Assembly (NCBI GenBank): GCA_021200535.1
Contig: JAJQGL010000112.1
Span: 20,561 to 84,560 of the forward strand
Length of the DNA: 64,000 nt
DNA from: Clostridiaceae bacterium
Lineage (GTDB): Bacteria > Bacillota > Clostridia > Lachnospirales > Lachnospiraceae
Direction: 5' to 3'
Part shown: one piece after another, positions 1-64,000 of the stretch
How the letters are laid out: the number at the start of each line of letters is the position of its first letter
Numbering within the stretch: the first letter of the stretch is position 1
Notes under the pieces: model-generated
What the model was told of the DNA's origin: nothing
The model's input: only the letters and a program-made list of their open reading frames with translations
Database searches by the model: none
Position numbers and translations under genes: made by a program

Positions 1-2265
1 GTCAAGGCGAATCAGCTCCAGTTTTTCCTGATTCTTATCCAGATCCTGCTTCGCACGGTCATAATTTAGCTTTGCCGTATTCTGCCGCAAAACCAAATCC
101 TGCTTTACTTTCTGACTGCCGGAAATCTTTTCTGCAAGCTCTTTTTTTGCAAGCTCCTTTTCCTGCAAAAGAGAGGAAAGCTCTTTCAGCCGTTCCTTTT
201 GCTTTCCCGTCTGCTGTGTTAAATCATCCATCTCCCTGCGCCGTCCGAGCAGATTATTATTATTTTTATATGCTCCGCCGGACATGGAACCGCCGGGATT
301 GAGCAAATCACCTTCTGTCGTTACAATCCGAACTGTGTGGTGGTATTTTTTCGCAAGGGCAATCGCATTGTCAATGTTGTCTGTCACCACAAAACGCCCC
401 AGCAGATATTCCACCAGGCCGGAAAACATCCCGTCCGCCTCCACAAGGGCGGATGCCATGCCAATCACGCCTGGCTCTGACAAAATCCCGCCGGAAAGAT
501 TAACCGGCTTTGCCTTGATATTCGTCAGCGGCAGGAAGGTGGCCCTGCCGTACCGGTTCTTTTTCAGGTAGGTAATCATCGCTTTCGCAGTCTGTTCGTT
601 GTCCGTAACAATGTTCTGGATACTGCCGCCCAGCGCAGTCTCCACGGCAAGCTCGTACTCCTTTTTTACACGGATGATATCTGCCACAACACCGACAATC
701 CCCGGCTGGTTCTGCTTTTGCTCCATCACACGCCGAATGCTCTGCCCAAAGCCTTCATACCGCTCTGTCAGATTTTGAAGAGAAACCAGTCTGGAATGAT
801 CCATGTGATATTTCTGCTGCGTATCCCGGTATTCCCGCTGCAGATTTTGTTCCTGCTCCTGCAATGCCTGGCACGAACGGTTCCATTCCGCAATATTATC
901 GTTTATTGCCGCCAGCTTGTCTGACAAATCGTTCAGCGTCTCCGCTTCTTTCTCCATTGCCTCAGCAAAAATACTTGCCTCTGCCTTATTTTCCAGAATC
1001 TGCTTGGTAATCTCTGCCTTTTTCAGGTTGTTCTGCTCCTGGAGTGTCCGAATCCTCTGCTGATCTGATTTAACGTCTGTATTTTCATTCAGGTATGTAA
1101 TAATATCCTGCTTACACTGTTCTAACTCTTGTTCCTGCAGGGTAATCTGACGGCTCATCGCAGCCATCTGTTCCTTATTTGCAGACTGCTCCTGTTCCAG
1201 CTCCAAAAGCGTTTGCTCCTGCTCCTGCTTTTGTTTTTCATAGCCTGCGTATTCCTGCTTTGCCGCATCCAGCCGCGCATGCAGGGAACTGGTCTGTTCC
1301 TGGTTGTGCTTCTGGTTCTGCTGCACCGTGTGAATCTGTTCATTGAGAATCTTAATCTCACTCTCCGCCTGATTCAGCGAAAGATTATCTGCAGACAAAA
1401 GCTCCCTGTGCTGCTCCAGGCTGCGGTTTTGTGCTTCTAATGCCGCCTCTGCTGCAACATATTCTTCCTTTGTCTGATCAAACTCCCTTTCTGTCTCTTT
1501 CAAATCCGCCGCGGCAATCTCCTGCTTCTGTGCAGTCTCTGCAAGCTCTCCCTGCATTCTGTCGTATTCCGAAAGGAACAGATTGATATCCAAATTGCGC
1601 AGCTCATCTCGGTAGAGCAGGTATTCCTTGGCTTTTTCCGACTGCTTCTTCAGCGGCCCAACCTGTTTTTCCAGCTCCGATAAAATATCTTCAATCCGGA
1701 CGAGATTACGTCTCTCCTCTTCAAGATTTTTTTCTGCTGCCGCTTTTCGCTTTTTATATTTTACAATGCCTGCCGCCTCGTCAAACAGCTCGCGTCTCTC
1801 TTCCGGCTTTCCGCTTAAAATTTTATCAATCTGGCCCTGGCCAATAATCGAATAGCCTTCCTTGCCGATTCCCGTATCAAACAAAAGCTCCTGCACATCC
1901 TTTAAGCGGCAGGACGCCCCGTTTAAAAGGTATTCACTTTCTCCCGACCGGTATACCCTGCGGGCGATCTTTACTTCCTCATACGGAATTGCCAGCTTGT
2001 GATCCTCATTGCTGATGGTAATGGCCACATAAGCATAACCCAGCGGCTTTCGCAGCTGGGTGCCTGCAAATATAACATCCTCCATTTTAGAACCACGCAG
2101 CTGTTTTGCACTCTGTTCCCCCAGAACCCAGCGGACTGCATCCGCAACATTGCTCTTTCCGCTTCCATTTGGACCAACAATCGCCGTAATTCCATTGTGA
2201 AACTCAAACAATAATTTATGGGCAAAGGATTTAAACCCATGTACCTCAAGGCTTTTTAAATACAT
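1..2265 (-). CDS. smc: chromosome segregation protein SMC, N-terminal part; runs off the left edge of the window
   Basis: Minus-strand reading from ATG at 2265 gives [69 protein letters not shown] (Walker A), then coiled coil and hinge-like sequence, open to position 1. Adjacent to rnc. Confidence 0.96.
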
Positions 2266-2301
2266 CCGTTCTCTCCATTTCCTTGCAAAGCATACAGCCC
2301 G

Positions 2302-2991
2302 TTACGATTTTTTGCCCAAAAGCAGAATCGTTTCATAAGCCGCTGCCTGCTCCGCCTTTTTCTTTGTTTTCCCTCTTGCGGAGGAAACCTGTTTCCCATT
2401 AATAAAAACCCCAACCTCAAAGGTTTTATTGTGATCCGGCCCCTCTTCTCCGATCAGGACGTATTCCAACTCATTGTGATCTCTCTGCACAATTTCCTGT
2501 AAAAATGTTTTGCTGTCATAAAACAATTTTTTATTTTCAATATCCTTTAAGATAAATGTTTCTACAAATTCCTTAGCGCGCGCAAATCCTCCATCCAGAT
2601 AAACCGCGCCGATAACCGCTTCCATTGCATCAGATAAAATAGAATCTCTGTCTCTGCCGCCTGTCATATCCTCGCCGCGGCCCAGCAATAAATAATCCCC
2701 CAAATGAATTTCCCTGGCACAAAGCGCCAGCGTCGGCTCGCAAACATAACTTGCACGGATTCTCGTAAGATCCCCCTCCGGCTTTTGCGGATTTTCTGCA
2801 AAAATAGTTTCGCTGGACACCAGCTCCAATACTGCATCACCTAAAAATTCCAGCCTCTCATTACACTCAAATTTTTTTAAGCGTCTTTCATTTGCATATG
2901 AACTGTGCGTAACAGCTGTTATTAATAAATCCGGATTTTCAAAACAATAACCAATGTGTTTTTCAAATTCTATGATTTTCTCCCGTTTCAT
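2302..2991 (-). CDS. rnc: ribonuclease III
   Basis: ERLEFLGDAVLELVSS signature and C-terminal dsRBD; ORF extends to 3060 but the likely start is MKREKIIEFEKHIG at 2991. Confidence 0.96.
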   Translation of the reverse strand: MKREKIIEFEKHIGYCFENPDLLITAVTHSSYANERRLKKFECNERLEFLGDAVLELVSSETIFAENPQKPEGDLTRIRASYVCEPTLALCAREIHLGDYLLLGRGEDMTGGRDRDSILSDAMEAVIGAVYLDGGFARAKEFVETFILKDIENKKLFYDSKTFLQEIVQRDHNELEYVLIGEEGPDHNKTFEVGVFINGKQVSSARGKTKKKAEQAAAYETILLLGKKS

Positions 2992-3082
2992 AACAATAAA
3001 CTCCTTATCGTTTTTCAATGTAATCCCCATTCTGTGCCTTTTATAGCACGAACAAATCACGAACTATACCACACTTTACTTT

Positions 3083-3316
3083 TTAGTCTGCATTTCCTCC
3101 GCTTATCATACGAAACGCATCTTCTACCGTCACAATAGACTCTGTCTCTGTCTCATCAATCGCAACATCAAACTCTTCTTCAATACCCATAATAATCTGA
3201 AAAAGCTCTAAAGAATCTGCCCCCAGGTCATCCACAAAGGACAGATCCGGCTTTATTTCTTCTGGTTTCACAGATAATACTTCTGAAATAATCATTTGAA
3301 GTTTTTCAAATTCCAT
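3083..3316 (-). CDS. acpP: acyl carrier protein
   Basis: DLGADSLELFQIIMGIEEEF phosphopantetheine site; between plsX and rnc. Confidence 0.95.
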   Translation of the reverse strand: MEFEKLQMIISEVLSVKPEEIKPDLSFVDDLGADSLELFQIIMGIEEEFDVAIDETETESIVTVEDAFRMISGGNAD

Positions 3317-3390
3317 ACTAATCCCCATTCCGAAGCAATTTAAAAGCGTCGCCGCTTCCGGCGCATGCGCAGGCTCACACTGATTTCCCT

Positions 3391-4398
3391 CTACTGTGTC
3401 ACTATATTTTCTTTAATCTTATCATTGATCCCCTCTTCATTAAACTGAATACACTGTAAAATGGCATTCTTAATATCGTCGCTTCCCGAACTGCCATGCG
3501 CTTTTACCACAAGGCCATTCAGGCCCAAAAGCGGCGCACCTCCCTGATCTTCTCCCATAAATTCCTTCATGGTCTGCTTCAGCGCCGGCTTAATCAGCAG
3601 ACCGCCGACTTTACTGCGCAGGGAGCGCATCAGGCCTGTTTTTACAGTATGCAGCAGCGTAGAAGAGAGCCCTTCATACAGCTTTAATATAACATTTCCA
3701 ACAAATGCCTCGCAGACAATGACATCCGCATCCCCATTCGGTATATCTCTCGCCTCAATGCTTCCAACAAAATTGATATCAGAACATTCTTTTAATAAAG
3801 GATATGTTTCCTTTACTAACATATTCCCCTTTTCTTCCTCCGCTCCAATATTGACAATCGCAACCCTTGGATTGTCTACGCCGATCACGTGTTTCATATA
3901 AATGGAACCCATCTGTGCAAACTGCAAAAGATGAGATGGTCTGGCATCCACATTCGCTCCGCAGTCAATCAGCAGGGACTGGCCGTTTGCCGTCGGAATC
4001 AGCGGTGCCAGTGGAGCGCGTTCAATCCCTTTGATTCTTCCCACAACAAACTGGCCGCCGACTAAAATTGCACCTGTGCTTCCCGCTGAGACAAACGCAT
4101 CCGCTTCACCGCGTTTCACCAAATTCATACCGACAACTATCGAAGAATTTTTCTTCTTGCGGATCGCCATCACCGGAGGTTCATCAAACCCAATCACATC
4201 ATCTGCCTGTACTATTTTGATTCTGGAAGAATCATATGAATATTTTTTCAATTCCTGCTCAATCGCATCCGTCCGGCCGGTCAGGATAATTGATATTTTC
4301 TCAGTAATCTTTAATGCTTCAACTGCACCCTGCACGGTAACCTGCGGTGCATCATCTCCGCCCATTGCATCTACTACAATTTTTATCTGTTCGCTCAT
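3391..4398 (-). CDS. plsX: phosphate acyltransferase PlsX
   Basis: MSEQIKIVVDAMGGDDAPQVTVQGAVEAL; plsX-acpP-rnc-smc synteny. Confidence 0.96.
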   Translation of the reverse strand: MSEQIKIVVDAMGGDDAPQVTVQGAVEALKITEKISIILTGRTDAIEQELKKYSYDSSRIKIVQADDVIGFDEPPVMAIRKKKNSSIVVGMNLVKRGEADAFVSAGSTGAILVGGQFVVGRIKGIERAPLAPLIPTANGQSLLIDCGANVDARPSHLLQFAQMGSIYMKHVIGVDNPRVAIVNIGAEEEKGNMLVKETYPLLKECSDINFVGSIEARDIPNGDADVIVCEAFVGNVILKLYEGLSSTLLHTVKTGLMRSLRSKVGGLLIKPALKQTMKEFMGEDQGGAPLLGLNGLVVKAHGSSGSDDIKNAILQCIQFNEEGINDKIKENIVTQ

Positions 4399-4481
4399 TG
4401 GAAACCCTCCATTCCCGATATAAAATACCATCTGCAGACAGCACTGCAAAAAAACACTTTACACATAAATTATATTGTACT

Positions 4482-4514
4482 AAAAAAATTCCGCGAGTGC
4501 AACCCCACGGAATT
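4482..4514 (-). terminator. intrinsic terminator downstream of cheR-like gene
   Basis: AATTCCG...CGGAATT inverted repeat followed on the minus strand by a T7 run. Confidence 0.75.
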
Positions 4515-4565
4515 ATCCGATTCATCTTTGCAGTCCGGCCGCCGCTTTGCAGCGCTGGAATACAA

Positions 4566-5342
4566 TTATTCTTTCTTATAGAAAAAGGAACGGTATGTAG
4601 AAAAATGATAAACATTCGGTGCAATAATCTGCTCTGTGCTGCCGACAAAAAGGATTCCGTCTTTTTTCAGGGAATCATTAAATTTCTGATACATTACCTG
4701 CTTCGCTTCCTCGGTAAAGTAAATCATAACATTCCGGCAGACGATCAGATCACACCGCTCCGGATAGGCGTCCTTCAGCAGATTATGCTGACTGAATTTA
4801 ACGCATTTTTTGACATCCTCTGAAATCTGGTAGCTGTGGTCGCCAATCTTATGAAAATATTTTTTCTTTAGATCCTCCGGCAGCCCTTTTAAACTCTTTT
4901 CATCGTAAATTCCTAACTGTGCTTTTTCAAGTACCTGCTTATCAATATCCGTTGCAATAATCTGAATCCGGTTCAGCGGAACGAATTTTGCCAATACCAT
5001 GACCAGTGTATATGGTTCATCACCAGTGGAACAAGCCGCACTCCAGATTTTAATGTTCTGGCCAAATTTCTCAAAGAGATACGGAAAAACGTCCTGCTCA
5101 AGCAGCCGCCACTGCTCCGGATTCCGATAAAACTCTGATACGTTAATGGTAAGATATGCGACAAATTCCTCCAATAATTCTTTATTGGTTTTTAACGCCT
5201 CTACATAGTCATCATAATTTTGGATTTTTGCCTTTACAATCAAAGAATCAATCCTGCGTTTCATCTGGCGTTCCTTATAACAGCTTAAGTCAATCTTTGT
5301 CAACTGAAAAATCTTTTGTTTAAACTTTTCATAATCACCCAT
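4566..5342 (-). CDS. CheR-type protein-glutamate O-methyltransferase
   Basis: N-terminal CheR helical domain, IWSAACSTGDEPYTLVMVL SAM motif, DLIVCRNVMIYF. Confidence 0.92.
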   Translation of the reverse strand: MGDYEKFKQKIFQLTKIDLSCYKERQMKRRIDSLIVKAKIQNYDDYVEALKTNKELLEEFVAYLTINVSEFYRNPEQWRLLEQDVFPYLFEKFGQNIKIWSAACSTGDEPYTLVMVLAKFVPLNRIQIIATDIDKQVLEKAQLGIYDEKSLKGLPEDLKKKYFHKIGDHSYQISEDVKKCVKFSQHNLLKDAYPERCDLIVCRNVMIYFTEEAKQVMYQKFNDSLKKDGILFVGSTEQIIAPNVYHFSTYRSFFYKKE

Positions 5343-5372
5343 TTATTCATCCCCATTTCTTTGCTTTCCCAT

Positions 5373-5406
5373 AAAAAAACGCCAATCTGCAACAAACAGA
5401 TTGGCG
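5373..5406 (-). terminator. intrinsic terminator downstream of S1 gene
   Basis: CGCCAATCTG-N7-CAGATTGGCG perfect 10-bp arms with a minus-strand T-run. Confidence 0.9.
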
Positions 5407-5418
5407 GATACTAACATT

Positions 5419-6531
5419 TTACTCTTCAGAAACTTCCGCTGCTTCAACCTCTTCCTCTGTCTCTGCTGAATCAGAATCTATAAGAAGCTCTTTGATACTC
5501 AGGCTGATCTTGTGATCCTCTTTCTTAAAATCAACAACCTTTGCCTCAATTTCCTGTCCAACCTTTAACACATCGGAAGGCTTGTCAACATGTTCCTTGG
5601 AAATCTGTGAAACATGAAGCAATGCATCTACGCCCGGCTCCAGTTCAATAAAAGCTCCGAAATCTGCCATTCTGGCAACCTTGCCTTTTACCACAGAGCC
5701 AATCGCATATTTTTCCTCAGCGGCAATCCATGGGTTCTGATCCTCAAACTTCAGGCTCAGTGCGATCTTGTCATCCTTGATATCCTTAATCAAAACTTTT
5801 GTAGTATCACCGACATTGAATACCTTCTTCGGATTCTCAACGCGTCCCCATGACATTTCTGAAATATGCAGAAGTCCATCTGCACCGCCCAGATCAATAA
5901 ACGCACCAAAATCCGTTAAATTCTTAACCACGCCCTCGACAACATCACCAACGTGGATTCTGGCGAAAAGCTCTTCCTGCATTTTCTTCTTTTTCTCAAC
6001 AAGAAGCTGCTTTCTGTCTCCAATGATTCTTCTCTTCTTCGGGTTGAACTCACTGATCACAAATTCAATTTCCTGACCGGCATATTTTGTCAAATCCTTT
6101 TCGTAGGTATCGGATATCAGGCTGGCAGGAATAAACACCTTTGTCTCATCAACCACAACACTGAGACCGCCAGACAGGACAGCAGAAACCGCAGCCTTTA
6201 AGACTTCTTTATTTTCAAACGCTTCCCGGATGCGCTCATTGCTCTTTTCCATTGCAAGACGCTTATAAGTAAGTAAAACCTGTCCTTCACCATCGTTGAC
6301 TTTTAATACCTTGGCGCTCATCGTATCGCCTTCTTTGACAACCTCAGTCAGGTCAATCGGCTGGTTGCTGTATTCATTTCTAGTAATAATACCGTCAGCC
6401 TTATAACCGATGTTCAGAACGATTTCATCTTCTTTAACGCTGATAACTGTCCCTTCTACAATCTCCCCATTGTGGATTGTTACTAATGATTCTTCCAATA
6501 ACTGTTCAAACTCATTGTTCATGTCTGACAT
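5419..6531 (-). CDS. rpsA: S1 RNA-binding domain protein / 30S ribosomal protein S1-like
   Basis: Multiple S1 repeats (GDVVEGVVKNLTDFGAFIDLGGADGLLHISEMSWG; GSVVKGKVARMADFGAFIELEPGVDALLHVSQIS); downstream of ispH. Confidence 0.92.
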   Translation of the reverse strand: MSDMNNEFEQLLEESLVTIHNGEIVEGTVISVKEDEIVLNIGYKADGIITRNEYSNQPIDLTEVVKEGDTMSAKVLKVNDGEGQVLLTYKRLAMEKSNERIREAFENKEVLKAAVSAVLSGGLSVVVDETKVFIPASLISDTYEKDLTKYAGQEIEFVISEFNPKKRRIIGDRKQLLVEKKKKMQEELFARIHVGDVVEGVVKNLTDFGAFIDLGGADGLLHISEMSWGRVENPKKVFNVGDTTKVLIKDIKDDKIALSLKFEDQNPWIAAEEKYAIGSVVKGKVARMADFGAFIELEPGVDALLHVSQISKEHVDKPSDVLKVGQEIEAKVVDFKKEDHKISLSIKELLIDSDSAETEEEVEAAEVSEE

Positions 6532-7360
6532 ATGATTGAACCTCCTTAATAATATTATTTGGGGTTGAGGCCCCGGCAGTAATACCCACGCTACGAAAGG
6601 ACTGAAATCGTTTCAAATCCAGGTCATCAAGTGTCTGTATAAAATGTGTGTTCTCGCACTCAGCTTTACAAATCTCATATAGCTTCTGGGTGTTGGAACT
6701 ATGTTTTCCACCTATCACTATCATCGCGTCGGATTGACTTGCAATAGTACCCGCTTCTGTCTGACGCACTTCGGTAGCGTTGCAAATTGTATTCATAACA
6801 AGTATATCATAACTCTTTTTTGCTAAAAGATCAACTATATCTTCGAATTTCTTGTAATTAAATGTCGTTTGTGCTACCAGGCAGATCTTACAGCTGCGGT
6901 CCCTGTCATATTTATCGGCATCCTGCCTGGTTTCCATAACCGTACATTCATTGCTGCACCAGCCGCAGATCCCCTGTACTTCCGGATGGGAGGGGTCGCC
7001 CACCACAATAATTTCATATCCCTGTTCCCTTTTTTCCATAACAATCTGGTGAATTTTTTTGACAAACGGGCAGGTCGCATCCACAATTTTTACGCCGTAC
7101 AGCTGCAGCTTTTCGTAAACCTCCTTCGGAACGCCATGGGAACGAATGATTACCGTTGCGTCAGGAATGTCCTTTACATCTTCCGGCTTTTCAATCACCT
7201 GAACGCCTTTCTGTTCCATATCCTGTACAACCTGCTCATTGTGAATAATCGGTCCAAGCGTATATACATTCCTGTTGTTTTTTGCTTCCTCATATACCAT
7301 CTGAACTGCTCTTTTTACTCCAAAGCAAAATCCGGCACTGTCTGCTACGGTCACTTTCAT
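6512..7360 (-). CDS. ispH: 4-hydroxy-3-methylbut-2-enyl diphosphate reductase
   Basis: MKVTVADSAGFCFGVKRAVQM, SHGVPKEVYE, VDATCPFVKK, GGKHSSNTQKL; ORF opens at 7411, likely start 7360. Confidence 0.95.
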   Translation of the reverse strand: MKVTVADSAGFCFGVKRAVQMVYEEAKNNRNVYTLGPIIHNEQVVQDMEQKGVQVIEKPEDVKDIPDATVIIRSHGVPKEVYEKLQLYGVKIVDATCPFVKKIHQIVMEKREQGYEIIVVGDPSHPEVQGICGWCSNECTVMETRQDADKYDRDRSCKICLVAQTTFNYKKFEDIVDLLAKKSYDILVMNTICNATEVRQTEAGTIASQSDAMIVIGGKHSSNTQKLYEICKAECENTHFIQTLDDLDLKRFQSFRSVGITAGASTPNNIIKEVQSYVRHEQ

Positions 7361-7432
7361 CTGTTTCCCTCCCTTCCGGCCGCACCGCTGTCTGCGGCGG
7401 GCATACATCATACAGAACTGCTGCTTTGCACT

Positions 7433-8134
7433 TTAGGAACGATTGGAACCGGTTTTGGTACGCTGCACCTCCCGGTAAAGTGAGATAAACTTTTCAACCA
7501 CTTCACGGATCGTCATATCGGAAGCATCCACTAAAACGGCATCCTCTGCCTGCCGCAGCGGCGCCACGGCACGGTTCATATCCTGCTCATCTCTTGCAAT
7601 AATGTCTTTCTCAATCTGATCCAGCTCACATGCAATCCCTCGTTCCCTCTGCTCCAGGTATCTCCTTCTGGCGCGCTCCTTACTGCTGGCAGTCAGATAG
7701 ATTTTTAAATCAGCATCGGGCAGGACGCAGGTTCCAATATCCCTCCCATCCATAATTACATCCTTCTCCTTTGCCAGATCTCTCTGGAGGCTGAGAAGCT
7801 TTTCCCGCACTTTTGGATATTTTGAGGTATCTGACGTCATCCGGCTGACCTCCTCGGTACGGATAAACGCATTCACGTTTTCTCCGTTTAGCAAAACCTG
7901 CTGCTCCCCGTTTTCATAAGCAAGCGACACCGTAATATCCCGGCATGCTTCGCTTATTTTTTCCTCATCCCCTGCAGGAATCTGATTTCTCAAAAAATAG
8001 AGTGCCATTGAGCGATACATGGCACCTGTATCCACATAAATAAATCCAAGCTCCTTTGCAACACATTTTGCGATTGTACTTTTTCCGGCGCCTGCCGGTC
8101 CATCGATTGCTATACTTGCCATTTTTTCCTCCAT
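7433..8134 (-). CDS. cmk: (d)CMP kinase
   Basis: MASIAIDGPAGAGKSTIAKCVAKELGFIYVDTGAMYR; MDGRDIGTCVLPDADLKIYLTAS. Start at 8134 or 8122. Confidence 0.95.
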   Translation of the reverse strand: MEEKMASIAIDGPAGAGKSTIAKCVAKELGFIYVDTGAMYRSMALYFLRNQIPAGDEEKISEACRDITVSLAYENGEQQVLLNGENVNAFIRTEEVSRMTSDTSKYPKVREKLLSLQRDLAKEKDVIMDGRDIGTCVLPDADLKIYLTASSKERARRRYLEQRERGIACELDQIEKDIIARDEQDMNRAVAPLRQAEDAVLVDASDMTIREVVEKFISLYREVQRTKTGSNRS

Positions 8135-8169
8135 TTTTCTCTGTTACTATGTATTCTGAAAAAGTTTTT

Positions 8170-9408
8170 CTATACCGCAGCTGACATACCCGCCAAATGT
8201 CCGGTCGACCATGCAATCTGCAGGTTATAGCCGCCTGTTTTTGCATCCAGATCCAGCACCTCTCCGGCAAAAAACAGCCCCCGCAGCTTTCTGGATTCCA
8301 TGGTTGCCGGATTAACCTCCCTGACAGAGACGCCTCCCCTTGTGATAATCGCCTCAGAATACCCTCTCAGGCTTTCAATCGTAAATGGAAACTGTTTAAT
8401 CAGCTCGGCAAGTGCATGACGCTCTGCCTTCGTTATCTCATTCACCTTTTTTTCCGGCGGTATCCCGGACAGTTCCACAATAACCGGAATCAGCTTTGCC
8501 GGAAGCAGCTTCCCCAGGCTATTCTTAAAATAGCTATTCCGGCAGGCGGAAAAATCGCGCAGAATCCGCTGGTCCAGCTGTTCCTCAGAGAGCGCAGGCT
8601 TTAAATCCACCCCTGCGCAAATTCCGCAGACATCCTTTCCGCTTAACACCGTACTCGCAGTCAAAGCCAGCGGACCACTGATGCCAAAATGCGTAAAAAG
8701 AAGCTCTCCCTGCTCCTGATATAAAACCTTTTTTCCTTGCTGCAGGCATAACACAACATTTTTTAATGAAAGCCCCTGCAGCCGCATTACATAATCCTCC
8801 TGCACATTCAGCGGCACAAGGGACGGTGCAGTCTGCTCAATCGTGTGTCCCGCTTCCTCTGCAAAGCGGTATCCGTCCCCGGTAGAACCGGTAGACGGAT
8901 AAGAGATTCCACCTGTTGCAACCACTACGGCATCTGCCTGCTGCTCCCACTCTCTGTTTCCCCGGACAGCACGAACGCCGCAGCACTGCCCATCGCACTG
9001 CAAAAGCTTTCTGACGGTTGTGCAAAGCTGTATGTCCACTCCCCGGTGAACCAATGCATTCTGCAGCGTCCGAATGACGTCAGAGGACTTATCCGATACC
9101 GGAAAGACACGATTCCCGCGCTCCGTTTTCAGCGCAAGCCCTTCCTGCCGGAAAAAATCCATCAAAAAACTGCTGTCAAAAGCATAAAATGCACTATACA
9201 AAAATTTCGGATTCTTTACTACATTTTGCAGCAGATTTTCAACATCGCTGTCATTTGTGACATTGCATCTGCCTTTCCCGGTAATAAAAAGCTTTTTTCC
9301 AAGCTTCTCATTCTGCTCAAACAGGGTAACGGTATGCCCTGTCTCCGCCGCTGCAATGGCAGCCATCATTCCTGCCGGACCGCCTCCGGCCACAATCACC
9401 TTAGCCAA
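8170..9408 (-). CDS. NAD(P)/FAD-dependent oxidoreductase, HI0933/YhiN (aminoacetone oxidase-like) family
   Basis: VIVAGGGPAGMMAAIAAAETGHTVTLFEQNEKLGKKLFITGKGRCNVTND; TTG start inferred at 9408, overlapping the upstream stop. Confidence 0.9.
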   Translation of the reverse strand: MAKVIVAGGGPAGMMAAIAAAETGHTVTLFEQNEKLGKKLFITGKGRCNVTNDSDVENLLQNVVKNPKFLYSAFYAFDSSFLMDFFRQEGLALKTERGNRVFPVSDKSSDVIRTLQNALVHRGVDIQLCTTVRKLLQCDGQCCGVRAVRGNREWEQQADAVVVATGGISYPSTGSTGDGYRFAEEAGHTIEQTAPSLVPLNVQEDYVMRLQGLSLKNVVLCLQQGKKVLYQEQGELLFTHFGISGPLALTASTVLSGKDVCGICAGVDLKPALSEEQLDQRILRDFSACRNSYFKNSLGKLLPAKLIPVIVELSGIPPEKKVNEITKAERHALAELIKQFPFTIESLRGYSEAIITRGGVSVREVNPATMESRKLRGLFFAGEVLDLDAKTGGYNLQIAWSTGHLAGMSAAV

Positions 9409-9904
9409 GCTCCTGTTCCTTTCTGCGGCAGACCTCCAGCACATACCGGACTGCCCCGGCTGCCGCCTGCTCCCGAACCTGCTGCCGGCCGCCGGAAAAC
9501 AAAAACTTCTTCGTCTCCGTCCAGCCCTGAAAATAAACTCCGACATATACTGTGCCGGCCGCCGTGCCATCCGCTCCGTCATCCGGTCCGGCATATCCGG
9601 TAACCGAGACTGCAACTTCTGTTTCTGCCGCTTTTGCAGCCCCCGCAGCCATTTCCCGTGCAGTCTGGCTGCTGACTGCAGTATAACGCTCCAGCGTTTC
9701 GCCGGAAACGCCAAGCAGTTTTTTCTTCACCCTGTCCGAATACGTAATATACCCTTCCTCAAACACATCGGAAGCCCCGGGCACATTCACAATCCCTGCC
9801 GCAACAAGTCCTGCCGTGCAGGATTCCGCAGTTGAGATATGATATTGCCGCCCACACAGCCATGCAACCAGCTCTTCCTGCACCATTCCAGTCTTTTCCT
9901 CCAT
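9401..9904 (-). CDS. CinA C-terminal domain protein (nicotinamide-nucleotide amidohydrolase, PncC-like)
   Basis: ISTAESCTAGLVAAGIVNVPGASDVFEEGYITYSDRVKKKLLGV; VSVTGYAGPDDG. Confidence 0.92.
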   Translation of the reverse strand: MEEKTGMVQEELVAWLCGRQYHISTAESCTAGLVAAGIVNVPGASDVFEEGYITYSDRVKKKLLGVSGETLERYTAVSSQTAREMAAGAAKAAETEVAVSVTGYAGPDDGADGTAAGTVYVGVYFQGWTETKKFLFSGGRQQVREQAAAGAVRYVLEVCRRKEQELG

Positions 9905-9931
9905 TTTAATATTAAGTAATTGGCAGTTTAT

Positions 9932-10480
9932 TTACATATTTCCATCATCTAATACTTTCCAGTTTTTCCATAAATAATCCGCTAAAGAAACCACGGTAAG
10001 CAAAATCGCAAGATAAATAAAAATATATTCCACGCAGTCTATCACCGCCCCGGAAAAATCGACGATCAGAAGAATCGACATCAGCATCTGGACAACCGTC
10101 TTAATTTTCCCCCACCAGCTTGCCGCAATCACAACACCGGCATCGGACGCCACAAGACGGAATCCGCTGATAATAAAATCTCTGCTGATAATGACAATGA
10201 CCCCCCATGCCGGCATGGGATTTTCCGGAATCGCCACAAAGCACACCAACGCAGAGCATACCAGCAGTTTATCGGCTAAAGGATCCATAAATTTCCCAAA
10301 GTTGGAAATCAGATTGTATTTTCGTGCCAGATATCCGTCAAGGGTATCTGTCAGGCTGGCCACAATAAATATGACTGCTGCAATGTAACGGGAATATGGA
10401 ACAACATCTGTCAACATAAAAAACACAAAAAAGGGAATCAATACGATTCGTATCATGGTTATCTTGTTTGGTAAATTCAT
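9932..10480 (-). CDS. pgsA: CDP-diacylglycerol--glycerol-3-phosphate 3-phosphatidyltransferase
   Basis: MNLPNKITMIRIVLIPFFVFFML; SLTDTLDGYLARKYNLISNFGKFMDPLADKLL (CDP-alcohol phosphotransferase motif). Confidence 0.95.
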   Translation of the reverse strand: MNLPNKITMIRIVLIPFFVFFMLTDVVPYSRYIAAVIFIVASLTDTLDGYLARKYNLISNFGKFMDPLADKLLVCSALVCFVAIPENPMPAWGVIVIISRDFIISGFRLVASDAGVVIAASWWGKIKTVVQMLMSILLIVDFSGAVIDCVEYIFIYLAILLTVVSLADYLWKNWKVLDDGNM

Positions 10481-11805
10481 GCTATCTCTCCTATCAAATC
10501 ATATCCATCTGCCCCGGTAATTCTTACTTCAACAAAATCGCCGGAAATCAGATTCCAGTCACTTTCAACAAATACATAGCCATCGACATCCGGTGCATCC
10601 ATATAGGTTCTGGCTATATATACCCCCTCTTTTAGAAGCTTCCCCTCAATGATTACTTCAAAAACTCTTCCAATCTGTTCCCTGCTCTTTTCAAATGCAA
10701 TCTGCTGCTGCAGCTGCATAATCTGATCCTTTCGCTCCTCTTTGACTTCCTCTTCCACCTGATCAGCCATTTCTGCTGCCGGCGTGTCCTCCTCCTGAGA
10801 ATAGGAAAAAACGCCGAGTCTGTCAAAGCGAAGCTCCTGTACAAGGCTTTTTAGCTCTTCAAACTCTTCCTTTGTCTCTCCCGGAAACCCGGTTATCAGC
10901 GTTGTACGCAGCACAATATCCGGTATGTCGCGGCGCAGCCTTTGCACCATCTGTATAATCTCTGCGCGGTTTGTTCTCCTGCCCATCCGCCTTAACACAG
11001 AATCCGCTCCATGCTGTATCGGAATATCCAGATAATGACACACTTTCGGCAGTGTCTTTACCGCATCAATCAGTTCAGATGTAATCTCCTCCGGGTAGCA
11101 GTAAAGAATACGTATCCATTTTAACCCGCTGATCTCAGACAAACTCCGCAAAAGCGCAGGAAGTGATTTTTTCCCATACAGATCAGCACCGTAAAGTGTC
11201 GTCTCCTGCGCGACCAAAATCAGCTCTTTAGCGCCATTCCGAACCAGATGCTCTGCCTGTGCCAGCAGATTTTCCATCGGTACGCTGCGGTATTTTCCGC
11301 GGACCTTTGGAATCACACAATAGGTACAGCATTTGTTGCAGCCCTCCGCAATTTTTAAATAGGCAAAATAACCGCCCGACATACTGTCGCGCGTGACATC
11401 CGGTTCCGGAAGATAATCAATACTTTCCAGATGCTCTGTCACCTGTCCGTTTTTTTGCAGCCCCTCCTCGATTGCAGGAACCAAAGCCTCATAGCCCGTA
11501 GTGCCGATAATCACATCAACCTCCGGGATTTCCTCCTGAATCTCTTTGTGATAACGCTGCGCCAGACAGCCCGCCGCCACCAAAAGGCGGCAGCAGCCCT
11601 CTTCTTTATAAGAAGCCATTGCGAGCAATGTATTGATGCTCTCCTCCTTTGCGTCGCCGATAAAACAGCATGTATTAACAACAATCACGTCAGCTAAAGC
11701 TTCTTCATCAATCAGCTGATACCCTGCCTTACGCAGCCCGGCAATCATCATTTCACTGTCCACCAGATTTTTATCGCAGCCAAGCGATACAAAATAAATC
11801 TTCAA
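10477..11805 (-). CDS. rimO: ribosomal protein uS12 methylthiotransferase RimO
   Basis: KIYFVSLGCDKNLVDSEMM; KIAEGCNKCCTYCVIPKVRGKYRS radical-SAM CxxxCxxC. ORF to 11865; likely TTG start near 11805. Confidence 0.93.
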   Translation of the reverse strand: MKIYFVSLGCDKNLVDSEMMIAGLRKAGYQLIDEEALADVIVVNTCCFIGDAKEESINTLLAMASYKEEGCCRLLVAAGCLAQRYHKEIQEEIPEVDVIIGTTGYEALVPAIEEGLQKNGQVTEHLESIDYLPEPDVTRDSMSGGYFAYLKIAEGCNKCCTYCVIPKVRGKYRSVPMENLLAQAEHLVRNGAKELILVAQETTLYGADLYGKKSLPALLRSLSEISGLKWIRILYCYPEEITSELIDAVKTLPKVCHYLDIPIQHGADSVLRRMGRRTNRAEIIQMVQRLRRDIPDIVLRTTLITGFPGETKEEFEELKSLVQELRFDRLGVFSYSQEEDTPAAEMADQVEEEVKEERKDQIMQLQQQIAFEKSREQIGRVFEVIIEGKLLKEGVYIARTYMDAPDVDGYVFVESDWNLISGDFVEVRITGADGYDLIGEIA

Positions 11806-11834
11806 AACGGCTTTCCTCACATTTCTTTTTCTAA

Positions 11835-12680
11835 TCAGATATTCTGCTTTGCTGATTCCACACAATTATGCATCAGCATAGCAATTGTCATTGGCCCGAC
11901 CCCTCCCGGAACCGGTGTAATGGCAGATGCCTTCGGCTCAACAGAGGCAAAATCGACATCGCCGCACAGCTTACCGTTTTCATCCCTGTCCATACCGACA
12001 TCAATGACAACTGCCCCTTCCCTGACATAATCTGCATCGATCATCTTCGCTTTTCCAACCGCAACGACAAGAATATCGGCACGCCTCGTCACTGCCTTTA
12101 AATCCGGTGTATGTGAATGGCATACCGTGACAGTGCCGTTTTCCCGAAGAAGCAGCAATGCCATTGGCTTGCCGACAATATTGCTTCTCCCGACAATGAC
12201 GCATTCTTTGCCGTCAATGGCGATGTCAGAACGCTTGAGCAGCTGAATAATCCCTGCCGGGGTACAGGAAACAAACCCCTTCTGTCCGATACTGAGCGCA
12301 CCAACGCTCTGCGGATGGAAACCATCGACATCCTTTTCCGGCGCGATTGTCCTGATCACCTTGTCTTCATCAATATGGTCCGGCAAAGGAAGCTGCACCA
12401 GAATCCCGTTTACCTCATCCTTTTTGTTAAGCTCCCTGACCAGGTTAAGCAGCTCTTCCTCCGTTGTTTCCTCCGGCAGCTCATAGGCAAGGGATTCAAT
12501 CCCCACATAAGCACACGCCTTTTTTTTGTTGCCGACATAGACCGTGGAAGCAGGGTCATTTCCTACCTGTATTACCGCAAGGCAGACTTTAACTCCCTGT
12601 TCCCCTAAAGCTGCGACCTCCTCTTTTAACTCATCCTTAATCTGCTGCGAAATTCGCTTTCCGTCAATTCGCATTGCCAT
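11835..12680 (-). CDS. folD: bifunctional methylenetetrahydrofolate dehydrogenase/cyclohydrolase
   Basis: CLAVIQVGNDPASTVYVGNKKKAC; GILVQLPLPDHID; PVPGGVGPMTIAMLMHN. Confidence 0.96.
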   Translation of the reverse strand: MAMRIDGKRISQQIKDELKEEVAALGEQGVKVCLAVIQVGNDPASTVYVGNKKKACAYVGIESLAYELPEETTEEELLNLVRELNKKDEVNGILVQLPLPDHIDEDKVIRTIAPEKDVDGFHPQSVGALSIGQKGFVSCTPAGIIQLLKRSDIAIDGKECVIVGRSNIVGKPMALLLLRENGTVTVCHSHTPDLKAVTRRADILVVAVGKAKMIDADYVREGAVVIDVGMDRDENGKLCGDVDFASVEPKASAITPVPGGVGPMTIAMLMHNCVESAKQNI

Positions 12681-12694
12681 TCGACTTCCTCCTC

Positions 12695-14362
12695 TCATAC
12701 ATGAAACAGGCTTCCGCCCACAAATTCTCTCAACAGTGAATTTTTCGGAATCACATCTGTGCTGACGCCAATAAAATAATCCAAAAATTTTAACAGCCGC
12801 TTCGCCTCAACATATTCCGGCGCATCCTTTGGAATCCCAAACAAAAGCGACTCGGCATATGGTTTCAATATGGCAAGCTCATAAATCAGCGCAGAATTAA
12901 ACATAATGTCTGCCTCTTCCTGGAACGGGAAAATATACTGATCCTCCCCCCTTCTGACAGAGGGCCACATGGCGATCGTCGCCGCTGCCGACGACCCTCT
13001 TGTTCTGGCATCTCTGACCATTCGCCGGATCAGCCTGCCATCTGTTGTGGAAATCCGGTTATGCTCGTCTATATTGATCTGTGTCAGAGCGCTGATATAG
13101 ATTTTAAACTTACTCTCCTTTGGCAGCGAATAAGACATTTTCTCATTCAGCCCATGAATCCCCTCAATGACCAGAATATCATCCGGTCCTAATTTCCGGT
13201 AATCCCCTTTGTATTCCCTTGCGCCAATCAAAAAGTTAAAGGTCGGAAGTTCAACCTCTTCCCCCGCCAGCAGCCGGTTCATATCCTCATTGAACTGCCT
13301 GATATCGATCGCCTCAAGACATTCAAAATTATAGTTTCCATTTTCATCTAACGGCGTATCCTTGCGGTCTAAAAAATAATTGTCCAGCGCAATCGGGTGA
13401 GGTTTCAGGCCAAGTGTCTTTAACTGAATCGAAAGGCGGTGTGAAAACGATGTCTTGCCAGACGAAGACGGTCCGGCAATCATAACAAACTTCTTACCGG
13501 GATCCCCCGCAATCCGCTCTGCGATCTCTGCAATTTTTTTCTCCTGCAGCGCCTCCTGAACCATAATCAGGTCAGCAGCACCGCCGTGGACAATCGCGTC
13601 ATTGAGGGCGCCCACCGTATCCACATCGACCATTTTCCCCCAGCCCGCCGCCTCCTGCAGCGTCTGGAACAGCTTAGGACTGTCTTTAAATTCCTGAAGC
13701 TCATCCGGCGATTTTTTATTCGGGGTATGAATCAAAAAGCCATCCTGATATTTTTTTAATGCAAAATATTTTAAAACTCCGGTCGATGCCGGCATATAGC
13801 CATAATAATAATCTTCAAAGCCGTCGAGGGAATAGATATTCACTTTGGAAACCCTGCGGTACTCAAACAGGCGTTTTTTATCAAACATCCTGTGTTTTTC
13901 AAAAAGTTCCAATGCCTCCGCCGTATCAACGGACCGCTTGACAAACGGAATGTCCCGTTCTACCATTTCACGCATGCACGCCTCAACTTTTTTCAGCAGC
14001 CCATCTGTAATCTCTACGCCATCTGCCTGGCAATACACACAATCTCCAATCGAATGCCTGACGAATATATTCTGCAGCCCTTCTCCTTCCGCCGTCTGAT
14101 AAAATGCTTTCAGCATCAGCAGCGTTACGCCCCGGTTATAGGTTTTACAGCCGCTGCTTGTCGCCGTTGTCAAAAAACTGATATCACAGTCCCGATCTGG
14201 TTTTTTGGACAATTCTAACAGCTTTCCTTTCCTCTGTGCAAGAATAATATCATATTGATACTCCGAAGCAAAATCTGCAGCGATTTCTCCATATGTAACT
14301 CCGAAATCATACAATACTGTTTTTGTCCCTACTGTTACTTTTATTTGCTTCCCCATGCGCAT
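12695..14362 (-). CDS. nucleoside (uridine-like) kinase with N-terminal TGS/ThrRS-like region
   Basis: FVMIAGPSSSGKTSFSHRLSIQLKTLGLKPHPIALDNYFLDR; ~555 aa. Confidence 0.88.
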   Translation of the reverse strand: MRMGKQIKVTVGTKTVLYDFGVTYGEIAADFASEYQYDIILAQRKGKLLELSKKPDRDCDISFLTTATSSGCKTYNRGVTLLMLKAFYQTAEGEGLQNIFVRHSIGDCVYCQADGVEITDGLLKKVEACMREMVERDIPFVKRSVDTAEALELFEKHRMFDKKRLFEYRRVSKVNIYSLDGFEDYYYGYMPASTGVLKYFALKKYQDGFLIHTPNKKSPDELQEFKDSPKLFQTLQEAAGWGKMVDVDTVGALNDAIVHGGAADLIMVQEALQEKKIAEIAERIAGDPGKKFVMIAGPSSSGKTSFSHRLSIQLKTLGLKPHPIALDNYFLDRKDTPLDENGNYNFECLEAIDIRQFNEDMNRLLAGEEVELPTFNFLIGAREYKGDYRKLGPDDILVIEGIHGLNEKMSYSLPKESKFKIYISALTQINIDEHNRISTTDGRLIRRMVRDARTRGSSAAATIAMWPSVRRGEDQYIFPFQEEADIMFNSALIYELAILKPYAESLLFGIPKDAPEYVEAKRLLKFLDYFIGVSTDVIPKNSLLREFVGGSLFHV

Positions 14363-14394
14363 AACCTCCAAACTTATCTGTGCCACACAGATTT

Positions 14395-15093
14395 TTATGC
14401 TTTCATTCTATGTATCACCCCGCGAATCCGGCACTGTTCCCCCAAAAGCTCCTGCCTTTTTTTCTGTGCCGAAGCCGACAGCGCCCTGTCCGAAAGGCCT
14501 GAGAGAATCCCTTCTACCCGTCTCTTTTCCTGCTCCATAAAACTCCGAAAGACGATATCTCTCTCCTCAATCAGCCTTTTGCCATACAGATAATCAATCT
14601 CCTCTGCATACTGCTCCTGACCCGGAACGGCACGCAGGACCACGTAATATTTCCCCTGGTCTATAATCATTTCCTCATGGCTGATTTGAAAGCCAAGCTC
14701 ATGCACGCACCGTCTCACCAGAAAAACCTCTGACTGCGGTGAAAGCACCAGCTCCTTCGCCGCCCGGGTAACTAAAGGATTCTGCTTTAAAATCCCTGCT
14801 GCCAGCCCGCCGCCCATTCCGCTGATTAACAGCGTATCCGCCTCACCGGGAAGCAGCTTTTCCGTGCCGTCAGAAAGCCGTGTCTCAATCCTGTCCTGCA
14901 TACCGCATTCCCGAATATGCTTTTCTGCCCGTTCAAGCGGTCTCTGATTGATATCCAGGGCAATCGCCGCCTTTGCCTTTCCCTGCTCTATCAGACAGAT
15001 TGACGTATAGCCGTGGTCACAGCCAATATCTGCCACAACACCCCCCGACAGCACATTGTCCGCAATCCTGTGCAGTCGTTCTGACAAATGCAT
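14395..15093 (-). CDS. trmK: tRNA (adenine(22)-N1)-methyltransferase, TrmK family
   Basis: LSERLHRIADNVLSGGVVADIGCDHGYTSICLIEQGKA; next to rpoD. Confidence 0.88.
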   Translation of the reverse strand: MHLSERLHRIADNVLSGGVVADIGCDHGYTSICLIEQGKAKAAIALDINQRPLERAEKHIRECGMQDRIETRLSDGTEKLLPGEADTLLISGMGGGLAAGILKQNPLVTRAAKELVLSPQSEVFLVRRCVHELGFQISHEEMIIDQGKYYVVLRAVPGQEQYAEEIDYLYGKRLIEERDIVFRSFMEQEKRRVEGILSGLSDRALSASAQKKRQELLGEQCRIRGVIHRMKA

Positions 15094-16358
15094 TATTCCA
15101 GATAATCCTTTAATTTACGGCTGCGGCTTGGATGGCGTAATTTGCGGAGCGCTTTCGCTTCGATCTGACGGATACGCTCTCTGGTAACTTTAAATTCCTT
15201 TCCGACTTCCTCAAGCGTGCGCGCCCTGCCATCCTCTAAACCAAAGCGAAGTTTCAAAACCTTTTGTTCGCGCTCGGTTAAAGTGCCGAGCACCTCTTCG
15301 AGCTGCTCCCGAAGCAGCGTAAAAGCCGCTGCCTCTGACGGAACCGGTACATTGTCATCCTGAATAAAATCTCCCAGATGGCTGTCCTCTTCCTCGCCAA
15401 TCGGTGTTTCCAAAGAAACCGGCTCCAGGGAAATTTTTTGAATTTCCCGGACGCGGTCGACCGGCATATTCATCTGTGCCGCAATCTCTTCCGGGGAAGG
15501 CTCCCTTCCCAGCTCCTGCAAAAGCTGCCTCTGGACACGTACAAACTTATTGATTGTTTCAACCATGTGTACCGGTATGCGGATGGTTCTCGCCTGGTCT
15601 GCGATTGCCCTGGTGATCGCCTGACGAATCCACCATGTTGCATAGGTACTGAATTTATATCCTTTTTTATAATCAAACTTTTCAACTGCCTTGATCAGTC
15701 CGAGATTTCCCTCCTGAATCAAATCCAGAAAAAGCATTCCGCGCCCCACATAACGCTTGGCAATGCTGACAACAAGGCGGAGATTTGCCTCAGCAAGCTT
15801 CTTCTTCGCCTCCATATCCCCATTTTCCATCCGCTGCGCCAGCTCGACCTCCTCTTCTGCCGTCAAAAGCGGTACTTTTCCAATCTCTTTTAAATACATA
15901 CGAACCGGATCCTCAATGCTCACACCTTTCGGCACAGACAAATCAATTTTTTCGATTTCCTCATCATCCGGCACCTCTCCATTTGCTTCGAGCTCCAGAA
16001 TGATATCGTCATCATCTGCATCCTTCCCCTCTGGAATCCGCAGCACATCTACGCCCTCTGCCTCCAGAAAATCAATTACCTTTTCCGTCCGCTCCTCGTC
16101 AAGTCCAATATCATTAAAAAACCGGTTAATTTCAGCAAGCTCCAGAACATTTCTCTTCGATTTTGCAAGCTGCTTCAATGCAGCAAGCTTCTCCCTGAAT
16201 TTTTGTTCATCAAAAGCAGCGGCTTCTTCGACAGGTTTTTCTTCTTTCTTTTTGGCTGTCCTTTTGCCGGCAGAACTTTTCTTTTTTGCTTTTGCGGTAA
16301 TCCTGTTTTCTTCCTCCTCCACCGGCATGCCGCTCTTTTTTGTCTTTTCTGCTGCCAT
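15093..16358 (-). CDS. rpoD: RNA polymerase primary sigma factor (sigma-70/SigA)
   Basis: [83 protein letters not shown]. Confidence 0.97.
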
Positions 16359-16446
16359 ACTGTTCCTTCCTTTCTTATATGTACTGTGAAAGCCCATCCG
16401 TGTGCTGACACATTGATACCCAACTGAATGACATTTATCTTTTGGA

Positions 16447-18231
16447 TTAGCTGTTACCATCTTTCAAAGAAATATGCAATTTCTCCGGTGTTTGCCACCG
16501 TTTCTTCTCAATAATCAGACTTTGCAGCTCACTCATGTCTGTCAGGCTGCGCATTTTCCAGTCAATACTATATTCCTTGATGCGCAGCACCAGCTCATTT
16601 AGCGCCTTTTCCCTTTCCTGCAGGCTCATTGCCGTCTGAAAATCAGTCTGAAACATATTCGCAATCATTTTCTGGCTTTCCACCTCGGTAAAATGATTAA
16701 TGATCTTAGCCGGAAGCAGCTCGCCCTGTTCCAGCTGCTGATAGAGCATCTGTGCTACAATACGGAAATTTTCCTCAACAAAATCCTCCGGCCGGATCTT
16801 GTCCCGAATAAGGGGATACAGCTCCGGTGTCTCAATCAGCCACGACAAAAACAAACGGTAGGTATGCGTAATCCCCTGCTCCTGCGTTTTCTTCTTCTGC
16901 GGCACCGTCCGCTCTGCAGGCAGCTCCTGATATCCATCCGGAAGCTGGCTGCCATACCGGATTACCAGCTCCCGCAGGTCGTCTTTTCGAATACCATACT
17001 GGGAGGCAACTGCCTCCAGATAATTATCCCGCTGCACCTTATCCGGAAAAACCAAAAGCTTTTTGGCTATTTCATGATAATACGCCGTTACCTGTTCCGG
17101 GTCATGCATATCATAACTGTTTCTTGCCACATCCACCTCAAAAAAGAAGCTGTTTTGTGCGTCAGACAGCCTTTTTTCAAATTCCTCTGCCCCCAGCGCC
17201 TTAATAAATTCGTCCGGATCCTTATACGGCTCCATATGAACGACTTTTCCGTTCAATCCGGCATGGCGGAGTATCGGAATCGCCCGGAGTGCGGCTTTCA
17301 CTCCCGCTTCATCGCTGTCATAGGTCAAAAGCACTTCTTTTGTGTAACGGCCAAGCAGATTTGCCTGCTGTTCCGTAAAGGCTGTCCCAAGAGATGCAAC
17401 CGCATTTGTAAAGCCAGACTGGTGCATTGCAATCACGTCCATGTATCCCTCACACAGAATGACATTTTTACGCTTCCCCTGTTTCGCATAATTCAGGCCA
17501 AACAAATTCCGGCTTTTATCAAAAAGCTTCGTCTCAGGGGAGTTTAAATACTTTGGTTTGGCATCTCCCATCACCCGGCCGCCAAAGCCAATGACACGGT
17601 TATTCACGTCCATAATCGGAAAAATAACACGGTTCCAGAATTTGTCATAAACACCACGCTCGTCCATCTTAAACAGTCCGGTCTCTTTCAGCACAGAATC
17701 CGAATACCCTTCGTTTTTCAGATAGCGGTATAATTCATCTCCTCCCTGTCCTGCATAGCCAAGACCAAAATGCACAATCGTCTCATCGCCCAGCTCCCTG
17801 GCGCGGAGATAATCATAGCCCTGCCTGCCCTGCGGGGATTTTAGCTTTGCATAATAGTAGCGCGCTGCTTTTGTATTAATCTCTAAGAGCAGTGACCGTA
17901 AGCCTTCCCGTTCTCTCTGTTCTGCGCTCATTTCTCCCTTTGGCAGCTCAACTCCGACGCGCTCAGCCAGAAACTGCATCGCTTCCGGAAAAGAATAATT
18001 TTCATATTCCATCACAAACGTAATGACATTGCCTCCCACACCGCAGCCAAAACATTTGTACATCTGTCTTGACGGATTAACATGGAAAGACGGCGTTTTT
18101 TCACTGTGAAACGGGCAAAGCCCCACGTAGCCGTTTCCAGAGCGTTTCAGCTTCACATAGCTTCCAATCACTTCTACCACATCACTGCGGGAGCGCACTT
18201 CTTCTATCTTTTCCTCCGAATACCACGGCAT
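16447..18231 (-). CDS. dnaG: DNA primase
   Basis: [38 protein letters not shown] zinc finger; TOPRIM region; upstream of rpoD. Confidence 0.96.
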
Positions 18232-18386
18232 AACCATCCCCCTTTTCCAGCTTTTCCGTCCAAACAGCAAAAGGCTGCACAAACAGAACGGACAGAGAGT
18301 AAAACAATCCCTATGTTAATTATTCGACATTCCTTTTCGTTTTCCTTTTTTATTTTTCCGGCAGAATGCCCGTTTTTCCTCTGTGC

Positions 18387-19430
18387 TCAGCGATGCTCTA
18401 CGCCCTGGACGCTCCAGGATTTCGGAATCATAATGTCCTTATACAGGTTAATCGCATAATTATCGCTCATGCCGGCAATAAAATCACAGACAACCCTGCG
18501 GTTATTGTGGCCGCTCTGCAATAAATACTGAAATTCAGAGGGAAGCTCTTCCTGATTATGTATGTAATATTCATATAACTGGTTAATCATATTGGCAACC
18601 TTTTTTTCCTCTCCCTTTGCCAGGGGATTGGTGTAGACACTCTGAAACAGGAATCTGCGCAGATCAAACATTGCCTGCTCAACCTCCGGCGACATACAGA
18701 TATCATTTTTTCCTTCGCTGTTTTGTACAATATTATGTACCAGGGTATTTAAGCGCTGGTTGGTGCTGTTTCCCAAAATGTCCGTCAGCTCTGTCGGGAT
18801 ATCCCGCTCCGCAATAATCCCGGCGCGGATCGCATCATCAATATCTGAATTGATGTATGCGATCTTATCCGACAGGCGGACAATTTTCCCCTCCAGCGTA
18901 GATGGCATCAGACGTGTCTGATGATTTAATATGCCGTCCCGCACCTCCACTGTCAGATTCAGCCCCATGCCGTCCTTTTCCAGATATTCCACTACCCGGA
19001 CACTTTGTTCGTTGTGATGGAAACCGCCGTAATCTTCTGTGATCCGGTTTAATGCCCGTTCCCCAGCATGCCCAAACGGAGTATGCCCCAGATCATGCCC
19101 CAGCGCAATCGCTTCTGTGAGATCTTCATTTAAAAACAAGGCTCTTGCGATTGTTCTGGCATTCTGCGCCACCTCCAGCGTATGGGTCAGCCGGGTGCGG
19201 TAATGGTCTCCCTCCGGAGCCAGGAAAACCTGGGTTTTCTGCTTCAATCTGCGAAATGCTTTGCAGTGAATAATGCGATCCCTGTCCCTCTGGAAATCCG
19301 TTCGGATATCACACTGCTGCTCTTGCCTGTCTCTTCCTTTTGTCTCGTCAGCAAACGCAGCAAATTCGCTGAACATTTCATGCTCCCTGCACTCCTGCCG
19401 TTCCCTCAAATTACCTGCCGCCTGTTTCAT
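18387..19430 (-). CDS. dgt: deoxyguanosinetriphosphate triphosphohydrolase-like HD protein
   Basis: RLTHTLEVAQNARTIARAL; EAIALGHDLGHTPFGHAGERALN; upstream of dnaG. Confidence 0.93.
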   Translation of the reverse strand: MKQAAGNLRERQECREHEMFSEFAAFADETKGRDRQEQQCDIRTDFQRDRDRIIHCKAFRRLKQKTQVFLAPEGDHYRTRLTHTLEVAQNARTIARALFLNEDLTEAIALGHDLGHTPFGHAGERALNRITEDYGGFHHNEQSVRVVEYLEKDGMGLNLTVEVRDGILNHQTRLMPSTLEGKIVRLSDKIAYINSDIDDAIRAGIIAERDIPTELTDILGNSTNQRLNTLVHNIVQNSEGKNDICMSPEVEQAMFDLRRFLFQSVYTNPLAKGEEKKVANMINQLYEYYIHNQEELPSEFQYLLQSGHNNRRVVCDFIAGMSDNYAINLYKDIMIPKSWSVQGVEHR

Positions 19431-19462
19431 AAGCTTCCTCTTTTCTGCACCGTTGTGTGCGC

Positions 19463-20950
19463 TTATGCTTTTATCTGTTCCCCGACAAAATAAAAGCCTT
19501 TACTCTCCTGCAGGGTAACATTTACCAGCTTGCCGATCAGCTCTGGCGAACCCGGAAAATGCACCAGATAATTTTGGCTAGTCCTTCCCGTCACAAGGGA
19601 GGGATCTTTTTCACTGACTTCCTCAACCAGAACCTCCTGCACCGTTCCGGCCTCTTTTTGCGTTTTCTCCGCCGCAATCTCCTGCACCCGTTCCAAAAGC
19701 CTGTCAAACCGTTTTTTTACAATCTCTTCCGGCACCTGATTCTCCATCTGTGCGGCAGGCGTCCCGGTCCGCCTGCTGTAAATAAATGTAAAGGCGCTGT
19801 CATATCTGACCTGCTCCACAACAGACATCGTCTCTTCAAAATCTTCATCCGTCTCACCCGGAAAACCGACAATAATATCTGTCGTCAGCGAAATATCCGG
19901 CACGGCTTTCCGTATTTTTTCCACCAGACAAAGGTAATCCTCTTTTGTATAATGACGGTTCATAAGGCGAAGCAGCCTGCTGCTGCCGGACTGCAGCGGC
20001 AGATGAAGCTGCTTACAGATTTTTTCAGAACGTCCCATGACCGCAATCAGCTCATCCGACAAATCCTTAGGATGAGACGTCATAAACCGAATCCGTTTCA
20101 GCCCATCAATCTGCTCTACCCGCTCTAACAGCTGTGCAAACGAAATCGGTTCCTTTAAATTCTTCCCATAAGAATTTACATTCTGCCCCAAAAGCATCAC
20201 TTCGACGACACCATCCTGGACCATGCGGCGAATCTCTGTAAGAATATCCTCCGGTTCGCGGCTTCTCTCTCTGCCCCTGACATATGGAACAATGCAATAG
20301 CTGCAGAAATTATTACAGCCAAACATAATATTAATGCCGCTTTTAAACGCATATTTCCGCTCGTTCGGCAGCTCTTCCACAATCTCTGCCTCGCCGTCCC
20401 AGACATCGATAATCATCTTTTTGCTTTCCGGCCGGTCAAATACCTTTGCAGCCAAAAGCTCTGCCAGCTTAAAAAGATTGTGCGTTCCAAAAATAATATC
20501 TACATTCCGGTAGCTTTTCTTAATCTTATCTACCACGGTCTTTTCCTGCATCATACAGCCGCACAGTGCAATCACCATATGCGGATTCTCTTTTTTCACT
20601 CTCTTAAGCTGCCCCAGCCTTCCGTAGACCTTAAGATTCGCATTCTCTCTGACCGTACAGGTATTATACAGGACAAAATCCGCTTCCTCTGCATCTGTTT
20701 CCTGATAACCGATCATCTGCAGAATCCCTGCGATTTTTTCCGAATCCCTGGCATTCATCTGACACCCAAATGTTGTGATATTGGCATACAGCGGACGCCC
20801 GAGCTCTTTCTTTTTTTCCTCCGCAAACCCTCTTAGCTTCTTGATAAAATAATATTGCCGCTGCGGCTCCTTTGCAGGCGGCGGCAGTGTAATATCTATC
20901 CCGGCAAGCTGTTCTTCCAGCTCCTTTCGGTTCATAACCTCTCGTCTCAT
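19463..20950 (-). CDS. miaB: tRNA-2-methylthio-N6-dimethylallyladenosine synthase MiaB
   Basis: ITTFGCQMNARDSEKIAGIL; IMFGCNNFCSYCIVPYVRGRERSR; C-terminal TRAM. Confidence 0.95.
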   Translation of the reverse strand: MRREVMNRKELEEQLAGIDITLPPPAKEPQRQYYFIKKLRGFAEEKKKELGRPLYANITTFGCQMNARDSEKIAGILQMIGYQETDAEEADFVLYNTCTVRENANLKVYGRLGQLKRVKKENPHMVIALCGCMMQEKTVVDKIKKSYRNVDIIFGTHNLFKLAELLAAKVFDRPESKKMIIDVWDGEAEIVEELPNERKYAFKSGINIMFGCNNFCSYCIVPYVRGRERSREPEDILTEIRRMVQDGVVEVMLLGQNVNSYGKNLKEPISFAQLLERVEQIDGLKRIRFMTSHPKDLSDELIAVMGRSEKICKQLHLPLQSGSSRLLRLMNRHYTKEDYLCLVEKIRKAVPDISLTTDIIVGFPGETDEDFEETMSVVEQVRYDSAFTFIYSRRTGTPAAQMENQVPEEIVKKRFDRLLERVQEIAAEKTQKEAGTVQEVLVEEVSEKDPSLVTGRTSQNYLVHFPGSPELIGKLVNVTLQESKGFYFVGEQIKA

Positions 20951-21082
20951 GACAATACGATCTCCATTCTGTAAATTGATTGGTATTTTACTCTGTGTGA
21001 AGGTCTTTGACTTTCATACTTTCATACTTTCTTACTATACTATATCCGGTCAGCGTCTGCAAGGGAGCGCAAAAAGAGTTTT

Positions 21083-21115
21083 AAAAAACGCCCCTGAGCA
21101 GCCTCAGGAGCGTTT
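21083..21115 (-). terminator. intrinsic terminator downstream of amtB-PII fusion gene
   Basis: CGCcCCTGAG-CAGC-CTCAGGaGCG with minus-strand T-run. Confidence 0.85.
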
Positions 21116-21146
21116 CTGTCAGAAAAAATCATGTACGGACGAACAA

Positions 21147-22844
21147 TTAATTTTCACCCTGCAATGCGTCAAAGCCTTCCTCTCCGGTACGAACCTTAAC
21201 AACATTTTCAACATCATATACAAAAATCTTTCCATCACCAATATTTCCGGTATAAAGCGCTTTTCTCGCCGTTTCGATTACCTTGTCAACCGGTACGGCA
21301 CTGACAATAACCTCTACCTTCATTTTCGGAAGAAGCACAATATCAAGCTCCGCACCACGGTATCTGGTTGTCATGCCTTTCTGTGTACCACAGCCAAGGA
21401 CATTTGTTACCGTAATTCCGTTGATGCCAATGTCGTTCATTGCCTGCTTCAAATCCTCAAACTTGCTCTGCTGGCAGACAATAGATACCTTTGTAATCTT
21501 TGCGACACCGGTATTTTCCGTATTCTTCGGCTTCATGGCTGCAGGCTCAGGCACTCTGACAACCTCCACAGCCTTCTCAACCGGAACCTCACCCTTTAAC
21601 GTTTCAATAGGTGTACCGGCAGAATAGAACATGTTTCCTGCAGGCATAAAGTCTGCATATGCTGACGGCAGTCCATGCTCTGTCACATCCAGGCCCCGTA
21701 ATTCTTCTTCCGGAGAAACACGCAGACCCCATACCTTATTTAAAACATAAAATACAATACTCATGGTAATGGCAGCATAAGCTGCTACTGTAATAACGCC
21801 AAGGCACTGAACTCCCAGCAGATGGAAACCGCCGCCATAGAACAGACCCTGATTATCATATACTGCAAAAAGGCCAACTGCAACCGTACCAAACGCACCA
21901 TTAAATCCATGTACGGCAACCGCACCAACCGGATCGTCTACCTTTAAGACATTCTCAACAAACCATACTCCGAAACAGCAGATCAGGCCGGCACAGATAC
22001 CAATAATAATGGCTCCCAAACCATCCACCGAATCACAACCGGCTGTAATCGCTACCAGACCGGCCAAAGAACCGTTCAGTGACATTGACACATCCGGTTT
22101 TCCATATTTTACCCATGTAAAAATCATCGCGGATATCGTTGCAAACGCCGGCGCAAGTGTCGTGGTCGCAAAGATTCTCGCCAGATGGTCTATATCTCCA
22201 GCTGCTGCACCGTTAAAGCCATACCATCCAAACCAGAGGATAAAGACGCCAAGCGCACCCAGCGGAAGATTATGTCCCGGAAATGCATGCGGTTTTCCTG
22301 TCCGCTTACTAAACTTACCGATACGCGGTCCGAGAAAAGCTGCACCGATCAGCGCGGTAACACCGCCTACCATATGGATTACCGTAGAACCGGCAAAATC
22401 AATAAAACCAAGCTTAGCTAACCATCCATTTGCATTCCAGGTCCAACCTGCCTCAATCGGATAGATCACTGCACTGATAATAGCGGAATACACACAGTAC
22501 ATACTAAACTTCGTCCGCTCTGCCATGGCTCCGGAAACGATTGTTGCACAAGTTGCGCAGAACACAAGCTGAAATACAAAATTGCTCCAGTCAAAGCCCT
22601 CAAAATTCGTAAACATATCATATTCCGGCTGGCCAATAACGCCTCCAATGTAGTTTCCCGAATTCATAATTCCGTATCCAAGTACAATAAACACCACTGT
22701 ACCAATACAAAAATCCATCAGGTTTTTCATGATAATATTACCTGCATTTTTTGCCCTGGTAAAGCCTGCCTCCACCATTGCAAATCCGGCCTGCATCCAG
22801 AATACCAATGCAGCGCCTAATAGATACCAAATACTCATATCCAT
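21147..22844 (-). CDS. amtB: ammonium transporter (Amt/Rh) with fused C-terminal PII (GlnB/GlnK) domain
   Basis: Amt core (WYLLGAALVFWMQAGFAMVEAGFTRAKNAGNIIMKN; GVAVGLFAVYD region), then PII domain KITKVSIVCQQSKFEDLKQAMNDIGINGITVTNVLGCGTQKGMTTRYRGAELDIVLLPKMKVEVIV...ALYTGNIGDGKIFVYDVENVVKVRTGEEG in one uninterrupted ORF. Confidence 0.95.
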   Translation of the reverse strand: MDMSIWYLLGAALVFWMQAGFAMVEAGFTRAKNAGNIIMKNLMDFCIGTVVFIVLGYGIMNSGNYIGGVIGQPEYDMFTNFEGFDWSNFVFQLVFCATCATIVSGAMAERTKFSMYCVYSAIISAVIYPIEAGWTWNANGWLAKLGFIDFAGSTVIHMVGGVTALIGAAFLGPRIGKFSKRTGKPHAFPGHNLPLGALGVFILWFGWYGFNGAAAGDIDHLARIFATTTLAPAFATISAMIFTWVKYGKPDVSMSLNGSLAGLVAITAGCDSVDGLGAIIIGICAGLICCFGVWFVENVLKVDDPVGAVAVHGFNGAFGTVAVGLFAVYDNQGLFYGGGFHLLGVQCLGVITVAAYAAITMSIVFYVLNKVWGLRVSPEEELRGLDVTEHGLPSAYADFMPAGNMFYSAGTPIETLKGEVPVEKAVEVVRVPEPAAMKPKNTENTGVAKITKVSIVCQQSKFEDLKQAMNDIGINGITVTNVLGCGTQKGMTTRYRGAELDIVLLPKMKVEVIVSAVPVDKVIETARKALYTGNIGDGKIFVYDVENVVKVRTGEEGFDALQGEN

Positions 22845-22866
22845 TTAAACTCCTCCTCTCTTTTTC

Positions 22867-22904
22867 AAAAAAAAAGATGTCACGAATCTCTTCGTGACAT
22901 CTTT
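22867..22904 (-). terminator. perfect hairpin plus T9 run in the amtB leader, terminator/attenuator-like
   Basis: AAAGATGTCACGAA-GAGA-TTCGTGACATCTTT (14-bp perfect arms) followed by T-run, just upstream of the amtB RBS. Confidence 0.85.
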
Positions 22905-22915
22905 GTCATAACATT

Positions 22916-22943
22916 ATTATATACAAACAGCGCTTTCTGTCAA
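22916..22943 (-). promoter_or_regulatory. sigma-70 promoter of amtB
   Basis: Minus strand TTGACA-16 nt-TATAAT; both hexamers match consensus exactly. Confidence 0.88.
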
Positions 22944-23041
22944 CCATTTTTCTCCATTATAAATTTTATTTTTCAAAAAACGGTTTTTACTTTATTTTTT
23001 TCTGTCTATACATTAAAAAGCTTAACTTTATTTTGTAATCT

Positions 23042-23800
23042 TTATTCCAGCGGTATCGAATTGTCCAGCATATATTCGATAAATTGCTGCGCATATTCCG
23101 TATTGGCGGAGTTGACCGAAATACCAATGACAGGCTTTTCCACAAAACCCCCAAGCTCCTTATATTTGTCGCTGTCGGTCAGATAAATGCCGCAGTAATA
23201 TTCCGTCTGGTCGCTTGCCTCTGTCTCACCGATCTGGTCCGTTGTGTTGTTTCGGACATCCTCACCGGAAACATACTGGGAATACAGCCTGTACTCCTCA
23301 TCATAATTGTTGTAAAATGAAACCTCCGAATAATCAGTGGTATCCATAAAATATGCTGATTTTGCCCAGTGCTTGTAAGATTCTTCCTCCGATATCACTA
23401 CATCCACCGTACCTGTATACAGATAGGTCTGCAGCTGGCTGTGGCTGCAGTCCACATCTACAACCACCGTCTCTCTATCGCTTGTCTGGAAATACTCTTC
23501 CAGGATCTGCTGAAAATCCGCAATCTCTTCTTCGTCAAACACATCCTTCTCAATCGCAACATAAAGCACATTGATATCCCTGTCAAGCATTGCCTGAACA
23601 ATCCAGGCAAGAAATACCGCAGCAATCACCACAATGATCAGCAGTGTTTTAAAATAATACTGCATAAAATGCCTGATCTTTCCTATTTTGGAAAGATTTT
23701 TGATATCCTCATCATTTGTTTCCTTCGTTCGTTTTTTGTACAGCTCGGATTTACTGTTTTTTAATTTTTCCTGATCCTCTTCGGAAAACTGCATTGCCAT
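23042..23800 (-). CDS. uncharacterised single-TM protein with large predicted extracytoplasmic domain
   Basis: Cytoplasmic charged N-terminus, TM TLLIIVVIAAVFLAWIVQAML, then ~190 aa acidic/polar domain with possible substrate-binding-like TYLYTGTVDVVISEEE. No family firmly recognised. Confidence 0.8.
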   Translation of the reverse strand: MAMQFSEEDQEKLKNSKSELYKKRTKETNDEDIKNLSKIGKIRHFMQYYFKTLLIIVVIAAVFLAWIVQAMLDRDINVLYVAIEKDVFDEEEIADFQQILEEYFQTSDRETVVVDVDCSHSQLQTYLYTGTVDVVISEEESYKHWAKSAYFMDTTDYSEVSFYNNYDEEYRLYSQYVSGEDVRNNTTDQIGETEASDQTEYYCGIYLTDSDKYKELGGFVEKPVIGISVNSANTEYAQQFIEYMLDNSIPLE

Positions 23801-23817
23801 AACAAATCTCCTTTCTT

Positions 23818-24177
23818 CTATATAAAGGTTCCCCATATATAAACCAGAAGATAACATACCAGCAGCAAACCGTTGATCACAGATGCAATGGTAGGAAACA
23901 GCGGCCTGATATTATCCCCCCGCAGGCTCATCCAGGAAACAACAAAACCTATGATACTGAGCAAAAAGCAAAACAAACCTACTACACCCACATAAATCCC
24001 TGCATTTCCATCACTTTCTCCCGAGACAAAACAAATCACCGCAAAAATACTGAGTGACAAAATACCAAGAAACATTGCAACAATCGCCGACAACGGATGT
24101 TTTTTATCTGTTAGCTGAAGTGATTTTCCTTTTTTCCTTTTTTTCCGCTTCATCCGTTTTCCCATTCCCCCTTTCAA
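23818..24177 (-). CDS. small three-TM membrane protein, uncharacterised
   Basis: ~119 aa; basic N-terminus then three hydrophobic segments; overlaps the vanZ stop. Confidence 0.78.
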   Translation of the reverse strand: MKGGMGKRMKRKKRKKGKSLQLTDKKHPLSAIVAMFLGILSLSIFAVICFVSGESDGNAGIYVGVVGLFCFLLSIIGFVVSWMSLRGDNIRPLFPTIASVINGLLLVCYLLVYIWGTFI

Positions 24178-24671
24178 GCTTTCCTGTCCATAAACATACG
24201 ATATATTTTATTGCATATTACAAATAAAAGATACCCTAAAAATCCGCCTAAAGTATTTAGAATAACATCATCCACATCACACGAGCCTAACTTTGATACC
24301 AGCTGAATCCCCTCCACCAAAACAGATGCAAGGCAGCTGATCAGCGTAATCCGAATCCAGCCCCACTGGCGGCTGGACAAAACCGGAAGGACAAAGCCCA
24401 GCGGCATGAAGCACACAACATTCCCCACAAGGTTGACAATCACACTGCCATAACCGATTTCCCTGCGGTACTTCCAAAACCGCCCAATCTCTGCAAATGG
24501 CTGCATGTTGTAGTGATACATTTCACTGGGCGTTCTTCCAAATTGTTCGCTGAAGAACAAAAAGTGCACCATAATATACAAATAGATGATAAACAGTAGC
24601 CATGAAAAAAGCCGGAGCTTTCTGTGTCTGCCTTTTTTCGCATCCTTTTTCATACCAATACTAAACTCCAT
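24174..24671 (-). CDS. VanZ-family membrane protein
   Basis: NLVGNVVCFMPLGFVLPVL...SCLASVLVEGIQLVSKLGSCDVDDVILNTLGGFLGYLL; start uncertain (24722/24671/24653). Confidence 0.88.
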   Translation of the reverse strand: MEFSIGMKKDAKKGRHRKLRLFSWLLFIIYLYIMVHFLFFSEQFGRTPSEMYHYNMQPFAEIGRFWKYRREIGYGSVIVNLVGNVVCFMPLGFVLPVLSSRQWGWIRITLISCLASVLVEGIQLVSKLGSCDVDDVILNTLGGFLGYLLFVICNKIYRMFMDRKA

Positions 24672-24722
24672 TCCCAAACAAAAGAAATAACATGCGCCGA
24701 GCCATGCGCAGCCCTGCTGCAA

Positions 24723-27161
24723 TTATTGACGCAAAACGGCTCCCATATCTTTCAATGCAGCTATCATTTTATCCATAGCCGTATTGACTTCATCATCTGT
24801 CAGCGTGCGGTCCTTTGCACGGAAAGTAATCTTATAGGCAAGCGATTTATGGCCTTCCAATATCTGCTCTCCCTCATAGATATCAAACAGCTCTAAGCTT
24901 TCTACAAGAGCGCCTCCCTTTTTGTAAATTACACGCTCAATCTGTCCGGCAAGAACCTCTTTTTTCATGGTAAGGCTGATATCGCGTACCATTGCAGGGA
25001 ATTTTGGCACACCCTGATATTTCACTGTCTTCTGCGGCATAGCGAGCAGCTGTGCCAGATCAACCACCGCCAGATAGGCCTTCTGGCCGATCGCAAAATT
25101 CTTCAAAACCTGCGGGTGAACCTCACCCAGACAGGCTACAACATTTCCTTCATAAAGCACATTTGCCTGACGCCCCGGGTGCAGGAAGCTCTTTTGGGCA
25201 TCCGGAATATACTCTGTCTCTCCCGTGAGACAAAGCTTGTCAAAGATTTCTTCCAGAACACCCTTCATATCATAGAAGTCGCCCTGGCCGTACATTCCCA
25301 AAGTCAGCTGTACCCTCTCGTCAGGAAGTTCCTGCAGCGGCAGCTGCTTTGGAAGATAAACATTCGCCAGCTCATACAGACGCACATCTTTATTCCGGCG
25401 ACTGAAATTTGTCGCAAGAGACGTTAGCATGCCGCCAAGCGCAGAAGTGCGCATCACACTGTAATCCTCTCCCAGCGGATTGCTGATAGCAATGCTTTTT
25501 CTTAACCGGTCATCCGGGGCGAGGTTTAATTTGTCATATACCTTCGGGCTTTCAAAAGAAAAGGTCATACCTTCGCAAAAACCATATGATTCCACAACAT
25601 CACGCACAGTATTTTCAAGTAATAGCTTTTCAGAAAGGCCGCCCATGGTTGCCGAGCTTTCCGGCAGCGTCATCGGAATCCGGTCGTATCCGTAGAAACG
25701 CGCTACCTCCTCTGCAATGTCTGCCATCCGTTCCAGATCCTGTCTCCAGGTTGGCACAATCACCTTTTTGGCCCCGCGGTCTACCTTAAGGTCAATCGCT
25801 TCCAAATAAGACACCATTTCATCCTCTGCAATCGCAGTCCCCAGCAGCGCATTGATCTTATCCACATCATATGGAATCTCCGTCTCTTCTTTCTTAACCG
25901 GATAATAGTCAACAACGCCGCCAACCACTTCTCCTGCGCCAAGCTCTTCCACCAGCTGACACGCACGGTTCATCGCCTCAATCGCCGTGTTTGGGTCAAG
26001 CCCCTTTTCAAATTTGGCCTGCGCATCCGTTCGCATGCCAAGCTTCTTTCCGGACAGACGGATATTCGTGCCGTCAAAGGTTGCCGCTTCAAAAAGCATG
26101 GTCTTTACATCATCTGTGATCATCGAATTTTCGCCGCCCATGATTCCGGCAAGCCCAACTGCTTTCCTGCCGTCGCAAATCATCAGCATGGTATCATCAA
26201 GCGTTCTTTCCTGCCCGTCTAAGGTTTTAAAAACCTCTCCGTTTTCTGCCTTCCGCACAACAATTTTTTTGTCCTCAATCCGATCCAGGTCATATGCGTG
26301 CATCGGCTGAGAATATTCTTCCATAACATAATTTGTAATGTCGACAATATTGTTGATCGGACGGATTCCAACTGATGCAAGCCGTCTCTGCATCCATTCC
26401 GGCGACGGCGCCAGCCTGATATTTTTAACAACACGGGCCGTATAGCGTTTGCAAAGCTCGGAATCCTGTACCTCCACAGAAATATAATCATTGACATCCT
26501 CACCGTTGCCGGTTTCTGTCACAACAGGCGGCACAAATTTCTTTCCAAAGGTTGCCGCTGCCTCTCTTGCGATCCCAAGCACCCCGAAGCAGTCTACCCG
26601 GTTTGATGTAATCTCATATTCAAAAGTCACATCGTGAAGCCCCAAAACCTCTATTGCATCCGCACCAACCGGCGCTTCCGCGTACTGTGGATTATCCGAC
26701 AAAATATAAATTCCATCCGGCGCCGCATCCGGATACATATCCCTGCTTGACCCCAGCTCATCGATTGAACACATCATGCCGAACGATTCAACGCCCCGGA
26801 GTTTTCCTTTTTTAATCCTGATACCGCCGTCAGCCGCACCGTTATGATGGTCCCCTGCTACCTTTCCGCCTGCCAGGACAACCGGGACTTTATCTCCCTC
26901 CCTGACATTTGACGCACCTGTAACAATCTGCACCTCCGAACCAGCCTCATCAATCTGCACCTGGCAGATAATTAACTTATCAGCATCGGGATGTTTTTCA
27001 ATTTTGTTAATCTTCCCAACAATTATCTTTTCCAGATTTTTATCTAACTCTGTATAGCCTTCTACCTTCGTTCCCGAAAGTGTCATGGCGTCTGTGTATT
27101 CCTGTGCCGTGCAGTCCAGCTCCGGCACATATGCTTTAATCCATGATAGTGATGTATCCAT
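24723..27161 (-). CDS. pheT: phenylalanyl-tRNA synthetase beta subunit
   Basis: 812 aa; N-terminal tRNA-binding domain, B3/B5 and FDX-ACB C-terminus; downstream of pheS. Confidence 0.97.
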   Translation of the reverse strand: MDTSLSWIKAYVPELDCTAQEYTDAMTLSGTKVEGYTELDKNLEKIIVGKINKIEKHPDADKLIICQVQIDEAGSEVQIVTGASNVREGDKVPVVLAGGKVAGDHHNGAADGGIRIKKGKLRGVESFGMMCSIDELGSSRDMYPDAAPDGIYILSDNPQYAEAPVGADAIEVLGLHDVTFEYEITSNRVDCFGVLGIAREAAATFGKKFVPPVVTETGNGEDVNDYISVEVQDSELCKRYTARVVKNIRLAPSPEWMQRRLASVGIRPINNIVDITNYVMEEYSQPMHAYDLDRIEDKKIVVRKAENGEVFKTLDGQERTLDDTMLMICDGRKAVGLAGIMGGENSMITDDVKTMLFEAATFDGTNIRLSGKKLGMRTDAQAKFEKGLDPNTAIEAMNRACQLVEELGAGEVVGGVVDYYPVKKEETEIPYDVDKINALLGTAIAEDEMVSYLEAIDLKVDRGAKKVIVPTWRQDLERMADIAEEVARFYGYDRIPMTLPESSATMGGLSEKLLLENTVRDVVESYGFCEGMTFSFESPKVYDKLNLAPDDRLRKSIAISNPLGEDYSVMRTSALGGMLTSLATNFSRRNKDVRLYELANVYLPKQLPLQELPDERVQLTLGMYGQGDFYDMKGVLEEIFDKLCLTGETEYIPDAQKSFLHPGRQANVLYEGNVVACLGEVHPQVLKNFAIGQKAYLAVVDLAQLLAMPQKTVKYQGVPKFPAMVRDISLTMKKEVLAGQIERVIYKKGGALVESLELFDIYEGEQILEGHKSLAYKITFRAKDRTLTDDEVNTAMDKMIAALKDMGAVLRQ

Positions 27162-27182
27162 AGCAATCCTCCAAATTTTTTC

Positions 27183-28202
27183 TTAAAACTGTTTCAGAAA
27201 ACGGGTGTCATTTTCATAGAGAAGCCTCATGTCGTCTATCTCATATTTAAACAGGGCAATTCGCTCAAGTCCCACGCCAAAAGCAAAACCGGTATATTCC
27301 TCCGGATCAATATTACTCATCTCCAACACATGCGGATGTACCATGCCGCAGCCAAGAATCTCCACCCAGCCGGAGCCTTTACAAAAACGGCAGCCTTTTC
27401 CGCCGCACTTAAAGCAGCTGACATCCATCTCTGCACTCGGTTCTGTAAACTGAAAATGGTGCGGACGGAACTTTACCCTGGTGCCTTCCCCAAACAGGCG
27501 AACCGCAAATTCCTGCAGCGTTCCTTTCAAATCGGCAAAGGTAATGTTTTTGTCAATGACAAGCCCCTCAATCTGATGAAAGGTCGGGGAATGCGTTGCA
27601 TCCACCTCATCCGAACGAAACACCCTGCCCGGCGCTATCATGCGAATCGGCAGTTTGCCCTTCTCCATCTCATGAACCTGTACGGAAGAAGTCTGGGAAC
27701 GGAGCAAAATATCCTTTGTAATATAAAATGTATCCTGCTCATCCTTCGCCGGATGATTTGCCGGAATATTTAACGCCTCAAAATTATAATAATCGTACTC
27801 TACCTCCGGTCCTTCAACGACACTATAGCCCATGCCGACAAAAATATTTTCTACCTCTTCCAGCGTAATGGTATTTGGATGACGGTGTCCCAGTCCCAGA
27901 CGCTTTCCCGGAAGCGTTACGTCGATTGTTTCACTCTTGATTTTTTCTTCCAAAAGCTTCTGTTCAAACAGCTTCTTCTTCTCTTCCAGCTGATACTCAA
28001 TTTTTTCACGAACTTCATTTACCATCTGGCCCACCTTCGGGCGATCCTCCGGCGCCACCTCTTTCATTGACTTTAACACAGAGGTAAGCTCGCCTTTTTT
28101 CCCCAGAAATGCAACGCGGATATCATTTAATCGATCCAGCTGCCCGGAGGCATCAATCTGTGTCATTGCCTCATCCAAAATCTTTTCTAATTTTTCTTTC
28201 AT
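27183..28202 (-). CDS. pheS: phenylalanyl-tRNA synthetase alpha subunit
   Basis: LGHRHPNTITLEEVENIFVGMGYSVVEGPEVEYDYYNFEALNIPANHPA; start MKEKLEKIL at 28202. Confidence 0.97.
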   Translation of the reverse strand: MKEKLEKILDEAMTQIDASGQLDRLNDIRVAFLGKKGELTSVLKSMKEVAPEDRPKVGQMVNEVREKIEYQLEEKKKLFEQKLLEEKIKSETIDVTLPGKRLGLGHRHPNTITLEEVENIFVGMGYSVVEGPEVEYDYYNFEALNIPANHPAKDEQDTFYITKDILLRSQTSSVQVHEMEKGKLPIRMIAPGRVFRSDEVDATHSPTFHQIEGLVIDKNITFADLKGTLQEFAVRLFGEGTRVKFRPHHFQFTEPSAEMDVSCFKCGGKGCRFCKGSGWVEILGCGMVHPHVLEMSNIDPEEYTGFAFGVGLERIALFKYEIDDMRLLYENDTRFLKQF

Positions 28203-28317
28203 CTCTACCTCATTTCCTTTCGTGAATATTCCTGTAACCGAGCGCACATCCCTGACACGCTTTTTCGTTTTATTGCTTTTTCCCTTTCCGTATCATAATT
28301 TCACAAATGCATTTTAT

Positions 28318-28355
28318 ACTATAGGAACAAAGTTTCCTATAGTAAGTTTCCTATA
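28318..28355 (-). repeat. inverted plus direct repeat between T-box terminator and pheS
   Basis: ACTATAGGAA-N6-TTCCTATAGT perfect 10-bp arms (28318-28343) and direct copies of AAGTTTCCTATA at 28330-28341 and 28344-28355. Confidence 0.85.
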
Positions 28356-28359
28356 TCAT

Positions 28360-28388
28360 AAAAAACTTCCCGCACACTGCAGGAAGTC
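28360..28388 (-). terminator. T-box-associated terminator hairpin
   Basis: ACTTCCTGC...GCGGGAAGT followed by T-run on the minus strand. Confidence 0.88.
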
Positions 28389-28690
28389 TCTAATCTTTCT
28401 TTTTCGGGCCCCGGCAGCTCGCCGCTGTCAGGGACGGCTTCTCGCCGCGGTACCACCCTGGTTCTTATGTGAAAAGCAGACAGCGAAACGCCTGCCGCCT
28501 TCTTCATAAACACTTGATTTCAGTTAACGCCTGACACGTCATTCCATACACAGCACAACTCTGCCTTCCGGAATGCAGCTCGCGTGGGAAATTCAGTTTA
28601 TCCGGGAACGTAAGAATGCTTTCAGCCGGGGACATTCTCTCTCTGTCCGGATCGGATCAACCTACTGTAAATACACGGTCATCGCTTTTT
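28360..28690 (-). promoter_or_regulatory. T-box leader (Phe) upstream of pheST
   Basis: Minus strand AGGGTGGTACCGCGG T-box sequence (28445-28459) with a terminator stem downstream; position directly upstream of pheST. Confidence 0.93.
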
Positions 28691-28742
28691 ACTATGCGAA
28701 ACGGTAAAATTTTCTAACATATTCGGAAACGGATTCATTTTA

Positions 28743-30170
28743 TCACATTTCTTTTAGAACTGCAACAATCTTTTCAAAATGCATCCCATGAGACGCTTTG
28801 ACTAAAATGGTATCCCCCTCCTGCAGCAGTCCGACAAGCTGCTCCGCCGCTTCCTGTCTGTCTGCAAAATAATATACATGTTTTAAACGGGCTGCACCTT
28901 CAAAACAGTGCTTTGCCAGCCTGCCGACGCAGATCAGCAGATCAAGTCCCGCATCCGCCGCATATTCCCCTATCTCATAATGCATCTTTTCTTCCCCACT
29001 GCCAAGCTCGAACATATCACCAATAATCGCTACCCTTCTCCCGTCCGAACCGGCAATGACGTCAATCCCTGCTTTCATAGAAACCGGATTTGCATTGTAA
29101 CAGTCATCCAAAATGGTAAATTTTCCAGTCTCAATCACGCTTCCGTGGCCACCGACCGGCCTGAATTTTTCAATGCCCCTGCAGATTTCTTCCGGCGTCA
29201 TGCCCATATCCAGTGCGACTGCTGCCGCCGCCAGTGCATTGGAAACCATATGCCGGCCCGGAACCGGTATGGTAACTTCAAATTCCGCCTGCGATGACCG
29301 GATCCTGCACCTTGTTCCCCGGATGCCTAAATTTTTCACCGACACGGCATAAACGCCGCCCTGCTTCTGATTTCCAAAGAAAACTATTTGCCTCTGATCC
29401 TTTTGTCCGTCAGCGGCAAAATCTGCCTGCGGCCCTTCGCCAAATGCCGCCCTGACCCTGCCATCCGAAAAAGCGACAGAAACTAATTTATCATCTTCTC
29501 CATTCAGATAAGCGGTTCCGTCTGGCCTCATGGAAGTAAAAATTTCTGTTTTTGCGCGCAGGACGCCATTGCGGTCCCCCAGATTTTCCAGATGGCACTG
29601 CCCGATGTTTGTGATAACGCAGCTGTCCGGACGGACAATCTGTGTCAGCCTTGTCATTTCTCCAAAGTCACTGATGCCCATCTCCACGATCGCCACCTCA
29701 TGCTCCTGACGGATGCGAAACATGGTCAGCGGCACACCTACTTCATTGTTAAAATTGCCATTTGTCTTTATCGTCCGGAACCGCTCTGACAATACAGCGG
29801 CAAGCATTTCTTTTGTCGATGTTTTTCCAACGCTTCCGGTAATTCCTATCATTTTAACATTAAGCTGACTGCGGTACAGCTTTGCCATATCCTTCAATGC
29901 CTGATAACACGAATCCACTACAATATACGGATGCTGCTCCGTTTCCGGCGCCTGCTCCGACAGGCAGCAGAGTGCGCCTGCCTGATAAGAGGGCTGCACA
30001 AAGGCATTGCCGTCCACTCTGGCGCCCTTAATAGCTACAAAAAGACAGTCCGTTTCCACCTGACGGCTGTCAATCGTAATCATAGAAACCGGTTTTTCTC
30101 TTTTCCTCTCCGGCCCATAATAGGTTCCCCCTGTTGCCTGAAGGATTTTTTCCAGCGTCATTCCCTGCAT
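28743..30170 (-). CDS. murF: UDP-N-acetylmuramoyl-tripeptide--D-alanyl-D-alanine ligase
   Basis: MIGITGSVGKTSTKEMLAAVLSERF; ILDDCYNANPVSMKAGID; start near 30170/30161. Confidence 0.95.
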   Translation of the reverse strand: MQGMTLEKILQATGGTYYGPERKREKPVSMITIDSRQVETDCLFVAIKGARVDGNAFVQPSYQAGALCCLSEQAPETEQHPYIVVDSCYQALKDMAKLYRSQLNVKMIGITGSVGKTSTKEMLAAVLSERFRTIKTNGNFNNEVGVPLTMFRIRQEHEVAIVEMGISDFGEMTRLTQIVRPDSCVITNIGQCHLENLGDRNGVLRAKTEIFTSMRPDGTAYLNGEDDKLVSVAFSDGRVRAAFGEGPQADFAADGQKDQRQIVFFGNQKQGGVYAVSVKNLGIRGTRCRIRSSQAEFEVTIPVPGRHMVSNALAAAAVALDMGMTPEEICRGIEKFRPVGGHGSVIETGKFTILDDCYNANPVSMKAGIDVIAGSDGRRVAIIGDMFELGSGEEKMHYEIGEYAADAGLDLLICVGRLAKHCFEGAARLKHVYYFADRQEAAEQLVGLLQEGDTILVKASHGMHFEKIVAVLKEM

Positions 30171-30223
30171 TCTGGAAGTCCAGACCGGCACGGTATCACT
30201 CAGGGAATACTGCCCGTTCTGAT

Positions 30224-31282
30224 TTATTTTGTTTTTTTTTTGCCCTGGTATTTCTGCAGCGACAGTCCAATAATCTGCTCGCACAATTCTCCGTATCCAA
30301 GCCCAATCTTTGCTGCCTCCTGCGGCAAAAGGCTGGTCGGCGTCATCCCCGGCAATGTGTTCGCTTCCAGACAATACATCTGATCATTTTCATCCAGCAA
30401 AAAATCAACTCTGGCATACGTCTCCAGCTTCAGCTCACTGTATACGTCCACCGCATACGCCTGCATCTTTTCGGAAAGCTCCTTAGGAAGCTCTGCCGGA
30501 CACACATCCACAGCCATACCGGGCTGGTATTTTGTCTCATAGTCATAAAATCCTTCTTTTGGAATAATCTCAATAACCGGGAGACTTTTTCCATCGATCA
30601 CGCCCACAGAAAATTCCCTGCCTTTGATACACGTCTCAACCAAAAGCTCTTCTTCATAACGAAAGCCCAGCGCAAGCGCCTTTTTATATTCCTCTTCATT
30701 TTCCGCAATGCTGACTCCAACACTTGAACCGCCGCAGCACGGCTTGACAACGCAAGGATAGCCCACCTGGCTTGGCTGGTCTGCCTGCTCTTGCGTCACA
30801 CAAAGGCCTTTCGGCGTCGGAATACCTGCATTTAAAAAAATCTTTTTTGCCAGCCCCTTATCCATTGCAAGGGCACTTCCCAGATATCCGGAACCGGTAT
30901 AACGGATGCCCAGCATATCAAATGCAGCCTGCAGTTTTCCATTTTCACCCTCGGCGCCGTGCAAGCCCATATAAACAATATCTGCATGCCTGCAGATTTC
31001 AATAACATTCGGCCCGAAAAAACAGGAAGTGTCTCCCTGACGGAGTGCTTTTACTTTTTCCAGATCGGAATCCACTGACTGAATCGCCGTATCGCCTTCT
31101 AATAAAGACTGCTTTGTCTCAAATAACGTGTCAAAATCGATTTCTCCCGTATAGCCTAAAAACACATCCAACAGAACTGCACGGTGCCCCTTTTCCCGCA
31201 ACGCCCCACAAATGCCGGCTGCCGACACAAGGGAAACATCTCTCTCCGTACTCAGTCCACCTGCTAATACTACAATGTTCAT
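30224..31282 (-). CDS. ddl: D-alanine--D-alanine ligase
   Basis: MNIVVLAGGLSTERDVSLVSA; GLHGAEGENGKLQAAFDMLGIRYTGSG; CLEANTLPGMTPTSL. Confidence 0.96.
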   Translation of the reverse strand: MNIVVLAGGLSTERDVSLVSAAGICGALREKGHRAVLLDVFLGYTGEIDFDTLFETKQSLLEGDTAIQSVDSDLEKVKALRQGDTSCFFGPNVIEICRHADIVYMGLHGAEGENGKLQAAFDMLGIRYTGSGYLGSALAMDKGLAKKIFLNAGIPTPKGLCVTQEQADQPSQVGYPCVVKPCCGGSSVGVSIAENEEEYKKALALGFRYEEELLVETCIKGREFSVGVIDGKSLPVIEIIPKEGFYDYETKYQPGMAVDVCPAELPKELSEKMQAYAVDVYSELKLETYARVDFLLDENDQMYCLEANTLPGMTPTSLLPQEAAKIGLGYGELCEQIIGLSLQKYQGKKKTK

Positions 31283-31309
31283 AGAATCCCCCATTTCAAA
31301 TTTTGATAA

Positions 31310-33043
31310 TTATCTGACAGGCCGCGCCACTAAAACCACGCTTCCTGAATAATAATAATTCACTACTACTTTATTCCGGCTGCTGCTGGCAGACACTACC
31401 TGCCCTTCCCCGACATACATGTCTACATGGTCAATGTTCAGATATCTGCCGTTGCTGCCAGAATACGAATAAAACAAAAGATCTCCCGGAACAAGCTTTG
31501 TATAAGAGACTCCCTTTCTGGCAATCACCTTATGGTTGCTGGCACACCATTTGCCGATATCTGCGGCCGTAGGCGCCCATCCGGTCTTGCTTCCGAAATA
31601 CACTCCAAACTGGCGGTACACTCTTGTCACCAGAGAGCTGCAGTCATAGTAACCTTTCTGCATTCTCTTTACCTGGCTGTATTGCGTTTTTTGCTTTGAT
31701 ATCGCAATTTCTTTTCTGGAAGCCTGATATGCTTTCTTTGCTGCAATCTGCACGCATACCGTGATGTTCTTTCCATCTGCTTTTACCTTTACTCTTGTTA
31801 CCCCGATCTTTTTTGCTTTTATTTTACCGTTCTTTGTCACAGTTGCTACTTTTTTGTTGGCAGAGGTAAAACTGACTGTACTATATTTTTTATTGATGCC
31901 AGAAAGCTTCATGGTCTTTGACATTCCCTTATACATTGGTATTGTTACACTGCTGTATTGCGGATTTGTCACAATCACCTTAAGCTTTAGGCTTCTGCCA
32001 TCAATGACCAGCGTCAGCGAAGCTGTTCCCTGTGCACTTCCCTGTATCTTATTCTTACTGGTAATATATGCATAGGAACTGCTTTCAGAAAGCTCGCAGG
32101 TACTAATACTGCTCATCCCGCTCACCGGCAGAGCCTGTTTGCCTCCGACTGCCACAACGACATAACTTTTCGTCAACTGCGGATCCGTTACCTTAAACTT
32201 TGCAGAAATAGTAAGCTGCTCTCCATTTTTCGCCGTTATCAGAGCATAAACCGTCGTCGTTCCCACTGCCTTTGCAGAAATGGCACTCTGGGATGCTGTC
32301 ACAGCAACCGCTTCATTTTCTATGGAATACACAACTGCCGTGTCTCCGTCAATCGCCTTGTAATTGGATATCTCCGGCGAATAGGCATCTGTTCCCACCG
32401 CACGCGCTATCTTCGCCTGTGAAAATTCCGGCTTGATCACCGTAATTTCAGCCACCAGAATATCCCCAGCAGTTCCCTGCACGTAGACGGAAGCGCTCTG
32501 AAAACCCTGAACCAGCACGCTGAACCCGTCATCTGCCAGGGCAATGCTGTTCTGGGAATAAACATAGGTATACTCAGACGGATCGTATACGTCAAATGTA
32601 CTCAGATACAGCTGCGCACCATAGGAGGCTGTCAATGTCTCCGGCTCATATACCGTTACCGAAAAGGATTCCGTAGTTGTCTGAAGATCACTGCTTCGCT
32701 TATATTCAATCGTAATGACCGCGCTTCCCTCTCTTACTGCCGTCACCTTTCCTGTGGTATCTAACGTAATACACTCCGAATCCTCACTGCTTTCAGAAAT
32801 ATTGTACTGTATTTCCGTCACATCCTGCGTTGTGAGATAATCCGAAAGCAAAAAAGAATCTCCGACAAAAAAGCTGTGCTTCGTACTGGTCAAAAGTGTC
32901 TCGTCTGCATTCGCCACCTGATAGATTGCTGCTATTGGCAAAAGAAGCAAAAAGAATAACCACGCATATCGCCTGCATACTGCCAATCCAGTCTTTTCAC
33001 CCGTTCTTACGCTATGTTTCCGCTGCTTCCTCTTAATGTTCAT
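31310..33043 (-). CDS. secreted Ig-like (BIG_2-type) repeat protein with C-terminal NlpC/P60 domain
   Basis: N-terminal hydrophobic segment; Ig-like motifs (ITLDTTGKVTAVREGSAVITIEY; VATVTKNGKIKAKKIGVTRVKVKADGK); C-term YYDCSSLVTRVYRQFGV...GDLLFYSYSG...IDHVDMYVGEGQVVSASSS. Confidence 0.9.
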   Translation of the reverse strand: MNIKRKQRKHSVRTGEKTGLAVCRRYAWLFFLLLLPIAAIYQVANADETLLTSTKHSFFVGDSFLLSDYLTTQDVTEIQYNISESSEDSECITLDTTGKVTAVREGSAVITIEYKRSSDLQTTTESFSVTVYEPETLTASYGAQLYLSTFDVYDPSEYTYVYSQNSIALADDGFSVLVQGFQSASVYVQGTAGDILVAEITVIKPEFSQAKIARAVGTDAYSPEISNYKAIDGDTAVVYSIENEAVAVTASQSAISAKAVGTTTVYALITAKNGEQLTISAKFKVTDPQLTKSYVVVAVGGKQALPVSGMSSISTCELSESSSYAYITSKNKIQGSAQGTASLTLVIDGRSLKLKVIVTNPQYSSVTIPMYKGMSKTMKLSGINKKYSTVSFTSANKKVATVTKNGKIKAKKIGVTRVKVKADGKNITVCVQIAAKKAYQASRKEIAISKQKTQYSQVKRMQKGYYDCSSLVTRVYRQFGVYFGSKTGWAPTAADIGKWCASNHKVIARKGVSYTKLVPGDLLFYSYSGSNGRYLNIDHVDMYVGEGQVVSASSSRNKVVVNYYYSGSVVLVARPVR

Positions 33044-33653
33044 TTTTACCTCCTTTTTCTTCTTCAAACGAGTCAAGCATCATCTGAATGTAGTCCCAAA
33101 CCTCTTTGGTACCGCTGCCCGTCCGGGAAGAAAAGGGAATCACCGGAGTCCCTTCTACCACCTCAAGAGCCTCCCTGATTTCTTTCAGCCTCGCTGATTT
33201 CTGGGAACGTTTGATCTTGTCCTCTTTGGTTGCTATCACAATAGGCTGGAATCCATAATAAATACACCAGTCATACATCTGCTTATCATTTTTATTGGGC
33301 TTATGGCGTATATCTACCAGTAAAAAAATAATGCGCAGCACCCGGGAGCCCTCCAGATACCGGTCAATCATTTTGCCCCATTTTTCCACCGTTTCTGCGG
33401 AAGCCTTTGCATAGCCGTATCCAGGCAAATCCACAAAATAAAGGGTATTATTGATATTATAAAAATTAATCGTCTGCGTTTTTCCCGGCTGCTGGGAGGT
33501 TCTGGCATATGCTTTCCGGTTGATCAGCGTGTTGATCAGAGAAGATTTTCCAACATTGGAACGCCCGGCAAACGCTGCTTCCATCCTCTGGTTTTTTGGA
33601 AGCCTGCTGGTAATCCCGCACACCGTTTCCAGCTTTACACTTCGTATTTTCAT
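33033..33653 (-). CDS. engB: ribosome biogenesis GTPase EngB/YsxC
   Basis: EAAFAGRSNVGKSSLINTLINRK; FVDLPGYGYAKAS; IATKEDKIKRSQ. Confidence 0.96.
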   Translation of the reverse strand: MKIRSVKLETVCGITSRLPKNQRMEAAFAGRSNVGKSSLINTLINRKAYARTSQQPGKTQTINFYNINNTLYFVDLPGYGYAKASAETVEKWGKMIDRYLEGSRVLRIIFLLVDIRHKPNKNDKQMYDWCIYYGFQPIVIATKEDKIKRSQKSARLKEIREALEVVEGTPVIPFSSRTGSGTKEVWDYIQMMLDSFEEEKGGKNEH

Positions 33654-33714
33654 ATGTTACCTCTCTTCCCATTGTCCGTCTGTCCGCACAGTACATCTTC
33701 TTCTATATCAAACA

Positions 33715-33774
33715 AGGGTGCCCAAATTCCCCTGGGCAGATAACCTGTTCGTATCAACCCCCGGAAAGCACCCT
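33715..33774 (-). other. candidate structured RNA element between clpX and engB
   Basis: Outer stem AGGGT(GC)/(GC)ACCCT, inner hairpin GCCCA-GGGGAATT-TGGGC, loop potentially pairing with upstream TTTCC. Confidence 0.45.
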
Positions 33775-33789
33775 CGTTTTCTGAACTGT

Positions 33790-35091
33790 CTATGCAATTT
33801 CTCCTTCTGTCTTTTCCGGCACGGACTTCCGCTCCGGCAGCATTCTGACTTCATTGTTCTGCAAAATCAGCTTCGGCTGCTCATTGCCGACCACAGATTC
33901 CTTTGTAATTACGCACTCTCTAACCTCCTCATCGGAAGGCACTTCAAACATGGCATCCATCATGACCGATTCCATAATGGCGCGAAGGCCTCTGGCGCCT
34001 GTCTTTCTTTCGAAAGAACGCTTCGCAACTGCCTTAATCGCCTCATCCTCAAAGGTGAGCTTGACATTGTCCATCTCAAACAGCCTCATATATTGCTTTG
34101 TTATTGCATTTTTCGGCTCCACCAAAATCCGCGTCAATGCCTCTTCATCCAAAAGATCCAGCGCAACCGTAACCGGAACACGCCCGATCAGCTCCGGAAT
34201 CAGGCCAAATTTAACCAGATCCTCCGGAAGCACCTGTTTGAAAAGCTCTCCAATATTATCTTCCGTTGTCTCAGAAAGCTCGGTATTAAAGCCGATGACC
34301 TTCTTGCCAATCCGCGAACCAATAATGGAATCCAGTCCGTCAAACGCACCGCCGCAGATAAAAAGGATATTTGTAGTATCGATCTGAAAAAATTCCTGAT
34401 GCGGATGCTTGCGTCCTCCCTGCAGCGGCACACTTGCCACCGTGCCTTCCAAAATCTTAAGAAGCGCCTGCTGTACTCCTTCGCCTGACACATCACGGGT
34501 AATAGATACATTCTCACCCTTTCTTGTGATTTTATCTATTTCATCAATATAGATTATGCCATGTTCTGCACGTTCAATATCATAATCGGCCGCCTGAATA
34601 ATCTTTAACAGAATATTTTCAACGTCCTCACCAACATAGCCCGCTTCCGTCAATGCGGTCGCATCTGCAATCGCAAAAGGAACGTTTAAAATCTTTGCCA
34701 GCGTCTGCGCCAAAAAAGTTTTGCCGGATCCGGTTGGCCCCAGCATCAGAATATTGCTTTTCTGCAGTTCAACATCCATACTCTTTTGGGACAGCACACG
34801 TTTGTAATGATTATAAACGGCCACAGACAAAACCTTTTTTGCCGCCTCCTGTCCGATCACGTAATCGTCCAGAAACTCCATAATCTCCCTTGGCTTTAAC
34901 AGGTTAATCTCTGTCTCTTCATGATACGCCCTGCCTCTGTCCGCAAGATCCTCCTCAATAATCTCCGTACAAAGTTCAACACACTGGTCACATATATATA
35001 CATCAGGCCCGGCAATCATTTTGTGAACCTGCTTTTGTGTCCTGCCGCAAAAAGAACATCTTGCACTGTCGTCTTCTCTTTTTCCTGCCAT
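33790..35091 (-). CDS. clpX: ATP-dependent Clp protease ATP-binding subunit ClpX
   Basis: [31 protein letters not shown] zinc finger; [50 protein letters not shown]. Confidence 0.98.
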
Positions 35092-35123
35092 TCTATCCCC
35101 CGTTTCTGCAACAATTTGTATTA

Positions 35124-35711
35124 TTATTTCCGGTTGGTCACAATTTCATCAATCAAGCCATAATCCTTTGCTTCCTGCGCTGTCAGATAATTGTCACGCT
35201 CTGTATCCGCTTCGATTACATCTAACGGCTTTCCAGTGTTTTGGGCAAGAATTTCATTTAATTTTTTTCTTGTCTTTAATATTTGCTCTGCCACAATGCG
35301 GATTTCTGTCTCCTGCCCTTTTGCTCCGCCGGACGGCTGATGAATCATGATTTCTGCATTCGGAAGCGCCAGGCGTTTTCCCTTTGCTCCGCCTGCCAGC
35401 AGGAAAGCTCCCATGCTGGCTGCCATGCCCATACAAATGGTAGATACATCACATTTCACATAATTCATTGTGTCATAAATAGCAAAGCCCGCACTGACGG
35501 AACCTCCCGGACTATTGATATATAAATGGATATCCTTATTCGGATCCTGAGACTCCAAAAACAAAAGCTGTGATACAATCAGACTGGCAACATCATCATT
35601 CACCTCATTGGAAAGCATGATAATGCGATCCTGCAACAGTCTGGAATAAATATCATACGAACGCTCTCCATTACTTGTTTTCTCTATTACATATGGAATA
35701 CTATATGCCAT
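35124..35711 (-). CDS. clpP: ATP-dependent Clp protease proteolytic subunit ClpP
   Basis: [53 protein letters not shown]. Confidence 0.98.
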
Positions 35712-35739
35712 GTTTCATGCCCCTTTCCAGTTCTTTTGA

Positions 35740-35759
35740 ACACTGTACTAGTACAGTGT
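35740..35759. promoter_or_regulatory. perfect 20-bp palindrome upstream of clpP, candidate operator
   Basis: ACACTGTACTAGTACAGTGT, self-complementary, 29-48 nt upstream of clpP start. Confidence 0.6.
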
Positions 35760-35779
35760 ATCAGATGTTCCTGTGCAAA

Positions 35780-37066
35780 TTACTTTTCAACAGACGCATT
35801 CACAACAAATTCAACTGCCTTCTGAACAGCAGCATCCATTCCGATTTGCTTTCTCTCTTCCTCGCCGATCATCTCCTGAAGCTTATCTGCTTCCATCTGA
35901 TACATAGACGCCATGCTTTCAATCTCTTTGTTAATCTCTTCCTCGGATGCTTCAATCTGCTCCGCTGCAACAACCGCTTCCAAAACCAGGCGGCTCTGAA
36001 TACGCTTCAATGCCTGCGGCCGAAGATCTTCCACCATCTTCTGCGGTGTCATTCCCGTAAACTGCATATACTGCTCCAGAGAGAGCCCCTGTGACTGCAG
36101 ACGCTGTGCAAATTCCTGTGTTATCTGACGTGTCTGTGCCTCAACCATCGGCTCCGGAATTTCCATTGTCGCATTTTCAATAATCTGATTGACAACCGCT
36201 TCCTCTTTTTCTCTCTTAACAGCCTCTTCCTTGCCTTCTAACAGCTTGTTTCTTGTCTGTTCCCTGTATGCCTCCAATGTATCGCAGTCAGAAACATCCT
36301 GTGCAAAATCATCATCTAACTCCGGCAGCTCTTTGACTTTAATTTCTTTTATTTTAACCTTGAACAGCGCAGGCTTATTCTGAAGCTCTTCCGCCTGATA
36401 CTGATCCGGGAAGGTTACGTTTACTTCTACATCATCACCAATATTCTTTCCGATCAGCTGCTCCTCAAAAGTATCAATAAAGCTGTGAGAACCCAATACC
36501 AGAGAATAGTCCTCTGCATAGCCGCCTTCAAACTGCTCTCCGTCCACATAGCCGTCAAAGTCAATTAGAACGGTATCTCCATCCTGTGCTGCCCTGTCAT
36601 CAACAGTAATCATACGCGCATTTGTCTCCCGAATCCGGTTGATCTCATTGTCTAACTCTTCATCAGAGACCTCAGCAGTCTTTTTCTCTACTTCTATTCC
36701 TTTATATTCTCCAAGTGTAACCTCCGGTTTGATTGCAACCGTTGCGGTAAAAATAAAGCTTTTTCCCTTTTCTGCCTGCTCCACGGCAATATCCGGCTGT
36801 GCCACAATCTCTAAACCGCTCTCTTTGGCAGCATCTTCATATGCATCCGGAATCACAATATTTGCAGCATCCTCATAAAAAATACCTGCGCCATACATTT
36901 TCTCAATCATTGCACGAGGTGCTTTTCCTTTTCGGAAACCAGGCAGGGAAATCTTACCTTTACTCCTCAGATACGCCGTGTTAACCGCATCTTCGAACTT
37001 CTTTGCATCTACCTCAATGGTAAGCTTTGCCATACTTTTTTCCAACTTTTCAACCTGTACACTCAT
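35780..37066 (-). CDS. tig: trigger factor
   Basis: MSVQVEKLEKSMAKLTIEVDAKKFEDAVNTAYLRSKGKISLPGFRKGKAPRAMIEKMYG; FKBP-type middle domain. Confidence 0.96.
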   Translation of the reverse strand: MSVQVEKLEKSMAKLTIEVDAKKFEDAVNTAYLRSKGKISLPGFRKGKAPRAMIEKMYGAGIFYEDAANIVIPDAYEDAAKESGLEIVAQPDIAVEQAEKGKSFIFTATVAIKPEVTLGEYKGIEVEKKTAEVSDEELDNEINRIRETNARMITVDDRAAQDGDTVLIDFDGYVDGEQFEGGYAEDYSLVLGSHSFIDTFEEQLIGKNIGDDVEVNVTFPDQYQAEELQNKPALFKVKIKEIKVKELPELDDDFAQDVSDCDTLEAYREQTRNKLLEGKEEAVKREKEEAVVNQIIENATMEIPEPMVEAQTRQITQEFAQRLQSQGLSLEQYMQFTGMTPQKMVEDLRPQALKRIQSRLVLEAVVAAEQIEASEEEINKEIESMASMYQMEADKLQEMIGEEERKQIGMDAAVQKAVEFVVNASVEK

Positions 37067-37247
37067 TCTATTATTTCCTCCTTAATCTCATGAATCTGAC
37101 GAAACCATCATAAATCACAAATTCATCATGAATCATTATACATATGGGTATCTCCCATAAGTCACCATTTATACAATATAGCATGACCCTCCTACTAAAA
37201 GCAAGGGATTTATCAAAAAAACTTGGCCCCTCTGCACAAAACCATCG

Positions 37248-38594
37248 TCACCCTTCTACAACATGTCCTTTCCGGTGCAATACTGCAGCGACCTGATCCA
37301 CATATCTGGCACACAGCTCCTGTGTATCCGCCTCCACCATCACGCGTATCAGCGGTTCCGTACCACTTTCTCGGAGCAGAATCCTTCCGTCAGCGCCAAG
37401 CGCCTCTTCCACCTTTTTCACCTCTGCAATAACATCTTCATCCTGCCGCGCCGCCGCTTTGTCCGCCACCCTGACATTTTTCAAAAGCTGTGGATAAATC
37501 TTTAATTCCTTGCGCAGCTCAGAAAGCTTTGTTTTCTTTTCAAGCATAACCTCCATCAGCATCAGAGAAGTCAAAACACCATCCCCTGTCGCTGCATATT
37601 TACTGAAAATAATATGCCCGGACTGCTCTCCTCCAAGGGAGTGCCCGTTTTTCATCATGTTTGCATTGACATATTTATCGCCAACCGCAGTCTTTTCATA
37701 GGAAATACCAGCCTTGTCAAACGCCTTGTACAGACCAAGGTTCGACATAACCGTCGTCACAACCGTATTATTGTTCAGCTCCCCCTTTTCTTTCAGGTAG
37801 CAGCCGCACAAATATAAGATGGCATCTCCGTCAATCACCTCTCCGTTGTCATCCACTGCAAGACAGCGGTCTGCGTCACCGTCATAAGCAAAACCCACAT
37901 CCAGATTATATTCCGCAACATGCTTCTGCAGATTTTCAATATGCGTTGAACCACAGTTTTCATTAATATTGGTACCGTCCGGATTCATGCCGATCGCATA
38001 GGTTTTTGCCCCCAGCGCATCAAATACACCCTTTGCCACAGAATAGGAAGAACCGTTCGCACAATCCAGCCCCACCCGGATATTTTTAAAAGAACGCGTC
38101 GCAAGCGACATCAGATAACCGATGTATCTGTGCCTGCCAATCGCATAATCCACGGTACAGCCAATTTTCTCTTTTGTGGCATACGGAATGGTGTCTTCCG
38201 GACTGTCAATATATTCTTCTATTTTTTCTTCGATTTCTGCCTCTAATTTCTGTCCGTTCCCATTGATTACCTTTAGTCCGTTGTCATAATACGGATTGTG
38301 GCTCGCCGATATCATAATGCCGCAGTCAAACTGCTCCGTGCGGACTACATACGAAACACTCGGCGTCGGCGTGACATGGAGCAGATATACATCCGCACCG
38401 CTTGCCGTCAGTCCGGAAGCCAGTGCATCTTCAAACATATAGCTGGAACGCCTGGTATCTTTTCCGATTACAATCCTTGCCTTATGCTCCTTTCCGTAAA
38501 ACCATCCTAAAAACCTGCCTACCTTGTAAGCATGTACTACATTCAGCCCAACATTTGCCTCTCCGCGGAACCCGTCTGTACCAAAATATTTCAA
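37248..38594 (-). CDS. glmM: phosphoglucosamine mutase
   Basis: MKYFGTDGFRGEANV; GIMISASHNPYYDNGLKV; AYDGDADRCLAVD. Confidence 0.96.
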   Translation of the reverse strand: MKYFGTDGFRGEANVGLNVVHAYKVGRFLGWFYGKEHKARIVIGKDTRRSSYMFEDALASGLTASGADVYLLHVTPTPSVSYVVRTEQFDCGIMISASHNPYYDNGLKVINGNGQKLEAEIEEKIEEYIDSPEDTIPYATKEKIGCTVDYAIGRHRYIGYLMSLATRSFKNIRVGLDCANGSSYSVAKGVFDALGAKTYAIGMNPDGTNINENCGSTHIENLQKHVAEYNLDVGFAYDGDADRCLAVDDNGEVIDGDAILYLCGCYLKEKGELNNNTVVTTVMSNLGLYKAFDKAGISYEKTAVGDKYVNANMMKNGHSLGGEQSGHIIFSKYAATGDGVLTSLMLMEVMLEKKTKLSELRKELKIYPQLLKNVRVADKAAARQDEDVIAEVKKVEEALGADGRILLRESGTEPLIRVMVEADTQELCARYVDQVAAVLHRKGHVVEG

Positions 38595-38713
38595 AATCTT
38601 TTCCTCCCAACTGCTAAACAGCTAATATCATTCAACAAATGTTAATTCTAGCATAACAAACCACTGAAATCAACCATTCCCGCACCGTCCGGAACGACTT
38701 CCGCCCGAAAAAA

Positions 38714-38769
38714 TGTCATTTTTAAAATGGCACTAATAAGATTTTGCCCCCTTTAAAATGGTACATTTT
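38714..38769 (+). promoter_or_regulatory. two inverted-repeat sites sharing half-site AAAATG upstream of XRE gene
   Basis: TGTCATTTT-T-AAAATGGCA (38714-38732) and AAAATG-GTA-CATTTT (38755-38769). Confidence 0.5.
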
Positions 38770-38822
38770 TCTGCAAAACTTGATACACTCTTAACAAAAC
38801 ATACAAATGAAGGAGTTTAAAA

Positions 38823-39188
38823 ATGGATTATCAAAATACTTTTTCGTGCAAAGATTTTGGGCTGCGCCTGGCAAAGCTGCGTCAAAGCAGAGGCGTCAGC
38901 GCCAGACAGATGAGCTTAGATATCGGACAAAACAAAAACTATATCAATGCCATCGAAACCGGAAAAAATTATCCGAATATGGAAAAATTTTTTGATATCT
39001 GCCGCTATCTGCGAATTTCCCCAAAAGACTTTTTTCAAAATACCGATCCGGAAATTCCTCTTCACCAGGAATTTAATGAATTGCTCAATCACCTTTCCCC
39101 GAAAAAATGCCAGCATTTGTATCTGATTGCCTGCGATATGAACGAAAACAGCATGGAAAATGATATCCGTCAATATTCGCCAAAATGA
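38823..39188 (+). CDS. XRE-family helix-turn-helix regulator
   Basis: FGLRLAKLRQSRGVSARQMSLDIGQNKNYINAIETGKNYPNMEKFFDICRYLRISPKDFF HTH_3-like. Confidence 0.9.
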   Translation: MDYQNTFSCKDFGLRLAKLRQSRGVSARQMSLDIGQNKNYINAIETGKNYPNMEKFFDICRYLRISPKDFFQNTDPEIPLHQEFNELLNHLSPKKCQHLYLIACDMNENSMENDIRQYSPK

Positions 39189-39985
39189 CACGTCTCCTGC
39201 CTTCTTGAAAGCGTTGCAAAACAATATCCTTCCTGCTTTATCTCTTCTATAATTTCAGGCAGTGCCTGCAATGTTGCATCACAGGTTGCAGAATCATGCA
39301 GCAAAATCACCGGATTATCATATTTTTTAAAGTCCTTCCGCACATTTGCAGCAATCGTTTCCGGTGTAGGACATCCCACCGAATCTTCCCCGCTGACATT
39401 CCAGTCTGCATATTCCATCCCCTCTTTTTTCATCGCTTCAATCACGCCGTCCCGAAAGCCCTGTACGTAAGCATTGGCGCTCCCCCAGGGAAACCGGAAG
39501 AGCTGCGGCGTAATCTGGCACTTTTCCTGAATGCAGTCCCTTGTTTTTAATAAATCATCAATATAACTTTCCTGCGATGCATAAATTACACTGGCATTGT
39601 GGCTGTATGTGTGGACGCCAATCTCATGCCCCTCCTCCTTTGCCTGCTTTACAACCGGAATCAGATCCCCATCAATCTGCTGGCCAATTAAAAAAAATGT
39701 TGCTGTTACCTGCTCTTTTCTTAATACTGCAAGATACTCCTGTGTCAGCTTACTCGGCCCATCATCAAAGGTCAGATACGCTACTTTGTCCCCGTCCGTA
39801 TTGACCGATGTCTGGTCCTCCGCCTGCCCTTTTTCACCGGAAACTGTTTCCTCCTGATTCCACACAGAGGTTACATCCTTCTGCATCCAAAGCATCCCCT
39901 GTACAAACAGGAACATGAAAAAAAGACAGAAAATAGAAACAGATTTTCTTATTATTTTTCTTCTTATATTATGGTTCGGTTTCAT
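39170..39985 (-). CDS. polysaccharide deacetylase (NodB homology)
   Basis: VAYLTFDDGPSKLTQEYLAVL; EIGVHTYSHN; RFPWGSANAY; ILLHDS. Confidence 0.94.
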   Translation of the reverse strand: MKPNHNIRRKIIRKSVSIFCLFFMFLFVQGMLWMQKDVTSVWNQEETVSGEKGQAEDQTSVNTDGDKVAYLTFDDGPSKLTQEYLAVLRKEQVTATFFLIGQQIDGDLIPVVKQAKEEGHEIGVHTYSHNASVIYASQESYIDDLLKTRDCIQEKCQITPQLFRFPWGSANAYVQGFRDGVIEAMKKEGMEYADWNVSGEDSVGCPTPETIAANVRKDFKKYDNPVILLHDSATCDATLQALPEIIEEIKQEGYCFATLSRRQETCHFGEY

Positions 39986-40179
39986 TGTGCAGCCTGCCCC
40001 CTGCCTGTGCTGATCCTTTTGCAATAACATAATCTATATCTATGAATCTGCACGCTTAATTATTCTGCTGTTTTGTCACTTTTTGAACGCTGTACCAGAT
40101 TAAGACTGCCTGCGGGTTCCTTTTGCAAAGTGCAGAATATCCGTATGCGGATTCCTTCGTTTCAGACCACAGCTGACGC

Positions 40180-40208
40180 TTGATTTTCCACACAGATTAC
40201 GGTATACT
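40180..40208 (+). promoter_or_regulatory. sigma-70 promoter of GH94 gene
   Basis: TTGATT-17 nt-TATACT, ~140 nt upstream of ATG 40348. Confidence 0.65.
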
Positions 40209-40347
40209 TTTTTTGTATGACCGCCATAAAAAAGTGACGGTCAAAGGTCTGGAAATTAAGACAACCTGTTTGCTTATTTCTGTATTGTATACAGTACACT
40301 GGGGACCTGAAAACTATATATGCCAGCATGGCGGATTGGAGGACACT

Positions 40348-42792
40348 ATGAAATTTGGTTATTTCGATGACCCAAATAAGGAGTATGTCATTACGACTCC
40401 GAAAACACCACTTCCATGGATTAACTATCTGGGAAGCAATAATTTCTTTTCTTTGATTTCAAACACCTGTGGCGGCTACAGCTTTTATAAGGATGCAAAG
40501 CTGCTTCGTCTGACTCGTTACCGTTACAACAATATTCCAAACGACGAAGGCGGACGGTATTATTATATAAAAGAGGATGACACTGTCTGGAATCCCGGAT
40601 GGCAGCCGGTAAAGACAGAGCTTGACGCCTATGAATGCCGTCACGGCATGGGCTACAGCCGTTATACATCAGAAAAAAACGGTCTGGAAGCTTCTCTGCT
40701 TGCCTTTGTCCCGGTTCATGACAACTGCGAAGTAAATCAGCTTACCCTGACCAATAAAACCGATAAAACAAAAAACGTGAAACTTTTTTCTTACATAGAA
40801 TTTTGTCTTTGGAATGCAATGGATGATATGACAAACTACCAGCGTAATTTAAATATCGGTGAAGTAGAGGTAATCGGCTCTGCCATTTATCATAAAACAG
40901 AATACCGTGAACGCCGTAACCATTATGCTGTTTATTCTGTAAACTGCCCGGTTGACGGATTTGACACAAGCCGCGACGAATTTTTAGGCGCATACCGCGG
41001 TGTGACAAACCCTCAGGCTGTTGAGGAAGGAAACTCCCACAATTCGATTGCCAGCGGATGGTTCCCAATCGGCTCCCACCAGATCAATGTGACATTACAG
41101 CCGGGTGAGACAAAGAAATTTGTCTTTGTACTTGGCTATTGCGAAAACCCGGTCAACGAGAAATTCTCTGCACCGGACGTCATTAATAAAAAACCTGCGG
41201 ACGAGCTTCTTGCAAAATTTCAGACCAGCGAGCAGGTTGACGCTGCACTGGCAGAGCTTAACGCACATTGGGATGAGCTTTTGTCTAAATTTACGGTTTC
41301 CTCCAGCGAGGAAAAACTGGACCGCATGGTAAACATCTGGAACCAGTACCAGTGCATGGTAACGTTTAACATGTCCCGTTCTGCCTCCTATTATGAATCA
41401 GGCATCGGACGCGGTATGGGATTCCGCGACTCCTGTCAGGATTTGCTGGGCTTTGTACATCTGATTCCGGAACGGGCAAGAGAGCGAATTATTGATATTG
41501 CTTCCACACAGTTTGAAGACGGAAGCGCATACCACCAGTATCAGCCACTGACGAAAAAAGGCAACGCAGATATCGGTACCGGATTCAATGACGACCCAAT
41601 GTGGCTGGTTGCCTGTGTTTCTGCTTATATCCGTGAGACAGGCGACACATCTATACTGGATGAAATGGTTCCGTTCGATAATGACGAGAGCAAAGCGCAG
41701 ACGTTGAAGGAACATTTAAAACGCTCCTTCGACTATATCGTCAATCACAAAGGTCCTCACGGACTGCCGCTGATCGGACGCGCCGACTGGAATGACTGCT
41801 TAAACTTAAACTGCTTCTCTGAGCACCCTGGCGAATCATTCCAGACCTTTGGTCCGGATGACGGTCCGGTAGCCGAATCTGTATTTATTGCAGGTATGTT
41901 TGTCAAATATGGCAAAGAATACGCTGACCTGTGCAGCTTTACCGGCGATACGGCAGAAGCAGAACGCGCAATGAATGAAGTTCACGCAATGAATGATGCT
42001 GTATTAAAGGATGGCTGGGATGGCGAATGGTTCCTCCGTGCCTATGATGCCCAAAGCCGCAAGGTTGGTTCTAAGGAATGTGAAGAAGGCCAGATTTATA
42101 TTGAGCCGCAGGGCTTCTGCGTACTTGCCGGCATTGGTGTGGAAACCGGACAGGCCAAAGCTGCACTGGATTCCGTAAAAGAACGTCTTGATTCGAAATA
42201 TGGCATTGTTCTTTTACAGCCTCCTTATACCAAATACCATCTGGAGCTGGGTGAAATTTCTTCCTATCCGCCAGGATATAAAGAAAATGCAGGTATCTTC
42301 TGCCATAACAACCCTTGGATTTCCTGCGCGGAAACAATCCTTGGACGCGGAAACCGGGCATTTGAAATCTACCGGAAAACCTGTCCGGCATATATTGAAG
42401 ATATCAGCGAAATTCACTGCACCGAGCCTTATGTATACTCACAGATGATCGCAGGTAAAGATGCACATTTCTTTGGGCAGGCAAAGAACAGCTGGCTGAC
42501 AGGAACGGCTGCGTGGACGTTTGTAAATGTGTCACAGTACATTTTAGGTATCGTGCCTACTTTGACCGGACTCAGCGTAAATCCATGTATTCCGGCTGAA
42601 ATGGCAGACGGTTTTGCCATAACCCGAAAATACCGTGAGGGTGTCTACAACATTAAAGTAGAAAATCCGGACAAAGTAGAAAAGGGCGTAGCAAAGCTGA
42701 TTGTAGATGGCAGGGAGCTGACTGCTACTACCGTTATTCCATATGAAAAAGGCAAAACCAGCTACGACGTTACTGTTATAATGGGCGCCTAA
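40348..42792 (+). CDS. GH94 cellobiose phosphorylase
   Basis: [93 protein letters not shown]. Confidence 0.95.
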
Positions 42793-42820
42793 AAAAAACT
42801 GCCGTTGATCACGGGCATCT

Positions 42821-42860
42821 AAAAAAGCTGCCAGACCGCATTCCGGTCTGGCAGCTTTTT
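42821..42860. terminator. bidirectional intrinsic terminator between GH94 gene and folA
   Basis: AAAAAAGCTGCCAGACCG-N5-CGGTCTGGCAGCTTTTT, 12-bp perfect GC-rich stem flanked by A/T runs. Confidence 0.92.
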
Positions 42861-42864
42861 CATT

Positions 42865-43365
42865 CTATCGTTTCTGCATCTTCCTTTGATAGATCGTAAA
42901 GTAATATTCCAGATCATAATATGTCTGTTCCTCGGAATCATGTGTCATCACCCACTCCAGCTTCTGATCCAGATTTGGAAAAAAGGTATCTGCCTCATAG
43001 CAGTAATCCACTTTTGTCACATAAACTGTGCTGCAATATGGCAAAAACTGCTGATAGACGTCTCCCCCGCCAATAATAAATATTTTTTCGTCGGGATAAC
43101 TGCGCAGATGCTTTCGTGCTTCTTCAACCGAATGGACAACCTGTGCCCCTCTAAATTTATAATCCGGGGTTCTGCTCAGGACAAAATTATCTCTGCCGCT
43201 AAGAGCTGTGCCGCCCGGCAGACCCTCCATCGTTTTCCTTCCGCCAAGCACAGCGCCGCCGGCAGTCAATTCCTTAAACAGCCGTTTATCCGCCGGTATA
43301 CTCACCAAAAGCTTTCCTTTATTGCCAATCCCCCAATGGGAATCCGCACAAACAATCATATTCAA
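42865..43365 (-). CDS. folA: dihydrofolate reductase
   Basis: MNMIVCADSHWGIGNKGKLLVSIPADKRLFKELT; VLGGRKTMEGLPGG; IFIIGGGDVYQQFLPYC. Confidence 0.95.
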   Translation of the reverse strand: MNMIVCADSHWGIGNKGKLLVSIPADKRLFKELTAGGAVLGGRKTMEGLPGGTALSGRDNFVLSRTPDYKFRGAQVVHSVEEARKHLRSYPDEKIFIIGGGDVYQQFLPYCSTVYVTKVDYCYEADTFFPNLDQKLEWVMTHDSEEQTYYDLEYYFTIYQRKMQKR

Positions 43366-43440
43366 AGCGTTCTTCCTCTCCTATCGTATTTTATGGTTCT
43401 TCGCTTCCGCCAGGTTCTCTTTCCTATTCCGCACAGCGCT

Positions 43441-44691
43441 TCAGTAAAAAAGATATTCATGCTGCCGGTCAATATACGCCTTAACATAGACCCCTTCCTC
43501 CCGGTATTCCTCCGCCAGCACCTGACCATATTTCCGGAGTTGGTTCACTCTTCCTCCCTCCTCATACGGAAACACTTTTTCAATCAAAACCTTTGCTGAT
43601 TTTAAAACATCACTGATAATATGAAGCATCTCATCAATGCCTTCCCCGTATTTTGCAGAAATTGCTGCCGTCTTGTCTGCCTGCAAATCCTTTAACGCCT
43701 CACCGGAATCATAAAGATCTGTTTTATTAAAAGCAGTAATAACCGGCTTATCCCCAACCTGAAGCATCTGCAGCGTCTGGTACACCGTATGCATCTGCGC
43801 ATCCATATCCGGATTCGAGCAGTCCACCACATGAAGTATTGCATCTGCATATTTTGCTTCCTCCAAAGTGCTGCGAAACGCCTGGATTAAATGATGCGGC
43901 AGCTTACGGATAAAACCAACCGTATCCGTAAACAAAATTTCCTCCCCATTTTCAAGCTTCCGTTTTCTTGTCGTCGGATCTAATGTTGCAAACAGCTTGT
44001 CCTCCGCCAATATCCCTGCGCCGGTCAGATGATTTAAAAGTGTCGATTTACCTGCATTGGTATATCCGACAATCGCAACCACCGGCACCGGATTCTCCTG
44101 CCGCTTCTTCCTCGTCAGCTCCCGGTTTTTCTGTACCTTTTCCAGCTCCCTTCGCACAAAGGTAATCCTCTCCCGAATCATACGTCTGTCCATCTCCAGC
44201 TTCTGCTCCCCCGGCCCTCTTGTGCCTATGCCGCCGCCAAGGCGGGAAAGCTCAGATCGTCCGCCGATCAGGTGGGAGGCCCTGTAACGCAGCTGTGCAA
44301 GTTCTACCTGAAGTTTTCCCTCACTGGTAGATGCCCTTTTTGCAAAAATATCCAATATCAGGACAGTCCGGTCAATCACCCTGACCTCTAACGCTTCCTG
44401 CAGATTGTGCAGCTGTGCCGGTGTCAGCTCATCATCACACACCACACAGTCTGCATGATGCAGAGAAACTAACTCCCTTACCTCATCTATTTTTCCTTTG
44501 CCAATATACGTTCCCGAATGAACGCTCTCCCGGTTCTGAATGACCTTTGCCACCGTTACTGCCCCGGCAGTCTGCCCTAACTCTTCCAGCTCAACCAGCG
44601 ACTGTTTGGTATCCTTCTGTACAGAAGTAGCCACTGCCACTAAAACAATCCGTTCCTCCCGTTCTGCTGTTTCCTTTAATGTCTCTGCCAA
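43441..44691 (-). CDS. hflX: GTPase HflX
   Basis: GRSELSRLGGGIGTRGPGEQKLEMDRR; VAIVGYTNAGKSTLLNHLTGAGILAEDKLFATLDPTTRK. Confidence 0.96.
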   Translation of the reverse strand: MAETLKETAEREERIVLVAVATSVQKDTKQSLVELEELGQTAGAVTVAKVIQNRESVHSGTYIGKGKIDEVRELVSLHHADCVVCDDELTPAQLHNLQEALEVRVIDRTVLILDIFAKRASTSEGKLQVELAQLRYRASHLIGGRSELSRLGGGIGTRGPGEQKLEMDRRMIRERITFVRRELEKVQKNRELTRKKRQENPVPVVAIVGYTNAGKSTLLNHLTGAGILAEDKLFATLDPTTRKRKLENGEEILFTDTVGFIRKLPHHLIQAFRSTLEEAKYADAILHVVDCSNPDMDAQMHTVYQTLQMLQVGDKPVITAFNKTDLYDSGEALKDLQADKTAAISAKYGEGIDEMLHIISDVLKSAKVLIEKVFPYEEGGRVNQLRKYGQVLAEEYREEGVYVKAYIDRQHEYLFY

Positions 44692-44803
44692 AGTCCATCC
44701 TCCCGCTATTTTTTTATTTTAATCTCCATTCCGGAGCGTTTTACGTAACAGGATGCCATCAAATCTATTTGTGACGCTCCTGCACAAATAGACAATCCTT
44801 TAG

Positions 44804-46000
44804 CTAAATTCTGGTCCGAATAAAAGATAATTCCTTTTCCATCTCCTGATCCGAAGGATATGCCCTGATATATGCTTTTGCCGCTTTCTTCGCCTTTTTA
44901 AATTTGCCGCACCGCTCATATAAAATCACCTGTGTCTTTCGCAATCCGCGCAGACATTCCGTATCATTGCATGCAAGCCCTTTCGTCAGCATGCTCTGCG
45001 CATCCTCATATTGCTCTTCATCCATATAAAGACTGGCCAGATAATAATACGCCCCTGCTGTATGAAGCAAATCCTTTTCCTGCAGATAATCCTCAAACAG
45101 GGAAAGCGCCTCACTCCCGTCCTGGGAAGAGGTGTCCTCCTGCTCTCTGGCATACTGCATCACACCCTGATAATAGAGTGCCTCTTTCTGTCCTTCCTGA
45201 TACGCTTTTTCGTAATATTCCTCCGCACTGTCATATTCCCCAAGCGCTGCTGCCGCCCTGCCCATCACGAGAAGATTTTCCGCATCATCCTCTTTTAATT
45301 CAAGCAGTTTTTGAAGGAGCTCCTGTGCCGCACTGTCCTGACCATTTTCCTGATATGCCTCCGCCAGGGCAAGGCTGGCATCGTAATTGGAATCATCTGC
45401 ACGAACCGCATCCTGATATACCTCAATAACGGCATCCTGACTGCCGAGATCCCGTTCAATACCGGCAAGCTCTGTATAGGCATCCTGATAGTCGTCCTGT
45501 TCCTCTAAAACCTTCTGACACTCTTCTTTTGCCTGTTCCAGATTTCCCTGTAAGTGCAGTACCACAGCTTTTGTATAGTGAAGGTCTGCATCCATATCCT
45601 CCAGACATTCATATGAAAGCGCCTGGTCGCAGTTTGCAATGGCGTCATCATAGCTTGCAGAGCCATACTGTGCCAAAGCTAATATATAATACAACTGTCT
45701 GCTTTCTTCATCCGAAAGTTCATCCTTTAACGCCTCCAATGCCTCCTGCACCACAGTCTCTGCCTCACTGTATTCTCCGGCACGGTACAGGGTCATGCCA
45801 TAGCCAATGTATTCCTCCCCACTGCCATTTTCGCTGACCGCTTCCTCAAAACAGGTCAGCGCCTCGGTATATTTTTCCTCCAAAGCAAGCTCCATTGCCT
45901 TTTGATATGGCTGGTCCGAATTGCCGCAGCCCCCGGCAAAAAGCATGACGCACACTGTTGCCGCAGCCGTATATCTCCACATTTGTTTTCGCTTCATCAA
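44804..46000 (-). CDS. TPR-repeat lipoprotein
   Basis: Lipobox-like VMLFAGGCG; many TPR-like repeats (A..Y..G....AE....AL). Confidence 0.85.
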   Translation of the reverse strand: MMKRKQMWRYTAAATVCVMLFAGGCGNSDQPYQKAMELALEEKYTEALTCFEEAVSENGSGEEYIGYGMTLYRAGEYSEAETVVQEALEALKDELSDEESRQLYYILALAQYGSASYDDAIANCDQALSYECLEDMDADLHYTKAVVLHLQGNLEQAKEECQKVLEEQDDYQDAYTELAGIERDLGSQDAVIEVYQDAVRADDSNYDASLALAEAYQENGQDSAAQELLQKLLELKEDDAENLLVMGRAAAALGEYDSAEEYYEKAYQEGQKEALYYQGVMQYAREQEDTSSQDGSEALSLFEDYLQEKDLLHTAGAYYYLASLYMDEEQYEDAQSMLTKGLACNDTECLRGLRKTQVILYERCGKFKKAKKAAKAYIRAYPSDQEMEKELSFIRTRI

Positions 46001-46012
46001 TTTTCTTTCCTT

Positions 46013-46729
46013 TTATATTATTTTTTTTAAATAGTCTTCATACTTCTTGACAATCAATTTCCTGCCGCTTTTCCGAATGGGTATCATATCGTCGCTGATT
46101 GTAATAAAATCAGAATCTACAAGGCCTGCCACATACTGCAGATTGATCAGATAACTCTGATGGCAGCGCAGAAAACGCTCATCACGCATCTGCTGCTCAA
46201 ATACATCAAGCTTATTATAAACCTTGACGCTTCCCTGGGTCGTCGTGTGGATATACACCACCTTGTTGTCTGACTCCATATAAATAATATCCTTATATGG
46301 AATGATCACAGATTTTCTTTTTGATTTTACCTGTATGTAGTTCTGATTCATCTGCGGATGCTTTTGGAGATAATAGTCCAAAAGCGCTCCTATCCTGCTT
46401 GACTGGTAGGGTTTCAGCAAGTAACCCATCGCGTGGATTTCATATGCTGCAATCGCAAAATCACGGCTTGAGGTACAATAGATAAGCTCTACATCTGAAT
46501 CTATTTCCCTGATCTTCCGCCCCGTCTCAATCCCGTCGATATCCGGCATAATCACGTCTAATAGGATCAGGTCGCAGGGATGATTTACATAATCTGACAA
46601 TAACGCCTCGCCGCTCTGATAGGAGATAATATTATAATCCAACCCTCTGTCCTGCATTAAATATTCCACAATCCTCTGCAGTAAAACGAGTTCTGTTTTT
46701 TGATCTTCACAAATCGCCACCTTTATCAT
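46013..46729 (-). CDS. LytTR-family response regulator
   Basis: IKVAICEDQKTELVLLQRIVEYL receiver, LILLDVIMPDIDGIETGRKI; C-term LytTR (RFLRCHQSYLINLQYV). Confidence 0.93.
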   Translation of the reverse strand: MIKVAICEDQKTELVLLQRIVEYLMQDRGLDYNIISYQSGEALLSDYVNHPCDLILLDVIMPDIDGIETGRKIREIDSDVELIYCTSSRDFAIAAYEIHAMGYLLKPYQSSRIGALLDYYLQKHPQMNQNYIQVKSKRKSVIIPYKDIIYMESDNKVVYIHTTTQGSVKVYNKLDVFEQQMRDERFLRCHQSYLINLQYVAGLVDSDFITISDDMIPIRKSGRKLIVKKYEDYLKKII

Positions 46730-46932
46730 TGTGTTCTTTTCCTTTCCGCACTGATCAGACTTTATTTTCAAACGTTAAAAACGGATTTTCTGCAGTCAGC
46801 CAGTATAGCGTTTTTTATCAACTACACTTTATTACTTGCCTTCGCTTCCTGTGTTTTACTTCACGTACATTATAGCAAATATCAGGAATTATGCAAATTT
46901 TCCCCATTTCGGTTCCGTTCTTTTTGCGCTTG

Positions 46933-46941
46933 CATAAGATA
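46933..46941 (+). promoter_or_regulatory. possible sigma-K-like -10 element (CATANNNTA) upstream of dpaA
   Basis: CATAAGATA ~57 nt upstream of dpaA ATG; no clear AC -35 at the expected spacing. Confidence 0.3.
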
Positions 46942-46997
46942 CTATAACAAAAAATCTTTCGATTGCATGTCAGGTTCAATCGAGGAAATGGGGATTT

Positions 46998-47813
46998 ATG
47001 CCAAATACCGGAAGCGCTTGTACAGGACCGGATAAAAGAAATCAATACCTCAGAGAATATCTGGCAGACCACGGTTATCAGACCATCCTGCCGGAAACTG
47101 TACTATCCACACAGGAGTCTCTGCAAATCGCTTCAGAAGAGGAACGGAGCCTTCTTTTGCTTTTGCCGGTTGCGGCTTCCAAAGAGCTTTTGGATTCCAT
47201 CAAAAAATTCATTACCCGCAGACATATTGTAATCGGCGGCAACCTGCCAAAAGATTTTTTGTCCTATTGCAGGGAACAGCAAATTGATTGCATTGATTAT
47301 TTAAATCTGCCCGGCACAGCCATGCTAAACGCAGTGGCAACAGCCGAGGGTTCGATTTGTGAGGCAATCCTTGCCAGTGAAATCAATCTGCAGCAAAGCC
47401 AATGCCTTATTTTGGGTTTTGGAAAATGCGGGGAAATCCTTGCAGATAAACTTCACGCATTAAATGCTTACGTCAGCATATCCACCCGAAACCCAGAGGC
47501 AAGAGCAAAAGCCCTGGCATACGGTTATCAGCTGCACGGGCAGCATTCTTCCTACAGCCAGTATGATTTTATTTTTAACACGGCTCCTGCACCGGTAATC
47601 AACCGGAATATTATTGATCAGTTAAAAAAAGAGTGCATTATCATTGATATTGCATCAAAACCCGGCGGTACAGACTTTGACTATTGTGTCCAAAAAGGAA
47701 TAACGGCAAAGCACTGCCTGAGCCTGCCCGGAAAATATGCTCCCAAAACAAGCGCAAAGCTTATCTACAACCAGCTTGAACCCATCCTAAAAGGCAGTCG
47801 AGGACAGATATAA
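46998..47813 (+). CDS. dpaA: dipicolinate synthase subunit A (SpoVFA)
   Basis: LNLPGTAMLNAVATAEGSICEAI; CLILGFGKCGEILADKLHALNAYVSISTRNPEARAKALAYG; paired with dpaB. Confidence 0.92.
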   Translation: MPNTGSACTGPDKRNQYLREYLADHGYQTILPETVLSTQESLQIASEEERSLLLLLPVAASKELLDSIKKFITRRHIVIGGNLPKDFLSYCREQQIDCIDYLNLPGTAMLNAVATAEGSICEAILASEINLQQSQCLILGFGKCGEILADKLHALNAYVSISTRNPEARAKALAYGYQLHGQHSSYSQYDFIFNTAPAPVINRNIIDQLKKECIIIDIASKPGGTDFDYCVQKGITAKHCLSLPGKYAPKTSAKLIYNQLEPILKGSRGQI

Positions 47814-47845
47814 AACAGCCCTCTGGGCAGAAAAGAGGATGATTT

Positions 47846-48457
47846 ATGACAAATACCATACCTGAGCGCATTGCCGTTGGCTTTGCGATAACCGGTTCTT
47901 TTTGTACATTCAGCAAAATTCTTGACGTATTGAAGGATATGATGAAAAAAGATTTCGATATTACACCGATTTTTTCAGAAAAAAGCAGCACGCTCGATAA
48001 CCGATTTTTTGAAGCAGAAGACTTTGTTGCACAGGTTCAGGAAATCACCCGCAAAAAGGGGATTTTTACGATTCCGGAAGCGGAACCGATTGGGCCAAAG
48101 GGCTATCTGGATGTCCTTGTCATTGCTCCCTGCACCGGAAATACGCTTGCCAAACTCTGCAGCGGTATTACAGATTCCCCTGTACTGATGGCAGCAAAAG
48201 CGCATCTGCGCAACGAGAAGCCTTTAATTATATCCATTTCAACAAATGATGCCCTCGGCATGAATTTCTGTAATCTTGGGAAATTAATGAATACCAAAAA
48301 CATCTACTTTGTCCCATTCGGGCAGGATAATTATAAGAAAAAAAGCAACTCGCTGATTGCACACACCGACCTGATTCCGGATACCATTTACGCAGCGCTA
48401 AAAGGCAGACAGCTTCAACCGGTCATCCAGTCTCCGTTTGCCTGCTGCGATAAATAA
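47846..48457 (+). CDS. dpaB: dipicolinate synthase subunit B (SpoVFB), flavoprotein
   Basis: IAVGFAITGSFCTFSKILDVLKDM; DVLVIAPCTGNTLAKLCSGITDSPVLMAAKAHLRNEKPLIISISTNDALG. Confidence 0.94.
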   Translation: MTNTIPERIAVGFAITGSFCTFSKILDVLKDMMKKDFDITPIFSEKSSTLDNRFFEAEDFVAQVQEITRKKGIFTIPEAEPIGPKGYLDVLVIAPCTGNTLAKLCSGITDSPVLMAAKAHLRNEKPLIISISTNDALGMNFCNLGKLMNTKNIYFVPFGQDNYKKKSNSLIAHTDLIPDTIYAALKGRQLQPVIQSPFACCDK

Positions 48458-48470
48458 TAAAAATACCGGA

Positions 48471-48518
48471 AACACCCAGGAGGGAGCCGCATTGCGGCTT
48501 CTGCCCGGGTGTTCTTTT
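48471..48518. terminator. terminator between convergent dpaB and ybbR/cdaR-like gene
   Basis: AACACCC...AGCCGCA-TT-GCGGCT...GGGTGTT long stem with T-rich flanks on both sides. Confidence 0.85.
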
Positions 48519-48527
48519 CATTTTTGT

Positions 48528-49943
48528 CTATTCTTCATCCGACTCTTCTGTTTCCTTTGGCTCTGTGGTTTCCACTGCCTGCGTTGCAGCCGGTTCTTGT
48601 GTCTGCGCGTCTTGTGTCGGCTTCACTGTAGAGGACGGCGTTTCCTCTGCTGTTTCCTCCTCCTCTGCAGAATCATCCTCCTTCGTGATTTTTACTTTTA
48701 CCTTAACCTGACTAAGCACCGTATAATCTTCATCCAATTCCAGCTTCAGCGGAAGAGAATACGTTCCTTCCTCCACCTCAGAACAATCCAGATATCCGAG
48801 TGAATCCGTGTCATCTATCTCAGAAAGCACAGACTCCCTTGCGCGAATCACAATCGAAACACTCGATTTTTTTTCTGCGATCTTTGCCGTATAACCATCT
48901 GGCAGCTCTTTGAAGCGGATATCATCAACCGAAAAGCTGATCTGCCTTTCCTTAAGCGATTCGATCACAATGCTGACGGAAACGCTGTCATCATCATTTG
49001 CAAGGGTAATTCCCTGATCCAGATAATCGCTGATACTAATTTCCTGGTTCAGGCGGCTGGAATGATCTGTCATTCCGGTAATATCAATCGGCAGCGTAAT
49101 TTCCGATATTGCGGAAAGCTTCTTTTCAGAGCCGGCGATTTCAATCGTTTCCGGAAGACAGGTTGTCTCTACATATTCATACCCCTCCGCCGGAACCCCG
49201 GTTACTTTTACTTCAATCGGTACTTCCTTGCTCTGCAGCATCTTTGCCTGTACCTTAACGGTGTCCGAGCTAAACGACAATGTCGAAGAGGTTACTTTAT
49301 TGCCCTTTTTATCGTAAGCAACCGGTTCTAACTTTTTGGAAAAGGTTTCGCTTGCCCCATTGACATTCATTAAAACGCGGACTGTTGCAATCCGGTCAAT
49401 CACGGATTCGCCGCCTGTCACCTCAATCACATTCGGCTTTGCCCGACACTCTCCAACCATGTAGCCATCAGCCGCGGTCCCTGTCGTCTCCACCGTAATT
49501 TTCATCAGTTTGGTTTCCATATCCTCCAGGGAAACCTTCATCACCTGATCACATTCCAGAACCACATCAGACGTATTGTTTTTCAGCGATACTTTTATTG
49601 CCACTGAGTTGACAGCAGAAAGCTCTGACAAATCAGCCACTGCGCGGATATCATTGCTGTCAAGATTATCCACAACACTGCGCTTCCCCGTCACATTAAC
49701 GCTCGCCGTACTTCCTGAAATCACCTCATATACCTTATTTACAGAACGAAGCGCATCTTCATTTTCCGTCTCCACCTGTACCACAAATGTTTTTGTTTTA
49801 TATGGATTGTCGACATTTACAATAAGGAGCCAGACTAAAATTGCACCGACGACAGATAATATTTTAATCGACAGATTGTGCACAAAAATACCTTTCCAGA
49901 AATCTTTTGTCTTCCATTTTTTATTTCTGTTTTTTCCAAACAA
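48528..49943 (-). CDS. YbbR-like domain protein (CdaR homologue)
   Basis: HNLSIKILSVVGAILVWLLIVNVDNPYKTKTFVVQVE; several YbbR repeats (VEVTGVPAEGYEYVETTCLPETIEIAGSEKKLSAISEI); downstream of cdaA. Confidence 0.93.
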   Translation of the reverse strand: MFGKNRNKKWKTKDFWKGIFVHNLSIKILSVVGAILVWLLIVNVDNPYKTKTFVVQVETENEDALRSVNKVYEVISGSTASVNVTGKRSVVDNLDSNDIRAVADLSELSAVNSVAIKVSLKNNTSDVVLECDQVMKVSLEDMETKLMKITVETTGTAADGYMVGECRAKPNVIEVTGGESVIDRIATVRVLMNVNGASETFSKKLEPVAYDKKGNKVTSSTLSFSSDTVKVQAKMLQSKEVPIEVKVTGVPAEGYEYVETTCLPETIEIAGSEKKLSAISEITLPIDITGMTDHSSRLNQEISISDYLDQGITLANDDDSVSVSIVIESLKERQISFSVDDIRFKELPDGYTAKIAEKKSSVSIVIRARESVLSEIDDTDSLGYLDCSEVEEGTYSLPLKLELDEDYTVLSQVKVKVKITKEDDSAEEEETAEETPSSTVKPTQDAQTQEPAATQAVETTEPKETEESDEE

Positions 49944-49983
49944 AGCCTTCCCTCCTCTCGCTCTCGTCTATCTGTATCACCAG

Positions 49984-50901
49984 CTATTTTGAATCCTTTC
50001 TCTTGAAATGAATACCGCGAATACTGCGAATCCCCTGTTTCAGCTTAAACTGTTTCTTCGGTTTTTCTTCTTCTATCTTTCCCTGCGCCTCACAAAGCTT
50101 TTTCTTTAACAGTTCACCATCTACATTGCGCAAAAGCTTTCCCATAATCGCAACCGAGATTTTTCCGGTTTCCTCTGAGACAATAATGGTTACGCTGTCA
50201 CTGACTTCGCTGATTCCCACACCGGCACGGTGCCTTGTCCCAAGCTCTTTCGATAATCCAAGATTATCTGACAGGGGCAGATAACAGGTTGCTGAAACAA
50301 TCCGGTCATTCCGCAAAATCACTGCACCGTCGTGCAGCGGTGTATTGTGCTCAAAAATATTAATCAACAGCTGGCTGCTAATCGCAGAATCAATATTAAT
50401 TCCCGTGCGTTCATATTCCGCCAGGCTGATTTCCCTCTCCAGAATAATCAGGGCACCTGTCTTTACCTTTGCCAGCTCAACCGAAGCTTTCACAATCTCA
50501 TTGATTGAGCGGTCAGAAAACCGGATATTTTTATCCTTTGTTTCATCAAACGGAAGGATGGATGTCACAAAATTCTTCCGCCCCAATTCCTCCAGCGCCT
50601 TTCGAAGCTCGGGCTGAAAAATAACCGCCAGCGCCGTGATACCAATCGCCAGCGTCTTATTAAAAATCCACAAAATCGTAGTCATATCTAAAAAATATGC
50701 GACAAGATATGCCAGTAACAGCACAATGATTCCCTTCAAAAGAGTCCATACCCTTGTCCGTCTTGCCCAGAGGACAACATGGTACAGCGAAAAGGCAATA
50801 ATCGCAATTTCGATAACATCTATCAGCGTTATTTTCGGCAAAGCCAGAAAAAGCACGGTATCCTGAATCGCTTTGATCAAAGTTTCCATATTCTCCTCCA
50901 T
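49984..50901 (-). CDS. cdaA: diadenylate cyclase CdaA
   Basis: Three N-terminal TMs; LINIFEHNTPLHDGAVILRNDRIVSATCYLPLSDN; LGTRHRAGVGISEVSDS. Confidence 0.97.
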   Translation of the reverse strand: MEENMETLIKAIQDTVLFLALPKITLIDVIEIAIIAFSLYHVVLWARRTRVWTLLKGIIVLLLAYLVAYFLDMTTILWIFNKTLAIGITALAVIFQPELRKALEELGRKNFVTSILPFDETKDKNIRFSDRSINEIVKASVELAKVKTGALIILEREISLAEYERTGINIDSAISSQLLINIFEHNTPLHDGAVILRNDRIVSATCYLPLSDNLGLSKELGTRHRAGVGISEVSDSVTIIVSEETGKISVAIMGKLLRNVDGELLKKKLCEAQGKIEEEKPKKQFKLKQGIRSIRGIHFKRKDSK

Positions 50902-50926
50902 ATTTCATGTGTCCTGCGCGGTTATA

Positions 50927-51910
50927 TTATTCTTCTTTTACGTTACTTTCCTCTTTTACCTGTTCATCCCTTGTCCGCTTCCGGTATTCCGAAAAACGCC
51001 TTGAATTAAAATGCTTTACACTTTTTTGGGGCGCCGCAACACTCATTTTAGGCACCGCCCTGACATAGTAATAATACTCGTCATCCTCAAACTGTACATT
51101 CTCTACACCTGCATAATTCAAAGCAAGACGCATAAACTGTATAACCCAGACCAGCAGTGCAGAAAGCAGACTGCCGATCAGGAAAGCAGGCATATTTAAA
51201 TTACTGTTCAGTGCAAAATTAACAATCAAAAACAATACTATATTACAGATCGTCCCAACCACAATCGAAAGCTCAAATGCAAAATTCCATTCCCTTGTCC
51301 GAATGATATATACAACAATGGAAACCACGCAAAAAATAAGGAGCGTCGCATACATATCCTCTTCTCCTGCAACTCCCTGCAAAACAGCATGGTATAAATT
51401 GATCCCTGTTTCGGTCGAAGTGCTTACCACAGAGGTAACCGTCTGCAGCAGATAATAGATGAATACTCCGAACGTAATCGGCAGCACCGCAAGCGGCGAC
51501 GAAACAAGCCCCAAAAACATAGGGACACCATAAACCAGATGCAGGGGAAATGCGATCGGAATGGCAATAATGGCATAAGCATGCTCCGGGACAAAACGAA
51601 TATACATAAAATATGCCAAAAGGAAAATGACCGCAACAAAGAGCGCCAGAATCGGAGAAACATAAAAAATATGAACCACCACAAAAACGGCTGCCGCCCC
51701 TAAAAGAAATCCTCCCGGCAAAATCATGCTGACAACAGCCAGAATCAGCTCTACATAAAGATGATTCAGCCCAGGATAGTACCCAATGATATTATTAACA
51801 GAAGAAAATGTAATAAACCCGATTAAAAAACGGAACACAAGATGACAGACAGCGGTATATTTCTGGTAAAGGCCTCGCAGCCGTTCCCTAAGCACCAATA
51901 ATTGTGTCAT
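50927..51910 (-). CDS. uncharacterised polytopic membrane protein next to cdaA
   Basis: ~327 aa, multiple hydrophobic segments, charged C-tail VQFEDDEYYYYVRAVPKMSVAAP; no family firmly recognised. Confidence 0.8.
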   Translation of the reverse strand: MTQLLVLRERLRGLYQKYTAVCHLVFRFLIGFITFSSVNNIIGYYPGLNHLYVELILAVVSMILPGGFLLGAAAVFVVVHIFYVSPILALFVAVIFLLAYFMYIRFVPEHAYAIIAIPIAFPLHLVYGVPMFLGLVSSPLAVLPITFGVFIYYLLQTVTSVVSTSTETGINLYHAVLQGVAGEEDMYATLLIFCVVSIVVYIIRTREWNFAFELSIVVGTICNIVLFLIVNFALNSNLNMPAFLIGSLLSALLVWVIQFMRLALNYAGVENVQFEDDEYYYYVRAVPKMSVAAPQKSVKHFNSRRFSEYRKRTRDEQVKEESNVKEE

Positions 51911-52313
51911 CCTCTGTCTCCTCCTTACTTTTTATATAATATTCTTCTAATTTTTTTAAATGCTCATGATATCCGGCTAATTTCGATCTCACCTGACGGT
52001 ATCTTTTCTGAAAATGAAAATAGGAAAAAAACACAGAAACAACCAGCAGGACCATATATATCCCAAAGAAAACCAGGCCATGTCTCGCATAATCCAAAAC
52101 CACTATATTCAGGAAAATAAAATCTGCATGATACAATATAACTAAAAAGGCAAGCAGGAAATAGCTCACCGTAACATTGCAAATAACCCCCATCACATGA
52201 GAGCGGATATAATGCGATTTATAATAGCCTTCCCTTGAAAGCTCTTTTTTGCAGCGTTTCGTCTCATCCAATGCAATCTGTGTCATCAGATAGACTTTTT
52301 CTTCATTTACCAT
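51888..52313 (-). CDS. uncharacterised small membrane protein next to cdaA
   Basis: ~141 aa, two to three hydrophobic segments flanked by charged ends; stop overlaps the start of the 327-aa gene. Confidence 0.78.
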   Translation of the reverse strand: MVNEEKVYLMTQIALDETKRCKKELSREGYYKSHYIRSHVMGVICNVTVSYFLLAFLVILYHADFIFLNIVVLDYARHGLVFFGIYMVLLVVSVFFSYFHFQKRYRQVRSKLAGYHEHLKKLEEYYIKSKEETEDDTIIGA

Positions 52314-52368
52314 GATAATCTCCCCGCAAATACAATAAGCCCATATGTTTTATTATATAATTGTATGT

Positions 52369-52416
52369 AAATTTAAGCAAGCCCCTTTCTGATGTTTCAG
52401 GGGCCTGCTTAAATTT
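52369..52416. terminator. long hairpin downstream of L,D-transpeptidase gene
   Basis: AAATTTAAGCA(a)GCCCCT-N12-AGGGGC(c)TGCTTAAATTT. Confidence 0.7.
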
Positions 52417-52426
52417 ATTTTTTCTT

Positions 52427-54505
52427 TTAATATCCTACTTTTTTACCGCTTTTTGTCATGTAACCGCTAATCTTTCCGGCTTTATAATCCTTTTTCTTTG
52501 TAGAATCCGGTACAGCAGGATCCGTTGGATCGTAGCTGACACCCTGAATCGTAATCGTCGCATTTTTGCCTAACGGTCCCGGCTTTGAGCTGTTTCCCTG
52601 CAAAATCTTTACCTTTGTGCCTGTTGAGGCATAATCATAAATCCATTTTGCATCCGCTACTGTCATGCGGACACAGCCGGCCGAAGCAGGAGAGCCAAGA
52701 CGGTTATAAGAGTATGAGCTCAATGCATAATGCGACTGTGAGCTGACCGCAACTGCATGAAAATAAACATTTCCTACAATATGGCTGCACCATCTTGCAT
52801 AAACGATGCTTCCATCCGGCTCATGCATTGTTTTTAAGGAATAGCGCACTGCTTCTCCGTTTGTACAAATCGAATAGGTCCCAAGCGGCGTATAAGAAGA
52901 GTTTGTATTCAGGCCGCTGGTGCCTGCCACTGTTGATACATCCCTCCCCACCGATACGGTGCAGGTCTTAACCGGGATATCATATTTTCCGGTGTCACTA
53001 TCATACATATAGATCGTAACAACGCAGGCCGCACGGTTAATCTCAATCAGGAACTGACTTCCGGAACCACCCTTTTTGATGTTTAAAATATCCGTCAAAT
53101 CAGTCTGTTTTACATTGTTTATGTAATAAAATTTATATTTGGTTCCCTGATATTTTTCATAATACCAGCCGTTTTTGCCCATATCCTTTTTCTTCATGCT
53201 ATAGCTTTTCTCATTTAAAAGGACTTTTTTTCCCCATCTGGTATAGCCATACGCATAAACGGCATAGCTTCCCGTGACACTGTGGCTGATACGTGCAGAA
53301 TAACTTTTCCCATTTGAAGAAGCCTTTGCCGAATAGACTGCAAGCTTCTTTTTTGTCTTAGAACCATCTGTCTGCCTGTAAACAACAAACTGTACCTTTT
53401 TTATATTGCCCGGAAGATAGGCCCCCGTTAATTTTGCCGCGCAGGTCGCATCCTGTTTCTTTGTTATTTTCCACTTGCCTTCCACCGCAGTCTGCGCTGC
53501 CGTACAGCTCGAATCCAGCGTTCGGGTATTTCCATTGGAATCTGTCACTACCGCCCTGACCGTATATGTGTCCAGCTTATAGCTTAATTCCTTCATCTTT
53601 ACTTCAGCGTAATACTGGTTTCCGCTGCTCTTTTTCTTTGCTTTTTTAGAATATACCTTTTTCCCTTTGCTGTTATATATCTGATACGTTACTTTTTTAA
53701 CGCCGTATGGGTTCTTAAGACCTTTTAACGTGATTCCAAACGCCGCCTTTTTTTCCAGCGCACTTGTCTTTTTTGCTGCAAAGCCAGTCTTTGTCTGATC
53801 TACCGTATAAGCAGCAGACACCAGCGTAACCGTGTCTGTGCTGTTTGTATTTGACAATACGACCTTTGCATTCCAGTCTCCATAACCGCTCCCGGCCTTT
53901 GTGATATTCACGCTCCAGCTAATACTGCTTCCGGCAATCGTCCGGCTGCTTCCCAGCGTCTTTGCCGAAGATTCTGCTTTGCCGTTTTTCCAGACCTGAA
54001 CAGATACTTTATTGCCGGAACCCGGAACCAGCACACCGCCAGACTCTTCAGATGAGGTAAGCTTAACCACACGCTTTGCACTGGAAGCATCCCCTTCGAC
54101 TGTCAGGCTGATATTGCTCTGATGAATAGTGAAATCACACGATCCGCTTCCGATCTGCACATCACCTGCTTTGATCGTCACCTGATACTCCCCATATTCA
54201 TAAGAAGAAAAATCGGTCATAGAAAAGCTTCCGGTATAACTCCCGTTTGTGACATCGGTTTCTGTCAGCGCAGTCTTTTGCTCCAATACAACTACACTGT
54301 CAGATTTTCTGGTCACTGTAACCAAAATATCTCCTGTAGATGCATCAATTCCGGTAACCGTATAACTGCAGCTTCCCGTACTCCGATCCGTCGTAACTGC
54401 AACCGTCGCCTCCGCTTTCGCCTGAGCCGGCAATACGCCTGCTGCCGCCATCAAAAGGACTGCGGTAAAAAAAATCTGTTTCCATCGTTGCACTGTATTT
54501 TTCAT
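52427..54505 (-). CDS. secreted L,D-transpeptidase (YkuD) with N-terminal Bsp-like repeats
   Basis: Signal peptide; repeats of GBS-Bsp type; catalytic SPASAGCVRMTVADAKWIYDYASTGTKVKI. Confidence 0.93.
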   Translation of the reverse strand: MKNTVQRWKQIFFTAVLLMAAAGVLPAQAKAEATVAVTTDRSTGSCSYTVTGIDASTGDILVTVTRKSDSVVVLEQKTALTETDVTNGSYTGSFSMTDFSSYEYGEYQVTIKAGDVQIGSGSCDFTIHQSNISLTVEGDASSAKRVVKLTSSEESGGVLVPGSGNKVSVQVWKNGKAESSAKTLGSSRTIAGSSISWSVNITKAGSGYGDWNAKVVLSNTNSTDTVTLVSAAYTVDQTKTGFAAKKTSALEKKAAFGITLKGLKNPYGVKKVTYQIYNSKGKKVYSKKAKKKSSGNQYYAEVKMKELSYKLDTYTVRAVVTDSNGNTRTLDSSCTAAQTAVEGKWKITKKQDATCAAKLTGAYLPGNIKKVQFVVYRQTDGSKTKKKLAVYSAKASSNGKSYSARISHSVTGSYAVYAYGYTRWGKKVLLNEKSYSMKKKDMGKNGWYYEKYQGTKYKFYYINNVKQTDLTDILNIKKGGSGSQFLIEINRAACVVTIYMYDSDTGKYDIPVKTCTVSVGRDVSTVAGTSGLNTNSSYTPLGTYSICTNGEAVRYSLKTMHEPDGSIVYARWCSHIVGNVYFHAVAVSSQSHYALSSYSYNRLGSPASAGCVRMTVADAKWIYDYASTGTKVKILQGNSSKPGPLGKNATITIQGVSYDPTDPAVPDSTKKKDYKAGKISGYMTKSGKKVGY

Positions 54506-54683
54506 ATCCTCCTCATTTCTACGCTGCTTTTTTATCGATAACTGGAGCGCACAGTCAATACATTATGCTTTTGTTTCTATATAGCTTATATTTCTAACAT
54601 GTTTTTCCACTTCTGTCAAGACAGCGCCTGTACAGCAAAAATTCATTCATCGTAAAAAGTCCAGTTATTAAGAAACCGCTATA

Positions 54684-56222
54684 CTAGCGCTTTGCTAATT
54701 CCTTTTTTAGATTTTTCACTTCTTTTTTTGCGGCAGAATTTTCATAGGTTCCGTACGAAAACAGGAAAAAACCATCTACCTTTTTGGTTGACCTGGCGTA
54801 TCGGACCTGCCTTTTTAAAATTGTGCTGCTCTTCGACCATCCGACGTCATAAAGTGCCGCCGCCTCCTTTTTCGAGATACCCGCCCGGTATCCGGCAAGC
54901 CCGATATAAAGATTGACAGAATGGCTCCGCGGGATTTCCGTCCATTGCTTTACAACCTGTTTGTACGGCGCTGTCTTTTGCGTAAAGGACCAGTATATCT
55001 GCGGGCAGATATAGTCAATATATCCGGTTCCTTTCATCCATTTTTTTACATCGCTGTAATAAGCAGTCTTTGAATACAGATTTGTCAGATTTCCCGCCGG
55101 GCTGATTCCGAAAAGACAGTCTGAATCAACTGCCTTAACAGCTGCATAAACCTTCTTTACCATTGCATTTACATTGCTCCGGCGCCAGCTTACCAGGGAA
55201 GCCGGCGACTTTCCTGCCTTTTTGCATTTTCTGGTATAGGCTTTATATTCTGTATAGTCAAATTTTTTATAATTGGCCACACCAAGGCTCGGATAAAAAT
55301 AATCGTCCATATGTATGCCGTCAACATCATATTTCTTTACAATTTCTGTAACCCCTTTTGCCACAAGGTTTTGTACATCCTTTGAGGCAGGATTAAAATA
55401 AAGCGCACCGTTTACCGTCAGCACGTTCCGCCGCTTTGCCTTGCTCGAAGACGATGCCCATTTTCTGGCTATGGAATCCTTCGGCAGGGAAGAAAGCTTT
55501 GTCGTGCTCAGTGTAATCCGGTATGGATTAATCCATGCCTGAATGGATAATCCTTTTTTATGTGCTGCTTTAACCGCATAGGCAAACGGATCAAACCCCG
55601 GATTCTTTCCTGCCGTTCCTGTCGCATAGACAGACCAGGGAAAATAATCTGATGAATACATCGCATCTGCACATGGACGCACCTGGAAAATTACGGTGTT
55701 CATATTATTTTTTTTGCAGGTAGAATACGTCTTATCAATAAATTTTTTCCACTTTTTCTCGGAAGCTGCTTTTTTGTTCATCTCATTATAGTAGATCCAG
55801 ACAGCTTTCATTTCCATGACAACCGACGTTTGGGTTATCTTGGCATTCCCTTTTGAATCAATCGCCAAAATGGAATAATCTCCCTGTTTATCCACTGTAA
55901 ATTCTTTGCTGCTTCCAATCGTCTTGGCCTTATTCCACGCACTGCTCTTTACTGAGTCAACGCTGCCGCTGACATACATCAGACTGGACAGGGAATTTTT
56001 CCCTGACACTTTAACCTGAACTGTCGCTTTCTGGTTGATAACAGAATACTCTGACTGTACTTTTAATACATCATCATCCACTGCAGAGCCATATGCAACA
56101 ATTAAATCAGATATGCTGTTTCCCTGTGCCGCCTTCGCATCCAACAGAATAATTCTTCCCGCCAGCACAAAAATGACTGCCATTACAATCCCGGCTCCCA
56201 CTTTCCATTTTTGCAAGCTCAT
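54684..56222 (-). CDS. secreted glycosyl hydrolase-like 10 (DUF187-type) protein
   Basis: MKAVWIYYNEMN...NTVIFQVRPCADAMYSSDYFPWSVYATGTAGKNPGFDPFAYAVKAAHKKGLSIQAWINPYRI; DGIHMDDYFYP. Confidence 0.92.
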   Translation of the reverse strand: MSLQKWKVGAGIVMAVIFVLAGRIILLDAKAAQGNSISDLIVAYGSAVDDDVLKVQSEYSVINQKATVQVKVSGKNSLSSLMYVSGSVDSVKSSAWNKAKTIGSSKEFTVDKQGDYSILAIDSKGNAKITQTSVVMEMKAVWIYYNEMNKKAASEKKWKKFIDKTYSTCKKNNMNTVIFQVRPCADAMYSSDYFPWSVYATGTAGKNPGFDPFAYAVKAAHKKGLSIQAWINPYRITLSTTKLSSLPKDSIARKWASSSSKAKRRNVLTVNGALYFNPASKDVQNLVAKGVTEIVKKYDVDGIHMDDYFYPSLGVANYKKFDYTEYKAYTRKCKKAGKSPASLVSWRRSNVNAMVKKVYAAVKAVDSDCLFGISPAGNLTNLYSKTAYYSDVKKWMKGTGYIDYICPQIYWSFTQKTAPYKQVVKQWTEIPRSHSVNLYIGLAGYRAGISKKEAAALYDVGWSKSSTILKRQVRYARSTKKVDGFFLFSYGTYENSAAKKEVKNLKKELAKR

Positions 56223-56234
56223 AAATTACCTCAT

Positions 56235-56702
56235 CTAATATAAATTTTTCACCTTAAACTGCTTTTCCGCTTCCCGCCGCTGGTCTTTTTTGGCAATATC
56301 CTGCCGCTTATCATATAGTTTTTTTCCTTTTGCAAGGCCAATCTCCATCTTGACCAGACTGCCTTTAAAATAAACATTGAGCGGAACAATCGTATATCCT
56401 TTCTGCGCAATCTGCCCCTCCAGCTTTCTGATCTCATGACGGTGCAAAAGCAGTTTTTTCACCCGGAGCGGATCCTTATTAAAAATATTCCCTTTTTCAT
56501 AAGGACTGATATGCATGTTATATACAAAAACTTCTCCTTTTTCAATCCGGATAAAAGCCTCTTTGATACTGCATCTGCCCATACGCAGGGATTTCACCTC
56601 CGTCCCGGCCAGAGAAATTCCCGCCTCGTATTGATCCTCAATAAAATAATCAAAATACGCCTTTTTGTTATTGGCAATCATTCGCTTATTTTCCTTCGCC
56701 AT
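56235..56702 (-). CDS. smpB: SsrA-binding protein
   Basis: [59 protein letters not shown]. Confidence 0.97.
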
Positions 56703-56734
56703 ACACTCCTCATTTCTGAATATAAATTTTCCGG

Positions 56735-59362
56735 CTAACGGCTTTTTCTTCCCAGAGAATTTCTTGTTTTCCTCTGCGGATTGTTACCGTGTTTTTTAAC
56801 AGATGAATTTACTTTTCCCGCAATCCTGCTTTGCGAAAATGCTTTTCTTCTGGCGGCATCCTTTTTCATCAGCTCCGCTTTCTTCTTCGCAAATGCTTTT
56901 TCGATTGCCTCTTTCTTGGCAAGCTGCATCTTTCTCTTCTGCGCTGCTGCCTTTTTTGCCGCTGCCTTCTGTGCTGTCTGACGCTTTGCCGCCTTTAATG
57001 CCTCTTTCTTCTTTTCCGTCTGACGCTTTGCCGCCTTTGATGCCGCTTTCTTCTTTTCCGTCTGACGCTTTGCCGCCTTTAATGCCTCTTTCTTCTTTTC
57101 CGTCTGACGCTTTGCCGCCTTTGATGCCGCTTTCTTCTTTTCTGTCTGACGCTTTGTCTTCTTTTTCGCCTCGTTTTGCGCCTCTGCTTTTACTTTTCCC
57201 TTCTCATTTTTAGATAAAGGTTCTTCCGTCTCCTGCTCCTCTGCAAGCACAAAATCAATCGTGCGCAGCATCTTGTCAACACCGTCGACAACAATCTTTA
57301 CCGGCTGACCAAGTTTATAGGTTTTGTGGGTATGCTCCCCCACCATCTGATACGTTTCCTCTTCAAAATAATAATAATCACCCGGAAGATCCGCAACGCG
57401 CACCATACCTTCTATCGTATTCGGAAGCTCAACATAAATGCCCCATGTCGTCACACCGGAAATCATACCGTCAAAGCTTTCTCCGATGAATTGCTCCATA
57501 TATTCCGCTTTTTTCATCTTCTCAACTTCGCGTTCTGCATCGTCCGCCCTGCGTTCCAGCTGGCTTGCCTGCGCGGCAACCTCCGGCAGGATCTGACGGT
57601 AATGCTCTATTCTCCTGTCTGATAAGTGCCTATGAAGATTTTCCTTAATAATCCGGTGAATCTGCAGATCCGGATAACGGCGAATCGGTGATGTAAAATG
57701 ACAATAGTATTTCATGGCAAGACCAAAATGCCCATCACAGGAATCCGTATACTTTGCCTGTTTCATAGAGCGGAGAGCCAGGCGGCTGACAACCGCCTCC
57801 TCCGACTTTCCCTCCGCCTCCCGCACCAGTTTCTGAATTTCCTTTGGATGAATTTCTTCATCCTGTCCGGTCTTGATGCGATAGCCAAAATGGGAAACAA
57901 ATTCCCCCAGCTTTGCAATTTTTTCACTGTCCGGCGCTTCATGGGTACGGTATACAAAAGGCAGCTCCTGCCAAAAATATTCTTCTGCTACCGTCTGATT
58001 TGCAGCAAGCATAAACTCTTCAATAATGCGGTGCGCATTATTTCTTTCATATATTCTGACATCCAGCGGACGCCCCTTGCAGTCCAGTATAATCTTGCTT
58101 TCCGGAAAGTCAAAATCGATTGAGCCTCTCTTAAAACGGCGTTTTCTCAGAATATCAGCCAGCTCGTACATCAGCCGGAACATCGGAATCAGCTCCTGAT
58201 ACTCGCTGCACTCTGCTTCATCCTCTTCTTCAACAATCTTATGAACGCTTGTATAAGACATTCTCCGGTCAACCCGGATCACGGATTCTTCAATCCGATG
58301 CCTGACAATTTCTCCCTTGCCGTTAATCTCCATCATGCAGGACAATGCCAGACGGTCTTCTCCCTGGTTCAGGGAGCAAATCCCATTTGACAGCTTATGC
58401 GGAATCATCGGAATCACGCGGTCAACCAGATATACGCTGGTTCCGCGTTTCAGCGCCTCCTTGTCTAGCGGCGATTTTTCAGTGACGTACTCACTCACAT
58501 CTGCAATATGAACACCCAGATGATAGAAATCACCATCCTTTTCCAGTGTAATGGCATCATCAAGATCCTTTGCATCCTCCCCGTCAATCGTCACGGTCTG
58601 CAGGCTGCGGTAATCCGCTCTTCCTGCTTTCTGTTCCTCCAAAACCTGATCCGAAATTGATGCAATCTGATCCATCACCGCATCTGGATATTCCTCTGGC
58701 AGACCGTATGCCTTAATCACCGACAGAATATCAATTCCCGGATCATTGACATGTCCCAGAATTTCCAGTATACGCCCCTCCGGGTTTCGGTTTTCATCCC
58801 CATAATCGGTGATTTCCGCCACCACCTTATGGCCTGTGACCGCCCCTTTTGTATCTGCCTTTGCAATATAAATTTCCTTAGTGAACTTCTGATTGTCTGC
58901 AACAACATAGCCAAAGCTTTTTCCCGTCGAATATGTCCCGACAACCATCGTGGTGCCGCGCTCTAAAATGCTGACAACCTCTGCTTCCTGTCTCTTTCCG
59001 TGACGGCGCATAGCAAGCGCAACACGCACAGAATCTCCATCAATCGCACCATTTGTCGCATGCGCCGGAATAAAAATATCCTCCGCTCTGCCTTCCACCC
59101 GTACAAAGCCATATCCCTTCTGGGTTCCCATAAAGCTGCCGGTCACAAGCTGATCCGACATTTTCTTTACTTTTCCCTTGAGATCGACATGAATCTTTCC
59201 CTCCGCAATCAGTTCATTCATTACACTCCGGTATTCTTTTTTCTGCTTTGCCGGCACCTGAAGCACCGCACCGATCTCTTTCACCGATAACGGCTTGTAT
59301 TCTCTGGAACTGATAAATTCAAATATCATTTCTTTTTTACTGTTTAACTCTTCTCTTGTCAT
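56735..59362 (-). CDS. rnr: ribonuclease R with extended Lys/Ala-rich C-terminal tail
   Basis: [52 protein letters not shown]1 domain; tail of [14 protein letters not shown] repeats. Confidence 0.97.
56977..57150 (-). repeat. 42-bp tandem repeat (84-bp higher-order unit) encoding RNase R tail
   Basis: TCTGACGCTTTGCCGCCTTTRATGCC... repeats at 56977, 57019, 57061, 57103; units alternate AATGCCTCT / GATGCCGCT. Confidence 0.95.
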
Positions 59363-59400
59363 TTATATTCTCTCCATTATTTCCCGCGCTTTGTAAAAGG

Positions 59401-59534
59401 AATCCGTCCGCACACTGCAGCAGCAATCCCCTAAGATAAAAAGAAATCCATCCGCACGCTGCAGCGGCAATCCCCTGAGATAAAAAGAAATCCGTCAGCA
59501 CGCTGCAGCAGCAATCTCCCCCTGAGATAAAAAG
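59401..59534. repeat. three tandem copies of a 44-bp unit in the secG-rnr intergenic region
   Basis: AATCCRTCMGCACRCTGCAGCRGCAATCCCCTRAGATAAAAAGA at 59401, 59445, 59489; third copy has a 2-nt insertion. Confidence 0.93.
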
Positions 59535-59554
59535 GATGCTACCTGATAGCATCC
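59525..59554 (-). terminator. secG terminator
   Basis: GGATGCTA-N5-TAGCATCC followed on the minus strand by TTTTT. Confidence 0.88.
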
Positions 59555-59569
59555 TTCGTTTGATTTGTC

Positions 59570-59818
59570 TTATGAAAACATATTCAGATTTAACAGCACG
59601 GATAAAACAATAAACAACACACCCAAAACCTTGGTTGCCGTTGAAAGCCCGCCCTCCATAGAGCGTCCTTTATTCCTGCCCCAGTAAGATTCTGCCGCAC
59701 CGCTGATTGCACCGGTCAAACCCGCCTGCTTTCCTTCCTGCATCAACACAATTACTGTTAATACCACACATACAATAATGTACACGATCAATAAAATACC
59801 ATGAATTATTTGTACCAT
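59570..59818 (-). CDS. secG: preprotein translocase subunit SecG
   Basis: ILLIVYIIVCVVLTVIVLMQEGKQAGLTGAISGAAESYWGRNKGRSMEGGLSTATKVLGVLFIVLSVLLNL. Confidence 0.95.
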   Translation of the reverse strand: MVQIIHGILLIVYIIVCVVLTVIVLMQEGKQAGLTGAISGAAESYWGRNKGRSMEGGLSTATKVLGVLFIVLSVLLNLNMFS

Positions 59819-59909
59819 GAATTATTTCCTCCATTCTTGTTAAAACATATCTCCTCCTGTGCAGCATAATCTTCTTTTGTATATCTGCAAACAAAGAAAT
59901 ACAGATTAT

Positions 59910-59938
59910 ATTGTATCACAGGAAACCATGCTTTTCAA
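59910..59938 (-). promoter_or_regulatory. sigma-70 promoter of secG
   Basis: Minus strand TTGAAA-17 nt-TACAAT. Confidence 0.75.
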
Positions 59939-59974
59939 GTTCTTTCTAACATTCCGCCGCTATTTTTTAAGATG

Positions 59975-61525
59975 CTATTTTTTTAGCAGAAGAGATTTTC
60001 CCGTCATTTCCTTTGGCTGTTCCAACCCCATAATCTGAATCAGAGTCGGCGCAATATCAGCAAGGCATCCGCCCTCCCGAAGCGTATAGCTCTGGTCATA
60101 ATTAACCAGAATAAACGGAACCGGATTCGTTGTGTGTGCCGTAAAAGGCGCACCTGTCTCATAATCAATCATCTGTTCTGCATTTCCGTGATCTGCACAG
60201 ATAAACAGGACGCCATCCGCCTGTTTAACTGCATCCACCGCAGCGCCGACACACTGGTCAATCCGCTCCACTGCGGCAATAGCTGCCGGAATCACGCCGG
60301 TATGCCCTACCATATCCGGGTTCGCAAAGTTAATTACAATGACGTCATATTTATCTGAAGTAATCGCTGCATTTAATCTCTCCCCAACCTCCGGCGCACT
60401 CATTTCCGGCTGAAGATCATAGGTTGCCACAGACGGCGATTTTACCAGAGAACGATCTTCGTCCTTGTTTGGCTCTTCCACTCCGCCATTGAAGAAAAAG
60501 GTAACATGCGCATATTTCTCTGTCTCAGCAAGACGAAGCTGTGTCTTTCCATTTGCCGCCAAAAACTCTCCAAATGTATTGTCAATCGTCTCTTTGACAA
60601 ACGCTACCTGCTTATTGGAAATAGTCTCATCATAATCCGTAAAGCAGACAAAAGTCAGCGGCATGAAACCATTGGCACGCACAAAATGGTTAAACTCTTC
60701 ATCACAGAACGTACGTGTAATCTGGCGCGCCCTGTCCGGACGGAAATTAAAGAAAATCACAGAATCCTGCGCCTTAATCGTGGCCAGAGCTTTACCATCC
60801 TTTTCAATTACAGTCGGCACTACAAACTCATCATTGACATCCTCTGCATACGAATCTGCCACTGCCTGAACTGCATCCGCTGCTTTCTTTCCTTTTCCCT
60901 CTACCAATACCTGATATGCCTTCTCAATACGATCCCAGTTATTATCACGGTCCATTGCGTAATACCGGCCATGCACGCTCGCGATCCGGCCTACACCAAT
61001 TTCATTCATTTTTTTCTGCAGCTCTTCCAGAAAACCTTTTCCGGAAGTCGGCGCTGTATCACGTCCATCCAAAAATGCATGCACATAAACATTTTCTACG
61101 CCGTTTCTCTTTGCCAGCTCCAGCAGGCCATACAAATGCGTGTTGTGGCTGTGTACGCCGCCGTCTGAAAGCAGTCCAAACAAATGCAGGTCAGAACCGT
61201 TTTTCTTAACATTTTCAATAGCAGACAGCAACGCCTTATTTTCAAAAAAATCGCCATCTTCAATCGCTTTTGTAATCCTGGTCAGCTCTTGATAAATAAT
61301 ACGTCCCGCACCAATGTTCATGTGGCCAACCTCAGAATTTCCCATTTGTCCGTCCGGAAGTCCTACGCTCAGTCCGCTGGCATTTCCCTTTACAAATGGG
61401 CATTCTGCCATCAGCCTGTCCATCACAGGTGTTTTTGCCTGCGCAATCGCATTTCCCTCCGTCTTTTCATTTAATCCATATCCGTCAAGCACCATCAAAA
61501 CAACTGGTTTTTTACTCATATCCAT
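59975..61525 (-). CDS. gpmI: 2,3-bisphosphoglycerate-independent phosphoglycerate mutase
   Basis: MSKKPVVLMVLDGYGLNEKTEGNAIAQAKTPVMDRL; PDGQMGNSEVGHMNIGAGR; LFICADHGNAEQM. Confidence 0.97.
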   Translation of the reverse strand: MDMSKKPVVLMVLDGYGLNEKTEGNAIAQAKTPVMDRLMAECPFVKGNASGLSVGLPDGQMGNSEVGHMNIGAGRIIYQELTRITKAIEDGDFFENKALLSAIENVKKNGSDLHLFGLLSDGGVHSHNTHLYGLLELAKRNGVENVYVHAFLDGRDTAPTSGKGFLEELQKKMNEIGVGRIASVHGRYYAMDRDNNWDRIEKAYQVLVEGKGKKAADAVQAVADSYAEDVNDEFVVPTVIEKDGKALATIKAQDSVIFFNFRPDRARQITRTFCDEEFNHFVRANGFMPLTFVCFTDYDETISNKQVAFVKETIDNTFGEFLAANGKTQLRLAETEKYAHVTFFFNGGVEEPNKDEDRSLVKSPSVATYDLQPEMSAPEVGERLNAAITSDKYDVIVINFANPDMVGHTGVIPAAIAAVERIDQCVGAAVDAVKQADGVLFICADHGNAEQMIDYETGAPFTAHTTNPVPFILVNYDQSYTLREGGCLADIAPTLIQIMGLEQPKEMTGKSLLLKK

Positions 61526-61648
61526 CCTCCATTTTAAAATTCTTCTGTTTCTATTCGCTATCCTTTATTTTGTGCAGCAGGCTGTCTTCTATGCCTTTTG
61601 CCCCTAACTTTTGAGTATACAGGATTTTTCCTAAATCGTCAAATAGCG

Positions 61649-61687
61649 AAAAAAGGAAACCGCTTTCAAAAACAGTTTCCCTTTTTA
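61649..61687 (-). terminator. terminator downstream of GH5 gene
   Basis: AAGGGAAACTG...CGGTTTCCTTTTTT on the minus strand. Confidence 0.85.
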
Positions 61688-61742
61688 TGCCGGCAACGGG
61701 GTAAGATTGCTGGCAGATTTCTAAATTATTTTGACATTTTAA

Positions 61743-63785
61743 TTAATAAGTTACTGTCATCCCATACACATATACACCGCATGATTTTGAATAGATGTAA
61801 TATGTTCCCGCAGAAGGAATATCATATGTCAGTGTAGCCGCTTCCGTAACGGTCTGGTCAGCAATCGTTGTCCCTCCAACGCTTCCGGAAGAAAGACGAA
61901 TGGTTCTGCTCGCTGAGGTTGATGTAGATGCAATATCAACAGAAACCGTCCCCGCACCCGTCGTTGTAAATTTAATATAACGGCCGGTACTGTCTGCCCC
62001 TCCATTCATCTTTAATCTCTGGGAATAAGTTGTCCCATTAACGGTTGTTGAAGCCGTCTCAACATAAGTATTCTTCGTTGAAGAAGAACCAATTGTAAAA
62101 TCGCCAACTGTGAAATCTGACGTATGGTTTCCCCATGTCATGTCATCTGCATTTAACGTAATCGTTGTTGCAGAAGACTCTTCTGTACTGCTGTCTGATG
62201 AAGATGCAATGGATAAGCTGACAATCTGCCCGCCATTGTACGCGCTCAGGGCAAGATAGCCAACTGTTGAGCTGCTGCTAATCCCCAGGCTGCTCTTTAA
62301 TTCTGCTGCCGTAAATGTCACTGTAACCGTATCTGTTGCCGTAGAAGCAGCCGCATACGTATCTCCATTTACCCAGCTTCCATCCACAGACGCACCCCAT
62401 CCAAGGATGCCCCAATATGCATGGTCTGAATCACTGCAGGTATATTGCAGCGTGATCACATCGCTGTCATCCGCATCCATCAGCCAGCTGGCATCAGATG
62501 TTGAATAGCTTTCATTCGCAGAGCCGCTGAAAATCACGGTATCTGTTGTATCAGAAGAGCTGCCTGCCGAACTGTCCGAATCGGATGACGCATATACAGA
62601 CATAATCGCATCAATAATAGACTGCTGCGTCACCTCATATGTACTGCGGTCAAACAGACCGAAGCCATATGTTCCTGTGTAGCCATTATCCCAGACAACA
62701 GGAATCAGTCCATACTGGCTGGCATAAGTACAAACCTTCTTTGCAAAATCTGCACGGCACGCTGTATTGGCTGAATCATATGCTGATTTGTCAATCGAAC
62801 CATACTCCCCAATCACAACCGGATATCCATTTTCTACAAAGGTTGTATACAACAGGTTAAAATTTGACTGCATGTAGGATTCCTGCCCCCAGCTGTCCAC
62901 CTTAGAGCTGTCTGTTGCCGTTGATCCCCACTGTGTCGCCGTGGTAGATTCCTCTCCGCAGAAGCCCCATGGATCATAGTAGTGAACAGAAATCATAATT
63001 CTCTTTTCACCGGAAGCAATGTCGCTGGAAAGATAATCATCTGACGGCAATTCAAAACCATAATCGCCTGCCGTATACTCAATATTTGTGTTCCAGCCCG
63101 GAATCAAAAGCCAGCGCTTGTCGTTATTTCCGCCCGTCTGCCTGACCGTATCTACAAAAATCTGATTGTAATCATTGATATTGTCATATGCCGTTGAGGA
63201 CGGAGTGCCATAAGTTCCATCAAATTCTTCATTCATGGATTCAAAAATTAAATGCTCATCATAATCTTTAAACCTTGTCGCAATCTGCTTCCACACTGCT
63301 TCATATTTTTCTTTGATTGTTGTCTGATCAGAGCTTCCGCATAAAAGCCAGCCGCCGTCCAGAGAAGTATATCCGTCACCATGCATATTAATAATAGCGT
63401 AAAGGCCATTGTCAATACACATATCAACAACCTCCTGCACTCTGTCCAGCCATGAAGAATTCACCGTATAACTGTTGCTGTCATCAATATACCCCATGTA
63501 AGATACCGGGATACGGATAGATGAAAATCCGGCATTTTTCACTGCCTGAATCAGACTTTCTGTCACTTCAGGATTCCCCCATGCAGTCTCGCACGGAATG
63601 GTATCGCTTACTGACTCCAACTGATTCCCAAGATTCCATCCTGCTCCCATGGCCGCAACAATCTCATTTTGATTTAAATCATCAAAGCCAGAAGCTTCTG
63701 ATTTTGTCGCCGGAGATACAAACAGCGACACTGCCACCATAGTAATTGCCAATACACCCGATAAAATTTTTTTAGTAAGTCTCAT
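61743..63785 (-). CDS. secreted GH5 endoglucanase (cellulase) with two C-terminal beta-rich/CBM-like modules
   Basis: Signal peptide; AMGAGWNLGNQLES, GFSSIRIPVSYMGYID, LIFESMNEEFDG, PVVIGEYGSID; Ser/Thr-rich linkers then two modules. Confidence 0.93.
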   Translation of the reverse strand: MRLTKKILSGVLAITMVAVSLFVSPATKSEASGFDDLNQNEIVAAMGAGWNLGNQLESVSDTIPCETAWGNPEVTESLIQAVKNAGFSSIRIPVSYMGYIDDSNSYTVNSSWLDRVQEVVDMCIDNGLYAIINMHGDGYTSLDGGWLLCGSSDQTTIKEKYEAVWKQIATRFKDYDEHLIFESMNEEFDGTYGTPSSTAYDNINDYNQIFVDTVRQTGGNNDKRWLLIPGWNTNIEYTAGDYGFELPSDDYLSSDIASGEKRIMISVHYYDPWGFCGEESTTATQWGSTATDSSKVDSWGQESYMQSNFNLLYTTFVENGYPVVIGEYGSIDKSAYDSANTACRADFAKKVCTYASQYGLIPVVWDNGYTGTYGFGLFDRSTYEVTQQSIIDAIMSVYASSDSDSSAGSSSDTTDTVIFSGSANESYSTSDASWLMDADDSDVITLQYTCSDSDHAYWGILGWGASVDGSWVNGDTYAAASTATDTVTVTFTAAELKSSLGISSSSTVGYLALSAYNGGQIVSLSIASSSDSSTEESSATTITLNADDMTWGNHTSDFTVGDFTIGSSSTKNTYVETASTTVNGTTYSQRLKMNGGADSTGRYIKFTTTGAGTVSVDIASTSTSASRTIRLSSGSVGGTTIADQTVTEAATLTYDIPSAGTYYIYSKSCGVYVYGMTVTY

Positions 63786-63884
63786 TTGTTTCCTCCTTCT
63801 CTTTGACTACTAATTTTTGCGGACGGATTTTCCCATCCGCTTTGCAACATTTCCCCATCTTTTCCTTAACCCTAATCTTTTGCA

Positions 63885-63929
63885 GCTCCTTTTCCTATTA
63901 TTGGCTTGTATCTCCTTGTCCTATTATTG
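63885..63929. repeat. direct repeat in GH5 gene leader
   Basis: CTCCTTTTCCTATTATTG (63885-63903 region) and CTCCTTGTCCTATTATTG (63911-63929 region), 26-bp period. Confidence 0.7.
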
Positions 63930-63943
63930 CTTACCCCAAGATC

Positions 63944-63971
63944 AGTATATCATGAATCTACGATTCATGAT
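63944..63971 (-). promoter_or_regulatory. candidate operator/promoter upstream of GH5 gene
   Basis: Perfect 23-bp palindrome ATCATGAATC-TAC-GATTCATGAT (63949-63971) abutting minus-strand -10 TATACT (63944-63949). Confidence 0.6.
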
Positions 63972-64000
63972 CTTGTTGCACCCTCACATGCAAGCATGCT

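Follow-up and report, generated by a model that had tools for sequence, protein, structure and literature searches.

Antitermination of nitrogen genes by ANTAR proteins is known, and predicted targets include ammonium transporter genes (PMC3369931). In the eut genes, the 13-nt ANTAR consensus AGCAANGRRGCUY overlaps the 5' part of the terminators, and the canonical P1 hairpin is located upstream, separated by a linker of approximately 5-12 nt (PMC3369931). Two hexaloops are required by EutV in vivo (PMC3369931) and by NasR for full activity; the affinity of NasR for a single hairpin is about 12-fold below that for a pair (PMC7496416). The EutV-RNA structure indicates that the dimer engages a single hexaloop per RNA molecule at any moment; its authors question, on this basis, the need for two hairpins, reduce the minimal ANTAR target to one hexaloop and encourage the search for natural sites of this kind (PMC8934654). 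Furthermore, phosphorylation of the receiver-like domain of AmiR is impossible (PMC8934654).

Here we describe the leader of an amtB-PII gene found in a window of 64,000 nucleotides, which is the whole stretch of DNA that was analysed, from a gut-type bacterium. Just past the amtB promoter lies a candidate RNA stop switch, probably unlocked by a regulator encoded next to glnA. On the minus strand, the order of elements is TTGACA-N16-TATAAT, AATGTT, ATGACAAAGATGTCACGAAGAGATTCGTGACATCTTTTTTTTT, GAGGAGG and the amtB start (ATG 22844). Sequence inspection and a promoter scan placed the -35 box TTGACA at 22938-22943 and the -10 box TATAAT at 22916-22921, separated by 16 nt, with a predicted +1 at A22909. 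This promoter (22943-22916) is the sole 12/12 match within the 6 kb scanned. Folding, a terminator scan and compensatory changes identified an intrinsic terminator that begins at about +6 relative to the predicted start. Its stem-loop (22904-22873, minus strand) comprises 14 perfect pairs and a GAGA loop, and is followed by a T9 tract (22867-22875) whose first three T are within the stem. No other terminator found in the 6 kb scanned has as many pairs, and the leader folds at -20.9 kcal/mol compared to -12.2 +/- 2.5 for shuffled sequences (z -3.5). A ribosome-binding site recognized by eye (GAGGAGG, 22850-22859) precedes the regulated gene (21147-22844, minus strand), which encodes an amtB-PII fusion of 565 aa (PF00909, E 5e-122; PF00543, E 5e-24). 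The transporter and its PII regulator are thus a single protein, and the fusion is kept in the relatives examined. All these elements agree with the earlier note on this DNA, which had described a consensus promoter, a 14-bp hairpin, a T9 tract and a ribosome-binding site ahead of amtB. A 9-codon mini-ORF (AUGACAAAG...) running from +1 was discarded, as it has no ribosome-binding site and its AUG is missing in AGC-type leaders.

The 5' end of the RNA can also fold into a small hairpin, UGAC[AAAGAU]GUCA (22895-22908, minus strand), with a hexaloop bearing A1 and G4. Conservation and compensatory changes led us to propose this hairpin as the ANTAR site and antiterminator. It shares positions 22904-22895 with the terminator: the terminator's 5' arm is made up of the loop and 3' strand of the hairpin, and therefore the two folds are mutually exclusive. 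In the window, the terminator does not include the 5' UGAC, which is nevertheless invariant across the same-genus AmtB-PII leaders. In the same-genus leaders, the promoter is kept, ATGACAARGNNGTCA is found about 7 nt downstream, and a terminator with a freely varying apical loop follows. Folding of increasing lengths of the transcript predicts the 5' hairpin (-3 to -4 kcal/mol) once about 14 nt are present, ahead of terminator formation, and the terminator (-19.8 kcal/mol) prevails from about 30 nt. The hairpin is thus too weak on its own against the terminator and would need a stabilizer. The earlier note had chosen another ANTAR-like loop, AGAGAU, one step downstream within the terminator (CGA[AGAGAU]UCG, 22883-22894, minus strand). 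This possible second hexaloop occurs in only 4/25 same-genus leaders, is probably incidental, and was rejected as the regulatory loop in favor of AAAGAU.

Conservation was assessed on 105 amtB-PII leaders: 25 from the same genus (23 AmtB-PII and 2 ahead of a divergent second amt gene) and 80 loci from further genomes, the majority of which are Clostridia MAGs. The detector called a C-G-closed hexaloop with A/G at position 1, G at position 4 and 3 bp or more, provided that it overlapped the 5' arm of a terminator with no fewer than 8 bp. The element was detected in 86/105 leaders (25/25 same-genus and 61/80 more distant ones) compared to 34/1050 shuffled leaders (3.2%); pairing, A/G at position 1, G4 and the C-G closure are fixed by the detector, counts on these features are not independent, and the species are related. 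Outside the detector criteria, position 5 of the loop is a purine in 85/86 elements and position 2 is A in 86/86, although A2 served to choose between detector matches. The loop core CAANGRNG is present in 80/86 elements. Across 47 aligned elements, the hexaloop stem exhibited compensatory changes at 3/4 pairs, with a covariation of 0.70 (0.28 when shuffled, 0.02-0.18 when slid), and the terminator at 9/14 pairs, with a covariation of 0.70 compared to 0.31 when shuffled. The arms found across Clostridia are of the types AGC/GCU, GAC/GUC, CAC/GUG, UGC/GCA and GGC/GCC. As this variation would suggest, a strict promoter-plus-sequence pattern proved too narrow, matching in 8/299 genomes at the family level, because the stem sequence varies. 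The alignment of related leaders, which the earlier note had proposed as a check, revealed that the hairpin is kept in relatives and that both folds covary; the lack of conservation that the note had named among its grounds for refutation was thus not observed. The divergent second amt gene of two genomes (L030 and L031) shares this layout, and its loop starts with G (GAAGAU). A palindrome, GTCCGGAC, was also observed 17-81 nt past the attenuator terminator in 15/25 same-genus amtB leaders (L003, L004, L006, L007, L009-L011, L013, L015-L017, L019, L023, L025 and L029), and is absent from the very short leader of the window.

In 59/84 leaders, a promoter of at least 9/12 ends 6-13 nt upstream of the third hairpin pair, compared to 0.8 expected from shuffles, which places the predicted RNA start within a few nucleotides of the hairpin. 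A P1 hairpin would occupy at least 12 nt, plus a linker of 5-12 nt; since the start site abuts the hexaloop, there is no room for it. The usual two-hairpin arrangement, which the earlier note had found not to be evident, is truly absent, as the start site abuts a single conserved hexaloop. In the leader scan, upstream A1/G4 hexaloops (16 compared to 10.3 expected) barely exceeded chance, none was conserved, and most were located in promoter DNA. One candidate recruitment hexaloop, ACAG[AAAGCG]CUGU, was rejected: it lies within the -35/-10 spacer, would stay untranscribed and is missing in relatives. Measured against the dual-hexaloop definition of Ramesh 2012, the leader has the A1/G4 hexaloop at the 5' base of a terminator with mutually exclusive folds, and lacks the second, upstream hexaloop. 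Further downstream, mostly at 60-150 nt, 16 leaders contain a second hexaloop element with its own terminator. In L108, L132, L142, L144 and L157, amtB is preceded by tandem attenuators, with the hexaloop-terminator unit occurring two or three times in succession.

The search for an ANTAR regulator suggested by the earlier note revealed exactly one ANTAR protein in the genome, P0002, whose gene starts 36 nt past glnA and ahead of carAB. The glnA-ANTAR order was found in every locus in which both genes were identifiable, within the genus as well as across diverse Clostridia. The ANTAR domain of P0002 (PF03861) scored 50.1 bits against a curated cut-off of 27.3, and the protein aligns to EutV and Rv1626 along most of its length. 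In its AlphaFold model (pLDDT 86), a receiver-like domain is followed by a long helix and an ANTAR bundle; the best structure matches of the model are EutV-RNA, EutV and Rv1626 (6ww6, 6wsh and 1s8n). P0002 is an ANTAR protein of the EutV/Rv1626 architecture. The phospho-acceptor Asp54, expected of a phosphorylation-controlled response regulator, is Gly in P0002 and non-Asp in 35/39 proteins, and the hydrophobic plug Met172 is kept in 38/38. At the position of Tyr164, an RNA-contact residue of EutV, 37/39 proteins carry His, and Lys147 is not kept; RNA recognition may therefore differ from that of EutV. An ANTAR gene was present in 57/58 genomes with the element compared to 11/19 without it (Fisher p 3e-5), in draft assemblies whose absences are uncertain. 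The sole element-bearing genome without a visible ANTAR gene (L121) is itself a draft assembly. No hexaloop attenuator was seen at glnA itself in ten glnA upstream regions.

From these observations, we consider it likely that transcription of amtB-PII is attenuated in its promoter-proximal leader, and that this attenuator is read by the ANTAR protein encoded directly downstream of glnA. The attenuation or antitermination control and the ANTAR link put forward in the earlier note are thus well supported by conservation, covariation and the co-occurrence of the glnA-linked ANTAR gene, apart from its choice of hexaloop. In the proposed mechanism, RNA polymerase would start at about 22909, and the first 15 nt would fold into the weak hexaloop hairpin. 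An ANTAR protein on the loop would hold the 5' strand of the terminator, allowing passage through the U-tract and transcription of amtB-PII. With no ANTAR protein on the loop, the 14-bp terminator would form and transcription would stop after about 42 nt; the tiny abundant 5' RNA suggested in the earlier note may exist as this terminated product. Because the weak hairpin needs a stabilizer and CAANGRNG has the form of the eut consensus AGCAANGRRGCUY, we infer that the glnA-linked ANTAR protein binds the AAAGAU loop and favors read-through. A single hexaloop would suffice at this leader. As the regulated gene is an ammonium transporter, antitermination makes most sense when ammonium is scarce and would presumably act under nitrogen limitation. 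The signal probably reaches the ANTAR protein through contact with a protein or a ligand, and not through phosphorylation.

Other readings of the leader fit the data less well. The two hairpins UGAC[AAAGAU]GUCA and CGA[AGAGAU]UCG could form a canonical dual-hexaloop site without a linker, with ANTAR binding both. A1 and G4 are present in both loops, the two-hairpin fold is briefly the best one for a growing RNA of 28 nt, and second hexaloops within the terminator were found in 18/85 leaders compared to 4.9 by shuffling, a count inflated by the inverted repeats there. However, the second loop is restricted to 4/25 same-genus leaders, with a sequence free to vary in the others, and the linker is 0 nt here, whereas eutP is impaired already at 3 nt (PMC3369931). 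We consider such a site rather unlikely. The missing second hexaloop and the fact that ANTAR binding was deduced could instead point to attenuation by another loop-binding factor, either a non-ANTAR RNA-binding protein or a metabolite, with a chance co-occurrence of ANTAR. Against this improbable alternative, the loop consensus is that of ANTAR sites, the co-occurrence is significant, and an Rfam search of the leader returned no relevant family and no match above the gathering score.

The palindrome TGAC-N6-GTCA at +2 overlaps with the start site and does not vary among the AmtB-PII leaders of the genus, and could also be a DNA operator for a repressor, leaving the terminator a secondary role. 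Yet across Clostridia its arms change in compensation around six central bases that keep the form AANGRN, which is the signature of an RNA hairpin, and the palindrome stays locked to a terminator, making an operator very unlikely. It is just as hard to credit that the terminated RNA of about 42 nt, as a small RNA or an ANTAR sponge, is the purpose of the unit rather than control of amtB. The strong promoter and perfect terminator do predict an abundant short RNA, for which the E. faecalis EutX RNA with its ANTAR sites offers a precedent (PMC8934654), but the element is found ahead of nitrogen genes, within their leaders, and the loci examined show no conservation of it as an independent unit. 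Attenuation relieved by the glnA-linked ANTAR protein remains our preferred reading. Whether it extends to a widespread class of attenuators is, in our judgment, an evenly balanced question. In such a class, one hexaloop at the 5' end would be used, promoter proximity would replace the upstream recruitment hairpin, either through slow early transcription or through an RNA end free of competing structure, and the glnA-linked, non-phosphorylatable ANTAR lineage with the Tyr164-to-His change would be specialized for it.

When the elements were turned into a covariance model, the model ranked the amtB site first in most genomes of the genus; in the genome of the window, this site scored 51 bits and all others at most 30. 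Elements with this anatomy were also found ahead of other operons. Ornithine-cyclodeaminase / tyramine-oxidase-B operons of amine catabolism carry one in G001, G011, G015 and the genome of the window (L241), and a CP-ATP-grasp / Alpha-E / transglutaminase operon does so in G004, in G015 and again in the genome of the window (L240; G000:C44:37965-38010, minus strand). Others are located before a PII gene, gltB in G022 and an aminotransferase gene. The scores of L240 and L241 are near the ordinary-terminator background, and their support comes from anatomy and recurrence in relatives. The leader found in three genus genomes suggests that the CP-ATP-grasp / Alpha-E / transglutaminase-like operon has a role in nitrogen metabolism. 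We also observed UGGAC[AAAGGU]GUCC with a terminator in the 326-nt rpmD-rplO gap of the ribosomal spc operon in the genome of the window (L238; G000:C60:61543-61592, minus strand), which may be due to chance.

Altogether, the amtB-PII leaders of Clostridia look like natural single-hexaloop ANTAR attenuators that fall outside the published dual-hairpin definition, and the layout suggests that ammonium uptake and other nitrogen genes in Clostridia sharing it are controlled through antitermination by a regulator from the glnA operon. These leaders provide dozens of candidate single-hexaloop sites associated with terminators, and a named partner gene to go with them, making the question of one versus two hairpins directly testable.

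Ammonium transporter, PII and glutamate/glutamine synthase genes are among the predicted ANTAR targets (PMC3369931), and the elements described here share these gene classes and the same ANTAR logic. Some of the amtB leaders may already be listed among the targets predicted by Ramesh 2012. Those searches required a dual hairpin, a definition that the amtB-PII leaders would fail. Like the eut/EutV system of Enterococcus faecalis (PMC3369931, PMC8934654), the amtB system combines an A1/G4 hexaloop at the 5' base of a terminator, mutually exclusive folds and a probable ANTAR regulator. In contrast, eut has a recruitment hexaloop 5-12 nt upstream and a phosphorylated EutV, whereas the amtB leader has no room upstream and its proposed regulator mostly lacks the Asp (35/39) and carries His in place of Tyr164. 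The antitermination of nitrogen genes by ANTAR proteins proposed here is shared with NasR/nasF (PMC7496416) and AmiR/amiE, and the receiver-like domain of the regulator is not phosphorylatable, as in AmiR. Unlike the amtB leader, both of these systems have two hairpins, and NasR has a NIT nitrate domain; unlike NasR and AmiR, the regulator described here is linked to glnA.
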